Of a stretch of DNA of 38,886 bases, positions 1 to 38,886 are shown one piece after another. The stretch is taken from assembly GCA_012728655.1 (NCBI GenBank), contig JAAYEQ010000024.1, forward strand, positions 1 through 38,886. The letters are read 5' to 3'. The notes beneath the pieces are model-generated. The model had not been told where the DNA came from, ran no database searches, and saw only the letters and a list, made by a program, of their open reading frames with translations. Position numbers and translations under genes: made by a program. The stretch is from Syntrophomonadaceae bacterium. GTDB taxonomy: Bacteria > Bacillota > Syntrophomonadia > Syntrophomonadales > DTU052. Each line of letters starts with the position of its first letter. The first letter of the stretch is position 1.

Positions 1-3000
1 GGGTTTTTGACGGTAATAAGGTAACGGGTCCGGCCGTACCGGTAGCTGACCGAGAACTGTGCCCACTGACTGGGGATGCAGGGACGAATGTAGAGCCTCG
101 GTCCGGAGCGGCGCAGGCCCAGGATCCATTCTATTCCTGCCTGGTACATCCAACCGGCGGCTCCGGTATACCAGGTCCAACCGGCGGTTCCCTCATGGGG
201 TTTGGCCGTGTAAACGTCGGCAGCCATAGCGTACGGCTCGCCGGTGTACTGGCGAACCTCGGTCGCGGTCAGGGTGTGGTTGACCGGATTCAGCATATTG
301 AAGAGCTCGAAGGCCTTGTTTCCGTTCCCCAGCCGACACCAGGCTACAATGCCCCAGATGGCGCCATGGGTATACTGGCCGCCGTTCTCCCGAATCCCCG
401 GCGGGTATCCCTGGATATAGCCGGGGCTGGGTTCGGTGTGTTCAAACGGCGGTGTTAACAGGCGCACGACCGAGATTTCGCGGTCTACCAGTTCCCGGTC
501 AAATGACTGCATGGCTTTTTGGGCCCTCTCCCGGGGAGCAGCCCCGGAGATGACAGACCACGCCTGGGCCAGGGCATCGATACGGCATTCTTCATTGTAG
601 ATGGAGCCCAGCCACTGGCCGGCATCGGAGAAGGCCCGGCGGTACCACTGTCCATCCCAGGCGTGATCATTGATGGCGACAGCCAGCTTGGTCCGTTTAT
701 CCCGGTATTTTTCCGCCCGCTCCATATCTCCGAGCTTTTCGCACAGGTCCGCAAACAGTCTCAATACCTCACAGAGGAACCATCCCAGCCATACGCTTTC
801 GCCCCGGCCCTGTGATCCAACCCGGCTTAGGGCGTCGTTCCAGTCGCCGACTCCGATCAGGGGCAGTCCGTGTTCGCCGAACCGGCCCAGGGCCCGGTCA
901 ATAGCCCGCAGGCAGTGCTCCAGCACGGTCCCGCTCCGCTCCGATAAACAGGTCGGTTCGTAACGCTCGTATTCGCCCTCCTGCAAGGGCTCGCTCTTGA
1001 GATAAGGCACAACCTCTTCCAGGATACCGGTATCGCCGGTGTGCTCGATATACCGGGCTACCGTATATGGGAGCCACAGGTAATCGTCCGAGAAGTGAGT
1101 ACGGATGCCGCGATGGGTTTCCTCATGCCACCAGTGCTGGACATCGCCCTCTTCGTACTGGTGACGGGCGTGAAAGAGTATCTGAGCCCGTGTAAGGTCG
1201 GGCCGGGAATGGAGCACGGCCAATGAATCCTGCAGCTGATCCCGGAACCCGTAGGCGCCCCCGGCTTGGTAAAAGCCGGACCGAGCCCACATCCGGCAGG
1301 CAATGGTCTGATAAAGCAGCCAGGTGTTCAGCAGGACATTCATCTCCGGAGAGGGAGTGTTGACCGAAATCTGGTCCAGTATATCCCTCCACAGTGCCCC
1401 TGCCTCTTCAAACGCCCGGTCGCATACCCGGCCGGAACTGTATTTCTGCGCCAGGTTGACGGCATGCTCCCGGGATTCGCCGCATCCCAGGAGGATGTAA
1501 ACGGTCCGTTCAGAATCGGGTTTCAGCACCAGCCGGGCCTGGACCGCACCGCAGGAGTCATGGAAGGTCCCGGTTCTTCCCGATAGCGACTCCCGGGTCA
1601 TGGCCGCCGGGGACTCCCAGGTGCCGTTGCGGCCCAGGAATTCGCAGCGGTCACCGGTCCAGGCGTAATTCGTTGGAGCGTTCCCAGACGATGTGTGTCC
1701 ATCATCGGGTTGAGGAAACACACCCAGGAAAACCACGGCATCGCGGAAAGTTTCCTGGTAATTGTTGCAGGCCAGCAGAACCCGGGCGCTCTCGTCCCAG
1801 TCGGTGATTATAAAGGGGGCGTTTTCCTGCCTTCGTACTCCCAGGACCCATTCCGCATAATAGGTGACGGAAAGTTGCCGCTCTTCGCCGGTCCGGTTGC
1901 ACAGGTGAAGTTTCATGACCTTGACCGGGTCCTCCGTGGGGACAAAAACCGTCATCTCCGAGCTTATACCGTGCCGGCTGTGGATGAAGCGGGTGTACCC
2001 CCGGCCGTGGATGATTTTATACTGGCGGTGGCGGGCCCGGAAAGGCACAGGCAACCACAAATCTCCGCTCTCCTCGTCCCGGAGGTAGCACATTTCGCCG
2101 GGGTAATCGAGAACCGGGTCGTTGGACCAGGGAGTGAGTTTGAATTCCCGGCTGTTTTTCCACCAGGTGTATCCGGTGCCCAGCTCCGAAATGAGGCAGC
2201 CGAACCGCGGGTTGGCGATAACATTGATCCATGGAGCCGGCAGATGTTCATTATCCTTTAGTATAATCTCATACTCGGACCCGTCAGGCGAGAAACCTCC
2301 CCACCCGTTAAAGAACAACAGTTCTGAACGGGGAAGATCCGGCAAAGCCGGGAATCGATGGGGCGGTTTTACCGGAGTGAGCTGGCCCGGCAGCTCCCGG
2401 TCCTGAGCGGCAGGCTTGGTCTGGGCTCTAAGGCTCGGACCGTCGGCCCTAAGAATCATGCGGGCCGTGGACATGAGCAGGGTTTTATCTTCTTCCGGAA
2501 TCCTGTCGGCGTTGATTATGAATATGTGGCCCGGTCCGCCCCCGTGCTTTTCCAAACCGTGTTCCACCGCTCGCCGTAGAGACTCCCTGAGTTCCTCCTG
2601 GTATCCGCCCGGAGATTCGTTCAGAATTACCAGGTCGAATGAGCAGCCCAGGCGGCGCAGGTATTCATGGCCCGTTACCAGCCGCACCACAAACTGCAGG
2701 TTGGCCTGATTTTCAATCTGCACCAGTATGATGGGGAGGTCTCCGGAAATCCCGTAGGCCCACAGCCCGGATTGCCCCTTGGTGTTGTTCGTAATCGCCT
2801 GTCGATGTCGCTTCCGCAGGGGCGGGCAAAACAGAACCCTTCCCGCCAGGGTTTGAAAATTTCTTACTTCGTGGGCGGTCAGGTGAAAATGGCGCATCTC
2901 AATCTGGCTGCGGTTCCAGGCCAGCTGGAATGTTCGTTCCACCACCAGGCTTCCGGAGAAACGGCCGACGATATCGAGCACATTCTCCCTGGAATCGGCC

Positions 3001-6000
3001 ACGGCCGTGATTGCGTACAACTGCACCTGTTCCCCCGGTTCGATGCTTAAGCGGCGCCTCATGATGAAGGCCGGGTCGGATACCGAGCCGACCGCTCCCC
3101 GCAGATGAGTCCGGATTCCCTGGGGCCGGGCGATAGAACGTCCCCGCCCGATAAAGCTGGCCCGGTCGGTTTCATATTCGATGGGACCCAGTCCCGGCCC
3201 GGTGACTGCCAGGGTATGAGCCGCCCACAGCGGTTTCTCATTCTCGTGGCGTGGTCTGCGCCAGGCCAGGAGGCATTGATGGCGCGGTTCATATTCGGTT
3301 TTAATGAACAGCTTGTTAAAAGCCGGGTGGGCTTCATCCGCCATTGGTGAAGCCAGTACCAGTTCCGAAAAGGTGGTTACCTCGATAATCCGGGCTTCAT
3401 TTCCGGTATTGGTGATGGTCAGGCGGCGGACATCGGCATTCCACTCCGGCGAGACGCATATCTCCAGGCTGGTCTGTATATCCCCGTCCCGGCGCATGAA
3501 AGTGGCCCGGTCCGGTGAAAACTGGACCCGCTGCTCGTCGGCCGGTACCAGGCAGGGCTGGAATGACGGGGACCAAACCATATCTCGGGTAACATCCCGT
3601 ATATAGATATAATTGCCCCAGTTGTCGAGAACCGGATCCTCCCGCCAGCGCGATACGGCCAGACCGCCATAGCGCATGAATCCGCTGCCGCTGTTGGTAA
3701 CCATGGTGGTAAAGGTTCCGTTGGAGAGCAGGCATACCTCGGGCACCGTGGTATCCGCTCCGGTAAATTCGCGCAGGATCCCGAATTCGGGCTCCTTGGT
3801 ATCGGTTTTGCGCGTAGCCATGGTTGGGTGCTTTATTATCTTCGGCCGGGCGGGCATCCGTTCCTGGAGCAGCAGTTCGGCCGCCTGCACCCGCTTGTCA
3901 CGGTGGAAACGTTCGTATAATTTCTGCGGCAGGACCGTATTGGCCAGGGCCAGCATGCTCATCCCCTGGTGATGGGACATGTAGCTCTTGACGACGACGC
4001 TGGTCTTGTTCTCCGGCAAACGTTCCGGGGTGAAGTCCAGGGCTTCATAGAAACCGAAGCGTCCCAATGCGCCCAACTCGGTCATCTTGCGCAGATCTTG
4101 AATCCCCTGTTTCTTGGCGAAAGGCAGGCCCAGAATGGTCGCGTACGGAGCCACCACCAGATCCTGTTCCAGTCCGCGCTTGAATCCGAGACCGGGGACC
4201 CCGAATGCCCGGTACTGGTAATTCATGCGGTAATCAAAGGCGTAGTAGGCGGATTCGGATATGCCAAAGGGGACTCCCCGCTGATGAGCGTATTCCACCT
4301 GCCGCTTGACCACTGCGCGGTAGGTTACATCCCAGACGGTATCCTGGTAGGTTCTCATGAAGATCCAGGGCATTAGGTACTCAAACATGGATCCTGACCA
4401 GGACAGGAGCGCCGTTCGTCGCCCAACCCGGGTCATGGTTCTTCCCAGGGCATGCCAGTGCTCGACCGGAACCTGCCCAAGGGCAATGGCGATAAAGCTT
4501 GCCAGCCGGGCTTCGGAGGCCAGGAGGTCGTACAGCACCTGATCCGTCTCCCGCAGCGAAACCCGGTAGCCTAGGTGGAAAAGCTTGGTTTTTAGGTTGT
4601 ACAGGGGAGTGAAATCGGTGCCGTCGATGAGTGCATCCAGGCGGTCCAGCAGTTCCCGTCCCCGAGACAGCCAGTCCCCCCTAACATATTCGCGGTGACG
4701 CGGACGGCTCTTTTCGCCGGGTCCCGGATCACGGTACCTGTTTTCACCTGCCAGAGCTTCTTCGGCCAGGGCGAAATTGAAGGCTTCCCCTCGGGCTACA
4801 CGTTCTTCGTAACCCGAGATTTTCCCGCTTTCGATGTCAGTCTTGAGCCACTCGGCTATACCCTCCCGAACCGTGATCAAACAGCCCAAAAAGTTGCCCG
4901 AGTCAACCGTTGAGACATATGGCATGGACAGCGGTTCCAGGGTGACCGTGTCGTACCAGTTGTAAAGATGGCCCTTCCACTTGGTCAGGGACTCGATCGT
5001 GCCTACAGTGCGCTCCACCCGTTCGATCATACCCGGGGTATCAATAAACCCGAAGTCCCGCGCCGCCAACACGCAGGCCAGATAGAGTCCGATATTGGTG
5101 GGCGAAGTTCGATGGGCTATCCCCACCGGCGGCTCGATTTGGACATTGTCGGGAGGGAGCCAATTGTCTTCCTCGGTAACGTAGGTCTCAAAGAACTGCC
5201 AGATCCGGAAGGCCAGTCTTTTGAGTTCCTCTTCCTCCCGCGGTGCCAGCCGGTCTTCGGCGGATGCCGCCGGTTGATTGAGCCATCGGACCACGAGCGG
5301 AGCAACGGACCATAGAAAACAAAGCCCCAGACCGATGGGCTTCATGGCCGCAGCAGCATAGGCGCTTATTATAAGAGCCGACAAGATGATAAAGGCATAG
5401 CCGCCGTACATATACAGCAGCAACGGATAGCGACCGCTCCGGTTGCGCCGTTCAACTTCGGCAGCACTCACCCACTCCAAAAGGTGACGCCGTGACACGA
5501 ACAGACGGTACAGGGTTCTGATAATGGCATCCAGAAGCAGGACGCTTTGAAACGGCCAGGTAATAACAGTCACCAGCACCTGCCCGGTCAGCGCCGCCAA
5601 ATTCCGCGGACGCAGGAGCACCCGTCTTATGGCTCCCAACTGGCGGATCAACGGCAAAGAAAGGGTGGCCAGGACCAAGGCCGCCCATCTCCCCGGTGAA
5701 CCCGGCAACACGGTAAGGCCCAGCAGAAGTACGGCCAACTGGACCGGCAGCAGCAGGCTGTGTCTAAGGTTGTCAATCATCTGCCAGCGCACCAGGAGGG
5801 GCAGGTCCACCGGCAAAAGCTGCCCTCTGCGATTGTGAACGTAGCGAAAGAGCCAGGGGATCAACTGCCAGTCGCCGCGCACCCAGCGATGCAATCGCTT
5901 CTGGTACGAACTGAAGGTCGACGGATATTCATCGACCAATTCAACATCGGATAAAAGACCGGTTCGCAAAAAGCCGCCTTCCAGGAGGTCGTGGCTTAAG

Positions 6001-8183
6001 ACCCTGTTTTCCGGGATGCGCTCGCACAGGATCTCGGCAAAGGTATCAACGTCGAAAATGCCCTTGCCGGTGAAGATCCCTTGGCCCAACCCGTCCTGAT
6101 AAGGATCGGAGACCGCAAAAGTATAGGGATCGATCCCGGGATCGGCGGAGTAAAGAGAAGCGAACCGAGAACGAAGGGCCGAGCGGTGGCTGATGCTGAT
6201 GCAGGGCTGCAAGATGCCATAACCCTCGATAACGCGCGTCCTGGTCTTGTTCAATACCGGGCGGTTATAGGGGAGATGCATGGCTCCGATCATCCGGCGT
6301 GCGCTCTCCATAGGCAGTTGGGTATCCGCATCGAGAGTGATAATATAGCGGATGTGCGACAGGATCCCGGGGTCACCCACCACCAATCGGCAGGTGGTAT
6401 CGGTCTTCCCTTTAATCAGTTCCACCAGCTCCACCAGGGCTCCCCGTTTACGTTCCCAGCCCATCCAGACCCCCTCGGATTCATTCCAGGTTCGGCGGCG
6501 CAGGAAGAGGTTGAATGTACTCCCGCCCGGGGTTGAGTAAGTGCGGTTGAGGGCTTCGATCCCGGCGCGGGCAGCCTCATTCAGCTCCGAGTCGGTTGCG
6601 GATACCTCCTCTTTGGAATCGGTGAGGTCTACCAGGAGGCCAAAGTGTAGGTTGGGGTCCCGGTTGGCCAGGTAATGCAGTTCCAGGCGGCTGACCAGGG
6701 ACTGCACCTCTTTGACCGTGGACCAGATCACCGGGATCACCACCAAAGTGGTGGCTTCAACTGGAATACCCCGGGAGAAATCGTATTTCAACAGGGGTTG
6801 GGGCCGCTTCACCAGCTCGATCAGCCAGTGGGTAAAGGTAACCGCCCACTCGCTGGCCGGCAGCAGCACCGCCAGCAGTACAATGGTCCAGTCAAGAACG
6901 GTAATGGTTCTTCCGGCGGCAATCCAGGCGGTGAAGCCGAAGAGGGCCGTGAGGATTAACAGCCCCAGGGTTAGAAAGTAAGCGGCTGTGGGATGGCATA
7001 ATACATGCAGCTCCGGCATGTACCTGGGCTTGCCGCATACTTTCAAGGCCTCCCGCAGCTTTCTTATTCCCGGCGGTTCCAACAGGTAGTAGGCAACAAA
7101 GCCGGATCGTGGCAGCGGCTGACATTTCTCTTGGCTTTCCATCTTTTGCTCACATGCCGGCTGCTTTTTGACAAACTCCTCGTATTCCCGGGCTGCAAGC
7201 TGAACTGCTTCCCTGGCTACCAGGGTTTCCGGTACGCCAAGCCTTCGGGCCAGTTTTTCCACCCGCTGTCGGAGCACATCGCGGCTGGAGAAGTCGAGCC
7301 GGGGATAAACACCGGTTGCTTCTTCGCCCAGAATGTGTTCCACCATGCAGAGCTGTTCGAAGCGGTCCTGCCAGTTCCAGCGTGAGATGTTGCGCAGGCT
7401 GGCGACAATATTCCCGGTGGTTACCTGGTGTCGGGCTTGAAGCTGGTATTCATAAGAAACCACCTGGTCCAGGCTGGCCGGGCCGTCCTCCAGCTTGCAC
7501 ATCAGCCACTCCTGTACCATATGGGTATCGTCAGCCCGCTCTCGCAGATGCCTGATCAGGTGAACAATCATGGAGCCGGAAAGCGGCATTTCCTGACCGG
7601 CTTCCGTGAGAGCGGCAGCGAGTGTATCCGGATTGAGGTCTGGGGTATCAATTCGCGCCAAAAGCTGTTCGGCGAACATGCACACCTGTCTGCGGGTCTT
7701 CACTTCCTGCGCCACCCGGGCCAGGTGTCTGATTAGGGCAATCCGGATTATCAGCGGGATAGCCCATACTTCCGCGATCTTTAACACGGATACCTGCTGG
7801 TAGGAGTTAATGAAGGCAATCAGCGAATCCTCATCCAGATTGCCGTCAACATGCTTCAGGTATTCCGAACAAATGGCATATATTCGCATATCGCCGGTCT
7901 TGCGGAGCCGGGGCAGGTGCTTCACCAGGGAACGGTTAAGCTGCTGCCTTACCACCAGCACCTGCTCTTGGATAAAGTCCGCATTATCCAGCAGCCATTC
8001 TTCAGCCGGTTGCGAGCAGCTCACCGAACTGTCCTGCAGCATTTGCAGGAACAGCCGCAGGCTTTTTACATCCCGGTGAAAATTTCGCCACAGGCCCTGG
8101 GAAGGCCGGCTGCTCAGGTATGGCTCATGTGTAAGGGCCAGTTCATGTGCCTTTTGTCGCAGTTGTTCTTCGTTTAAAATCAT
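1..8183 (-). CDS. ndvB: Cyclic beta-1,2-glucan synthetase (NdvB/ChvB-like), C-terminus cut by window edge
   Basis: Reading the minus strand from the ATG at 8183-8181 gives 2727 codons with no stop before the window edge. The family is usually about 2800-2900 residues, so only the last part of the C-terminal domain is missing. The start is preceded by GGAGA. The protein would be an inner-membrane enzyme that polymerises UDP-glucose into beta-1,2-glucan, trims its length by phosphorolysis and closes the ring. Visible parts are: an uncharacterised N-terminal region (1 to about 395); membrane segments near 400-450; a GT84-type transferase with LDADTQLP near residue 617 and HRWVRGDWQ near 765; more membrane segments near 790-845 and 920-967; a glycoamylase-like region with HHQGMSML near 1400; two beta-sandwich regions; and a GH94 phosphorylase domain from about 2280, with GVGDWNDA near 2445 carrying the likely catalytic Asp. 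It is transcribed alone, behind the terminator of the preceding CoA-transferase gene. The family assignment is very secure. Whether the product is cyclic here is inferred. Confidence 0.93.
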   Translation of the reverse strand, partial: MILNEEQLRQKAHELALTHEPYLSSRPSQGLWRNFHRDVKSLRLFLQMLQDSSVSCSQPAEEWLLDNADFIQEQVLVVRQQLNRSLVKHLPRLRKTGDMRIYAICSEYLKHVDGNLDEDSLIAFINSYQQVSVLKIAEVWAIPLIIRIALIRHLARVAQEVKTRRQVCMFAEQLLARIDTPDLNPDTLAAALTEAGQEMPLSGSMIVHLIRHLRERADDTHMVQEWLMCKLEDGPASLDQVVSYEYQLQARHQVTTGNIVASLRNISRWNWQDRFEQLCMVEHILGEEATGVYPRLDFSSRDVLRQRVEKLARRLGVPETLVAREAVQLAAREYEEFVKKQPACEQKMESQEKCQPLPRSGFVAYYLLEPPGIRKLREALKVCGKPRYMPELHVLCHPTAAYFLTLGLLILTALFGFTAWIAAGRTITVLDWTIVLLAVLLPASEWAVTFTHWLIELVKRPQPLLKYDFSRGIPVEATTLVVIPVIWSTVKEVQSLVSRLELHYLANRDPNLHFGLLVDLTDSKEEVSATDSELNEAARAGIEALNRTYSTPGGSTFNLFLRRRTWNESEGVWMGWERKRGALVELVELIKGKTDTTCRLVVGDPGILSHIRYIITLDADTQLPMESARRMIGAMHLPYNRPVLNKTRTRVIEGYGILQPCISISHRSALRSRFASLYSADPGIDPYTFAVSDPYQDGLGQGIFTGKGIFDVDTFAEILCERIPENRVLSHDLLEGGFLRTGLLSDVELVDEYPSTFSSYQKRLHRWVRGDWQLIPWLFRYVHNRRGQLLPVDLPLLVRWQMIDNLRHSLLLPVQLAVLLLGLTVLPGSPGRWAALVLATLSLPLIRQLGAIRRVLLRPRNLAALTGQVLVTVITWPFQSVLLLDAIIRTLYRLFVSRRHLLEWVSAAEVERRNRSGRYPLLLYMYGGYAFIILSALIISAYAAAAMKPIGLGLCFLWSVAPLVVRWLNQPAASAEDRLAPREEEELKRLAFRIWQFFETYVTEEDNWLPPDNVQIEPPVGIAHRTSPTNIGLYLACVLAARDFGFIDTPGMIERVERTVGTIESLTKWKGHLYNWYDTVTLEPLSMPYVSTVDSGNFLGCLITVREGIAEWLKTDIESGKISGYEERVARGEAFNFALAEEALAGENRYRDPGPGEKSRPRHREYVRGDWLSRGRELLDRLDALIDGTDFTPLYNLKTKLFHLGYRVSLRETDQVLYDLLASEARLASFIAIALGQVPVEHWHALGRTMTRVGRRTALLSWSGSMFEYLMPWIFMRTYQDTVWDVTYRAVVKRQVEYAHQRGVPFGISESAYYAFDYRMNYQYRAFGVPGLGFKRGLEQDLVVAPYATILGLPFAKKQGIQDLRKMTELGALGRFGFYEALDFTPERLPENKTSVVVKSYMSHHQGMSMLALANTVLPQKLYERFHRDKRVQAAELLLQERMPARPKIIKHPTMATRKTDTKEPEFGILREFTGADTTVPEVCLLSNGTFTTMVTNSGSGFMRYGGLAVSRWREDPVLDNWGNYIYIRDVTRDMVWSPSFQPCLVPADEQRVQFSPDRATFMRRDGDIQTSLEICVSPEWNADVRRLTITNTGNEARIIEVTTFSELVLASPMADEAHPAFNKLFIKTEYEPRHQCLLAWRRPRHENEKPLWAAHTLAVTGPGLGPIEYETDRASFIGRGRSIARPQGIRTHLRGAVGSVSDPAFIMRRRLSIEPGEQVQLYAITAVADSRENVLDIVGRFSGSLVVERTFQLAWNRSQIEMRHFHLTAHEVRNFQTLAGRVLFCPPLRKRHRQAITNNTKGQSGLWAYGISGDLPIILVQIENQANLQFVVRLVTGHEYLRRLGCSFDLVILNESPGGYQEELRESLRRAVEHGLEKHGGGPGHIFIINADRIPEEDKTLLMSTARMILRADGPSLRAQTKPAAQDRELPGQLTPVKPPHRFPALPDLPRSELLFFNGWGGFSPDGSEYEIILKDNEHLPAPWINVIANPRFGCLISELGTGYTWWKNSREFKLTPWSNDPVLDYPGEMCYLRDEESGDLWLPVPFRARHRQYKIIHGRGYTRFIHSRHGISSEMTVFVPTEDPVKVMKLHLCNRTGEERQLSVTYYAEWVLGVRRQENAPFIITDWDESARVLLACNNYQETFRDAVVFLGVFPQPDDGHTSSGNAPTNYAWTGDRCEFLGRNGTWESPAAMTRESLSGRTGTFHDSCGAVQARLVLKPDSERTVYILLGCGESREHAVNLAQKYSSGRVCDRAFEEAGALWRDILDQISVNTPSPEMNVLLNTWLLYQTIACRMWARSGFYQAGGAYGFRDQLQDSLAVLHSRPDLTRAQILFHARHQYEEGDVQHWWHEETHRGIRTHFSDDYLWLPYTVARYIEHTGDTGILEEVVPYLKSEPLQEGEYERYEPTCLSERSGTVLEHCLRAIDRALGRFGEHGLPLIGVGDWNDALSRVGSQGRGESVWLGWFLCEVLRLFADLCEKLGDMERAEKYRDKRTKLAVAINDHAWDGQWYRRAFSDAGQWLGSIYNEECRIDALAQAWSVISGAAPRERAQKAMQSFDRELVDREISVVRLLTPPFEHTEPSPGYIQGYPPGIRENGGQYTHGAIWGIVAWCRLGNGNKAFELFNMLNPVNHTLTATEVRQYTGEPYAMAADVYTAKPHEGTAGWTWYTGAAGWMYQAGIEWILGLRRSGPRLYIRPCIPSQWAQFSVSYRYGRTRYLITVKN

Positions 8184-8310
8184 GATTCTCCGATAACCGC
8201 CATGCAATGAAATGATGATAAGGAATAGCAAACAGTTAAAATATTCCCCTTTTCGCCGTCGATTATTAATGGCGGGCAGGGTATGGCGATATGCGGGAGT
8301 AAGGCTCGCG

Positions 8311-8351
8311 CATAATAAAACCAGGGCACCCGCTTGATACGGACGCCCCGG
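8311..8351 (-). terminator. Rho-independent terminator of the CoA-transferase gene
   Basis: Read on the minus strand, 8351-8340 pairs with 8332-8321 over 12 positions (including G-T wobbles) around a 7-base loop. TTTTATT follows at 8320-8314. It lies about 55 bases past the stop of the CoA-transferase gene (8407) and so separates it from the glucan synthetase gene. Confidence 0.8.
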
Positions 8352-8406
8352 TTGTTGCCGGATTAGGTAAACTTACCGGGTTATTCTATTATTCCAACGC
8401 TACACC

Positions 8407-9747
8407 CTACGGAATTTTATTGGTTCGCACCCAGATGCGCATGCGATCGGCTTCCTTAATCAGTTCATCGCGAAAATCGGGGTGAGCGATGGAAATCAAC
8501 CTCTCGGCCCGCTGCCAGGTGGAGGCCCCTTTCAGATCGACAAGGCCATACTCGGTGCAAATCATGTGTACCGACCAGCGGGGCAGGGTAACGATGGTTC
8601 CGGGACTCAAAGTGGGAACGATCCTGGATACTACGGTACCATCTTTCCTTTTTACGGTCGAGGACATGGCGATGATGGACTTGCCCCCCTCGGACATATA
8701 GGCCGCTTTGGCAAAATCCCACTGTCCTCCGGTGCCGCTGATATGCCTCCCGGCGGCCGATTCCGAGGAGACCTGGCAAAACAGGTCGACCTCCAGGCAG
8801 TTGTTGATGGAGATGAGGTTGGGGTTCTGGGAAGCAACCGAAGGATTGTTGATGTATGAGGCCGGGGCAATAAAGCACAACGAGTTTTGATGAATAAAAT
8901 CATACAGGCGCTGGGTCCCCAGGGCGAAGGTATAGGCCATTTTGTAGCGGTCGGTTACCTTGCGGGAACCGTCAATACAGCCGGCTTCAAACATGTCCAC
9001 ATAGGAGTCGGCCAGCATCTCGGTATGAACTCCCAGGTGCTTGAGCCCGGCTTCCGCGATCATCTTGCCGATGGTATTGGGCAGGCCGCCGATACCCAGT
9101 TGAATACAGCACCCGTCTTTGATTTCCTTGATGATGTGAGAGGCGATCGCTTTATCCGTTTCCGTTGGAACCGCCGGTTTGATCTCGATAAGCGGAAACC
9201 CCGGGTTCTCCACTATGTAATCAACCTCGGAGATATGGCACCGTTCCTCCCTGCCCAGGGCTACGGGCATTAACGGGTTCACTTCCACCAGGACTTTTTT
9301 GGCGTGGGTGACTATGGTGCGGGCACTGTTGGCCTGAGGGCCGAAATTAAAGTAGCCGTACTTGTCCATGGGGCAGACCTGCAGCATACCTACATCCGGG
9401 ACCACGTGTCCGGTTTCGTAATAGCGGGAACGTTCGTGAAAAGCTACCGGGTTGAAGTTGCACAGATTCCGGTCATGCAGCTTGCGCTCATAGGCGCTGA
9501 AATGCCAACTGCTGTAAATGAAGTGTTTGCGTTCCGGGTCCTGTTCCACACAGGCTATAGGCCTTTGGCTTGAAGCGCCGCGTATGATAACATTGGACAA
9601 CTCATCCTTGCGGGCTGCGAGGGCCTGATCAAGCAATACCGGCTGGCCGTTAAAACTGCTCCAGTCAATCTGGTCCCCCGACTTGACCACCTTGACCGCT
9701 TCTTCCGCGCTTACTAGCTTTCGTTTGTACTCTTCCTGCAACGTCAC
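8407..9747 (-). CDS. Acetyl-CoA hydrolase/transferase family CoA-transferase
   Basis: The 446-residue protein belongs to the family I CoA-transferases that include 4-hydroxybutyrate CoA-transferase (AbfT) and butyryl-CoA:acetate CoA-transferase. These move CoA between acyl-CoA and acetate in the cytoplasm. Visible family marks are MDKYGYFNFG near residue 127, the glycine-rich GIGGLPNTIG in the middle, GVHTEML just after it (its Glu is the probable CoA-accepting catalytic residue), and the C-terminal ERLISIAHPDFRDEL. The length matches the usual 430-450. The start is GTG at 9747 with AGGGGTG about 8 bases upstream. The gene is monocistronic, with its own terminator. A second member of the family lies at 15072-16400; the two are clearly paralogous but diverged. 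The substrate cannot be read from sequence. Butyrate, 4-hydroxybutyrate and other short acids are all possible. Confidence 0.9.
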   Translation of the reverse strand: MTLQEEYKRKLVSAEEAVKVVKSGDQIDWSSFNGQPVLLDQALAARKDELSNVIIRGASSQRPIACVEQDPERKHFIYSSWHFSAYERKLHDRNLCNFNPVAFHERSRYYETGHVVPDVGMLQVCPMDKYGYFNFGPQANSARTIVTHAKKVLVEVNPLMPVALGREERCHISEVDYIVENPGFPLIEIKPAVPTETDKAIASHIIKEIKDGCCIQLGIGGLPNTIGKMIAEAGLKHLGVHTEMLADSYVDMFEAGCIDGSRKVTDRYKMAYTFALGTQRLYDFIHQNSLCFIAPASYINNPSVASQNPNLISINNCLEVDLFCQVSSESAAGRHISGTGGQWDFAKAAYMSEGGKSIIAMSSTVKRKDGTVVSRIVPTLSPGTIVTLPRWSVHMICTEYGLVDLKGASTWQRAERLISIAHPDFRDELIKEADRMRIWVRTNKIP

Positions 9748-9763
9748 TTGCTACACCCCTTTT

Positions 9764-9783
9764 TATAATTAATTCTAATTATA
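9764..9783 (-). promoter_or_regulatory. Putative -10 and inverted repeat upstream of the CoA-transferase
   Basis: TATAATTA (9764-9771) and TAATTATA (9776-9783) form a perfect 8-bp inverted repeat with a 4-base spacer. On the minus strand the distal arm contains TATAAT (9783-9778), about 30 bases before the GTG start, so the repeat could be both a -10 box and an operator. No convincing -35 hexamer is visible. AT-rich sequence can produce such repeats by chance. Confidence 0.35.
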
Positions 9784-9991
9784 CTAAATATTGCGTTAAA
9801 ACGACATATATCGCATGCGCTATCTCCGGATTCGAACCTAAGAGGTGAGACCGGGAAAGAAATATTGGACCGGTAACGTATAATTATATTAAAGGATTGG
9901 GTCGCAGCGATTACCTGGCATCGGGAACCGATATTAATCGGAGGGGCACCGATGCCGGAAATGAAGAAGAGGGGTGTAGGGAATCATAAGG

Positions 9992-10471
9992 ATGTCAGCG
10001 GTTGTTATTATCATAGTGGTCTTGTCCTTGCTGTTGGTTGGTCTGGCTTTTGTTTTGGCTGTTAAAAACCGAGAAGAAATTGAGAGGGAGGGAGAGGCTG
10101 TGATTAAAAACATTTACATTTATTTGGTGCTGTTTGCTACGTTGATGATGACCATCGGCGGCACTGTATCCGCGTTTATGGCCGTTGCCGATATTGTGGC
10201 GCCGACACCGTATTACCAGACTTTTGAAGAATTCAAGCTGAGCCAACGGGAGATGAAATTGGCGGGTGAGAACGAAACCTCGGCTCCGGTACTGTCCGAG
10301 GAGGAATGGCGGGATAAATATAATGCCATGGTTGAGGGCGAGAGGAACCGACAGGTGGAGAGAGCGAAGAATTCGCTCATCAAGAGCCTGGGGTGGATAA
10401 TTATCCCCCTGCCGGTATTTATCTACTACCAAAGACGCCTCCCGGCCGGGGAGCGGTCGACCCGCGGCTAG
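9992..10471 (+). CDS. Small membrane protein of unknown function
   Basis: The 159-residue protein has a hydrophobic N-terminal segment (residues about 3-24), a second membrane segment (about 40-68), a charged stretch (about 75-130, many Glu/Lys/Arg) and a third hydrophobic segment (about 130-145, around LGWIIIPLPVFIYY). It is likely an integral membrane protein with a soluble loop of about 60 residues. I do not recognise a characterised family. The arrangement recalls small DUF5671-like membrane proteins, but this is only a resemblance. The ATG at 9992 has a weak ribosome site, while a much better one (GGAGGGG) precedes an out-of-frame ATG at 9952, which would encode a 36-residue leader overlapping this start. 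The gene stands alone, divergent from the CoA-transferase. Confidence 0.7.
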   Translation: MSAVVIIIVVLSLLLVGLAFVLAVKNREEIEREGEAVIKNIYIYLVLFATLMMTIGGTVSAFMAVADIVAPTPYYQTFEEFKLSQREMKLAGENETSAPVLSEEEWRDKYNAMVEGERNRQVERAKNSLIKSLGWIIIPLPVFIYYQRRLPAGERSTRG

Positions 10472-10562
10472 GCGGGAACCCTGCTTTTCCGGTGGGGCGG
10501 TCTATGGTGTTTATGAGACAGCGGTATACCTTTCGGGGTAGGCGGGAACCCCGCCTTTCCGG
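10469..10562 (+). repeat. Two near-identical 24-base direct repeats, 70 bases apart
   Basis: Positions 10469-10492 and 10539-10562 share 22 of 24 bases. Each begins TAGGCGGGAACC and ends TTTCCGG. The second copy contains GGCGGG/CCGCC, able to form a small hairpin. The first copy overlaps the stop codon of the upstream membrane-protein gene. This is either a short duplicated element or the remains of tandem hairpins; no coding function is seen. Confidence 0.6.
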
Positions 10563-10879
10563 CCGCGGGGGTTGATACCAGGAGCTCCGGCATCGCCGAT
10601 GGAGTTGAACATGTCAGAGAATAGCAGTCATTAACTGCGAAGCAGGTGATGCCCCGGGAGGACTGTCGGAGCGGTTTGGTTGCAATACCTCGCTTTGTAT
10701 GCCCGGTGCCGCGCGATTTCGGCACCGGGCTTTCCTGTTTATCCTCGGTTTGCGGTTCATGCAATCAAGAGGAGTAAAAAATCTTCCGTTCGGCAATACC
10801 TATATCAGTAGTTGCAGCAGGGTTTCCCCACCGATTGCCCGGCGGTTGGAAGGGGATACTCGGCAAGGCGGAGAGATGT
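10472..10879 (+). other. Intergenic region of about 408 bases without a gene
   Basis: The stretch holds the second copy of the repeat above and a clear terminator at 10701-10740. About 110 bases before the terminator (10590-10700) are GC-rich and could belong to a small untranslated RNA or leader. Between the terminator and the ABC transporter start (10741-10879) I see no recognisable element apart from the ribosome site. No protein-coding signal is supported. Confidence 0.5.
10701..10740 (+). terminator. Rho-independent terminator
   Basis: GCCCGGTGCC (10701-10710) pairs perfectly with GGCACCGGGC (10721-10730) around a 10-base loop, followed by TTTCCTGTTT. It is 230 bases beyond the nearest upstream coding end, so it may terminate a longer 3' untranslated region or a separate small RNA. 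Confidence 0.75.
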
Positions 10880-11770
10880 ATGGCAGTAATTCAGACCCGG
10901 GGGCTGACCAAGTACTATGGAAAAAGCCGAGGAATTGAAAACCTCGATCTCACGGTAGAGGAGGGCGAGTTCTTCGGGTTTATCGGCCCCAACGGAGCCG
11001 GTAAATCAACCACCATCCGCACGCTGCTCAACTTCATATATCCCAGTTCCGGGGAAGCCGTCATTTTCGGCATGGATTGCGTAAAGGAGAGCACGCGCAT
11101 CAAGACGGTCACCGGATATGTTCCGGGCGAGATCAATTATTACCGGGAGATCAGGGTTCGCGACCTTTTGCGTTACGCGGCCGGCTATTATGAAAGTATT
11201 GATCGCCAATACCTGGAGCGGCTGTGTGAGGAACTCGAGATTGAGATGGACAAGAAGTTCGGCGCCCTTTCCCTGGGCAACAAAAAGAAGGTGGCGATTG
11301 TGCAGGCTTTGATGCACAAACCCCGTCTGCTCATACTCGATGAACCTGCCAATGGTCTCGACCCCCTTATCCAGAGCCGTCTTTTTTCGCTGCTCCAGGA
11401 GGTAAACCGGGAGGGTACGACCATTTTCCTGTCCAGTCACAACCTGGCGGAGGTGCAGCGCTTCTGTCACCGGGTGGGTATCATCCGCGAGGGCAGGATG
11501 GCCAAGGTGAACCGGGTTGACGAACTTTTAGGTACTGCCGGTCGCCGTGTAATTGTCAAATCAGAGGATGATCTCACCGCGTCCCTGCAAGAACTGGGGA
11601 TTAAAGAGGCTGAGGTTGCTGCCGGCACCTATTCTTTTGTCTTTGACGGGCCTGTCGATCGTTTGATAAAAACACTGGCTCGGCACTCCATCCATGATCT
11701 GCACCTCGAGGAGCCGTCCCTGGAAGAGCAATTTATGCACTATTATGAGCGGGAGGAGGAAGAGTCTTGA
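10880..11770 (+). CDS. ABC transporter ATP-binding protein
   Basis: The 296-residue protein is a cytoplasmic ATPase that would energise the membrane partner encoded immediately downstream. It has a Walker A GPNGAGKST (residues about 36-44), a divergent signature LSLGNKKK (usually LSGGQ), a Walker B LLILDEP followed by the D-loop ANGLDP, and an H-loop in SSHNLAE. The C-terminal 80 residues form the extra domain common in drug or polyether exporters of the ABC-2 type. The ATG at 10880 fits best: GGAG lies 6 bases upstream, and translation opens with MAVIQTRGLTKYYG as in relatives. The stop overlaps the TTG start of the permease (TTGA), so the two are translationally coupled. The substrate is unknown. 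Confidence 0.93.
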   Translation: MAVIQTRGLTKYYGKSRGIENLDLTVEEGEFFGFIGPNGAGKSTTIRTLLNFIYPSSGEAVIFGMDCVKESTRIKTVTGYVPGEINYYREIRVRDLLRYAAGYYESIDRQYLERLCEELEIEMDKKFGALSLGNKKKVAIVQALMHKPRLLILDEPANGLDPLIQSRLFSLLQEVNREGTTIFLSSHNLAEVQRFCHRVGIIREGRMAKVNRVDELLGTAGRRVIVKSEDDLTASLQELGIKEAEVAAGTYSFVFDGPVDRLIKTLARHSIHDLHLEEPSLEEQFMHYYEREEEES

Positions 11771-12579
11771 ATCTGTACGGGTTCGAAACCCAGCGTCTGT
11801 TGAAAGGCCTGCTGACGTGGTCGGCGGTGGTAAACCTTTTGCTGGTGCTCTTTATGGCCTTTTACCCTTCCATGGCTGAGAGCGGACTGGCCGATCTGTC
11901 CAAATACAAGCTGGAGGCTCTGCCGCCCGCGGTGCTGGAAGCCTTTGGCCTCAACCTGATGACAGATTTGTCGGACCTGCTTCAATACTATGCCTATATT
12001 GCCCAGTACATTTTAATGGCCGCCGCCATTTATGCGTTGATACTGGGAACCTCGGCCTTAATCAAGGAGGAGGCGGATGGTACCATCGAGTTCCTCTATG
12101 CCCGGCCGGTTTCCCGCCTGGAGATAACAACCGGCAAGCTGCTGTCCATCGTAACCGTACTCTGGGCTTTCAACCTGATTACCTTTGGTGTCTCCGTCCT
12201 CCTGCTGCATGCGTTCCGGGATCCGGGGTATGAGTACCTGCCCCTGACCCTGGCCATGTTCAGCGGTATGTTGGCCGCGCAAATGGTTTTTCTGGCGGCA
12301 GGCTTCGCCCTTTCCACGGTGCTCCCGCGTTACAGCAACCCGGTTACTGTGGGGTTGGGATTATTCTTGGTCACCTACCTGCTGGGGACCATTGCCGCCG
12401 TTAATGAACAACTGGAGTGGCTGAAATACCTCTCGCCTTACCATTACGTCCAGCCCACGAACGTCCTGGCCAATGACGGAACCGTCGAACAGGTATACCT
12501 CCATATTATGCTCCTGACCACGTTAACTGCCATACTGTTCGCCTACTGGCGCTACCGCCGCAAAGACCTCCTGGTCTGA
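11767..12579 (+). CDS. ABC-2 type transporter permease
   Basis: The 270-residue membrane protein starts at a TTG that overlaps the stop of the ATPase gene. It shows about six hydrophobic segments (near residues 15-33, 72-95, 125-150, 160-185, 195-215 and 245-262). The segment IKEEADGTIEFLYARPVSR after the second helix is the cytoplasmic coupling-type sequence typical of ABC-2 permeases of the GldF/YhaP kind (DGT..FL...PVSR). With the ATPase it forms a complete exporter, one permease and one ATPase chain each probably acting as dimers. The cargo cannot be told; lipids, antibiotics and peptides are all known for the family. The gene ends 89 bases before the convergent FAD/Rieske gene. Confidence 0.9.
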   Translation: MNLYGFETQRLLKGLLTWSAVVNLLLVLFMAFYPSMAESGLADLSKYKLEALPPAVLEAFGLNLMTDLSDLLQYYAYIAQYILMAAAIYALILGTSALIKEEADGTIEFLYARPVSRLEITTGKLLSIVTVLWAFNLITFGVSVLLLHAFRDPGYEYLPLTLAMFSGMLAAQMVFLAAGFALSTVLPRYSNPVTVGLGLFLVTYLLGTIAAVNEQLEWLKYLSPYHYVQPTNVLANDGTVEQVYLHIMLLTTLTAILFAYWRYRRKDLLV

Positions 12580-12668
12580 AAGGATGCGGCGAAACCGCAG
12601 GGTGCTTTTGGGTCGCTTCTCACATTCAGCCCGGAGGAGATTATCAAAGGCTGCCCTGGGGAAGAGGT

Positions 12669-14252
12669 TCACTGGAAGACATTCGGTTCCACCTGGTTCG
12701 GTCCCTCTCCGGGGTGGCGCAGTCTGCTGAGGGCCGGGCCTTCGATAATGTCGCCTTCGTAGGTGAAGCGGGAGCCATGACACGGGCAGTCCCAGGAGCG
12801 TTCAGCCTCGTTCCAGGAGAGCTCGCATCCCATGTGGGTGCAGGTAATATCCACCAGGCGGAGTTTTCCCTTATCATCCCGGAATGCGCCTATCTTATCA
12901 CCGTCGATGCTGACAATACGGGCTTCGCCCGGAGGCAGATCTTCCATCTCCCCGGCCGGTTTAAGCTTGCCGGCAACCAGGTGTTTGGCTACATCGACAT
13001 TGGTCACCACGAAATTGACCGCCGAAGCGGTATTGAAGCGGGACGGGGCGTAGACTTCTTTCCAAGGACTGTCGCCGTGGATTATCAGGTCCTTGATTAT
13101 CATGGCCGCCGCTGTACTGTTGGTCATCCCCCACTTGGCAAACCCGGTGGCCACATAAAGGTTGGGGTGTTTGGCGGTGAGGTTGCCAACATAGGGGACT
13201 CCGTCCAGGGTGATGTAATCCTGGGTTGACCAGCGATATTTCACCTCTTTTACCTCAAAGGTATCGCGAGCAAATCGCAGCAGGTTATCATAATGGACCC
13301 CGGTATTTTTTGCCTGGCCGGTTTTATGATCTTCGCCCCCGACCAGTATCAGTTCCCCGTCTTCCATGGGCTGGGAGCGCAGGGAGCGGGTCGGGTCTTC
13401 GGCCGAGATAAACATGCCCTCCGGGAATTTTTCCGCTATGGTTATGCCGGTGACATACGAGCGACTGGGGTACATCCGGGCAAAGTACATCCCCCCTCCA
13501 TCGAAAAACGGGTAATGGGAAGCGATTACCACCTTGGAGGCGATGACCTTTTTCCCCTGGTTGGTGATGACTGCCAAGGAATTTCCTTCTTCGATGTTGA
13601 CAGCCCGGGTTTGCTCAAAAATTAGGCACGAATCCGGCAGCATTTTAACCAGGGCTTTTAGATACTTGAGAGGATGAAACTGGGCTTGCCCGTCGAACCG
13701 TAGAGCAGCTTTGATCCTGAAAGGCAGGGGAAGATCATGCACCACCGAAGCCTTAATCCCCAGAACGGAAGCCGCCTTCTCCTCCTTCTCGATCTGGTGA
13801 ACGTAGCCGGTGGATTGGGTGTAGACGTAAGCGGGACGCCGAGCGAAATCACAATCGATTTTCTGTTCCGCCACCGTATCGGCAATGAACCGTATGGCGT
13901 TTTCATTGGCCTCGGCATATTGGCGGGCCTTTTCCTGTCCCATCTGGGTTATCAGCCGGTCATAAATCAGGGCGTGCTGCGAGGTTACCTTGGCGGTGGT
14001 GTGTCCGGTAGTTCCCTGCAGTAGACGGTCGGCTTCGAGGATGACAACCTTTAAACCCTCACGGGCCAGGAGATGAGCACAGGTGATACCGACCATTCCA
14101 CCGCCCACAACCGCCACGTCCGCCTGGATGTCTTCTTTCAATTCCGGATAGTCGGTCTTCGGGGTGGACTCGATCCAGTAAGAGCCGGGTGGTTCGGTAT
14201 TTCGGATACTGTACGAAATGTTAATCACCTCATCAAATGATTTATTGTCCAA
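12669..14252 (-). CDS. FAD-dependent oxidoreductase with C-terminal Rieske [2Fe-2S] domain
   Basis: The 527-residue protein joins a DAO-fold flavoprotein to a Rieske domain. Near residue 48 is the dinucleotide motif VAVVGGGMVG, followed by ILEADRLLQGTTGHTTAKVTSQH. The C-terminal part has Rieske box I CTHMGC (ligands C471, H473) and box II CPCHGS (ligands C489, H492), with C476 and C491 placed for the stabilising disulfide. Such glycine-oxidase-like/Rieske fusions occur in Bacillus and many anaerobes and are cytoplasmic. Their substrate is not established. The predicted start is TTG at 14252 with no good ribosome site; the in-frame GTG at 14228 is an alternative that would remove 8 residues and leave the domains intact. 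It is single and convergent with the ABC operon. Confidence 0.9.
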   Translation of the reverse strand: MDNKSFDEVINISYSIRNTEPPGSYWIESTPKTDYPELKEDIQADVAVVGGGMVGITCAHLLAREGLKVVILEADRLLQGTTGHTTAKVTSQHALIYDRLITQMGQEKARQYAEANENAIRFIADTVAEQKIDCDFARRPAYVYTQSTGYVHQIEKEEKAASVLGIKASVVHDLPLPFRIKAALRFDGQAQFHPLKYLKALVKMLPDSCLIFEQTRAVNIEEGNSLAVITNQGKKVIASKVVIASHYPFFDGGGMYFARMYPSRSYVTGITIAEKFPEGMFISAEDPTRSLRSQPMEDGELILVGGEDHKTGQAKNTGVHYDNLLRFARDTFEVKEVKYRWSTQDYITLDGVPYVGNLTAKHPNLYVATGFAKWGMTNSTAAAMIIKDLIIHGDSPWKEVYAPSRFNTASAVNFVVTNVDVAKHLVAGKLKPAGEMEDLPPGEARIVSIDGDKIGAFRDDKGKLRLVDITCTHMGCELSWNEAERSWDCPCHGSRFTYEGDIIEGPALSRLRHPGEGPNQVEPNVFQ

Positions 14253-14507
14253 GCCGGAGAGACTGGTCTCCGCGCTGTTTAAAAATACGACTCGGTGATA
14301 TTATTCCAATAATGAGGAAAAATTAATTAGCGAGTATGACCGCGGTTCCCCTCATAAAATGGCAAAATATGTCAGAACAACTCTTGGATCTTCAGATATT
14401 GCAAAATCTGACTTGTAATCATCTGACTCGACCAACAATATGTGTTAGGCATGTCCGCCCGGCTTCAGGGAACAATAGAGATACCAAACCAAAAGGAGGT
14501 GAAATGA

Positions 14508-14786
14508 ATGGGCAGAGGCCAGAAGAGAAATCGCGTGCTTGTTCCTGAAGCATCAAGGGCATTATACGATTTCAAATATCAGATAGCTCAGGAGCTTGGG
14601 GTTGGCAAAGAGATTCAAGGCGAGTACTGGGGTAACGTGCCTTCCCGCGATGCCGGTGCTGTCGGCGGCAACATGGTGCGGAAGATGATCCAGTTTGCCG
14701 AAAGTCAGTTGAGCAGCAACCCCGCGGCGATTACCAATCAGCCTTTAACCGGCAATACCAACGCCAAGAACCCGTCAGGACTGTAA
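14508..14786 (+). CDS. Alpha/beta-type small acid-soluble spore protein (SASP), long form
   Basis: The 92-residue protein binds and protects DNA in dormant spores. Family hallmarks are RNRVLVPEA near the N-terminus, the helix FKYQIAQELG (22-31), and the second conserved block SRDAGAVGGNMVRKMIQFAE (about 46-65). AAGGAGGT (14493-14500) sits 7 bases before the ATG at 14508; the out-of-frame ATG at 14504 is too close to that site. Relatives usually carry Glu at the position of Gln25, where the germination protease cuts (KYEIA), so cleavage may be altered. A Ser/Asn-rich tail of about 25 residues follows the core. A terminator lies directly downstream. Expression is probably from a forespore sigma-G promoter, which I could not place with confidence. 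Confidence 0.93.
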   Translation: MGRGQKRNRVLVPEASRALYDFKYQIAQELGVGKEIQGEYWGNVPSRDAGAVGGNMVRKMIQFAESQLSSNPAAITNQPLTGNTNAKNPSGL

Positions 14787-14809
14787 TCATAGCGGAATAA
14801 TAAAGGAAC

Positions 14810-14840
14810 AAGCGGACTGTCTTTAGTCCGCTTTTCTTTT
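14810..14840 (+). terminator. Rho-independent terminator of the SASP gene
   Basis: AGCGGACT (14811-14818) pairs with AGTCCGCT (14825-14832) around a 6-base loop, extended by A14810-T14833. The pyrimidine tract TTTCTTTTT follows. It starts 24 bases after the stop codon. Confidence 0.88.
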
Positions 14841-14972
14841 TGGGGGTACTGCCGCGGGCGCTAATCAGAGAACGAAAGACCCTGAATGTTCAACCGGTAG
14901 ACGAGCCCCCTCCCACAACCTCATGCAGTTTGGTAACCGAAGATAATTAGACAGACTTCGGAAATTACGAAA

Positions 14973-15003
14973 TTGAAATTATATACTGCCTCTGTATATA
15001 ATT
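14973..15003 (+). promoter_or_regulatory. Promoter with overlapping inverted repeat for the second CoA-transferase
   Basis: TTGAAA (14973-14978) and TATAAT (14997-15002) are separated by 18 bases, a good sigma-A promoter about 70 bases before the GTG start. A perfect 10-bp inverted repeat, AATTATATAC (14977-14986) and GTATATAATT (14994-15003), with a 7-base centre fills the space between and covers the -10 box. This is the position of a repressor operator. The regulator is unknown. Confidence 0.6.
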
Positions 15004-15071
15004 AATGTATTATCTGTGGTTTACTGGTAAGACCATTTGTGTAGAAAAAGTAATGAGATGGAGGCGGAAAT

Positions 15072-16400
15072 GTGTACAGCAAGTGGCTTGACCTGTATAA
15101 ATCAAAGCTGAAGACGCTTGATGAAGCGGCGGCCATGATCAAGGATGGGGAAGAGGTTTACTGTGCGTTGGGAGGCGGCCAACCCTTCGGGATGTTTGAG
15201 GCCATCGGCCAGCGAATAAAACGCGGTGAGCTGGCCCGGGTTGCGCTCTTTGCCGGCAATGTGGTGGTGCAGACGGCGTTAACCGATCCGGAAATCCAGG
15301 ATAGGGTCAATTTTGATACCCCTTTCGTCGGACCTTACACCCGCGAGGGAACCAAGGCCGGCTTTTATACGTATTCACCCATCAAGCTCAGCGATATGGA
15401 CACCGTATCCGCACGGGGACTCCGCCGCGGGGATGTTTATATATTACGGGTCAGTCCCATGGACAGGCACGGATTTTTCAGCACCGGTATCAATGTGGAC
15501 TACGGTTGGGGGATGGCCAAGACCAACCCCGAAAAGCGCCTGTTGATTGTTGAAGTGAATGAATACATGCCCAGGACTTACGGGACCAATCACATACACA
15601 TCACTGAGGCCGACGTGGTGGTGGAACACCATGTGCCCATGCCCTATATACCCGATTTGCCGTTAACGGACGTAGAGATCAGTATCGGCCGGCATATTGC
15701 GGAGATGGTTCCGGACGGCGCCACGATTCAACTCGGTATTGGCGGAATACCGAACGCGGTGGGCAAGTTCCTTATGGATAAACGCGATTTGGGCGTACAC
15801 AGCGAAATGCTTACCAACTGCATGTTGGATCTGTATAAAGCCGGGGTCATTACCTGCGCCAAAAAGACTTTTATGCCTTACAAATGGGTCGGTTCCTTTG
15901 CCTGGGGCAGCCAGGAACTATACGACTTTATACATGAGAACCCGATGATCGAGATGCATACCTGCGGTTTTGTAAACAATCCCTATATCATTGCCAAGAA
16001 CGACAATATGATCTCGGTTAACTCCACCCTGCAGATCGACCTGACCGGGCAGTGTGCATCGGAAGCGATCGGTCCTTATCAATACTCCGGGGTCGGGGGG
16101 CAGGCTGACTTTGTCCAAGGAGCCTGGCTCTCCAAAGGAGGCAAGTCCTTTATCGCCACTCCTTCAACCACCCGGGGCAAGGACGGCAAGCTGATTTCCA
16201 AGATCGTACCTTTGCTCGATTACGGCAGTTTTGTCAGCACTCCCCGCACCGAAACCCACTGGGTGGTCACCGAATACGGGGCGGTTCTGGTGAAGGGCCA
16301 GAGCATCAAAAAGCGTGCTGAATCGTTAATCTCCATTGCCCACCCTGATTTCCGGGACTGGCTCCGCTTCGAAGCCAAAAAACTGGGCTTCCTGTCTTAA
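15072..16400 (+). CDS. Acetyl-CoA hydrolase/transferase family CoA-transferase (second copy)
   Basis: The 442-residue protein is a family I CoA-transferase of the AbfT/butyryl-CoA:acetate group, full length for the family. It carries SPMDRHGFFSTG near residue 128, GIGGIPNAVG near 220, GVHSEML with the presumed catalytic Glu shortly after, and AESLISIAHPDFRDWL at the C-terminus. The start is GTG at 15072 behind GGAGGCGG; the ATG two bases earlier is out of frame. It has its own promoter, operator-like repeat and terminator, so it is regulated separately from the paralogue at 8407-9747. Differences are clear in the N-terminal third, which suggests a different acyl substrate rather than redundancy. 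A role in activating or releasing short fatty acids is inferred from the family. Confidence 0.9.
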   Translation: MYSKWLDLYKSKLKTLDEAAAMIKDGEEVYCALGGGQPFGMFEAIGQRIKRGELARVALFAGNVVVQTALTDPEIQDRVNFDTPFVGPYTREGTKAGFYTYSPIKLSDMDTVSARGLRRGDVYILRVSPMDRHGFFSTGINVDYGWGMAKTNPEKRLLIVEVNEYMPRTYGTNHIHITEADVVVEHHVPMPYIPDLPLTDVEISIGRHIAEMVPDGATIQLGIGGIPNAVGKFLMDKRDLGVHSEMLTNCMLDLYKAGVITCAKKTFMPYKWVGSFAWGSQELYDFIHENPMIEMHTCGFVNNPYIIAKNDNMISVNSTLQIDLTGQCASEAIGPYQYSGVGGQADFVQGAWLSKGGKSFIATPSTTRGKDGKLISKIVPLLDYGSFVSTPRTETHWVVTEYGAVLVKGQSIKKRAESLISIAHPDFRDWLRFEAKKLGFLS

Positions 16401-16454
16401 GAAACTCCAGCCCCGGCCGGGCAAAAGAGAGGGCGGAAAAGAGGAAAACGTAAT

Positions 16455-16500
16455 AAAGGGAAGGCTCCTCGAGCCAGACGCCGGGCCTTCCCTTTTTGTT
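16455..16500 (+). terminator. Rho-independent terminator of the second CoA-transferase
   Basis: AAAGGGAAGGC (16455-16465) pairs perfectly with GCCTTCCCTTT (16485-16495) across a 19-base loop, ending in a T run. The A-rich left arm could let it work in reverse too, but no minus-strand gene needs it. Confidence 0.88.
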
Positions 16501-16580
16501 TTGGTCTATGTCAATTTGGCAGGAGCCGGCTTAACGATTTCCCGCTTGCGGCAAAAATCCTTCCCTGATGTAAAACTAAC

Positions 16581-16629
16581 TTGACATGACGAGGGTCACC
16601 CTTTATACTAAATGTAAAGCTAGCTTTAC
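16581..16629 (+). promoter_or_regulatory. Consensus promoter and 16-bp palindromic operator of the XRE/DUF2178 pair
   Basis: TTGACA (16581-16586), a 17-base spacer and TATACT (16604-16609) make a near-perfect sigma-A promoter. Just downstream, 16614-16629 is a perfect 16-bp palindrome (GTAAAGCT/AGCTTTAC) sitting at the expected transcription start. Binding of a dimeric repressor there would block initiation. The downstream XRE protein is the obvious candidate, giving autoregulation; this last point is inference. Confidence 0.75.
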
Positions 16630-16649
16630 TAAGCAAGGGTGGTGTTCGC

Positions 16650-16859
16650 ATGGAAAATCGGCTGAGGGAACTTCGGGAAAGGGATTCTTTAACCCAGGAG
16701 GACCTGGCGGCCCGGGTGGGGGTATCGCGCCAGACCATCATATCTCTGGAGCGAGGCAGATATAATCCTTCGCTGTTGCTGGCTTACAAACTCGCCCGGG
16801 TATTCGGGTTGAGAATTGAGGACGTCTTTATTTTTGAAGATGGAAAGGGGGACGAATAA
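16650..16859 (+). CDS. XRE-family helix-turn-helix transcriptional regulator
   Basis: The 69-residue protein is a single HTH_3 (Cro/C1-type) domain. The recognition region is SLTQEDLAARVGVSRQTIISLERG (residues about 13-36; Q16, S28, Q30 and E34 are the typical conserved positions), followed by NPSLLLAYKLARVFGLRIEDVF. There is no effector domain, like the compact YgzD/YozG-type regulators. It is the first gene behind the palindromic operator, and its stop codon abuts the ATG of the DUF2178 gene, so both come from one transcript. Together they look like a regulator with a membrane partner that may sense or modulate it. Confidence 0.92.
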   Translation: MENRLRELRERDSLTQEDLAARVGVSRQTIISLERGRYNPSLLLAYKLARVFGLRIEDVFIFEDGKGDE

Positions 16860-17258
16860 ATGACAACAAAGGCTCGCTTCATAATCGGTACGGTTTTTCA
16901 ACTGCTAATTCTGGGGCTGGGGATATATGCTCTGTTTATTGACAAGATCGGCCTGGGAATGGCTCTTATTGCTGCCACCCTGGCGGTGTCTGTGGTCCGC
17001 AGCAACAAAAACAGAAGGATTCAGGAAGAAGAGAGACGGGGAATGAACCCTTACGACGAAAGGGCTTCCTATATCAACGGAAAAGCTGCCTATGCGGCTT
17101 GCAGCACCTTCCTTATTGTGGCCGGATTGTTTGTCCTGGTAGGGTCGATCCTGGGGCCGGTAGTTCTGGTCAACCCTTATAACACAATCGGGATTGCGAT
17201 TGCCTTCCTGGTAATCCTGCATACCGGCTATTACTACTATTACAATAGTAAGGAGTAG
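16860..17258 (+). CDS. DUF2178-like membrane protein, partner of XRE regulator
   Basis: The 132-residue protein has four predicted membrane segments: residues about 8-25, 29-47, 77-99 and 105-124. A cytoplasmic loop between the second and third is rich in charged residues and contains MNPYDERASYINGKAAYA. The YDER...I..KA pattern after the second helix is what I associate with DUF2178 proteins, which are often encoded beside small XRE regulators in Firmicutes and archaea. The function is unknown. The start at 16860 directly follows the regulator's stop, and GGAAAGGGGG just upstream serves as the ribosome site. Confidence 0.8.
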   Translation: MTTKARFIIGTVFQLLILGLGIYALFIDKIGLGMALIAATLAVSVVRSNKNRRIQEEERRGMNPYDERASYINGKAAYAACSTFLIVAGLFVLVGSILGPVVLVNPYNTIGIAIAFLVILHTGYYYYYNSKE

Positions 17259-17317
17259 CCGCATGGGCAGTGGGAGGCTGAGGCCGTATTGAAAAAGTCG
17301 TCATATATATTTGCAAT

Positions 17318-17560
17318 TTGCTGCCATATCAACTAGAATTAAGCTTTTTTGCCAACGAACCCGGGCGTTGCCCTGCTTGCCGGGCGGCTCGCAAAGCGGA
17401 ATCAAGGGGGAACCGCTCAGGCTATGAGCGGACGGAGAGGCAGATGTTCCCGGCGGTCTGTTCCGCCTGTGGTAAGGACACGACCGTACCATTCCAACTG
17501 AAACGGGAGCGGCCGATCTATTGCCGGGATTGTTATTCAAGCCAACCCCGCCGCAATTGA
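17318..17560 (+). pseudogene. 5'-truncated zinc-ribbon (CxxC) protein remnant
   Basis: From about 17351 the reading frame matches a common clostridial zinc-ribbon protein. ANEPGRCPACRAARKA is followed by a linker and a second ribbon, FPAVCSACGKDTTVPF...RPIYCRDC. In intact relatives a first CxxC pair and the sequence leading into F-x-NEPxRC precede this part, giving about 90-100 residues. Here the upstream bases are AT-rich, code for nothing similar in any frame, and contain no ribosome site before the only possible start (TTG 17318). The second ribbon retains all four cysteines, so decay is recent or a short form is still made. I favour a 5'-deleted pseudogene. Confidence 0.6.
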
Positions 17561-17565
17561 TAACC

Positions 17566-17612
17566 AAAAAAAAGACTCCTCGGGTTCAACTGAGCCCGGG
17601 GAGTCTTTTTTT
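17566..17612 (+). terminator. Bidirectional rho-independent terminator
   Basis: A 13-bp stem (17574-17586 with 17593-17605, including wobbles) is flanked by an A run on the left and a T run on the right. It can therefore terminate both the plus-strand zinc-ribbon remnant and the minus-strand peptidoglycan-binding gene. Confidence 0.9.
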
Positions 17613-17668
17613 ACCGCAATCAAATGCTCTGAACGCGCGATATCGGTCCGGTGCATGGCCGAGGACGG

Positions 17669-17718
17669 TCACCTGGCCGTCGTCTGTTGTGTATGGTCTT
17701 TAACTGACGGCCAGGTGA
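17669..17718. repeat. 13-bp inverted repeat spanning the stop codon of the peptidoglycan-binding gene
   Basis: TCACCTGGCCGTC (17669-17681) is exactly complementary to 17706-17718, with 24 bases between. The right arm encodes the last residues of the minus-strand gene (HLAV), and the left arm lies in its 3' untranslated region. The transcript can fold into a 3' hairpin that includes the stop codon in its loop. No T tract follows, so it is not an ordinary terminator. Confidence 0.7.
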
Positions 17719-18425
17719 AAGTAGGTTTCGGGTCCTACTATGCCATCAACCTGAATTTTTGCCGCCTTTTGTAAGGCTATTACCGCCTGTTGGGTGAGAG
17801 GGCCGAATATTCCGTCCAGACTTCCCGTGTAATAACCGAGTTTCCTTAGATTTCTCTGCAGCCAGTAGACATCATAGCCCTGATTGCGGTCCCAACGTCC
17901 GCGGCGGAGGTATCTGCCCCCCATGCGGGTGTATTCATTGAGTTTGTAAAAGGTTCTCGGACCGACGATGCCATCATCAACCAGGCCCACGTCCCGCTGA
18001 AACATCCTGACGGCTCGCTCCGTGTTTTCGTCAAAATAGCCGCTGGCCGGTTGGCCGAGAGCGTTGGCAAAATCCCGCGCGGTTGAGGCCAGCCGGTTTT
18101 GGAGCACCCAAACATCATAGCCGCTGCTTCCCCGGGAAAGGGTGCGGGAGCCAAAAACCCGCCCGCCGGGGGGAAGATAGGGACGAATCAGAATGCCCAG
18201 GAAAAGAAAGGTGTTGGGACCCACGATCCCATCTGCTGCCAGATTGAAATAGCGCTGGAACTTTTTGACCGCGGCCTCGGTTCCGGGGCCGAAGATGCCG
18301 TCTATTGCAATCCGGGAACCAATCGGATCCGGCAGATTGTTAAGGAGGCGCTGCAGCAGCTCTACGTCGGTGCCCTCCATACCCCGCATGAGATTTCGGC
18401 TTCCGAGGTAATTGTAACCAACCAT
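17700..18425 (-). CDS. Protein of three peptidoglycan-binding (PG_binding_1) domains
   Basis: The protein has 241 residues from the ATG at 18425, which is preceded at proper distance by GAGGGG. A longer reading from 18467 lacks such a site. Three copies of the peptidoglycan-binding fold are visible, each with V..LQ..L and a D-G-I-F/V-G-P-x-T repeat core: DVELLQRLL...DGIFGPGTEAAVKKFQ, then DVWVLQNRL...RAVRMFQ...DGIVGPRT, then DVYWLQRNLRKLGYY...DGIFGPLTQQAVIALQ...DGIVGPET. There is no signal peptide, membrane helix or catalytic domain. Such domains normally anchor cell-wall or spore-cortex hydrolases. A stand-alone protein could be a spore-associated protein packaged without export, which is inference from the spore-forming host. 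Confidence 0.9.
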   Translation of the reverse strand: MVGYNYLGSRNLMRGMEGTDVELLQRLLNNLPDPIGSRIAIDGIFGPGTEAAVKKFQRYFNLAADGIVGPNTFLFLGILIRPYLPPGGRVFGSRTLSRGSSGYDVWVLQNRLASTARDFANALGQPASGYFDENTERAVRMFQRDVGLVDDGIVGPRTFYKLNEYTRMGGRYLRRGRWDRNQGYDVYWLQRNLRKLGYYTGSLDGIFGPLTQQAVIALQKAAKIQVDGIVGPETYFHLAVS

Positions 18426-18534
18426 GCTTTTCCCCTCGTTAACTAGCGTTTGGTTCATGTTATGCAAATAGTGGCAGAAAGGTTAAAAACACTACCCGCA
18501 GGGTACGTTTAGTCCCCCCGATTCGCAAATACGA

Positions 18535-18562
18535 TTGCTGACCGGTTGAAAAATAATAGAAT
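18535..18562 (+). promoter_or_regulatory. Possible promoter of the C69-type hydrolase gene
   Basis: TTGCTG (18535-18540) and TAGAAT (18557-18562) are 16 bases apart, 24 bases before the ATG at 18587. Both hexamers deviate from consensus, so this is tentative. Confidence 0.35.
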
Positions 18563-18586
18563 GGTAGTGAAGAAAGGGGGGGAAAT

Positions 18587-19936
18587 ATGTGTGACACCAT
18601 GGTCGCCCTGGGACACACCACCCGCAGCGGGGAGGTTCTGTTTGCGAAAAACAGTGACCGACAGCCCAATGAGCCGCATATTTTGATCCACATTCCACGT
18701 AAGCGTTACCCGCCCGGCTCCAGGGTGAGGTGTACTTTTATCGAAATCGACCAGGTGGAGGAGACCTATGAGGTTTTCCTGCTTAAACCCAGTTGGATCT
18801 GGGGCTGCGAGATGGGTGGCAATGAATTCGGGCTGAACATTGGGAATGAAGCGGTCTTTACTCGTGAGAGGTACGGAGAGCCGGCCCTGACCGGCATGGA
18901 CATGATCCGGCTGGCCCTGGAGAGATGCAAGACCAGCGATGAGGCGCTGGAGTATATCATCTTTCTGCTGCAGCGCTATGGACAGGGAGGCAACTGCGGT
19001 TACGAAAGAAAGTTCACCTACCACAATTCCTTCCTGATCGCCGATAAGAACAAGGCCTGGGTCCTGGAGACAGCCGGAAAGTACTGGGCTGCGGAGAAGG
19101 TCAGGGGGGTGCGCAGCATTTCCAATTGCCTCTCGATTGGCAGGAAATTCGATCGGGCTCACCCCGAACTCGTCAGCCACGCGATAGAGAAAGGTTGGTG
19201 CCGCTCAGAAGAGGATTTTGATTTTGCCCGCTGCTACAGCGATCCGCTTTTCACCTATTTCAGCGGTGCGCGTATCCGTCAGGCCACCGCCCAATCCCGG
19301 TTGGAAGAGAAGCTGGGAGAAATCGATGTTCGCCTGATGATTGGTATCCTGCGCTCCCACCACCCTGCGGTTGAGGGGAGCCAGTTCCGGCGGGCTTCCC
19401 TGAAAAGCGTCTGCATGCACGGCGGGGCGCCCATTGGTGACCACACCACCGGGAGTTATGTAGCATCTCTGGGGAGCAGTTGCACCTACTGGGTCACCGG
19501 CAGTTCCACGCCCTGTTTATCCCTGTTCAAGCCCCTATGGCTCAACACCAAAGAGGGGATACCTTTCACCGAAGAGATGACCGACCGGGCCCTGGATTTC
19601 TGGCGGAAAAGAGAAACCCTGCACCGCATGGTAATTGCCGGTCAACTGCGGGATCTGCCGGGATACACGGCAGAATGCCGGCGGCTTGAAGAATCGTGGA
19701 TAGGGATGGCCGAATCTCTGGACGCCGGACCGCAGGAGGTGGAGGAGAGGAAACGGATTATGGACCTGGCCTGGGAACAGGAAGAGGAACTCGTCAACCG
19801 GACCCTGAAGGAGAATGAAGGCAACCCCCAGCGGTGGCAGGGTAATCTGTACCATCGGCATTACTGGCGCCGGCAGACGGAACGGTTGAAGACCGATGAC
19901 GGGAGATGTTGGTGCGCAGGCGCTCCAGGGTCATAA
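18587..19936 (+). CDS. C69/secernin-like N-terminal nucleophile hydrolase
   Basis: The 449-residue protein begins Met-Cys-Asp. Loss of Met would expose Cys2 as the nucleophile of an Ntn hydrolase. The N-terminal pattern MCDTMVALGHTTRSG followed by LFAKNSDRQPNEP is that of dipeptidases of family C69 and of secernins (C-D-T-x-V-A...F.KNSDR.p.E), which cleave dipeptides or related amides. HNSFLIADKNKAWVLETAGKYWAAEKV (about 146-172) and SNCLSIG (about 177-183) are further conserved segments. No signal peptide is present, so it is cytoplasmic. The ribosome site GGGGGGG lies just upstream. A 27-base gap to the glycerate kinase suggests cotranscription. The true substrate is unknown. Confidence 0.85.
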   Translation: MCDTMVALGHTTRSGEVLFAKNSDRQPNEPHILIHIPRKRYPPGSRVRCTFIEIDQVEETYEVFLLKPSWIWGCEMGGNEFGLNIGNEAVFTRERYGEPALTGMDMIRLALERCKTSDEALEYIIFLLQRYGQGGNCGYERKFTYHNSFLIADKNKAWVLETAGKYWAAEKVRGVRSISNCLSIGRKFDRAHPELVSHAIEKGWCRSEEDFDFARCYSDPLFTYFSGARIRQATAQSRLEEKLGEIDVRLMIGILRSHHPAVEGSQFRRASLKSVCMHGGAPIGDHTTGSYVASLGSSCTYWVTGSSTPCLSLFKPLWLNTKEGIPFTEEMTDRALDFWRKRETLHRMVIAGQLRDLPGYTAECRRLEESWIGMAESLDAGPQEVEERKRIMDLAWEQEEELVNRTLKENEGNPQRWQGNLYHRHYWRRQTERLKTDDGRCWCAGAPGS

Positions 19937-19963
19937 AGACGAATTCAAGAGAGGAGACAATCC

Positions 19964-21124
19964 ATGCGTATACTGGTGGCGCCGGATTCGTTTAAGGAGA
20001 GCCTGACTGCTGTCGAGGCTGCGGCCTTCATCGCGGAAGGAATCCGCCGGGTGCTGCCGACGGCGGAGGTGATATCGATCCCGCTGTCAGACGGCGGCGA
20101 GGGCCTGCTCGATACTCTGGTAGCCGGGACGGCCGGCAGATACATCATCACTGAGGTAACGGGCCCCCTGGGAGAAAAGGTCTCGGCTCGGTTGGGCGTT
20201 CTGGGGGATGAACGGACCGCAGTCATCGAGATGGCTGAAGCCTCGGGGCTGGCTCTGATTCCTCATGAGCGGCGCAATCCCATGGAAACCGCCACCTACG
20301 GAACCGGGGAACTGATCCGAACGGCGCTGGACCTGGGCTATCGGCGCTTGATCGTCGGCATCGGCGGCAGCGCCACCAATGACGGAGGGGCCGGTATGGC
20401 CCGGGCCTTGGGGGTTAAACTCCTGGATGGACGGGGAGAGCCTATAACACCGGGTGCTGAAGGACTCCTTAAGCTGGAATCCATCGACATGTCGACGGCG
20501 GACCCCCGCCTGCGGGAGGCGGAGATCCTGGTAGCCGGTGATGTTACCAACCCCTTGTGCGGACCAAACGGTGCCTCATATGTTTACGGACCGCAGAAGG
20601 GTGCAACCCCGGAGATGCTGCCGCTTATGGATCAGGCTCTGGCCAACCTGGCCCGGGTGATAAAACGCGATCTGAACCTGGAAGTGGCAGAGTTGAGAGG
20701 GGCCGGTGCGGCCGGGGGATTGGGCGCCGGACTGGTGGCCTTTGCCGGGGGGAGGCTCTGTCGGGGACTTGATGTCGTGTTTGAAATACTGGGCTTTGAG
20801 GCCCGGTTGGCATCAGGGATCGATCTGGTGATAACCGGTGAAGGGCAGATCAATAACCAGTCTCTGTTCGGCAAGGTTCCGGTCGGGGTGGCCCGCGTGG
20901 CGAAAAAATACCACCTGCCGGTAATCGCCTTAGTGGGTTCTATCGCGCTCGGTGCCGACAGGATCCAGGAGGCCGGTATCGATGCCGTCATGAGTATAAC
21001 CCCGGGGCCGCTGAGCCTTAAGGAGTCCATGACCCGCGCCGGGGAACTGCTCGCCGATGCCGCCGCCCGTGCGTTAAGATTAGTGCTGGTTGGGCAACTG
21101 CTTCCGGGGGTTCGGGATAAATAA
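19964..21124 (+). CDS. glxK: Glycerate kinase (GarK/GlxK family)
   Basis: The 386-residue enzyme phosphorylates glycerate with ATP; this family generally yields 2-phosphoglycerate. The opening MRILVAPDSFKESLTAVEAA and PLSDGGEGLLDTLV near residue 45 are diagnostic, as are GIGGSATNDGGAGMARALG (about 131-149) and DLVITGEGQINNQSLFGKVPVGVA (about 287-310). The length fits the usual 375-385. GAGAGGAGA precedes the ATG at 19964. It follows the C69-type hydrolase gene by 27 bases, but no metabolic link between them is obvious. It feeds glycerate into lower glycolysis. Confidence 0.95.
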   Translation: MRILVAPDSFKESLTAVEAAAFIAEGIRRVLPTAEVISIPLSDGGEGLLDTLVAGTAGRYIITEVTGPLGEKVSARLGVLGDERTAVIEMAEASGLALIPHERRNPMETATYGTGELIRTALDLGYRRLIVGIGGSATNDGGAGMARALGVKLLDGRGEPITPGAEGLLKLESIDMSTADPRLREAEILVAGDVTNPLCGPNGASYVYGPQKGATPEMLPLMDQALANLARVIKRDLNLEVAELRGAGAAGGLGAGLVAFAGGRLCRGLDVVFEILGFEARLASGIDLVITGEGQINNQSLFGKVPVGVARVAKKYHLPVIALVGSIALGADRIQEAGIDAVMSITPGPLSLKESMTRAGELLADAAARALRLVLVGQLLPGVRDK

Positions 21125-21351
21125 ATGCCGAAACAGAAGGCTCATTACCGGGAATAATTTCCACGGACCTGAAATGAGATTTATAATGTAAGATAGTACA
21201 ATAACATAGGGGGAAAAGCACGCCATCACCGGCAGAAGCGCAATAACACCATTTAAGGGCCCGGGTTGAGATTGGAGATTGTGGACAAAGGCTGCGCAGC
21301 AGTGCAGGCTGCGCGATGTTTAACCGGAGATTGATGAGGTAAACAGGAGGG

Positions 21352-22074
21352 ATGACGGTGAGACGGATTGGGTTAAAAAGGATCCTGATAGCAGTTCTGG
21401 GGTTATGTCTTGTTGGCGGAGCCGCAGGTTGTTCATTGCCCGTGTTGTCGCAGCGGCCGGTAACGGTTGAATCCCGGGAGGTCACAAGCCAAACGGATGC
21501 ACTGGTGGTGGACATGAAAATACCGGTGGTCAGCGGGATTGAGGATGAGGAACTGCAGGCGCGAATCAATGCGGAGTTGGAGAACGCTGCCCTGAGGGAA
21601 AGGGAGGAGATCGCCCGCCTGGCCCAGGTGGGGGAAAAACTGCCCGGTACCACCTTTGAACTTTACTGGGATTACCGGGTGACCTTTAACAAGAACGGCA
21701 TTCTGAGCCTGGTTACCACCAGTTACCAGTACACGGGCGGTGCGCACGGCCTGACCGTACAGGAATCCTATACCTATGACCTTAAAAAAGGGAAAAAGCT
21801 GAGCTTGGCCGATATATTCCTACCCGGGGTGGATTACAAAAAGGTCATCAATGAAGAGGTTAAAAAGCAGATGGCTTCCGATCCGGATAAATTCCCGGAC
21901 GGTGTAGCGGCTTTTACGGGGATAGCCGACAACCAGCCCTATTACCTCGAGGAAGGGAGCCTGGTGGTGTATTTTGGGCTTTACGAGATCGCTCCCTACG
22001 TCAGCGGAATACCCGAATTTGCCATACCGTTTAGCAGGTTTGACGGGGGCGTAAAGGCCGAGCTCTTGGAGTAG
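21352..22074 (+). CDS. Lipoprotein with DUF4163/DUF3298-type domains (RsiV/PdaC-like fold)
   Basis: The 240-residue protein starts with a positively charged N-terminus, a hydrophobic core and the lipobox VGGAAGC (Cys27). It is therefore lipidated and anchored outside the cytoplasmic membrane. The mature part matches the DUF4163 plus DUF3298 arrangement. VDMKIPVVSGIEDEELQARIN is the N-terminal strand-helix unit, SYQYTGGAHGLTVQESYTYDLKKGKKLSLADIF is the hallmark turn (YTGGAHG), and YYLEEGSLVVYFGLYEIAPYVSGIPEFAIPF is the C-terminal sheet. The same fold occurs in anti-sigma factor RsiV (lysozyme binding) and in the N-terminal part of the deacetylase PdaC. Here no transmembrane anti-sigma or deacetylase part is attached. 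Its ligand is unknown. Confidence 0.88.
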   Translation: MTVRRIGLKRILIAVLGLCLVGGAAGCSLPVLSQRPVTVESREVTSQTDALVVDMKIPVVSGIEDEELQARINAELENAALREREEIARLAQVGEKLPGTTFELYWDYRVTFNKNGILSLVTTSYQYTGGAHGLTVQESYTYDLKKGKKLSLADIFLPGVDYKKVINEEVKKQMASDPDKFPDGVAAFTGIADNQPYYLEEGSLVVYFGLYEIAPYVSGIPEFAIPFSRFDGGVKAELLE

Positions 22075-22187
22075 GACGCCGGGGCGGACGGTTTTATCAC
22101 CGAGAATCATTACATAAAAACCTGGGGGTTATTGCCTGGTCCGACCGGAGTGCTGGAGGAGGATTCTGGAGGAAAGGTGGAGAGGGA

Positions 22188-22634
22188 TTGAGAATAGCAG
22201 TTGTTGATGGACAAGGGGGAGGAATCGGGCGGCTGATAGTGGAAAGACTGCGCCAGGAACTGGGTCCCGACGTATATATACTGGGACTGGGCACCAATGC
22301 GGTGGCCAGCTCGGCCATGCTCAAAGCCGGTGCCAACGAAGGGGCCAGCGGTGAGAATGCCATCGTGTTTAATGCCCCCCGGGTTGACTGTATTGTGGGC
22401 TCGGTGGCCATAATAGCGGCCAACTCGTTGGGAGGTGAACTCAGTCCCCGGATGGCGGAAGCCATTGCCTCATCAGATGCTGTCAAGGTGCTCATCCCTT
22501 TGAATCGATTTAAGCTGGATATTGTGGGGACGATAAGCGAGAGTCTTCCTCTGCAGGTGGAGCATCTGGTGGAGCGGGTGCGCCGGCTTATGGAGGCCTG
22601 TACCGGATTGCAGCCTCCGGCAGATGTGTTATGA
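22188..22634 (+). CDS. DUF3842 family protein
   Basis: The 148-residue cytoplasmic protein opens with RIAVVDGQGGGIGRLIVERLRQELG, a Rossmann-like glycine-rich loop. It continues with ILGLGTNAVASSAMLKAGANEGASGENAIVFNA and SVAIIAANSLGGELSPRMAEAIASS, the blocks I know from DUF3842. No biochemical function is established. The TTG at 22188 has GGTGGAG 5 bases upstream and gives the family's exact N-terminus. The next gene (FmdE family) starts 24 bases downstream, and the CooT fusion follows directly. The gene is therefore first in a probable three-gene operon upstream of the hydrogenase genes, which suggests a link to metal or cofactor handling (inference). Confidence 0.85.
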   Translation: MRIAVVDGQGGGIGRLIVERLRQELGPDVYILGLGTNAVASSAMLKAGANEGASGENAIVFNAPRVDCIVGSVAIIAANSLGGELSPRMAEAIASSDAVKVLIPLNRFKLDIVGTISESLPLQVEHLVERVRRLMEACTGLQPPADVL

Positions 22635-22658
22635 TTGGCTGGAAAGGTGGGATAAGCT

Positions 22659-23261
22659 TTGTGCAAGGACATGTCACCGGTGGAAGCGGCGATTCAATTT
22701 CACGGCCATATATGCCCGGGCCTGTTGATGGGCGTGCGGGTGGCGGAATTTGCCCTGAATAAGTTGGGGGTCGGCCCGGATGTGAACGAGGAACTTGTGG
22801 CAGTGGTGGAGACCGATTCCTGCGGGGTGGATGCAATACAGGCCATACTGGGATGTACTTTCGGCAAGGGCAACCTGATCTTCAAGGACTATGGCAAAAA
22901 CGTTTACACGATTGCCAGCCGGGAAAATGGACAGGCGATCCGTATTGCCCAGAAGTTCAGGAGCAGTCACACTCCGGAGTCACAGCGGTACCGGGAGTTG
23001 GTCCGCAAGGGCTCGCTGACCGAGGCCGAGGCCGCGGAAAAAGAGGAATTGATTGGGCTGCTGTTTGAGCAGTTGATGAGTACGCCCTTTGAAGAACTGT
23101 TTGATTGGAAGGAAATCGATTTCGAATTTCCACCTAAAGCCAGGATGCATGCCACCGTTCAGTGCGTCCTTTGCGGTGAAGGGGTTACTGATATTAAAGC
23201 AACTGAAACCGCCCAGGGTCCGGTCTGTCCCGGCTGCCTGGCGGAGAATGGGGGTCGGTAA
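22659..23261 (+). CDS. FmdE-family protein with C-terminal zinc ribbon
   Basis: The 200-residue protein has the FmdE domain: FHGHICPGLLMGVRVAEFAL (residues 14-33; H15, H17 and C19 are the conserved metal-site residues), then VVETDSCGVDAIQAILGCTFGKGNL with two more conserved Cys. The C-terminal part is a short zinc ribbon with CVLCGEG and VCPGCLAE. FmdE was named for a gene beside tungsten formylmethanofuran dehydrogenase. In bacteria it is often found near molybdenum/tungsten enzymes, and its role is unsettled. The TTG at 22659 has GGTGG 8 bases upstream; ATG 22671 is an alternative. It sits between DUF3842 and CooT genes, just before a Moco-type riboswitch, which fits a pterin-cofactor connection. 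Confidence 0.9.
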   Translation: MCKDMSPVEAAIQFHGHICPGLLMGVRVAEFALNKLGVGPDVNEELVAVVETDSCGVDAIQAILGCTFGKGNLIFKDYGKNVYTIASRENGQAIRIAQKFRSSHTPESQRYRELVRKGSLTEAEAAEKEELIGLLFEQLMSTPFEELFDWKEIDFEFPPKARMHATVQCVLCGEGVTDIKATETAQGPVCPGCLAENGGR

Positions 23262-23262
23262 C

Positions 23263-24066
23263 TTGTGTGAGTCCAATGTATATTTGAATCGCGCCGGACG
23301 TGAAGAACTGTTGATGGAGCGCGTTGATAGGATCATACCGGCCGAAGACGGCAGTATTTTTCTGGAGAGCGTGTTTGGAGAACGCCGGGTGGTCAAAGCC
23401 CGCATCGTGGAAATGGAACTGGTACGCCACCGCATTGTGCTGGAAGAAACTCCTGAGGCCATGGTTGCTGAGCGAATCCAGGAGATATGGCTGGAGCCGG
23501 CCACCGATCACGGCCATTTCCATGAGGGAGAGGAAGTAATCCTTCGAGTATTCAAGGGTTACAATATGAAACCGGGAGACGGATTTTCCCGGGATGGCCT
23601 GGAAGCGTTTGCAGTTGCCGAAGGTGTAAAGCGCGCGGTTCCGGTACAGGAACGACAGGGAAGCCTGGAGATCAATCTGGGGCAGGAAGCCGACGGCCTG
23701 CTGCAGGTATATGTTCGGCAGCAGGGCGAACATGAACTGTACGGCAAAGTTGTCCTGGAGATCGGCCATCACCACCATCACGGCCTGCAGCCCCTGGGCC
23801 TGCCGCTGGAAATCGTTCCCGCCGGTTACAGCCATGCGCGGTTGGGAGAAAACTACGAGTTCCAGGTTTTGGCTGCGGGTGAACCGGTGGCGGGATTGGA
23901 GGTCAAGGCTACTTATGCCGGCACCCATCACCGCGACTATCCCCATCGTCTGAGGACTGACGACAACGGCCGGGCCAGGATATTCCTGACCGCCCGGGGC
24001 AATTACTTGTTCTCCGTAACCCATAAGAATATTACCAGCACTTTTACCCTGGTTAAGAGTTATTAA
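23263..24066 (+). CDS. CooT domain fused to a DUF4198-like domain with internal His5 run
   Basis: The 267-residue protein starts at TTG 23263, one base after the FmdE stop. It gives Met-Cys-Glu, the characteristic CooT N-terminus whose Cys2 binds nickel in the Rhodospirillum protein. Residues 1-65 match CooT (CESNVYL, ELLMERVDRIIP, VFGERRVVKARIVEMELVRHRIVLEE). Residues about 70-267 resemble DUF4198, a beta-rich domain linked to nickel/cobalt uptake systems: EGEEVILRVFKGYNMKPGDG and a C-terminal Ig-like part with PVAGLEVKATY and RTDDNGRARIFL. Histidines cluster at 83, 85 and 87, at 169-173 (five in a row) and in THHRDYPHR. There is no signal peptide or membrane helix, so it is cytoplasmic. A nickel chaperone or store for the hydrogenase is the likeliest role (inference). 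I know of no described protein with this architecture. Confidence 0.85.
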   Translation: MCESNVYLNRAGREELLMERVDRIIPAEDGSIFLESVFGERRVVKARIVEMELVRHRIVLEETPEAMVAERIQEIWLEPATDHGHFHEGEEVILRVFKGYNMKPGDGFSRDGLEAFAVAEGVKRAVPVQERQGSLEINLGQEADGLLQVYVRQQGEHELYGKVVLEIGHHHHHGLQPLGLPLEIVPAGYSHARLGENYEFQVLAAGEPVAGLEVKATYAGTHHRDYPHRLRTDDNGRARIFLTARGNYLFSVTHKNITSTFTLVKSY

Positions 24067-24159
24067 AACAGCAACCCGGCGGCGATGGATAACCAAACCA
24101 ATTTGAGTTGCAGGAATTTGTATTTATTTATAGAATCAACAAAGTATGACGTCTGGCAA

Positions 24160-24275
24160 CAGAATATCCATCTCCGAGCCTGGAGGTCTGCAGGCGCGAG
24201 GCGCTATGAGCTTCAGGCCGGGGTATACCGGGAAACGGGTATGCCTTCCATTGCGAAAAGGAGATGCTGAAGTGA
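24160..24275 (+). promoter_or_regulatory. Moco/Tuco (molybdenum/tungsten cofactor) riboswitch aptamer
   Basis: The stretch matches the Moco RNA motif by eye. P1 is formed by CATCTCC (24169-24175) and GGAGATG (24260-24266). Inside are the conserved CCGAGCCTGGAGG (24174-24186), a GCCTG/CAGGC stem (24178-24182 with 24214-24218), a GAAA-capped helix ending CCGGGAAACGGG (24228-24239), and GCCTTCCATTGCGAAAAGGAG (24243-24263), the hallmark 3' side. An intrinsic terminator lies 60 bases downstream, and hypA begins after it. A weak promoter (TTGAGT 24103-24108, TTTATA 24127-24132) may start transcription. Known examples control molybdate transport, Moco synthesis and Mo/W enzymes; control of a [NiFe] hydrogenase operon would be unusual. 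Whether molybdenum or tungsten cofactor is sensed cannot be decided here. Confidence 0.87.
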
Positions 24276-24329
24276 ACACCGGATAAACATGTCCACATCG
24301 GATGCAGTTTTTATTCTGGGTTCGTAGAT

Positions 24330-24357
24330 GTCCGGCATTCTTTTCGCCGGACTTTTT
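24330..24357 (+). terminator. Intrinsic terminator, expression platform of the riboswitch
   Basis: GTCCGGC (24330-24336) pairs with GCCGGAC (24346-24352) around a 9-base loop, followed by five T. It lies between the aptamer and the hypA ribosome site. CCGGAT at 24279-24284 could pair with GTCCGG of the left arm as an antiterminator, so ligand-dependent termination is plausible. Confidence 0.85.
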
Positions 24358-24379
24358 GATCGGGGTCGAGGTGTCCGCC

Positions 24380-24733
24380 ATGCATGAGTTTGCTTTGATT
24401 GAAGGGATTATAGGAATCGTTCGTGATAGTGCCCTACAGAATAATATTCGCAAAGTGGAGCGGATTAAGCTGGTGGTGGGCAAGCTCTCCATGGCTTTAC
24501 CCGAAAGTTTGCAGTTTGCTTTTGAAGCCTTCAAAGCCGAAGAAGAATTGTTCCATCACGCAGTCCTGGAAATCGAGGAAAAAGAAATAGTATGCAGTTG
24601 CGGGCAGTGCAACCGGTCTTTTGCAGTGGAAGACAGCGTAAGCTTTATATGTCCCTGGTGCGCCTCCGGCAGTGTTGAGATTATTCAGGGTCGGGAACTG
24701 TATATTGACTGTTACGAAGGAGAGGAATGCTGA
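24380..24733 (+). CDS. hypA: Hydrogenase nickel insertion protein HypA
   Basis: The 117-residue protein begins MHEFALIEGIIGIV; His2 and the following Glu bind nickel in HypA proteins. The zinc domain is visible as CSCGQC and FICPWC separated by about 13 residues. RIKLVVGKLSMALPESLQFAFEAF is the conserved central helix region. HypA delivers nickel with HypB to the hydrogenase large subunit. The ATG at 24380 is chosen because it gives His2 and has GAGGTG 6 bases upstream; a longer in-frame reading would run back through the terminator. The stop overlaps the start of hypB. It is the first gene behind the Moco-type riboswitch. Confidence 0.95.
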   Translation: MHEFALIEGIIGIVRDSALQNNIRKVERIKLVVGKLSMALPESLQFAFEAFKAEEELFHHAVLEIEEKEIVCSCGQCNRSFAVEDSVSFICPWCASGSVEIIQGRELYIDCYEGEEC

Positions 24734-25395
24734 TGGTACAGGTTCGCATGGAAGCCAGCATCCTGGGAGCCAATGACCTCCTGGCCCGCAAAAACCGCGG
24801 TATATTTGCCCGCCAGGGGACGCTGGTCGTTAACTTGATGAGCTCACCCGGTTCGGGCAAGACCACTGTGCTGGAGAGGAGTATTGACTATTTGCACGAC
24901 CGGCTCCGCCTGGGAGTTATCGAAGGAGACCTGTATACCGATCAAGATGCCCGTCGCATTGAGAAAAAAGGAGTCCCGGTAAAGCAGATCAATACCGAAG
25001 GAGCCTGTCACCTGGATGCAAAGATGGTGGGCGAGGCTTTCGAGAGCATCGGTGAAAAACTGGACCTGCTTTTTATTGAGAACGTCGGCAACCTGGTGTG
25101 CCCGGCCGAGTTTGACCTGGGTGAAGATTTCAAAGCGGTGGTTATGAGCACCACCGAAGGCAACGACAAACCCTCCAAGTATCCCCTAGTATTTCGTGAG
25201 GCCCGGGTGGTCCTGCTGAACAAGATCGATCTTCTGCCGTTCACCGACTTCAGCGTTGAGCAGTTCCGGGAGGATGTGGCAAAGATCAACCCCCACGCGC
25301 CGGTGTTCATGGTGTCCGGTCGTACCGGCGAGGGATTTGAGGCATGGATTGAATGGCTTTTGGAGGAGGTGAGGAAAAAAAGAGCTGAGGCATAA
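24727..25395 (+). CDS. hypB: Hydrogenase nickel incorporation GTPase HypB
   Basis: The 222-residue GTPase works with HypA in nickel insertion. It carries the P-loop SSPGSGKTT (residues about 39-47), the metal-site segment GACHLDAKMV (about 97-106) with the invariant Cys-His, NVGNLVCPAEFDLGE (about 119-133), and the guanine-specificity motif NKID. The N-terminus lacks both the CxxCGC motif and the histidine-rich stretch that store nickel in many HypB proteins. The His-rich CooT-DUF4198 protein upstream may supply this function (inference). Overlapping in-frame starts at 24727 and 24733 both fit GGAGAGGA. The gene overlaps hypA, and 69 bases follow before the hydrogenase small subunit. Confidence 0.96.
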   Translation: MLMVQVRMEASILGANDLLARKNRGIFARQGTLVVNLMSSPGSGKTTVLERSIDYLHDRLRLGVIEGDLYTDQDARRIEKKGVPVKQINTEGACHLDAKMVGEAFESIGEKLDLLFIENVGNLVCPAEFDLGEDFKAVVMSTTEGNDKPSKYPLVFREARVVLLNKIDLLPFTDFSVEQFREDVAKINPHAPVFMVSGRTGEGFEAWIEWLLEEVRKKRAEA

Positions 25396-25464
25396 ATGAG
25401 CTGTTAAGGAATCACATTCGAGTAATGCCAGAATTGAAACTAACAGTTGGGGAGGGAATATAAA

Positions 25465-26529
25465 GTGTCTACCAAACTGAGTCGGCGCGAATTTCTCAAA
25501 ATGTGTGCGGGTTCAGCGGCGGCTATATCCCTGGCGGGATATCTGGCTCCCTTCATGAAGGAAGCGGTTGCAGCAGGTGCGCCACCGGTAATTTGGATCC
25601 AGGGAGCATCATGTACGGGATGTTCGGTATCGTTGCTCAATACGGTTCACCCTGATATTAAAGAGGTACTGACCAAGGTTATAAGCCTGACGTATCATCC
25701 GAACATCAGCGCTGCCGCCGGGGATCTGGCTATCAAGGAAGCCATTTATAAGGTGGCGGAAACCAATCCGAAGAACTTCTTCCTGGTGGTGGAGGGCGCA
25801 GTTCCTATGGGTGCCGATGGGCTCTACTGCACGGTGGGTGAGGAAGGCCATGAGCCGCTGGTATTCAAGAAGCTCCTTACCGACATCGGCAGCAAGGCCA
25901 AAGCGATATTGAACTTCGGTACCTGTTCCGCTTATGGCGGCGTTCCTGCTACCGACCCCAATCCTACCGATTGCAAACCGGTATCTGCGGTAGTAAAGAA
26001 CGTCCCCTTGGTCAACGTGCCCGGCTGTCCACCTCATCCCGATTGGATGGTGGGGACCATTGCCCATGTGCTTCTTTATGGAGATATTCCTGAATTAGAC
26101 GCGTTTGGGCGTCCCAAGATGTTTTTCGAAAAGATCGTTCATGACAACTGCCAGAGAAGGCAGTACTTCGACAATGCTATATTTGCCAAGACCTTCGGTG
26201 AGATGGGCTGCATGCTGGAATTGGGATGCAAAGGTCCGTTTGCCCACTGTGATGCCATGAACCGCATGTGGAACCAAGGTAACAACTGGTGCGTCGGATG
26301 CGGCGGAGTATGTATCGGCTGTACTGAACCGCAGTTTCCAGGCTGGCCGATGTACGAGAGACTACCGGAAATGCCGGTTGGACCGGCAACTGCAGTTACT
26401 GCCGACCAAATCGGCATAGTGCTGGGCGCAGCCACAGCCCTTGGCATTGCCGGGCATCTGGCCGGTAACGTATTGACCGGCAGGATCGGTCCCAAAAAGG
26501 CAGACAAATCTAAGGAAGGTGAGGCATAA
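25465..26529 (+). CDS. hyaA: [NiFe] hydrogenase small subunit, Tat-exported, membrane-anchored
   Basis: The protein has 354 residues from GTG 25465, which has GGGAGG 9 bases upstream. A twin-arginine signal LSRREFLKMCAG is followed by a hydrophobic stretch and AVAAG, so the folded dimer is exported. Iron-sulfur ligands are visible. The proximal cluster has SCTGCS, NFGTCSAYGG and VPGCPPHP. The distal site has VHDNCQRR and MGCMLELGCKGPFAHC, and the medial one NWCVGCGGVCIGC. The first motif is CTGC, not the CTCC of oxygen-tolerant enzymes, so a standard oxygen-sensitive type is expected. A C-terminal helix (IGIVLGAATALGIAGHLAG) anchors it to the membrane next to the cytochrome b. The stop overlaps the large-subunit ATG (TAATG). 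It couples hydrogen at the outer face to quinones. Confidence 0.95.
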   Translation: MSTKLSRREFLKMCAGSAAAISLAGYLAPFMKEAVAAGAPPVIWIQGASCTGCSVSLLNTVHPDIKEVLTKVISLTYHPNISAAAGDLAIKEAIYKVAETNPKNFFLVVEGAVPMGADGLYCTVGEEGHEPLVFKKLLTDIGSKAKAILNFGTCSAYGGVPATDPNPTDCKPVSAVVKNVPLVNVPGCPPHPDWMVGTIAHVLLYGDIPELDAFGRPKMFFEKIVHDNCQRRQYFDNAIFAKTFGEMGCMLELGCKGPFAHCDAMNRMWNQGNNWCVGCGGVCIGCTEPQFPGWPMYERLPEMPVGPATAVTADQIGIVLGAATALGIAGHLAGNVLTGRIGPKKADKSKEGEA

Positions 26530-27983
26530 TGGCAAAGATCATAGTTGATCCGGTAACCAGAATAGAAGGCCACCTTAAACTCGAGGTAGAAGTCGAGAAC
26601 AATGTGGTGGTGGATGCCTGGACCGGCGGTACCCTGTGGCGTGGTTTCGAGCTGATTTTACAGGGACGGGATGCACGTGACGCCCAACAGCTTGTGCAGC
26701 GTATCTGCGGGGTCTGCCCTGTATCTCATGCGACTGCCGGCGCTATGGCTTTGGACGATGCCATGGGGATTGAACCCCCGCCTAACGGACGCATCATCAG
26801 AAACCTGATTCTGGGCTCCAACTATATGCATTCGCATATCCTCCATTTCTTCCACCTGGCAGCCCTTGATTATGTAAAGGGACCGGATATAGCGCCTTTC
26901 AAACCTCGCTATGAGGCTGATTATCGTTTGCCGGCCGATATTAATGCCCAGGCGGTGGACATCTATCTGGAGGCCTTGACCATCAGGCGCAAAGCCCACG
27001 AAATGGGAGCCATTTGGGGAGGCAGGTTGCCGCATGTGCAGTCCATCGTGCCCGGCGGGGTCTCGGAGGTTCCGGACACCTCCAAGATCTACAAGTTTTT
27101 AAACTATCTCGAAGAGATACAGGCCTTTATAGATAACAAGTATATTCCTCTGGTAAAGACGGTGGCCGAGTATTATTCCGACTGGTTTTCCATCGGTACC
27201 GGCTGCCAGAACTTCCTGTGCTACGGAAGCTTCCCCCTGGAGGAAGGCCGGGACCATGTGAAAAAGAAAAAGTTTTGGGACAGCGGAATTTACCTTCGCG
27301 GGCAGTACAGGGAACTTGATCCCGCGGTGATTACCGAAGAAGTAACCTATTCGTGGTACGAAGATGATACCGACGGCAATACCCCCGATGTGGCGGTGGT
27401 AACTCCCAATGCCAAGAAGAAGGGAGCCTATTCCTGGCTTAAGTCACCGCGCTATAACGGAGAAGCCATGGAAGTAGGACCTCTGGCCCGCCAGTGGGTT
27501 AACAAGAATCCCGATGTATTGGCCCTGGGCGATAAAGCCTTTTCCGTGATGGGGCGTCACTTTGCCCGCGCGGTAGAAGCTTCTCAGCTTGCCAAGGCCA
27601 TGAAGGAATGGGTTCTGCAGCTTGAACCGGGACAACCGGTATGCACGCCTCATGAACTGCCCAAAAAAGAAGTGGTGGGAGTCGGACTCTGTGAAGGGTC
27701 CCGCGGTGCACTGGGACACTGGCACCGTATCAGCGCCGATGGGCGGACCAAGGTTTACAATGCAGTGGTACCTACCACCTGGAATTCCGGACCCCGGACC
27801 GGCAGCGGAGCGGCCACCGTACGCGGCCCCATGGAGCAGGCCATTATCGGAACCAGGGTGGCGGATCCCGCCAATCCTGTAGAACTGGTCAGAATCGTTC
27901 GGTCCTTTGACCCGTGCTATGGTTGTGCCATCCATGTTATGACTCCTAATGGGAAGACTTTGAGCCAGTTTGTCGTCAGTTAG
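26529..27983 (+). CDS. hyaB: [NiFe] hydrogenase large (catalytic) subunit
   Basis: The 484-residue protein carries the Ni-Fe active site. The N-terminal ligand motif RICGVCPVSHA supplies C60 and C63; the C-terminal motif DPCYGCAIH supplies C463 and C466. The chain continues 15 residues past H469, so it needs cleavage by the endopeptidase encoded three genes downstream. Other typical segments are DPVTRIEGHLKLEVEV at the start, GGTLWRGFELILQGRDARDA (about 33-52) and GSRGALGHWHRI (about 390-401). It crosses the membrane with the small subunit by the Tat route, having no signal of its own. It belongs to the membrane-bound group 1 uptake enzymes. In a fermentative or syntrophic anaerobe the enzyme could also evolve hydrogen from quinol. 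Confidence 0.97.
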   Translation: MAKIIVDPVTRIEGHLKLEVEVENNVVVDAWTGGTLWRGFELILQGRDARDAQQLVQRICGVCPVSHATAGAMALDDAMGIEPPPNGRIIRNLILGSNYMHSHILHFFHLAALDYVKGPDIAPFKPRYEADYRLPADINAQAVDIYLEALTIRRKAHEMGAIWGGRLPHVQSIVPGGVSEVPDTSKIYKFLNYLEEIQAFIDNKYIPLVKTVAEYYSDWFSIGTGCQNFLCYGSFPLEEGRDHVKKKKFWDSGIYLRGQYRELDPAVITEEVTYSWYEDDTDGNTPDVAVVTPNAKKKGAYSWLKSPRYNGEAMEVGPLARQWVNKNPDVLALGDKAFSVMGRHFARAVEASQLAKAMKEWVLQLEPGQPVCTPHELPKKEVVGVGLCEGSRGALGHWHRISADGRTKVYNAVVPTTWNSGPRTGSGAATVRGPMEQAIIGTRVADPANPVELVRIVRSFDPCYGCAIHVMTPNGKTLSQFVVS

Positions 27984-27994
27984 GGGGTGCACTG

Positions 27995-28612
27995 ATGATT
28001 AAAAAGATGAAGGAGCGGCATTCTATTTGGATCCGGATATTTCACTGGACCAATATGATTGCCATCATCATGTTGATACTGACCGGCTTTTATATCCATG
28101 CACCTCAGAGCTTCAAGTTGTTCAGCAGCATGGACACGGCCCGGACCATACACTTTGCCATGGCTTACGTTCTGACGTTCGGAGTCATAGGAAGGGTCTA
28201 CTATGCCATCGTGGCCAAGGACGCCAAGAACATCGTATACCGGCCCATAGAAGATACCAAAAAGCTGCCCAGCATGCTCAAGTATTATCTGTTTCTGGCT
28301 GATGATCACCCTTACTATGGGAAGTACAATCCTGGACAGAAGGGGATGTATACCGCCTGGCTGGTTATGGCCATACTGATGATCATCACCGGATTCATCC
28401 TTTACAAGCCCCATCTTTTCCTCGGCTTGTCGGGCTTGTTAGGCGGATTTTTGGTCGTTCGCATTATCCACTATGCAATAAACTGGCTGTTTGTAATTAC
28501 GATTATGGTACACGTGTACCTGGATATCGCCGAGGGCATCCCCATCCTGAAATCGATGTTTACCGGAAAGATCCCGGAGGATTTTCATCACGGTTACCAT
28601 GAGGAGAGTTAG
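27995..28612 (+). CDS. hyaC: Hydrogenase cytochrome b subunit (HyaC type)
   Basis: The 205-residue membrane protein has four helices: about 16-35 (IRIFHWTNMIAIIMLILTG), 48-68 (IHFAMAYVLTFGVIGRVYY), 112-133 (AWLVMAILMIITGFILY) and 150-175 (IIHYAINWLFVITIMVHVYLD). Histidines in HW, IHF, IIHY and MVHVY are placed to bind two b-type haems. It carries electrons between the hydrogenase small subunit and membrane quinone. The ATG at 27995 is 12 bases after the large-subunit stop, within the operon, with GGGGG as the ribosome site. Haem b and a quinone pool are therefore implied for this organism. Confidence 0.94.
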   Translation: MIKKMKERHSIWIRIFHWTNMIAIIMLILTGFYIHAPQSFKLFSSMDTARTIHFAMAYVLTFGVIGRVYYAIVAKDAKNIVYRPIEDTKKLPSMLKYYLFLADDHPYYGKYNPGQKGMYTAWLVMAILMIITGFILYKPHLFLGLSGLLGGFLVVRIIHYAINWLFVITIMVHVYLDIAEGIPILKSMFTGKIPEDFHHGYHEES

Positions 28613-28624
28613 GGAGGGCCCAGT

Positions 28625-29086
28625 GTGAAAAGGATAACGGTGTTGGGAATCGGCAATCTGTTGATGCAGGACGACGGGGTAGGTGTGCATGTCATCAGGC
28701 ACCTCCAACAGCGAGAGCTGCCCCCGGAGGTTAAACTGATTGACGGTGGAACTTACTCCTACGACCTGATGGACTTTATCATTGAGGCCGACACCTGTAT
28801 TGTTGTTGATGCCATGCGTGGCGGGGGGGAACCGGGCACCATCTACCGGGCACCCTTTGATGAACTGGAAGTGAAACCCGACACCGACGCCGTTTCTCTG
28901 CACGAAATGAGCCTGGTGGAAGCCGTATATCTGTTGCGTTTGGAAGGACATGATCCCGACATCATAGTCTACGGTGTGGAACCGCATACGGTATCCTTTG
29001 GACTCGAGTTGACCGACGCCGTTGCCCGGCAGGTTCCGCGAGTGGCGGACATGATTGAGCAGGATATTAAATCATTGTTGTCGTAA
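28625..29086 (+). CDS. hyaD: Hydrogenase maturation endopeptidase (HyaD/HybD type)
   Basis: The 153-residue cytoplasmic protease removes the C-terminal extension of the large subunit after nickel insertion. The start GTG 28625 follows GGGAGG. The opening VLGIGNLLMQDDGVGVHVIRHL is typical; Asp17 stands where HybD of E. coli has the nickel-binding Glu16, as in many anaerobe homologues. The other metal-binding positions are the Asp in VVDAMRGG and the His in SLHEMSL. It is the last gene before the paired hairpins, so it probably ends the structural operon. Confidence 0.93.
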   Translation: MKRITVLGIGNLLMQDDGVGVHVIRHLQQRELPPEVKLIDGGTYSYDLMDFIIEADTCIVVDAMRGGGEPGTIYRAPFDELEVKPDTDAVSLHEMSLVEAVYLLRLEGHDPDIIVYGVEPHTVSFGLELTDAVARQVPRVADMIEQDIKSLLS

Positions 29087-29126
29087 CCACTGCCGGGAAC
29101 TACTGGGATTAAAAGAAGCTGTCACA

Positions 29127-29159
29127 GCCCGCCGGTTTAACAGTGATTGACCGGCGGGC
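29127..29159 (+). terminator. Hairpin after the hydrogenase structural genes (terminator-like)
   Basis: GCCCGCCGGT (29127-29136) pairs perfectly with ACCGGCGGGC (29150-29159) around 13 bases. Only AATGGGGTTTT follows, so it may be a leaky terminator or an mRNA-stabilising 3' end rather than a strong stop. Confidence 0.55.
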
Positions 29160-29180
29160 AATGGGGTTTTCCGAATTTGG

Positions 29181-29226
29181 GGGTGGGTTGCAGAAACGAT
29201 TGCTAATCGCTGTCTGCAACCCACCC
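29181..29226. repeat. Long near-perfect palindrome before hypF
   Basis: GGGTGGGTTGCAGA (29181-29194) is exactly complementary to 29213-29226. The 18 bases between contain a second small hairpin (CGATT/AATCG). The whole forms a 46-base stem-loop between hyaD and hypF. No T tract follows, and it may be an RNA processing or stability element or a small mobile repeat. Confidence 0.7.
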
Positions 29227-29310
29227 TTGAAATATGAGATAATATATAAGCATCGAGTATCAAAAAACAGCAATAATAGATCAACCGGATTTGTACTTGA
29301 GCGGGACAGG

Positions 29311-31581
29311 ATGCATGATATGAGCGTTAAAGCCTACAGCGTTAAACTTAACGGCATCGTCCAGGGGGTGGGATTCAGACCTCATGTCTACCGCCTGGCG
29401 GTGGAATACAACTTGAAAGGATGGGTAATCAATTCATCCGCCGGAGTTATTCTGGAGGTGGAGGGTGAGGAGGAAGACCTGCATGAATTCTTGCGCCGCC
29501 TGCAGAATGAGCCCCCTCCCCGAGCGGTTATCCGCAGTTGTGAGATGCGGGAAATCCCCGTGCACGGCTTTACCGGCTTTACCATCAGACCCAGCGACGA
29601 TGCCGGGAAGACCACCGCCATGATATCTCCCGATATCGCCGTATGCCAGGAATGCAAAAAGGAAACCGACGACCCCAATGACCGGCGCTATCGTTATCCT
29701 TTTACCAACTGTACCAATTGCGGTCCCCGCTTTACCATTATCAAAGGCCTGCCTTATGACCGGGCTATGACCACCATGGCCAAATTCACCATGTGCCCGG
29801 ATTGCCAGGCTGAATTTGATGACCCCGGTAACCGGCGGTTTCATGCCCAACCCAATGCCTGCCCGGTTTGCGGGCCCCGCATTACTCTGGTGGATTCCCA
29901 TGGGGTTCCGGTTAACCGGGAGGTCCGCGACCTGCTTAAGTCCGGTTATATAGTCGCGGTAAAGGGGCTGGGAGGTTTCCATCTGGCCGTCAATGCCCTG
30001 GATGCCGAGGCGGTGATGCGGCTGCGTCAGCGCAAGCGGCGCGATGCCAAGCCTTTCGCGGTCATGGTCCGTGATCTGGCGACGGCGCATCAGCACTGCA
30101 TCATCAGTGCCGGGGAGGAGGAACTGCTAACTTCTCCAGCCGCGCCGATAGTGATTCTGCAAAGGAGAGAAGACAGCCCCCTGCCGGCGGAAGCCATTCA
30201 TCCCGGACTGAAGACCCTGGGGGTCATGTTGCCCTATACTCCACTGCACTACCTGCTGTTTGACGATGAACTGAGGGTGCTGATAATGACCAGCGCCAAC
30301 ATCAGCGATGAACCGCTGATTACTGTGAACGAGGAGGCTTTGGATAAACTGGGGGCGGTGGCGGATTTCTTCCTCCTGCATAACCGGGACATCTACAACC
30401 CCTGTGACGACTCCGTAGTACAGCTTACCAAAGGCAGGACGATTCACTTTATGCGCCGGGCGCGGGGATATGTGCCGGAGGGGATACCGCTGGGGCGGCC
30501 GGTTCTGCCGGTACTGGCGTTGGGAGGAGAAATGAAGAACACCTTCTGCATTACCCGCGGAAATGATGCGTTTTTAAGCCAGCACTGGGGCGACCTTAAC
30601 CATTACCAAAACTATGTCAACTTCCTGCAGGGGATTGAACGCTTTAAAGCATCTCTGGAGGTGGAACCGGAGGCGCTGGCTCATGACCTGCATCCCGACT
30701 ACCAGACCACTCGTTGGGCCAAGGAGCAGAAGGATATTCGTCGGGTGGAGGTCCAGCATCATCACGCTCACATGGCCTCGGTCATGGCGGAGAACGACCT
30801 GCAGGGAGAAGTCCTGGGCTTAATTTGTGACGGCTCCGGGTGGGGAACCGACGGTACCGTATGGGGAGGAGAGATCCTGCGGGGCGACTTCCTCCGTTTT
30901 GAGCGGGTGGCACACCTGAGAACCCTGCCCCTGCCGGGGGGAGATTTGGCGGCCCGTCGGCCTTATCGCATGGCCCTGGTTTACCTGCTGCTGGCATTGG
31001 GAGAACCGGGACTTGAATGGGCGGATCGCCTCCTGCCCGATCTGAAGCCTGGGGAAAAAGAACTGATGCTGCAGCGGTTAAGGAGCGGCAGTGAACCCCT
31101 TACCTCCTCCTGTGGCCGCCTGTTTGATGCGGTGGCGGCGGTCCTGGGGATCTGCGGGATAAACAGGTATGAGGGGCAGGCGGCGGTGGAACTGGAGGCC
31201 TGTGCCGATCCCGGTGAAAAGGGGAGCTATGGATTTGCTTTGGAAAAACAGGGGGATCGCTGGGTAATGGATGTTATGCCCATGTGGTCCGAATTGATAG
31301 CGGATATAAAAAGTGCGTTGAGGCCGGAGAGCATGGCGATGAAGTTCCATCTCACCCTGGTGCGGATGTTTGAGGCGACCCTGCTCAAGCTCAGGGATGA
31401 GACCGGCTTAAATCGGGTAGTCCTGAGCGGTGGGGTCTTCCACAATCAGATATTACTGGATAATATGCTTGAACGGCTGACCAACCGGGGGTTCATGGTC
31501 TATCACCACCAGAAGGTTCCACCGGGTGACGGAGGCCTATCGCTGGGGCAGGCTGTTATCGCAAGTGAGGTGGGAGGATAA
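29311..31581 (+). CDS. hypF: Carbamoyltransferase HypF
   Basis: The 756-residue enzyme makes the thiocarboxamide on HypE from carbamoyl phosphate, the first step toward the cyanide ligands. The acylphosphatase domain is at the N-terminus (GIVQGVGFRPHVYRLA). Two zinc fingers follow (CQECKKE...CTNC and CPDCQAE...CPVC), then a YrdC-like domain (VAVKGLGGFHLAVNA, KPFAVMVRD) and a Kae1-like domain with QHHHAHMASV and CDGSGWGTDGTVWGGE. The starts ATG 29311 and 29320 both suit; an open reading frame extending to 29143 would run through the hairpin and lacks family sequence. Its stop overlaps the hypC start (TAATG). Confidence 0.95.
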   Translation: MHDMSVKAYSVKLNGIVQGVGFRPHVYRLAVEYNLKGWVINSSAGVILEVEGEEEDLHEFLRRLQNEPPPRAVIRSCEMREIPVHGFTGFTIRPSDDAGKTTAMISPDIAVCQECKKETDDPNDRRYRYPFTNCTNCGPRFTIIKGLPYDRAMTTMAKFTMCPDCQAEFDDPGNRRFHAQPNACPVCGPRITLVDSHGVPVNREVRDLLKSGYIVAVKGLGGFHLAVNALDAEAVMRLRQRKRRDAKPFAVMVRDLATAHQHCIISAGEEELLTSPAAPIVILQRREDSPLPAEAIHPGLKTLGVMLPYTPLHYLLFDDELRVLIMTSANISDEPLITVNEEALDKLGAVADFFLLHNRDIYNPCDDSVVQLTKGRTIHFMRRARGYVPEGIPLGRPVLPVLALGGEMKNTFCITRGNDAFLSQHWGDLNHYQNYVNFLQGIERFKASLEVEPEALAHDLHPDYQTTRWAKEQKDIRRVEVQHHHAHMASVMAENDLQGEVLGLICDGSGWGTDGTVWGGEILRGDFLRFERVAHLRTLPLPGGDLAARRPYRMALVYLLLALGEPGLEWADRLLPDLKPGEKELMLQRLRSGSEPLTSSCGRLFDAVAAVLGICGINRYEGQAAVELEACADPGEKGSYGFALEKQGDRWVMDVMPMWSELIADIKSALRPESMAMKFHLTLVRMFEATLLKLRDETGLNRVVLSGGVFHNQILLDNMLERLTNRGFMVYHHQKVPPGDGGLSLGQAVIASEVGG

Positions 31582-31808
31582 TGTGTCTCGGAGTACCGGG
31601 CAGGATAATTGAGATGAAAGAAAACTATAGGGCGATCGTGGACGTAAACGGCAACCGGATGGAGATAAGTGTCAGACTCACCCCGGAGGTTCAGGTGGGA
31701 CAGTACGTGCTCATCCACGCCGGGTTTGCCATGGAGATCATCGACGAGGATGCAGCCCGGGAGACCATGCAGCTTTTGCTGGAGGTAATGGAATATGGCC
31801 AGTTATAG
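31581..31808 (+). CDS. hypC: Hydrogenase assembly chaperone HypC
   Basis: The 75-residue protein starts MCLGVPGRI. Cys2 is the residue that holds the Fe(CN)2CO unit together with HypD and contacts the large subunit precursor. QVGQYVLIHAGFAMEIIDEDAA is the usual second half. The ATG overlaps the hypF stop, and the gene overlaps hypD by 14 bases, a coupled arrangement. Confidence 0.96.
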   Translation: MCLGVPGRIIEMKENYRAIVDVNGNRMEISVRLTPEVQVGQYVLIHAGFAMEIIDEDAARETMQLLLEVMEYGQL

Positions 31809-32871
31809 CCAGAGGCTGCTGCAGGTGATAAGATCCACCAACCGGGAAATCTCCCTGATGGAGGTATGCGGTACCCATACCATGGCCATCGCCCGCAGCG
31901 GGATCCGGGAACTGCTGCCCCCCAATATCAGACTCCTTTCCGGTCCGGGCTGTCCGGTTTGTGTCACCAGCCAGGGGGACATCGACTCCGTGATCGAGAT
32001 GGTGCGGAGAGAGGAGGTTATCCTCCTTACCTTCGGTGACATGATGAGGGTACCGGGTACCCGGAGCAGCCTGCAGGAGGAGCGCAGCCGGGGCGCGGAT
32101 GTGCGGGTGGTTTATTCGCCCCTGGAAGCCTTGAAGATAGCTGAGAATAATCCGGACCGGGAGGTGGTCTTCCTGGGGATCGGCTTTGAAACCACCGTCC
32201 CAACGGTTGCGGTCACCCTGGAGGAGGCCCGGGAAGCCGGATTACACAACTTTTCGCTTTTTTCTCTCCATAAGCTGGTCCCCCCGGCTTTGGAGCTCAT
32301 AATGTCCGATCCTGAGATCAGGGTTGACGGTCTGATATGCCCCGGTCATGTGACCGCGGTTACCGGGCTGCGACCCTACGAAACGCTGGCGCATAAGTAC
32401 GGAAAGCCCTGCGTCGTTACCGGGTTTGAAGCGGTGGATATACTGGAGGGCATTGTAATGCTGATCCACCAATTGCAGAACTCCACGGCCAGGGCGGAGA
32501 TCCAGTATAAGCGGGTGGTTAAGCCGGAGGGCAACCCGGCGGCGATGGATGCTATCTGGCGGGTTTTTGAAACCGCCCCCTCTCGGTGGCGCGGGCTGGG
32601 CATGATCCCGGACAGCGGCCTGCAGTTGAGAGATGAATATGCCGCCATGGACGCCCGCCGAAAATTCAACTTGCCGGAAATGGAGGATATTCCGATTAAA
32701 GGTTGCATCTGCGGAGCGGTATTAACCGGTAAAAAGATTCCTACTGATTGTGCCCTGTTCGGGCGGAGCTGTACTCCCCTGGAGCCGGTAGGTCCCTGCA
32801 TGGTGTCCCAAGAGGGAGCCTGTGCTGCGTATTACCGTTATACACCGGGGAAAAGGAAGGTGCTTGAATGA
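31795..32871 (+). CDS. hypD: Hydrogenase iron-cofactor assembly protein HypD
   Basis: The 358-residue iron-sulfur protein is the scaffold on which iron receives its cyanide and CO ligands. It shows EVCGTHTMAIARSGI (about 23-37), GPGCPVCVTSQGDID (about 50-64) with the catalytic cysteine pair, GFETTVP (about 128-134), PGHVTAVTG (about 183-191), and the [4Fe-4S] region GCICGAVLTGKKIPTDCALF near the C-terminus. It overlaps hypC at the front and hypE at the back (ATGA), so HypC, D and E are made together. Confidence 0.96.
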   Translation: MASYSQRLLQVIRSTNREISLMEVCGTHTMAIARSGIRELLPPNIRLLSGPGCPVCVTSQGDIDSVIEMVRREEVILLTFGDMMRVPGTRSSLQEERSRGADVRVVYSPLEALKIAENNPDREVVFLGIGFETTVPTVAVTLEEAREAGLHNFSLFSLHKLVPPALELIMSDPEIRVDGLICPGHVTAVTGLRPYETLAHKYGKPCVVTGFEAVDILEGIVMLIHQLQNSTARAEIQYKRVVKPEGNPAAMDAIWRVFETAPSRWRGLGMIPDSGLQLRDEYAAMDARRKFNLPEMEDIPIKGCICGAVLTGKKIPTDCALFGRSCTPLEPVGPCMVSQEGACAAYYRYTPGKRKVLE

Positions 32872-33878
32872 AGAATGAGCGTATCTTGATGGCCCATGGC
32901 AGCGGCGGACGGATGAGCCAGCAGTTAATTAAGGAGGTATTTCAAGCCGCCTGGAACAATGAGATCATGGAGAGCATGCTGGATGGGGCCGTATTCGACT
33001 TGGGGACAGGTCGGCTGGCCATGTCGACGGATTCCTTCGTCATCACCCCTTTATTCTTCCCCGGAGGGGATATCGGCAAGCTCGCCGTCTGCGGGACGGT
33101 TAACGACCTGATCGCCTGCGGAGCCCGGCCTGTTTACCTTTCTGCGGCCTTCATCATCGAAGAGGGCCTGCCCATATCCGACCTCAGGAGAATTGCCCGG
33201 TCCATGGCGGAAACTGCCATGGAATGCGGGGTTAAGCTGGTTACCGGGGATACCAAAGTGGTGGAAAGAGGCAAGGCGGACGGGGTGTATATAAACACCA
33301 CCGGCATCGGACTGATCCCGGAGGGGATTGACTACCGGCCTGCACGAATCAAACCGGGGGATAAGGTTATCGTGACCGGCCAGGTTGGCGACCATGGTTT
33401 GGCCATCCTGGCGCAGCGGGAGGGGCTGAGCTTCGGCACCCCCGCGTTAAGCGACTGCGCCCCTCTTGTCGGGCTGGAAGGGATTATGAACCGCTACGGC
33501 GGCAGCATCAGGTGCATGCGTGATCCCACCCGGGGCGGACTGGCCACAGCGCTCAACGAAATTGCGGCTCAGTCCGGGCGGGGTATCAGGGTCCGGGAAG
33601 CCGATATCCCGATATCGCCGGTGGTACAGGGAGCATGCGACATGCTGGGGATGGATCCCCTATACATGGCCAATGAGGGCAAGATGATAATCTTTGCGGC
33701 TTCTGAATGCGCTGCCGATATATTAAGCGATCTGCGCCGCCTCCCGGGGATGGAAAATGCGGCCGTCATCGGTTCGGTTATTCCGGAACCTGCCGGGATG
33801 GTCCTGATTGAAACCGAACTGGGAGCGGACCGGATACTGGGAATCCTGGAAGGCGAACACATTCCCCGCATTTGCTAA
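32868..33878 (+). CDS. hypE: Carbamoyl dehydratase HypE
   Basis: The 336-residue enzyme converts the carbamoyl group on its own C-terminal cysteine to thiocyanate using ATP, then gives cyanide to iron on HypC-HypD. The chain ends HIPRIC, the required Pro-Arg-Ile-Cys tail. The AIR-synthase/PurM-like fold is visible in LMAHGSGGRMSQQLI at the start, AMSTDSFVITPLFFPGGDIGKLAVCGTVNDL (about 51-81), and MRDPTRGGLATALNEIA (about 218-234). It is the last gene of the hypFCDE cluster. No clear terminator directly follows. Confidence 0.97.
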   Translation: MKNERILMAHGSGGRMSQQLIKEVFQAAWNNEIMESMLDGAVFDLGTGRLAMSTDSFVITPLFFPGGDIGKLAVCGTVNDLIACGARPVYLSAAFIIEEGLPISDLRRIARSMAETAMECGVKLVTGDTKVVERGKADGVYINTTGIGLIPEGIDYRPARIKPGDKVIVTGQVGDHGLAILAQREGLSFGTPALSDCAPLVGLEGIMNRYGGSIRCMRDPTRGGLATALNEIAAQSGRGIRVREADIPISPVVQGACDMLGMDPLYMANEGKMIIFAASECAADILSDLRRLPGMENAAVIGSVIPEPAGMVLIETELGADRILGILEGEHIPRIC

Positions 33879-34293
33879 AGAGTTGAGCCCACCGCGGGCC
33901 ATTCCTGATTACAGTATCTTTAACTATTGATACCTTTCAGAATGGTTGTAATTCGCCATCGGGTATATAAGGATTACAAGCATCTTGAACTCCTGATACG
34001 GCATCCGTTTAAGCTGCCGTTAACACCTGCGGTGCAATATTACCGTCGAAGTCACATTGGACCCCGTTACGAGCCCGATTGAAAAGGACCGGTCCCGGAA
34101 GTACGGCACCGGGAAAGGTGACAATCCGCGTCACTGCGGCGGGACCCTGCGGATTCACACCGGTGTTGCCCGGGGTAACCCGTTGGCGGTGGTAATGCGT
34201 ATTTTTCCTTGCATTGTGAAGTCGCTGGAGCAGTCCTCCTTTCTTACGCATATGATAGTAACGTGCAGATGGAAAAGAAAGGAGGAATTGCCT
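33879..34293 (+). other. Intergenic region of about 415 bases, no supported gene
   Basis: No terminator with a T tract is evident after hypE. A small open frame (ATG 33942, 46 codons) has no ribosome site or known motif. A long minus-strand frame across 34009-34824 is also unsupported by motifs or starts. GC-rich inverted pieces at 34090-34125 (GACCGGTCC, GTACGGCACCGGG) may fold but are not assignable. Confidence 0.4.
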
Positions 34294-34656
34294 GTGGCAG
34301 GAAATCTCCGATTGATAAACTCTTTTCCCCCGACGGGGGCCGATGATGTTCCCCGCACCCGATCCGGTCTTGTTCAACTGCGTTTCAGCCAGGATGTTGT
34401 GAGCGATCAGAGGATATGGAATCACAATATGAGACAAATACAGGCCTTCCAGAACCTGCTTCGTATCCCCATCAGGGTTCGCCACCTGCGGAGGTGCCCC
34501 AACTTTATTTTTGTCCTGCTGGATGTGCCTTTGTTGCAGAATACCCATTACAAGGTAGTGGTTCTTCCCGATCTGATGTCGACCTCCGGACAGAAATTGG
34601 GGACTACGGAAGTAGTATTTTTTGATACCGGCCCTTGTGTTAACATTCCCGGTTAA
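34294..34656 (+). CDS. Small Ig-like (Big_5-type) domain protein, tentative
   Basis: The 120-residue protein starts at GTG 34294 with AAAGGAGG (34278-34285) 8 bases upstream. The pattern resembles a Big_5 bacterial Ig-like domain: NSFPPTGADDVPRTR, then VQLRFSQDVV (LtFS.dV), IQAFQNLLRIPIRVR, and LLQNTHYKVVVLPDLMSTSG (L....Y.V.v..dl.s..G), followed by a terminal strand. There is no signal peptide or anchor, which is odd because such domains are normally extracellular. The resemblance is by eye only; an uncharacterised fold is the alternative. It stands alone between hypE and tRNA-Gln. Confidence 0.6.
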   Translation: MAGNLRLINSFPPTGADDVPRTRSGLVQLRFSQDVVSDQRIWNHNMRQIQAFQNLLRIPIRVRHLRRCPNFIFVLLDVPLLQNTHYKVVVLPDLMSTSGQKLGTTEVVFFDTGPCVNIPG

Positions 34657-34895
34657 CCGTTTCCAATGACAGCCTGCCTTATCCCAAACCGCATCCTGCC
34701 GGGGAGCTTGACCTTTACTTACGGCTTCCCGGCAATGCTCATGTTCCCCGCAAGCCGCCATTCCGCTTTGCTTTTTTCTGTTCCCGGCTAAAATCACATT
34801 TCCAGGCGGCGATATCCCCCTCATGGGGACATAATCTCAGAACTCTTATAGGGTGACGATATCACCGAACGATAACCACGCCCGGGCGTCATTAC

Positions 34896-34924
34896 TTGAC
34901 AAACGCCCGGACATTGTATAAAAT
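34896..34924 (+). promoter_or_regulatory. Promoter of tRNA-Gln
   Basis: TTGACA (34896-34901) and TAAAAT (34919-34924) are separated by 17 bases, 22 bases before the tRNA. A 12-bp palindrome, ACGCCCGGGCGT (34878-34889), lies just upstream of the -35 box. Its role is unknown. Confidence 0.75.
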
Positions 34925-34946
34925 CTTAACTTGCTGAACGAAATAA

Positions 34947-35021
34947 TGGGGCGTCGCCAAGCGGTAAGGCACGGGACTCTGACTCCCGCATTCGTGGGTT
35001 CGAATCCTACCGCCCCAGCCA
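34947..35021 (+). tRNA. tRNA-Gln (anticodon CUG)
   Basis: The 75-base cloverleaf has acceptor TGGGGCG pairing with CGCCCCA, discriminator G and an encoded CCA (35019-35021). The anticodon stem is CGGGA/TCCCG (34972-34976, 34984-34988), with loop CTCTGAC and anticodon CTG at 34979-34981. The T arm is GTGGG-TTCGAAT-CCTAC. It is a single-gene transcription unit flanked by its own promoter and terminator. Confidence 0.97.
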
Positions 35022-35031
35022 TGATTAACTC

Positions 35032-35067
35032 GGGTGTACGAGAAAATGTACACCCCTTTTCTTTTTC
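35032..35067 (+). terminator. Rho-independent terminator of tRNA-Gln
   Basis: GGGTGTAC (35032-35039) pairs perfectly with GTACACCC (35048-35055) around an 8-base loop, then CTTTTCTTTTT follows. It begins 11 bases after the CCA end. Confidence 0.9.
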
Positions 35068-35359
35068 CGGGCTGCAACCACGCGGCCATGGCGCTGATAC
35101 TGATGGCCGCTCATTCATGCCTTTTCCGAATGCACGATACGAGGAAGCCTTGTGGCTGCTCCGATTCCGATTTTTTAAACGAAGCTGCGGAAATGAAATT
35201 CAGCCCGGCGGTCGAATTCCCTGGAAGGGCCGGCTTGTATATTCTTCTCCGGTAGGACAATATTAAAGTAAGCGGCGAAGGAGGGGCGGCGCCGGCATCC
35301 AGTTGCAACCAATCCGCATCCCGTTTTTAATAAGGCCACTTACCGGGAGGGTGAAAAGT

Positions 35360-35728
35360 ATGTTGACCGTGGTTTTTACAAGCCCGTCCGACTGGACCAT
35401 TGTTCTTAAAGATGCGGCGTTATGGACGATAATACTGGGGGCTTTGTTTTTGCTCGCCGTTGTTTATGCACTTATAAATATCAGCCGCTTCAAGCCGGTC
35501 CATGGCAATGATGAGTTTGAGAGCTCCCGGGCCGTGGTAACCGAAGATCTTGATCCGGAGGGCCGGGTCATGGTACAGGGGGAGATATGGCGGGCGTATT
35601 CTCGCAGCGGCGAGGTTATTCCCCGGGGGCAAAGGGTCAAGGTGCTGGGCCGTGAGGGAATGAATCTCATCGTGGAGCCAATCCCCAACGGAAACCGTAA
35701 GATGATGGGAGGTAAGACCGATGATTGA
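35360..35728 (+). CDS. NfeD-like membrane protein
   Basis: The protein has 122 residues from ATG 35360, behind GGGAGG. One membrane helix (about residues 20-42, IILGALFLLAVVYALIN) is followed by an OB-fold NfeD C-terminal domain: AVVTEDLDPEGRVMVQGEIWRAYS (about 58-81), RGQRVKVLGREGMNLIVEPI (about 87-106). The D-P-x-G-x-V-x-x-x-G-E-x-W pattern is typical. NfeD proteins pair with SPFH/stomatin proteins, here encoded next with an 8-base overlap. The pair organises membrane microdomains or controls membrane proteases. Confidence 0.88.
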   Translation: MLTVVFTSPSDWTIVLKDAALWTIILGALFLLAVVYALINISRFKPVHGNDEFESSRAVVTEDLDPEGRVMVQGEIWRAYSRSGEVIPRGQRVKVLGREGMNLIVEPIPNGNRKMMGGKTDD

Positions 35729-36527
35729 CAATCTGTTTAACTGGGGGGCGGGTATTGTTGTCGTGGCAGCAATCCTTTCCGCCTCGATTAAGATCATTCC
35801 CGAATACGAACGGGCTGTGCTCTTTCGCCTGGGCAGGCTGGTGGGTGTTCGCGGGCCGGGGCTGATTTTTATCATTCCCATAATTGACAGGATAGTCCGC
35901 GTTTCCCTGCGGATAATCGTGTATGATGTACCGGCGCAGGAGGTAATTACCCGGGATAATGTGACCTGCAGGGTGAATGCGGTCCTCTATTACCGGGTGA
36001 TATCTCCGGACAAGGCGGTGGTGAATGTGGAGGAATACCACGAGGCGATCAATCAACTGGCCCAAACCACTCTGAGAAGCGTGATCGGAACCGCCGATCT
36101 GGACGAACTGCTGTCCCGGAGAGATAAATTAAATCATACCATCCAGGTAATCGTCGATGAGGCCACCGATTCCTGGGGCATCAAGGTGACCGCAGTGGAG
36201 ATCAAGGACGTGGTATTGCCGGCTGAGATGCAGCGGGCCATTGCCCGGCAGGCAGAGGCGGAGCGAAACCGGAGGGCGGCGGTTATTCAGGCAGAGGGTG
36301 AACGCCAGGCTGCGGAACGGCTGGCCCAGGCTTCGGAAATCCTGAGCTCGAGTGAAGGAGGGCTAACCTTAAGGATGCTCCGGTCCTTGACTGATATATC
36401 CAACTCCGAGAATACTACGGTTCTTTTCCCCTTGCCGATAGAACTCAGAAAGATTTTGCCGGAAACGGAACGGATCATGCAGGGTATAGCCCGGAACCGC
36501 CAGGCAAATCCTGATTCTGTAGAATAG
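35721..36527 (+). CDS. SPFH-domain stomatin/slipin-like protein
   Basis: The 268-residue protein has an N-terminal membrane segment (about 8-25), then the SPFH domain beginning IKIIPEYERAVLFRLGRLVGVRGPGLIFIIPIIDRI (about 22-57), with VTCRVNAVLYYRV (about 77-89), LRSVIGTADLDELLSRRDKLN (about 113-133) and WGIKVTAVEIKDVVLP (about 151-166). It continues into a coiled-coil rich in Ala, Glu and Arg (ARQAEAERNRRAAVIQAEGERQAAERLAQA). Stomatin-like proteins form oligomeric membrane scaffolds and are usually partnered by NfeD, as here. The overlap of the two genes supports coupled translation. Confidence 0.95.
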   Translation: MIDNLFNWGAGIVVVAAILSASIKIIPEYERAVLFRLGRLVGVRGPGLIFIIPIIDRIVRVSLRIIVYDVPAQEVITRDNVTCRVNAVLYYRVISPDKAVVNVEEYHEAINQLAQTTLRSVIGTADLDELLSRRDKLNHTIQVIVDEATDSWGIKVTAVEIKDVVLPAEMQRAIARQAEAERNRRAAVIQAEGERQAAERLAQASEILSSSEGGLTLRMLRSLTDISNSENTTVLFPLPIELRKILPETERIMQGIARNRQANPDSVE

Positions 36528-36669
36528 AATATTACAAGGTTGAACTCAGGGGATCAGTTTGTGGTCAAATAGCATGGTTGAGCCTGATGAAGTATTGCCA
36601 ACCGGCACTGCCGGAGATAAGGAACGTACACTGGTCTCCTGATTTTGTAAACCGGGAAAGGGGTAAAGT

Positions 36670-37110
36670 GTGGAATACCGGGAACCTGATATTTATCAAG
36701 AGTTCAGGGCCAAGGTCCAGCGTTGGATAGAAAGTCAGGATGCCCGCAACAGCAAATGGGCGGAGTACCTGATGTATGCGCCGGACCTGTTTCACCTGCT
36801 GGTAAGGCTGTCATTGGACCCGGATGTCTCCAGCGGACAGAAGGCCAAGCTGCTGGCGGTTATTGCCTATTTTATCTCCCCGTTTGATGTGATCCCCGAG
36901 TTTGTGCTGGGGCCGCTGGGGCTGCTCGATGATATCGCCCTGACCGCATGGGTTTTGAACTCCATGGTCAACGAATCGGATCCTGAAATTGTCCGCCGCT
37001 ATTGGGCGGGCGATGAGGACAGCCTGGAAACTATCCGGCGGATTCTGGCCGTGGCCGACGACATGATCGGCAGCGGCCTCTGGGAGCGACTGAAAAAGAA
37101 GTTCGATTAA
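36670..37110 (+). CDS. DUF1232 (YkvA-like) family protein
   Basis: The 146-residue protein starts at GTG 36670 with AAGGGG 6 bases upstream. The DUF1232 core is clear: KAKLLAVIAYFISPFDVIPEFVLGPLGLLDDIALTAWVLN (about 58-97), with the invariant YFISPFDVIPE and LGLLDD. The core includes two hydrophobic stretches that may associate with the membrane. The function is unknown. It is separated from the SPFH gene by 142 bases and from the flavoprotein by 75, all on the same strand. Confidence 0.9.
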   Translation: MEYREPDIYQEFRAKVQRWIESQDARNSKWAEYLMYAPDLFHLLVRLSLDPDVSSGQKAKLLAVIAYFISPFDVIPEFVLGPLGLLDDIALTAWVLNSMVNESDPEIVRRYWAGDEDSLETIRRILAVADDMIGSGLWERLKKKFD

Positions 37111-37185
37111 AGCAGTAGCATACCTGGCCTGCAGGATCGCAGGGTGGTGGGCTCAGCCGGATATGAAACAGGGAGATCTCAACGA

Positions 37186-38439
37186 ATGCGGGACGGACAT
37201 GAAATTTATGATATCGCAGTGATTGGCGGGGGCCCGGCCGGAATGATGGCGGCCGGCCGGGCTGCAGAGCTGGGAAGATCGGTGGTTTTGCTGGAAAAGA
37301 ACCGCCAGTTGGGAGTAAAGCTCCTGATTACCGGCAAAGGAAGGTGTAATATAACCCGGGACGAGCCTGACCCTCAGCAGTTGGCGGAAGGTTACGGGAA
37401 GAAGGGCAGATTTCTGCTTCCGGCTCTTAGAGCTTTCGGGGTGCAGGATGTTGTTGAGTTTTTTGAATCCCGAGGGGTTAAGACCAAGGTGGAGCGCGGT
37501 AAACGAGTGTTCCCCGCCAGCGACAAGGCTCGGGATGTCAGGGATGCTTTGGCCGCCTATTTGAGACAGGCCGGGGTGGAAGTACGGCTCAACACGCGGG
37601 TCACCGGGCTCGCGGCTGACGGCGAATTGATTACGGGGATTGATACCGCCCGGGGACGGGTGGTGGCCCGAAGATACATATTGAGCAGCGGCGGGTGTTC
37701 TTATCCCGGAACCGGGTCGACCGGAGAAGGTTTCGACTGGCTGCGGGACCTGGGACATAACATAACCCCGCTGGAACCGGCTTTAGTCCCCATAATAACA
37801 AAAGAAGAGTGGGTAAAGGAAGCTCAGGGCCTCAGCCTGAAAAATGTCCGGATCAGCCTCTGCCAGCATGGACAACGCAAGGACCAGAGATTCGGTGAAG
37901 CCCTGATCACTCATTTCGGGCTGAGCGGTCCGATTGTGCTGGATATAAGCAAAAAGGTAGGGGAACTTCTTCCCCAGGGAGAAGTCAAACTTTATGTTGA
38001 CCTTAAACCATCATTAAGCTTTGACCGTTTGGATGAACGGGTACAGCGTGATTTTGCGAAATACCGAAACAAGGCCTTCAAAAACAGTCTCACCGATTTA
38101 CTGCCTCGTTCCTTGATAGCTCCGGTAATAAGGTTATCGGGGATAAATCCCGACAAACAGGTGAACAGTGTAACCCGGGAAGAGCGGCATCGGTTGGTAA
38201 ACCTTTTGAAAGGGCTGGAGTTTACGGTGTCGGGCCTGTTGGGATTCGAACAGGCCATTATCACCAGGGGAGGGGTTGACCTGAAAGAGGTTGATCCCCG
38301 AACCATGAGATCCAGACTGTTCCGGAATTTGTTCCTGGCCGGCGAGATATTGGATCTGGACGGTCCTACCGGAGGCTACAACCTGCAATTATGCTGGACC
38401 ACCGGTTACCTTGCAGGCCAGAGCGCAGCTGCAGATTGA
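37186..38439 (+). CDS. BaiN/HI0933-type flavoprotein (NAD(P)/FAD-dependent oxidoreductase)
   Basis: The protein has 417 residues from ATG 37186, behind GGGAGA at 9 bases; a longer frame to 37144 lacks a site. The FAD-binding motif is VIGGGPAGMMAAGRAAELG (about 11-29), followed by LLEKN and the family signature ITGKGRCNIT. SYPGTGSTGEGFDWLRDLGH and the C-terminal RLFRNLFLAGEILDLDGPTGGYNLQLCWTTGYLAG are diagnostic for HI0933-like proteins. BaiN is one member linked to bile acid reduction, but the general cellular role of the family is not established. It is probably the last gene before the IS insertion. Confidence 0.94.
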   Translation: MRDGHEIYDIAVIGGGPAGMMAAGRAAELGRSVVLLEKNRQLGVKLLITGKGRCNITRDEPDPQQLAEGYGKKGRFLLPALRAFGVQDVVEFFESRGVKTKVERGKRVFPASDKARDVRDALAAYLRQAGVEVRLNTRVTGLAADGELITGIDTARGRVVARRYILSSGGCSYPGTGSTGEGFDWLRDLGHNITPLEPALVPIITKEEWVKEAQGLSLKNVRISLCQHGQRKDQRFGEALITHFGLSGPIVLDISKKVGELLPQGEVKLYVDLKPSLSFDRLDERVQRDFAKYRNKAFKNSLTDLLPRSLIAPVIRLSGINPDKQVNSVTREERHRLVNLLKGLEFTVSGLLGFEQAIITRGGVDLKEVDPRTMRSRLFRNLFLAGEILDLDGPTGGYNLQLCWTTGYLAGQSAAAD

Positions 38440-38744
38440 AACCGGCTGATGTCGGTATTTTGGGCCCCAACTGTTCACTTCTGCCCGGTACCTCTTCCGA
38501 TTGTCGCCAAATTCTGCGGGTTTTTGTGTGCAGACACCGGTGCCGCAGACAGAATTCCTCAACGTATTTGACGCAACCTACCCTTGTTTTTTAAGCGCAG
38601 ACACCAGTGGGTCGGGCAATCTTGGCTCCCGCTCACGGAGAAATCATCCGCGTGCAGGACCTAAAAATGCAGATTTTTTTCACAAATTAGGATCGAAGGA
38701 GGAAGATAACGAAAAGTATAGAATTATACTATATTCTGTAAATT
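38440..38744 (+). other. Gene-free stretch before the IS element
   Basis: No coding region is supported. GCAGACACCGGTG (38530-38542) recurs as GCAGACACCAGTG at about 38600. An AT-rich tract after 38665 contains a strong ribosome-site-like AAGGAGGAAG near 38696-38705 with no start codon at the right distance, and a small inverted repeat AGTATA/TATACT (38715-38730). The orphan ribosome site could be the remains of a gene start interrupted by the IS. Confidence 0.4.
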
Positions 38745-38886
38745 GGAGTTAAGTCCATATAATTGTGTAAAATAAAGAGCCATAAACAAGGCCTCTGGTT
38801 TAGAATGGTAAGTGACGAAAAAACAAACCAAAACCGGAGGTGACCTTGCAATGGCTCAATACCATGTTACCATCGACTCAGAATTA
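38745..38886 (+). mobile_element. Left end of an IS256-family insertion sequence (partial, boundary uncertain)
   Basis: The transposase start at 38851 shows that the window runs into an IS. The left terminus probably lies in the AT-rich stretch around 38740-38765 (AAGTCCATATAATTGTGTAAAA), which resembles the ends of IS256 relatives. The right end and target duplication are outside the window, so the exact boundary cannot be fixed. Confidence 0.55.
38851..38886 (+). CDS. IS256-family transposase, first 12 codons only
   Basis: The ATG at 38851 follows CCGGAGGTGACC and the frame reads MAQYHVTIDSEL up to the edge. Many clostridial IS256-family (MULE-related DDE) transposases begin MAQYxITxDxELLHQLF, so the identification is good despite the length. 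The catalytic part is outside the window. Confidence 0.7.
   Translation, partial: MAQYHVTIDSEL

Follow-up and report, generated by a model that had tools for sequence, protein, structure and literature searches.

The stretch of DNA analysed here (the window, 38,886 nt of contig JAAYEQ010000024.1 from a Syntrophomonadaceae bacterium) carries a [NiFe] hydrogenase operon with a structured RNA in front of its first gene (Table 1). NCBIfam and Pfam models gave the gene order of the preliminary description, which had placed hypA first, followed by hypB and the hydrogenase genes, and carried it through hypE. The large and small subunits with Ni ligands, the Tat signal on the small subunit and the cytochrome b are group-1-like traits, and the nearest solved relatives of the large subunit are periplasmic [NiFeSe] hydrogenases, e.g. 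5jsu. The large subunit of the window has Cys, which excludes a selenocysteine-containing NiFeSe enzyme. Because of the Tat-type signal and the Cys motif in which the large subunit ends, the enzyme is classed as an exported, group-1-like nickel-iron hydrogenase without selenocysteine, probably linked to quinones. Upstream lie an fmdE-like gene and a CooT+DUF4198 gene, which neighbour the operon in many relatives and are possibly co-transcribed with it. A tRNA gene (RF00005, 59.9 bits) was found downstream of hypE, at 34947-35018.

Table 1. Features of the hydrogenase locus, in coordinates of the window.
Feature	Position	Strand	Evidence or remark
fmdE-like gene, CooT+DUF4198 gene	22659-24066	+	PF02663, PF10133, PF10670
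Moco/Tuco riboswitch aptamer (RF01055), P3-less	24160-24279	+	cmscan, Rfam 15
P1 5′ strand, CAUCUCC	24169-24175	+	pairs with 24260-24266; sequence and constrained fold
P1 3′ strand, GGAGAUG	24260-24266	+	overlaps antiterminator left strand (24263-24269)
Antiterminator left strand, GAUGCUG	24263-24269	+	pairs with 24333-24339 (CGGCAUU)
Intrinsic terminator	24330-24357	+	stem 24330-24336/24346-24352, U-run 24353-24357; dG -12.1
hypA (nickel metallochaperone)	24380-24733	+	PF01155, 102.8 bits; TIGR00100, 80.4 bits, just below the cut-off of 88.1
hypB	24727-25395	+	TIGR00073, 273.6 bits
[NiFe] hydrogenase small subunit, Tat-type RREFLK signal	25447-26529	+	TIGR00391, 275 bits
[NiFe] hydrogenase large subunit, Cys ligands (DPCYGCAIHV), no Sec	26529-27983	+	NF033181, 655.8 bits
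Hydrogenase b-type cytochrome	27995-28612	+	TIGR02125, 153.3 bits
Hydrogenase maturation protease	28625-29086	+	TIGR00072, 146 bits
hypF	29143-31581	+	TIGR00143, 793.4 bits
hypC	31581-31799	+	TIGR00074, 84.7 bits, cut-off 48
hypD	31795-32871	+	TIGR00075, 472.3 bits
hypE	32868-33878	+	TIGR02124, 445.6 bits

A covariance search with Rfam 15 (cmscan) matched the RNA to RF01055 at 61.8 bits, against a gathering threshold of 36 (E 1.2e-12), and the match covers the model completely (1-135). The Moco-type aptamer proposed from the bare sequence was thus recovered at full length, with its P1 as a perfect 7-bp helix (CATCTCC/GGAGATG in the DNA) and the conserved blocks CCGAGCC, GGGAAAC and TCCATTGCGAAAAGGAG in place. 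The aptamer alignment also has a GNRA-type P4 tetraloop (GGAAAC) and a CCGAG / AAAGGAG core. When the Moco RNAs of 30 relatives were aligned, 15 of the 22 consensus pairs showed compensatory changes, and the core of P1 was invariant or compensated throughout. The operon itself, which comprises HypA-F and a [NiFe] hydrogenase, lies outside the classical Moco regulon of genes that make, import or use the cofactor.

The model positions of P3, the helix by which the preliminary description proposed to distinguish Moco from Tuco RNAs, are all gaps in the cmscan alignment, so that the RNA is of the P3-less type tied by Regulski et al. (PMC2408646) to the tungsten cofactor. Because P3 is missing, the ligand is probably the tungsten form, an assignment of Tuco over Moco that is taken wholly from the correlation with P3 that Regulski et al. 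reported in 2008 (PMC2408646). It is also possible, if on the doubtful side, that the ligand is Moco instead of Tuco, or that both are sensed, and that the absence of P3 is no determinant of specificity. Indeed, P3-based specificity was inferred in the founding study from the correlation with gene context alone, neither ligand binding nor selectivity for the tungsten over the molybdenum cofactor having been shown directly, and the E. coli RNA from which P3 had been deleted lost regulation instead of switching (PMC2408646). Against a molybdenum ligand stand the hypA-linked RNAs of the order, all of which lack P3 (117-124 nt in length), and the tungsten-related genes of the organism: another Moco RNA of the source genome precedes TupABC-like tungstate transporter genes (L007), for which NF041772 (TupA) and NF041773 (TupB) were the best models, both with scores below the curated cut-offs. 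This transporter and the formate dehydrogenase (FDH)/moeA operon, which are under the genome's other Moco RNAs, are consistent with the use of tungsten.

The intrinsic terminator that had been read between the aptamer and hypA is present, with a GTCCGGC/GCCGGAC stem followed by U5, and homologous terminators that covary precede hypA in almost all relatives. This hairpin was missing from the output of a generic consensus terminator scan because its 9-nt loop exceeds the limit of that scan. Since just 22 nt separate the U-run from the start of hypA, the sequence makes a promoter for hypA beyond the terminator unlikely. A sigma-70 consensus scan found no promoter upstream, and the Moco RNA may have a promoter of its own or be transcribed from fmdE/cooT.

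In every readable hypA leader, the 5′ arm of the terminator reads GGCAUUUC, or a near variant, into the loop, and the loop sequence (GGCAUUUC/GGCAUCUC) is kept in relatives although a terminator alone does not need such conservation. The 3′ strand of P1 (GAGAUGC) is complementary to GGCAUUUC, that is, to the terminator 5′ arm and loop. Over 23 aligned leaders, 176 of the 183 cells of this pairing (96%) are standard pairs, while sliding the strands by 1-4 columns gave at most 52%, and when leaders were folded up to the terminator loop the minimum free energy (MFE) structure used the antiterminator in 20 of the 23. In the window, all seven positions of the antiterminator pair, two of them as G-U, and the unconstrained MFE fold of 24160-24362 is the antiterminator fold (-80.7 kcal/mol versus -76.1 for P1 plus terminator). 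The window and its near-identical sister genome (G003) are nonetheless two of the exceptions in which the fold ending at the loop prefers P1. The window's antiterminator is weaker than those of its relatives, with AUUCU instead of AUUUC in the terminator loop, and 19% of shuffled arms equal or exceed its pairing. We therefore built the case for the platform on the relatives, the pairing energies of the window being unconvincing alone; as the 3′ strand of P1 hardly varies and leaves little room for antiterminator covariation, that case consists of conserved complementarity and the slid controls.

P1 and the antiterminator draw on the same bases and are thus mutually exclusive, and for this reason the platform is predicted to act as a transcriptional OFF switch that allows expression of the hydrogenase when the cofactor is scarce. 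We regard as improbable the opposite sense, in which cofactor binding promotes the hydrogenase in step with an active FDH, e.g. for formate/H2 interconversion. A cell with sufficient cofactor might want both enzymes together, some terminator-bearing riboswitches are ON switches, and the preference of the window for P1 in the fold ending at the loop would suit such a switch, but the strand freed by the opening of P1 complements the terminator 5′ arm across the 23 sequences, which is the usual OFF arrangement, and no conserved anti-antiterminator was found in the leaders. An OFF response to the cofactor is also that of the E. coli moaA RNA, as established with a reporter (PMC2408646), and RNA-seq suggests that this RNA can modulate termination (PMC12121620). 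The E. coli RNA belongs to the same aptamer class as that of the window; however, it has P3, controls Moco synthesis, and its P1 overlaps the ribosome binding site.

The HypA of the window was searched against 63 genomes of the order, and we examined 35 HypA loci from 34 genomes with Rfam and with R1, a covariance model made from 30 related RNAs; the close named relatives are MAGs labelled Syntrophothermus, Syntrophomonas and Syntrophomonadaceae. A Moco RNA was found upstream of hypA and on the same strand in 26 of the 34 genomes of the order that have a homologous hypA, usually at a distance of 100-190 nt and with otherwise the same gene order around it. The association first noted in the window is thus no accident of one genome but is kept across a bacterial order. 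By family, it occurs in all five genomes of f1, in 21 genomes of f2 and in none of the four of f3. The other exceptions are genus g19 (G026, G028 and G043), with a rearranged operon in which hydS comes first and has no RNA in front, and G029, where hypAB stands without hydrogenase genes beside it. The leaders before hypA are longer or masked in G001, G017 and G018, and in G060 the Moco RNA is cut by the contig end. Tandem copies occur in several genomes, among them G004, G033, G034, G036 and G050. At L085:1232-2059 (G001:C119), repeated Moco RNA copies, partly N-masked, lie between a full RNA and hypA. Another locus, L099:4792-9913 (G029:C151), has four Moco RNAs around hypAB together with genes for an oxyanion-binding protein and an FDH-like protein; the two just upstream of hypA face away from it, and hydrogenase structural genes were not found in this island.

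The order is rich in Moco RNAs and a strong gene pair lies upstream in the window, so that the RNA might be only one of many that came to stand before hypA by chance or hitch-hiking, or might serve fmdE/cooT. Either is hardly credible. Since a genome of 2-4 Mb has roughly 5-15 Moco RNAs, the chance of one at hypA is below about 0.001 in a single genome; chance placement is excluded by conservation in 26 genomes, in which the terminator and antiterminator are moreover adapted to the RNA. The fmdE/cooT genes, for their part, share the strand of the RNA but precede it on the 5′ side, which excludes them as its target, and in some relatives 3-4 kb of CbiM/CbiQ/CbiO-like genes stand between. At L090:2427-6941, where such ECF transporter genes separate the fmdE/CooT genes from the Moco RNA, they probably serve nickel or cobalt uptake.

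Outside the order, we sampled the 40 genomes with the nearest HypA. Moco RNAs were present in 31 of them and stood upstream of hypA in one (G137), which excludes a general link between Moco RNAs and hypA across the phylum. G137 belongs to a second family, f63, and in another member, G206, a Moco RNA separates hypB from hydS and immediately precedes the structural genes. The same hydrogenase operon has thus gained a Moco RNA at two positions in this family, which argues that the hydrogenase as such is the target; hypA alone is an unlikely one, given the RNA before hydS. In family f30, an RNA of a different class (TwoAYGGAY, RF01731, 46.3 bits) shares the strand of hypA and lies upstream of it at a distance of about 120 nt (L128:475-632, minus strand; G089:C76).

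The source genome holds five matches to RF01055, four of them above the cut-off. A tandem pair precedes the FDH/moeA operon on contig C30 (L008), and its weaker member is the sub-threshold match, at 35.4 bits (L008:10257-12297; G000:C30). The FDH alpha gene of this operon is split, with an in-frame TGA, and is followed by moeA; selenocysteine plus a frameshift or assembly error is a possible explanation. The best match of the genome, at 80.8 bits, is an orphan (L006:4711-4830; G000:C36:9710-9829): it is followed by a terminator complementary to its own P1 3′ strand, but not by a gene in the same orientation, the next one being convergent and coding for a SpoIIE-domain protein. This RNA is kept in the sister genome G003 (L027); it may be a leader in the course of decay or an RNA that stands alone.

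The preliminary description had proposed that the RNA lets the cell switch between FDH and hydrogenase for electron disposal. The hydrogenase side of this proposal stood, in that an operon switched off when the cofactor is plentiful fits an alternative electron route. A reciprocal switch, with the ligand turning FDH on and the hydrogenase off in the same cell, we consider unlikely: the hydrogenase platform predicts OFF as such a switch would have it, but in the FDH-linked Moco RNAs of the order the terminator 5′ arm contains CUCCU (or CCUUUCC), a stretch that the 3′ strand of P1 complements, and those of C30 and of related genomes look like OFF switches too. Several of these loci were read by eye, as the automatic terminator search had taken the wrong hairpins. 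The genes for FDHs on contigs C44 and C73 lie near none of the Moco RNAs of the genome and these enzymes could simply depend on tungsten for activity; because such RNA-free FDH genes exist beside the riboswitch-linked one, a toggle through cofactor-dependent FDH activity, rather than expression, is possible. On the simplest reading of the sequences, the nickel hydrogenase is part of a cofactor-scarcity regulon, together with a tungstate importer, moeA and one FDH. A different hydrogenase is preceded by a Moco RNA in G023 (L164:4829-8687; G023:C105, minus strand), where a longer, apparently P3-bearing RNA stands before a trimeric [FeFe] hydrogenase (NuoE/NuoF/HydA), and the terminator GATCTTCTT of this RNA perfectly complements its P1 3′ strand AAGAAGATC. 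As this genome also has a hyp-linked P3-less RNA, the P3-less RNA at the [NiFe] and the P3-bearing one at the [FeFe] HydABC hydrogenase could provide separate W and Mo inputs.

Taken together, we consider it likely that a transcription-terminating OFF riboswitch of the Moco/Tuco class controls the hypAB-hydSL-cytb-protease-hypFCDE operon. When the cofactor is plentiful, its free form would bind the aptamer and close P1, the terminator would fold, and transcription would stop before hypA. When it is scarce, the 3′ strand of P1 would pair instead with the 5′ arm of the terminator, and the resulting antiterminator would let the whole operon from hypA to hypE be transcribed. A shortage of W/Mo cofactor would thus lead to production of the nickel hydrogenase, a membrane-linked enzyme, together with the nickel/iron factors for its assembly; in this genome the same shortage would also switch on tungstate uptake and one FDH/moeA operon. 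Electrons could then leave as H2, or be drawn from H2, without reliance on W/Mo enzymes.

The RNA agrees with the Moco/Tuco class (RF01055; PMC2408646) in aptamer structure, conserved blocks, P3-less subtype, terminator-type platform and predicted OFF logic, and the class was also described as occurring in tandem copies in Syntrophomonas relatives. What differs is the target: an operon for a [NiFe] hydrogenase and its Hyp maturation proteins, for which neither Mo nor W nor pterin is required. Hydrogenase, hypA and nickel go unmentioned in the 2008 survey (PMC2408646). The apparent S. wolfei-like complete genome of our set has no such hypA, so that the survey could not have met this target there. 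That known members regulate Mo/W genes, as the preliminary description held, is nearly right: the exception is Eubacterium limosum, for which the available part of a 2017 report places a Moco RNA before a "hydrogenase complex" and proposes that FDH and hydrogenase are balanced through the cofactor (PMC5651825). That part of the report concerns a single species, leaves the hydrogenase type unstated and contains no hyp genes and no analysis of platform or conservation, whereas the association described here involves a [NiFe] operon with hypA-F, 26 genomes as well as a family outside the order, and a readable, putatively OFF platform. No report of an association between Moco RNAs and [NiFe]/hyp genes was found in the literature within reach of our search, outside which most subscription journals fell. 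We therefore regard the RNA class as known and its [NiFe]/hyp target as apparently new, conserved and surprising, with a mechanism that can be read from the leaders.

Exchange of metalloenzyme isoforms in response to tungsten or molybdenum is familiar, e.g. from the FDHs of Desulfovibrio (cited in PMC5651825). There, as in the case proposed here, metal availability picks between enzymes of equivalent function; however, that exchange is between Mo and W enzymes, while here W/Mo enzymes would give way to a Ni enzyme by means of an RNA. We propose tentatively, the case being almost balanced, that wherever hydrogenases lie under Moco/Tuco RNAs, in Syntrophomonadaceae-like genomes and in the second family, the supply of W/Mo cofactor sets electron disposal. 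Syntrophic cells would then choose, with a comparable degree of doubt, at the level of a riboswitch whether to use redox enzymes that depend on W/Mo or ones that depend on Ni or Fe.

Either H2 or formate carries the electrons of syntrophic fatty-acid degraders to methanogens, which raises the question of how the choice is made. The leaders suggest that syntrophic cells probably make the nickel hydrogenase when the tungsten or molybdenum cofactor is short, and a conserved RNA that ties the cofactor supply of the formate route to this enzyme makes the question testable through tungstate and molybdate. If true, the known reach of the Moco/Tuco class would extend beyond cofactor-related genes, to an enzyme that serves as a substitute and works with another metal, and the finding would be relevant to trace-metal dosing in anaerobic digesters.
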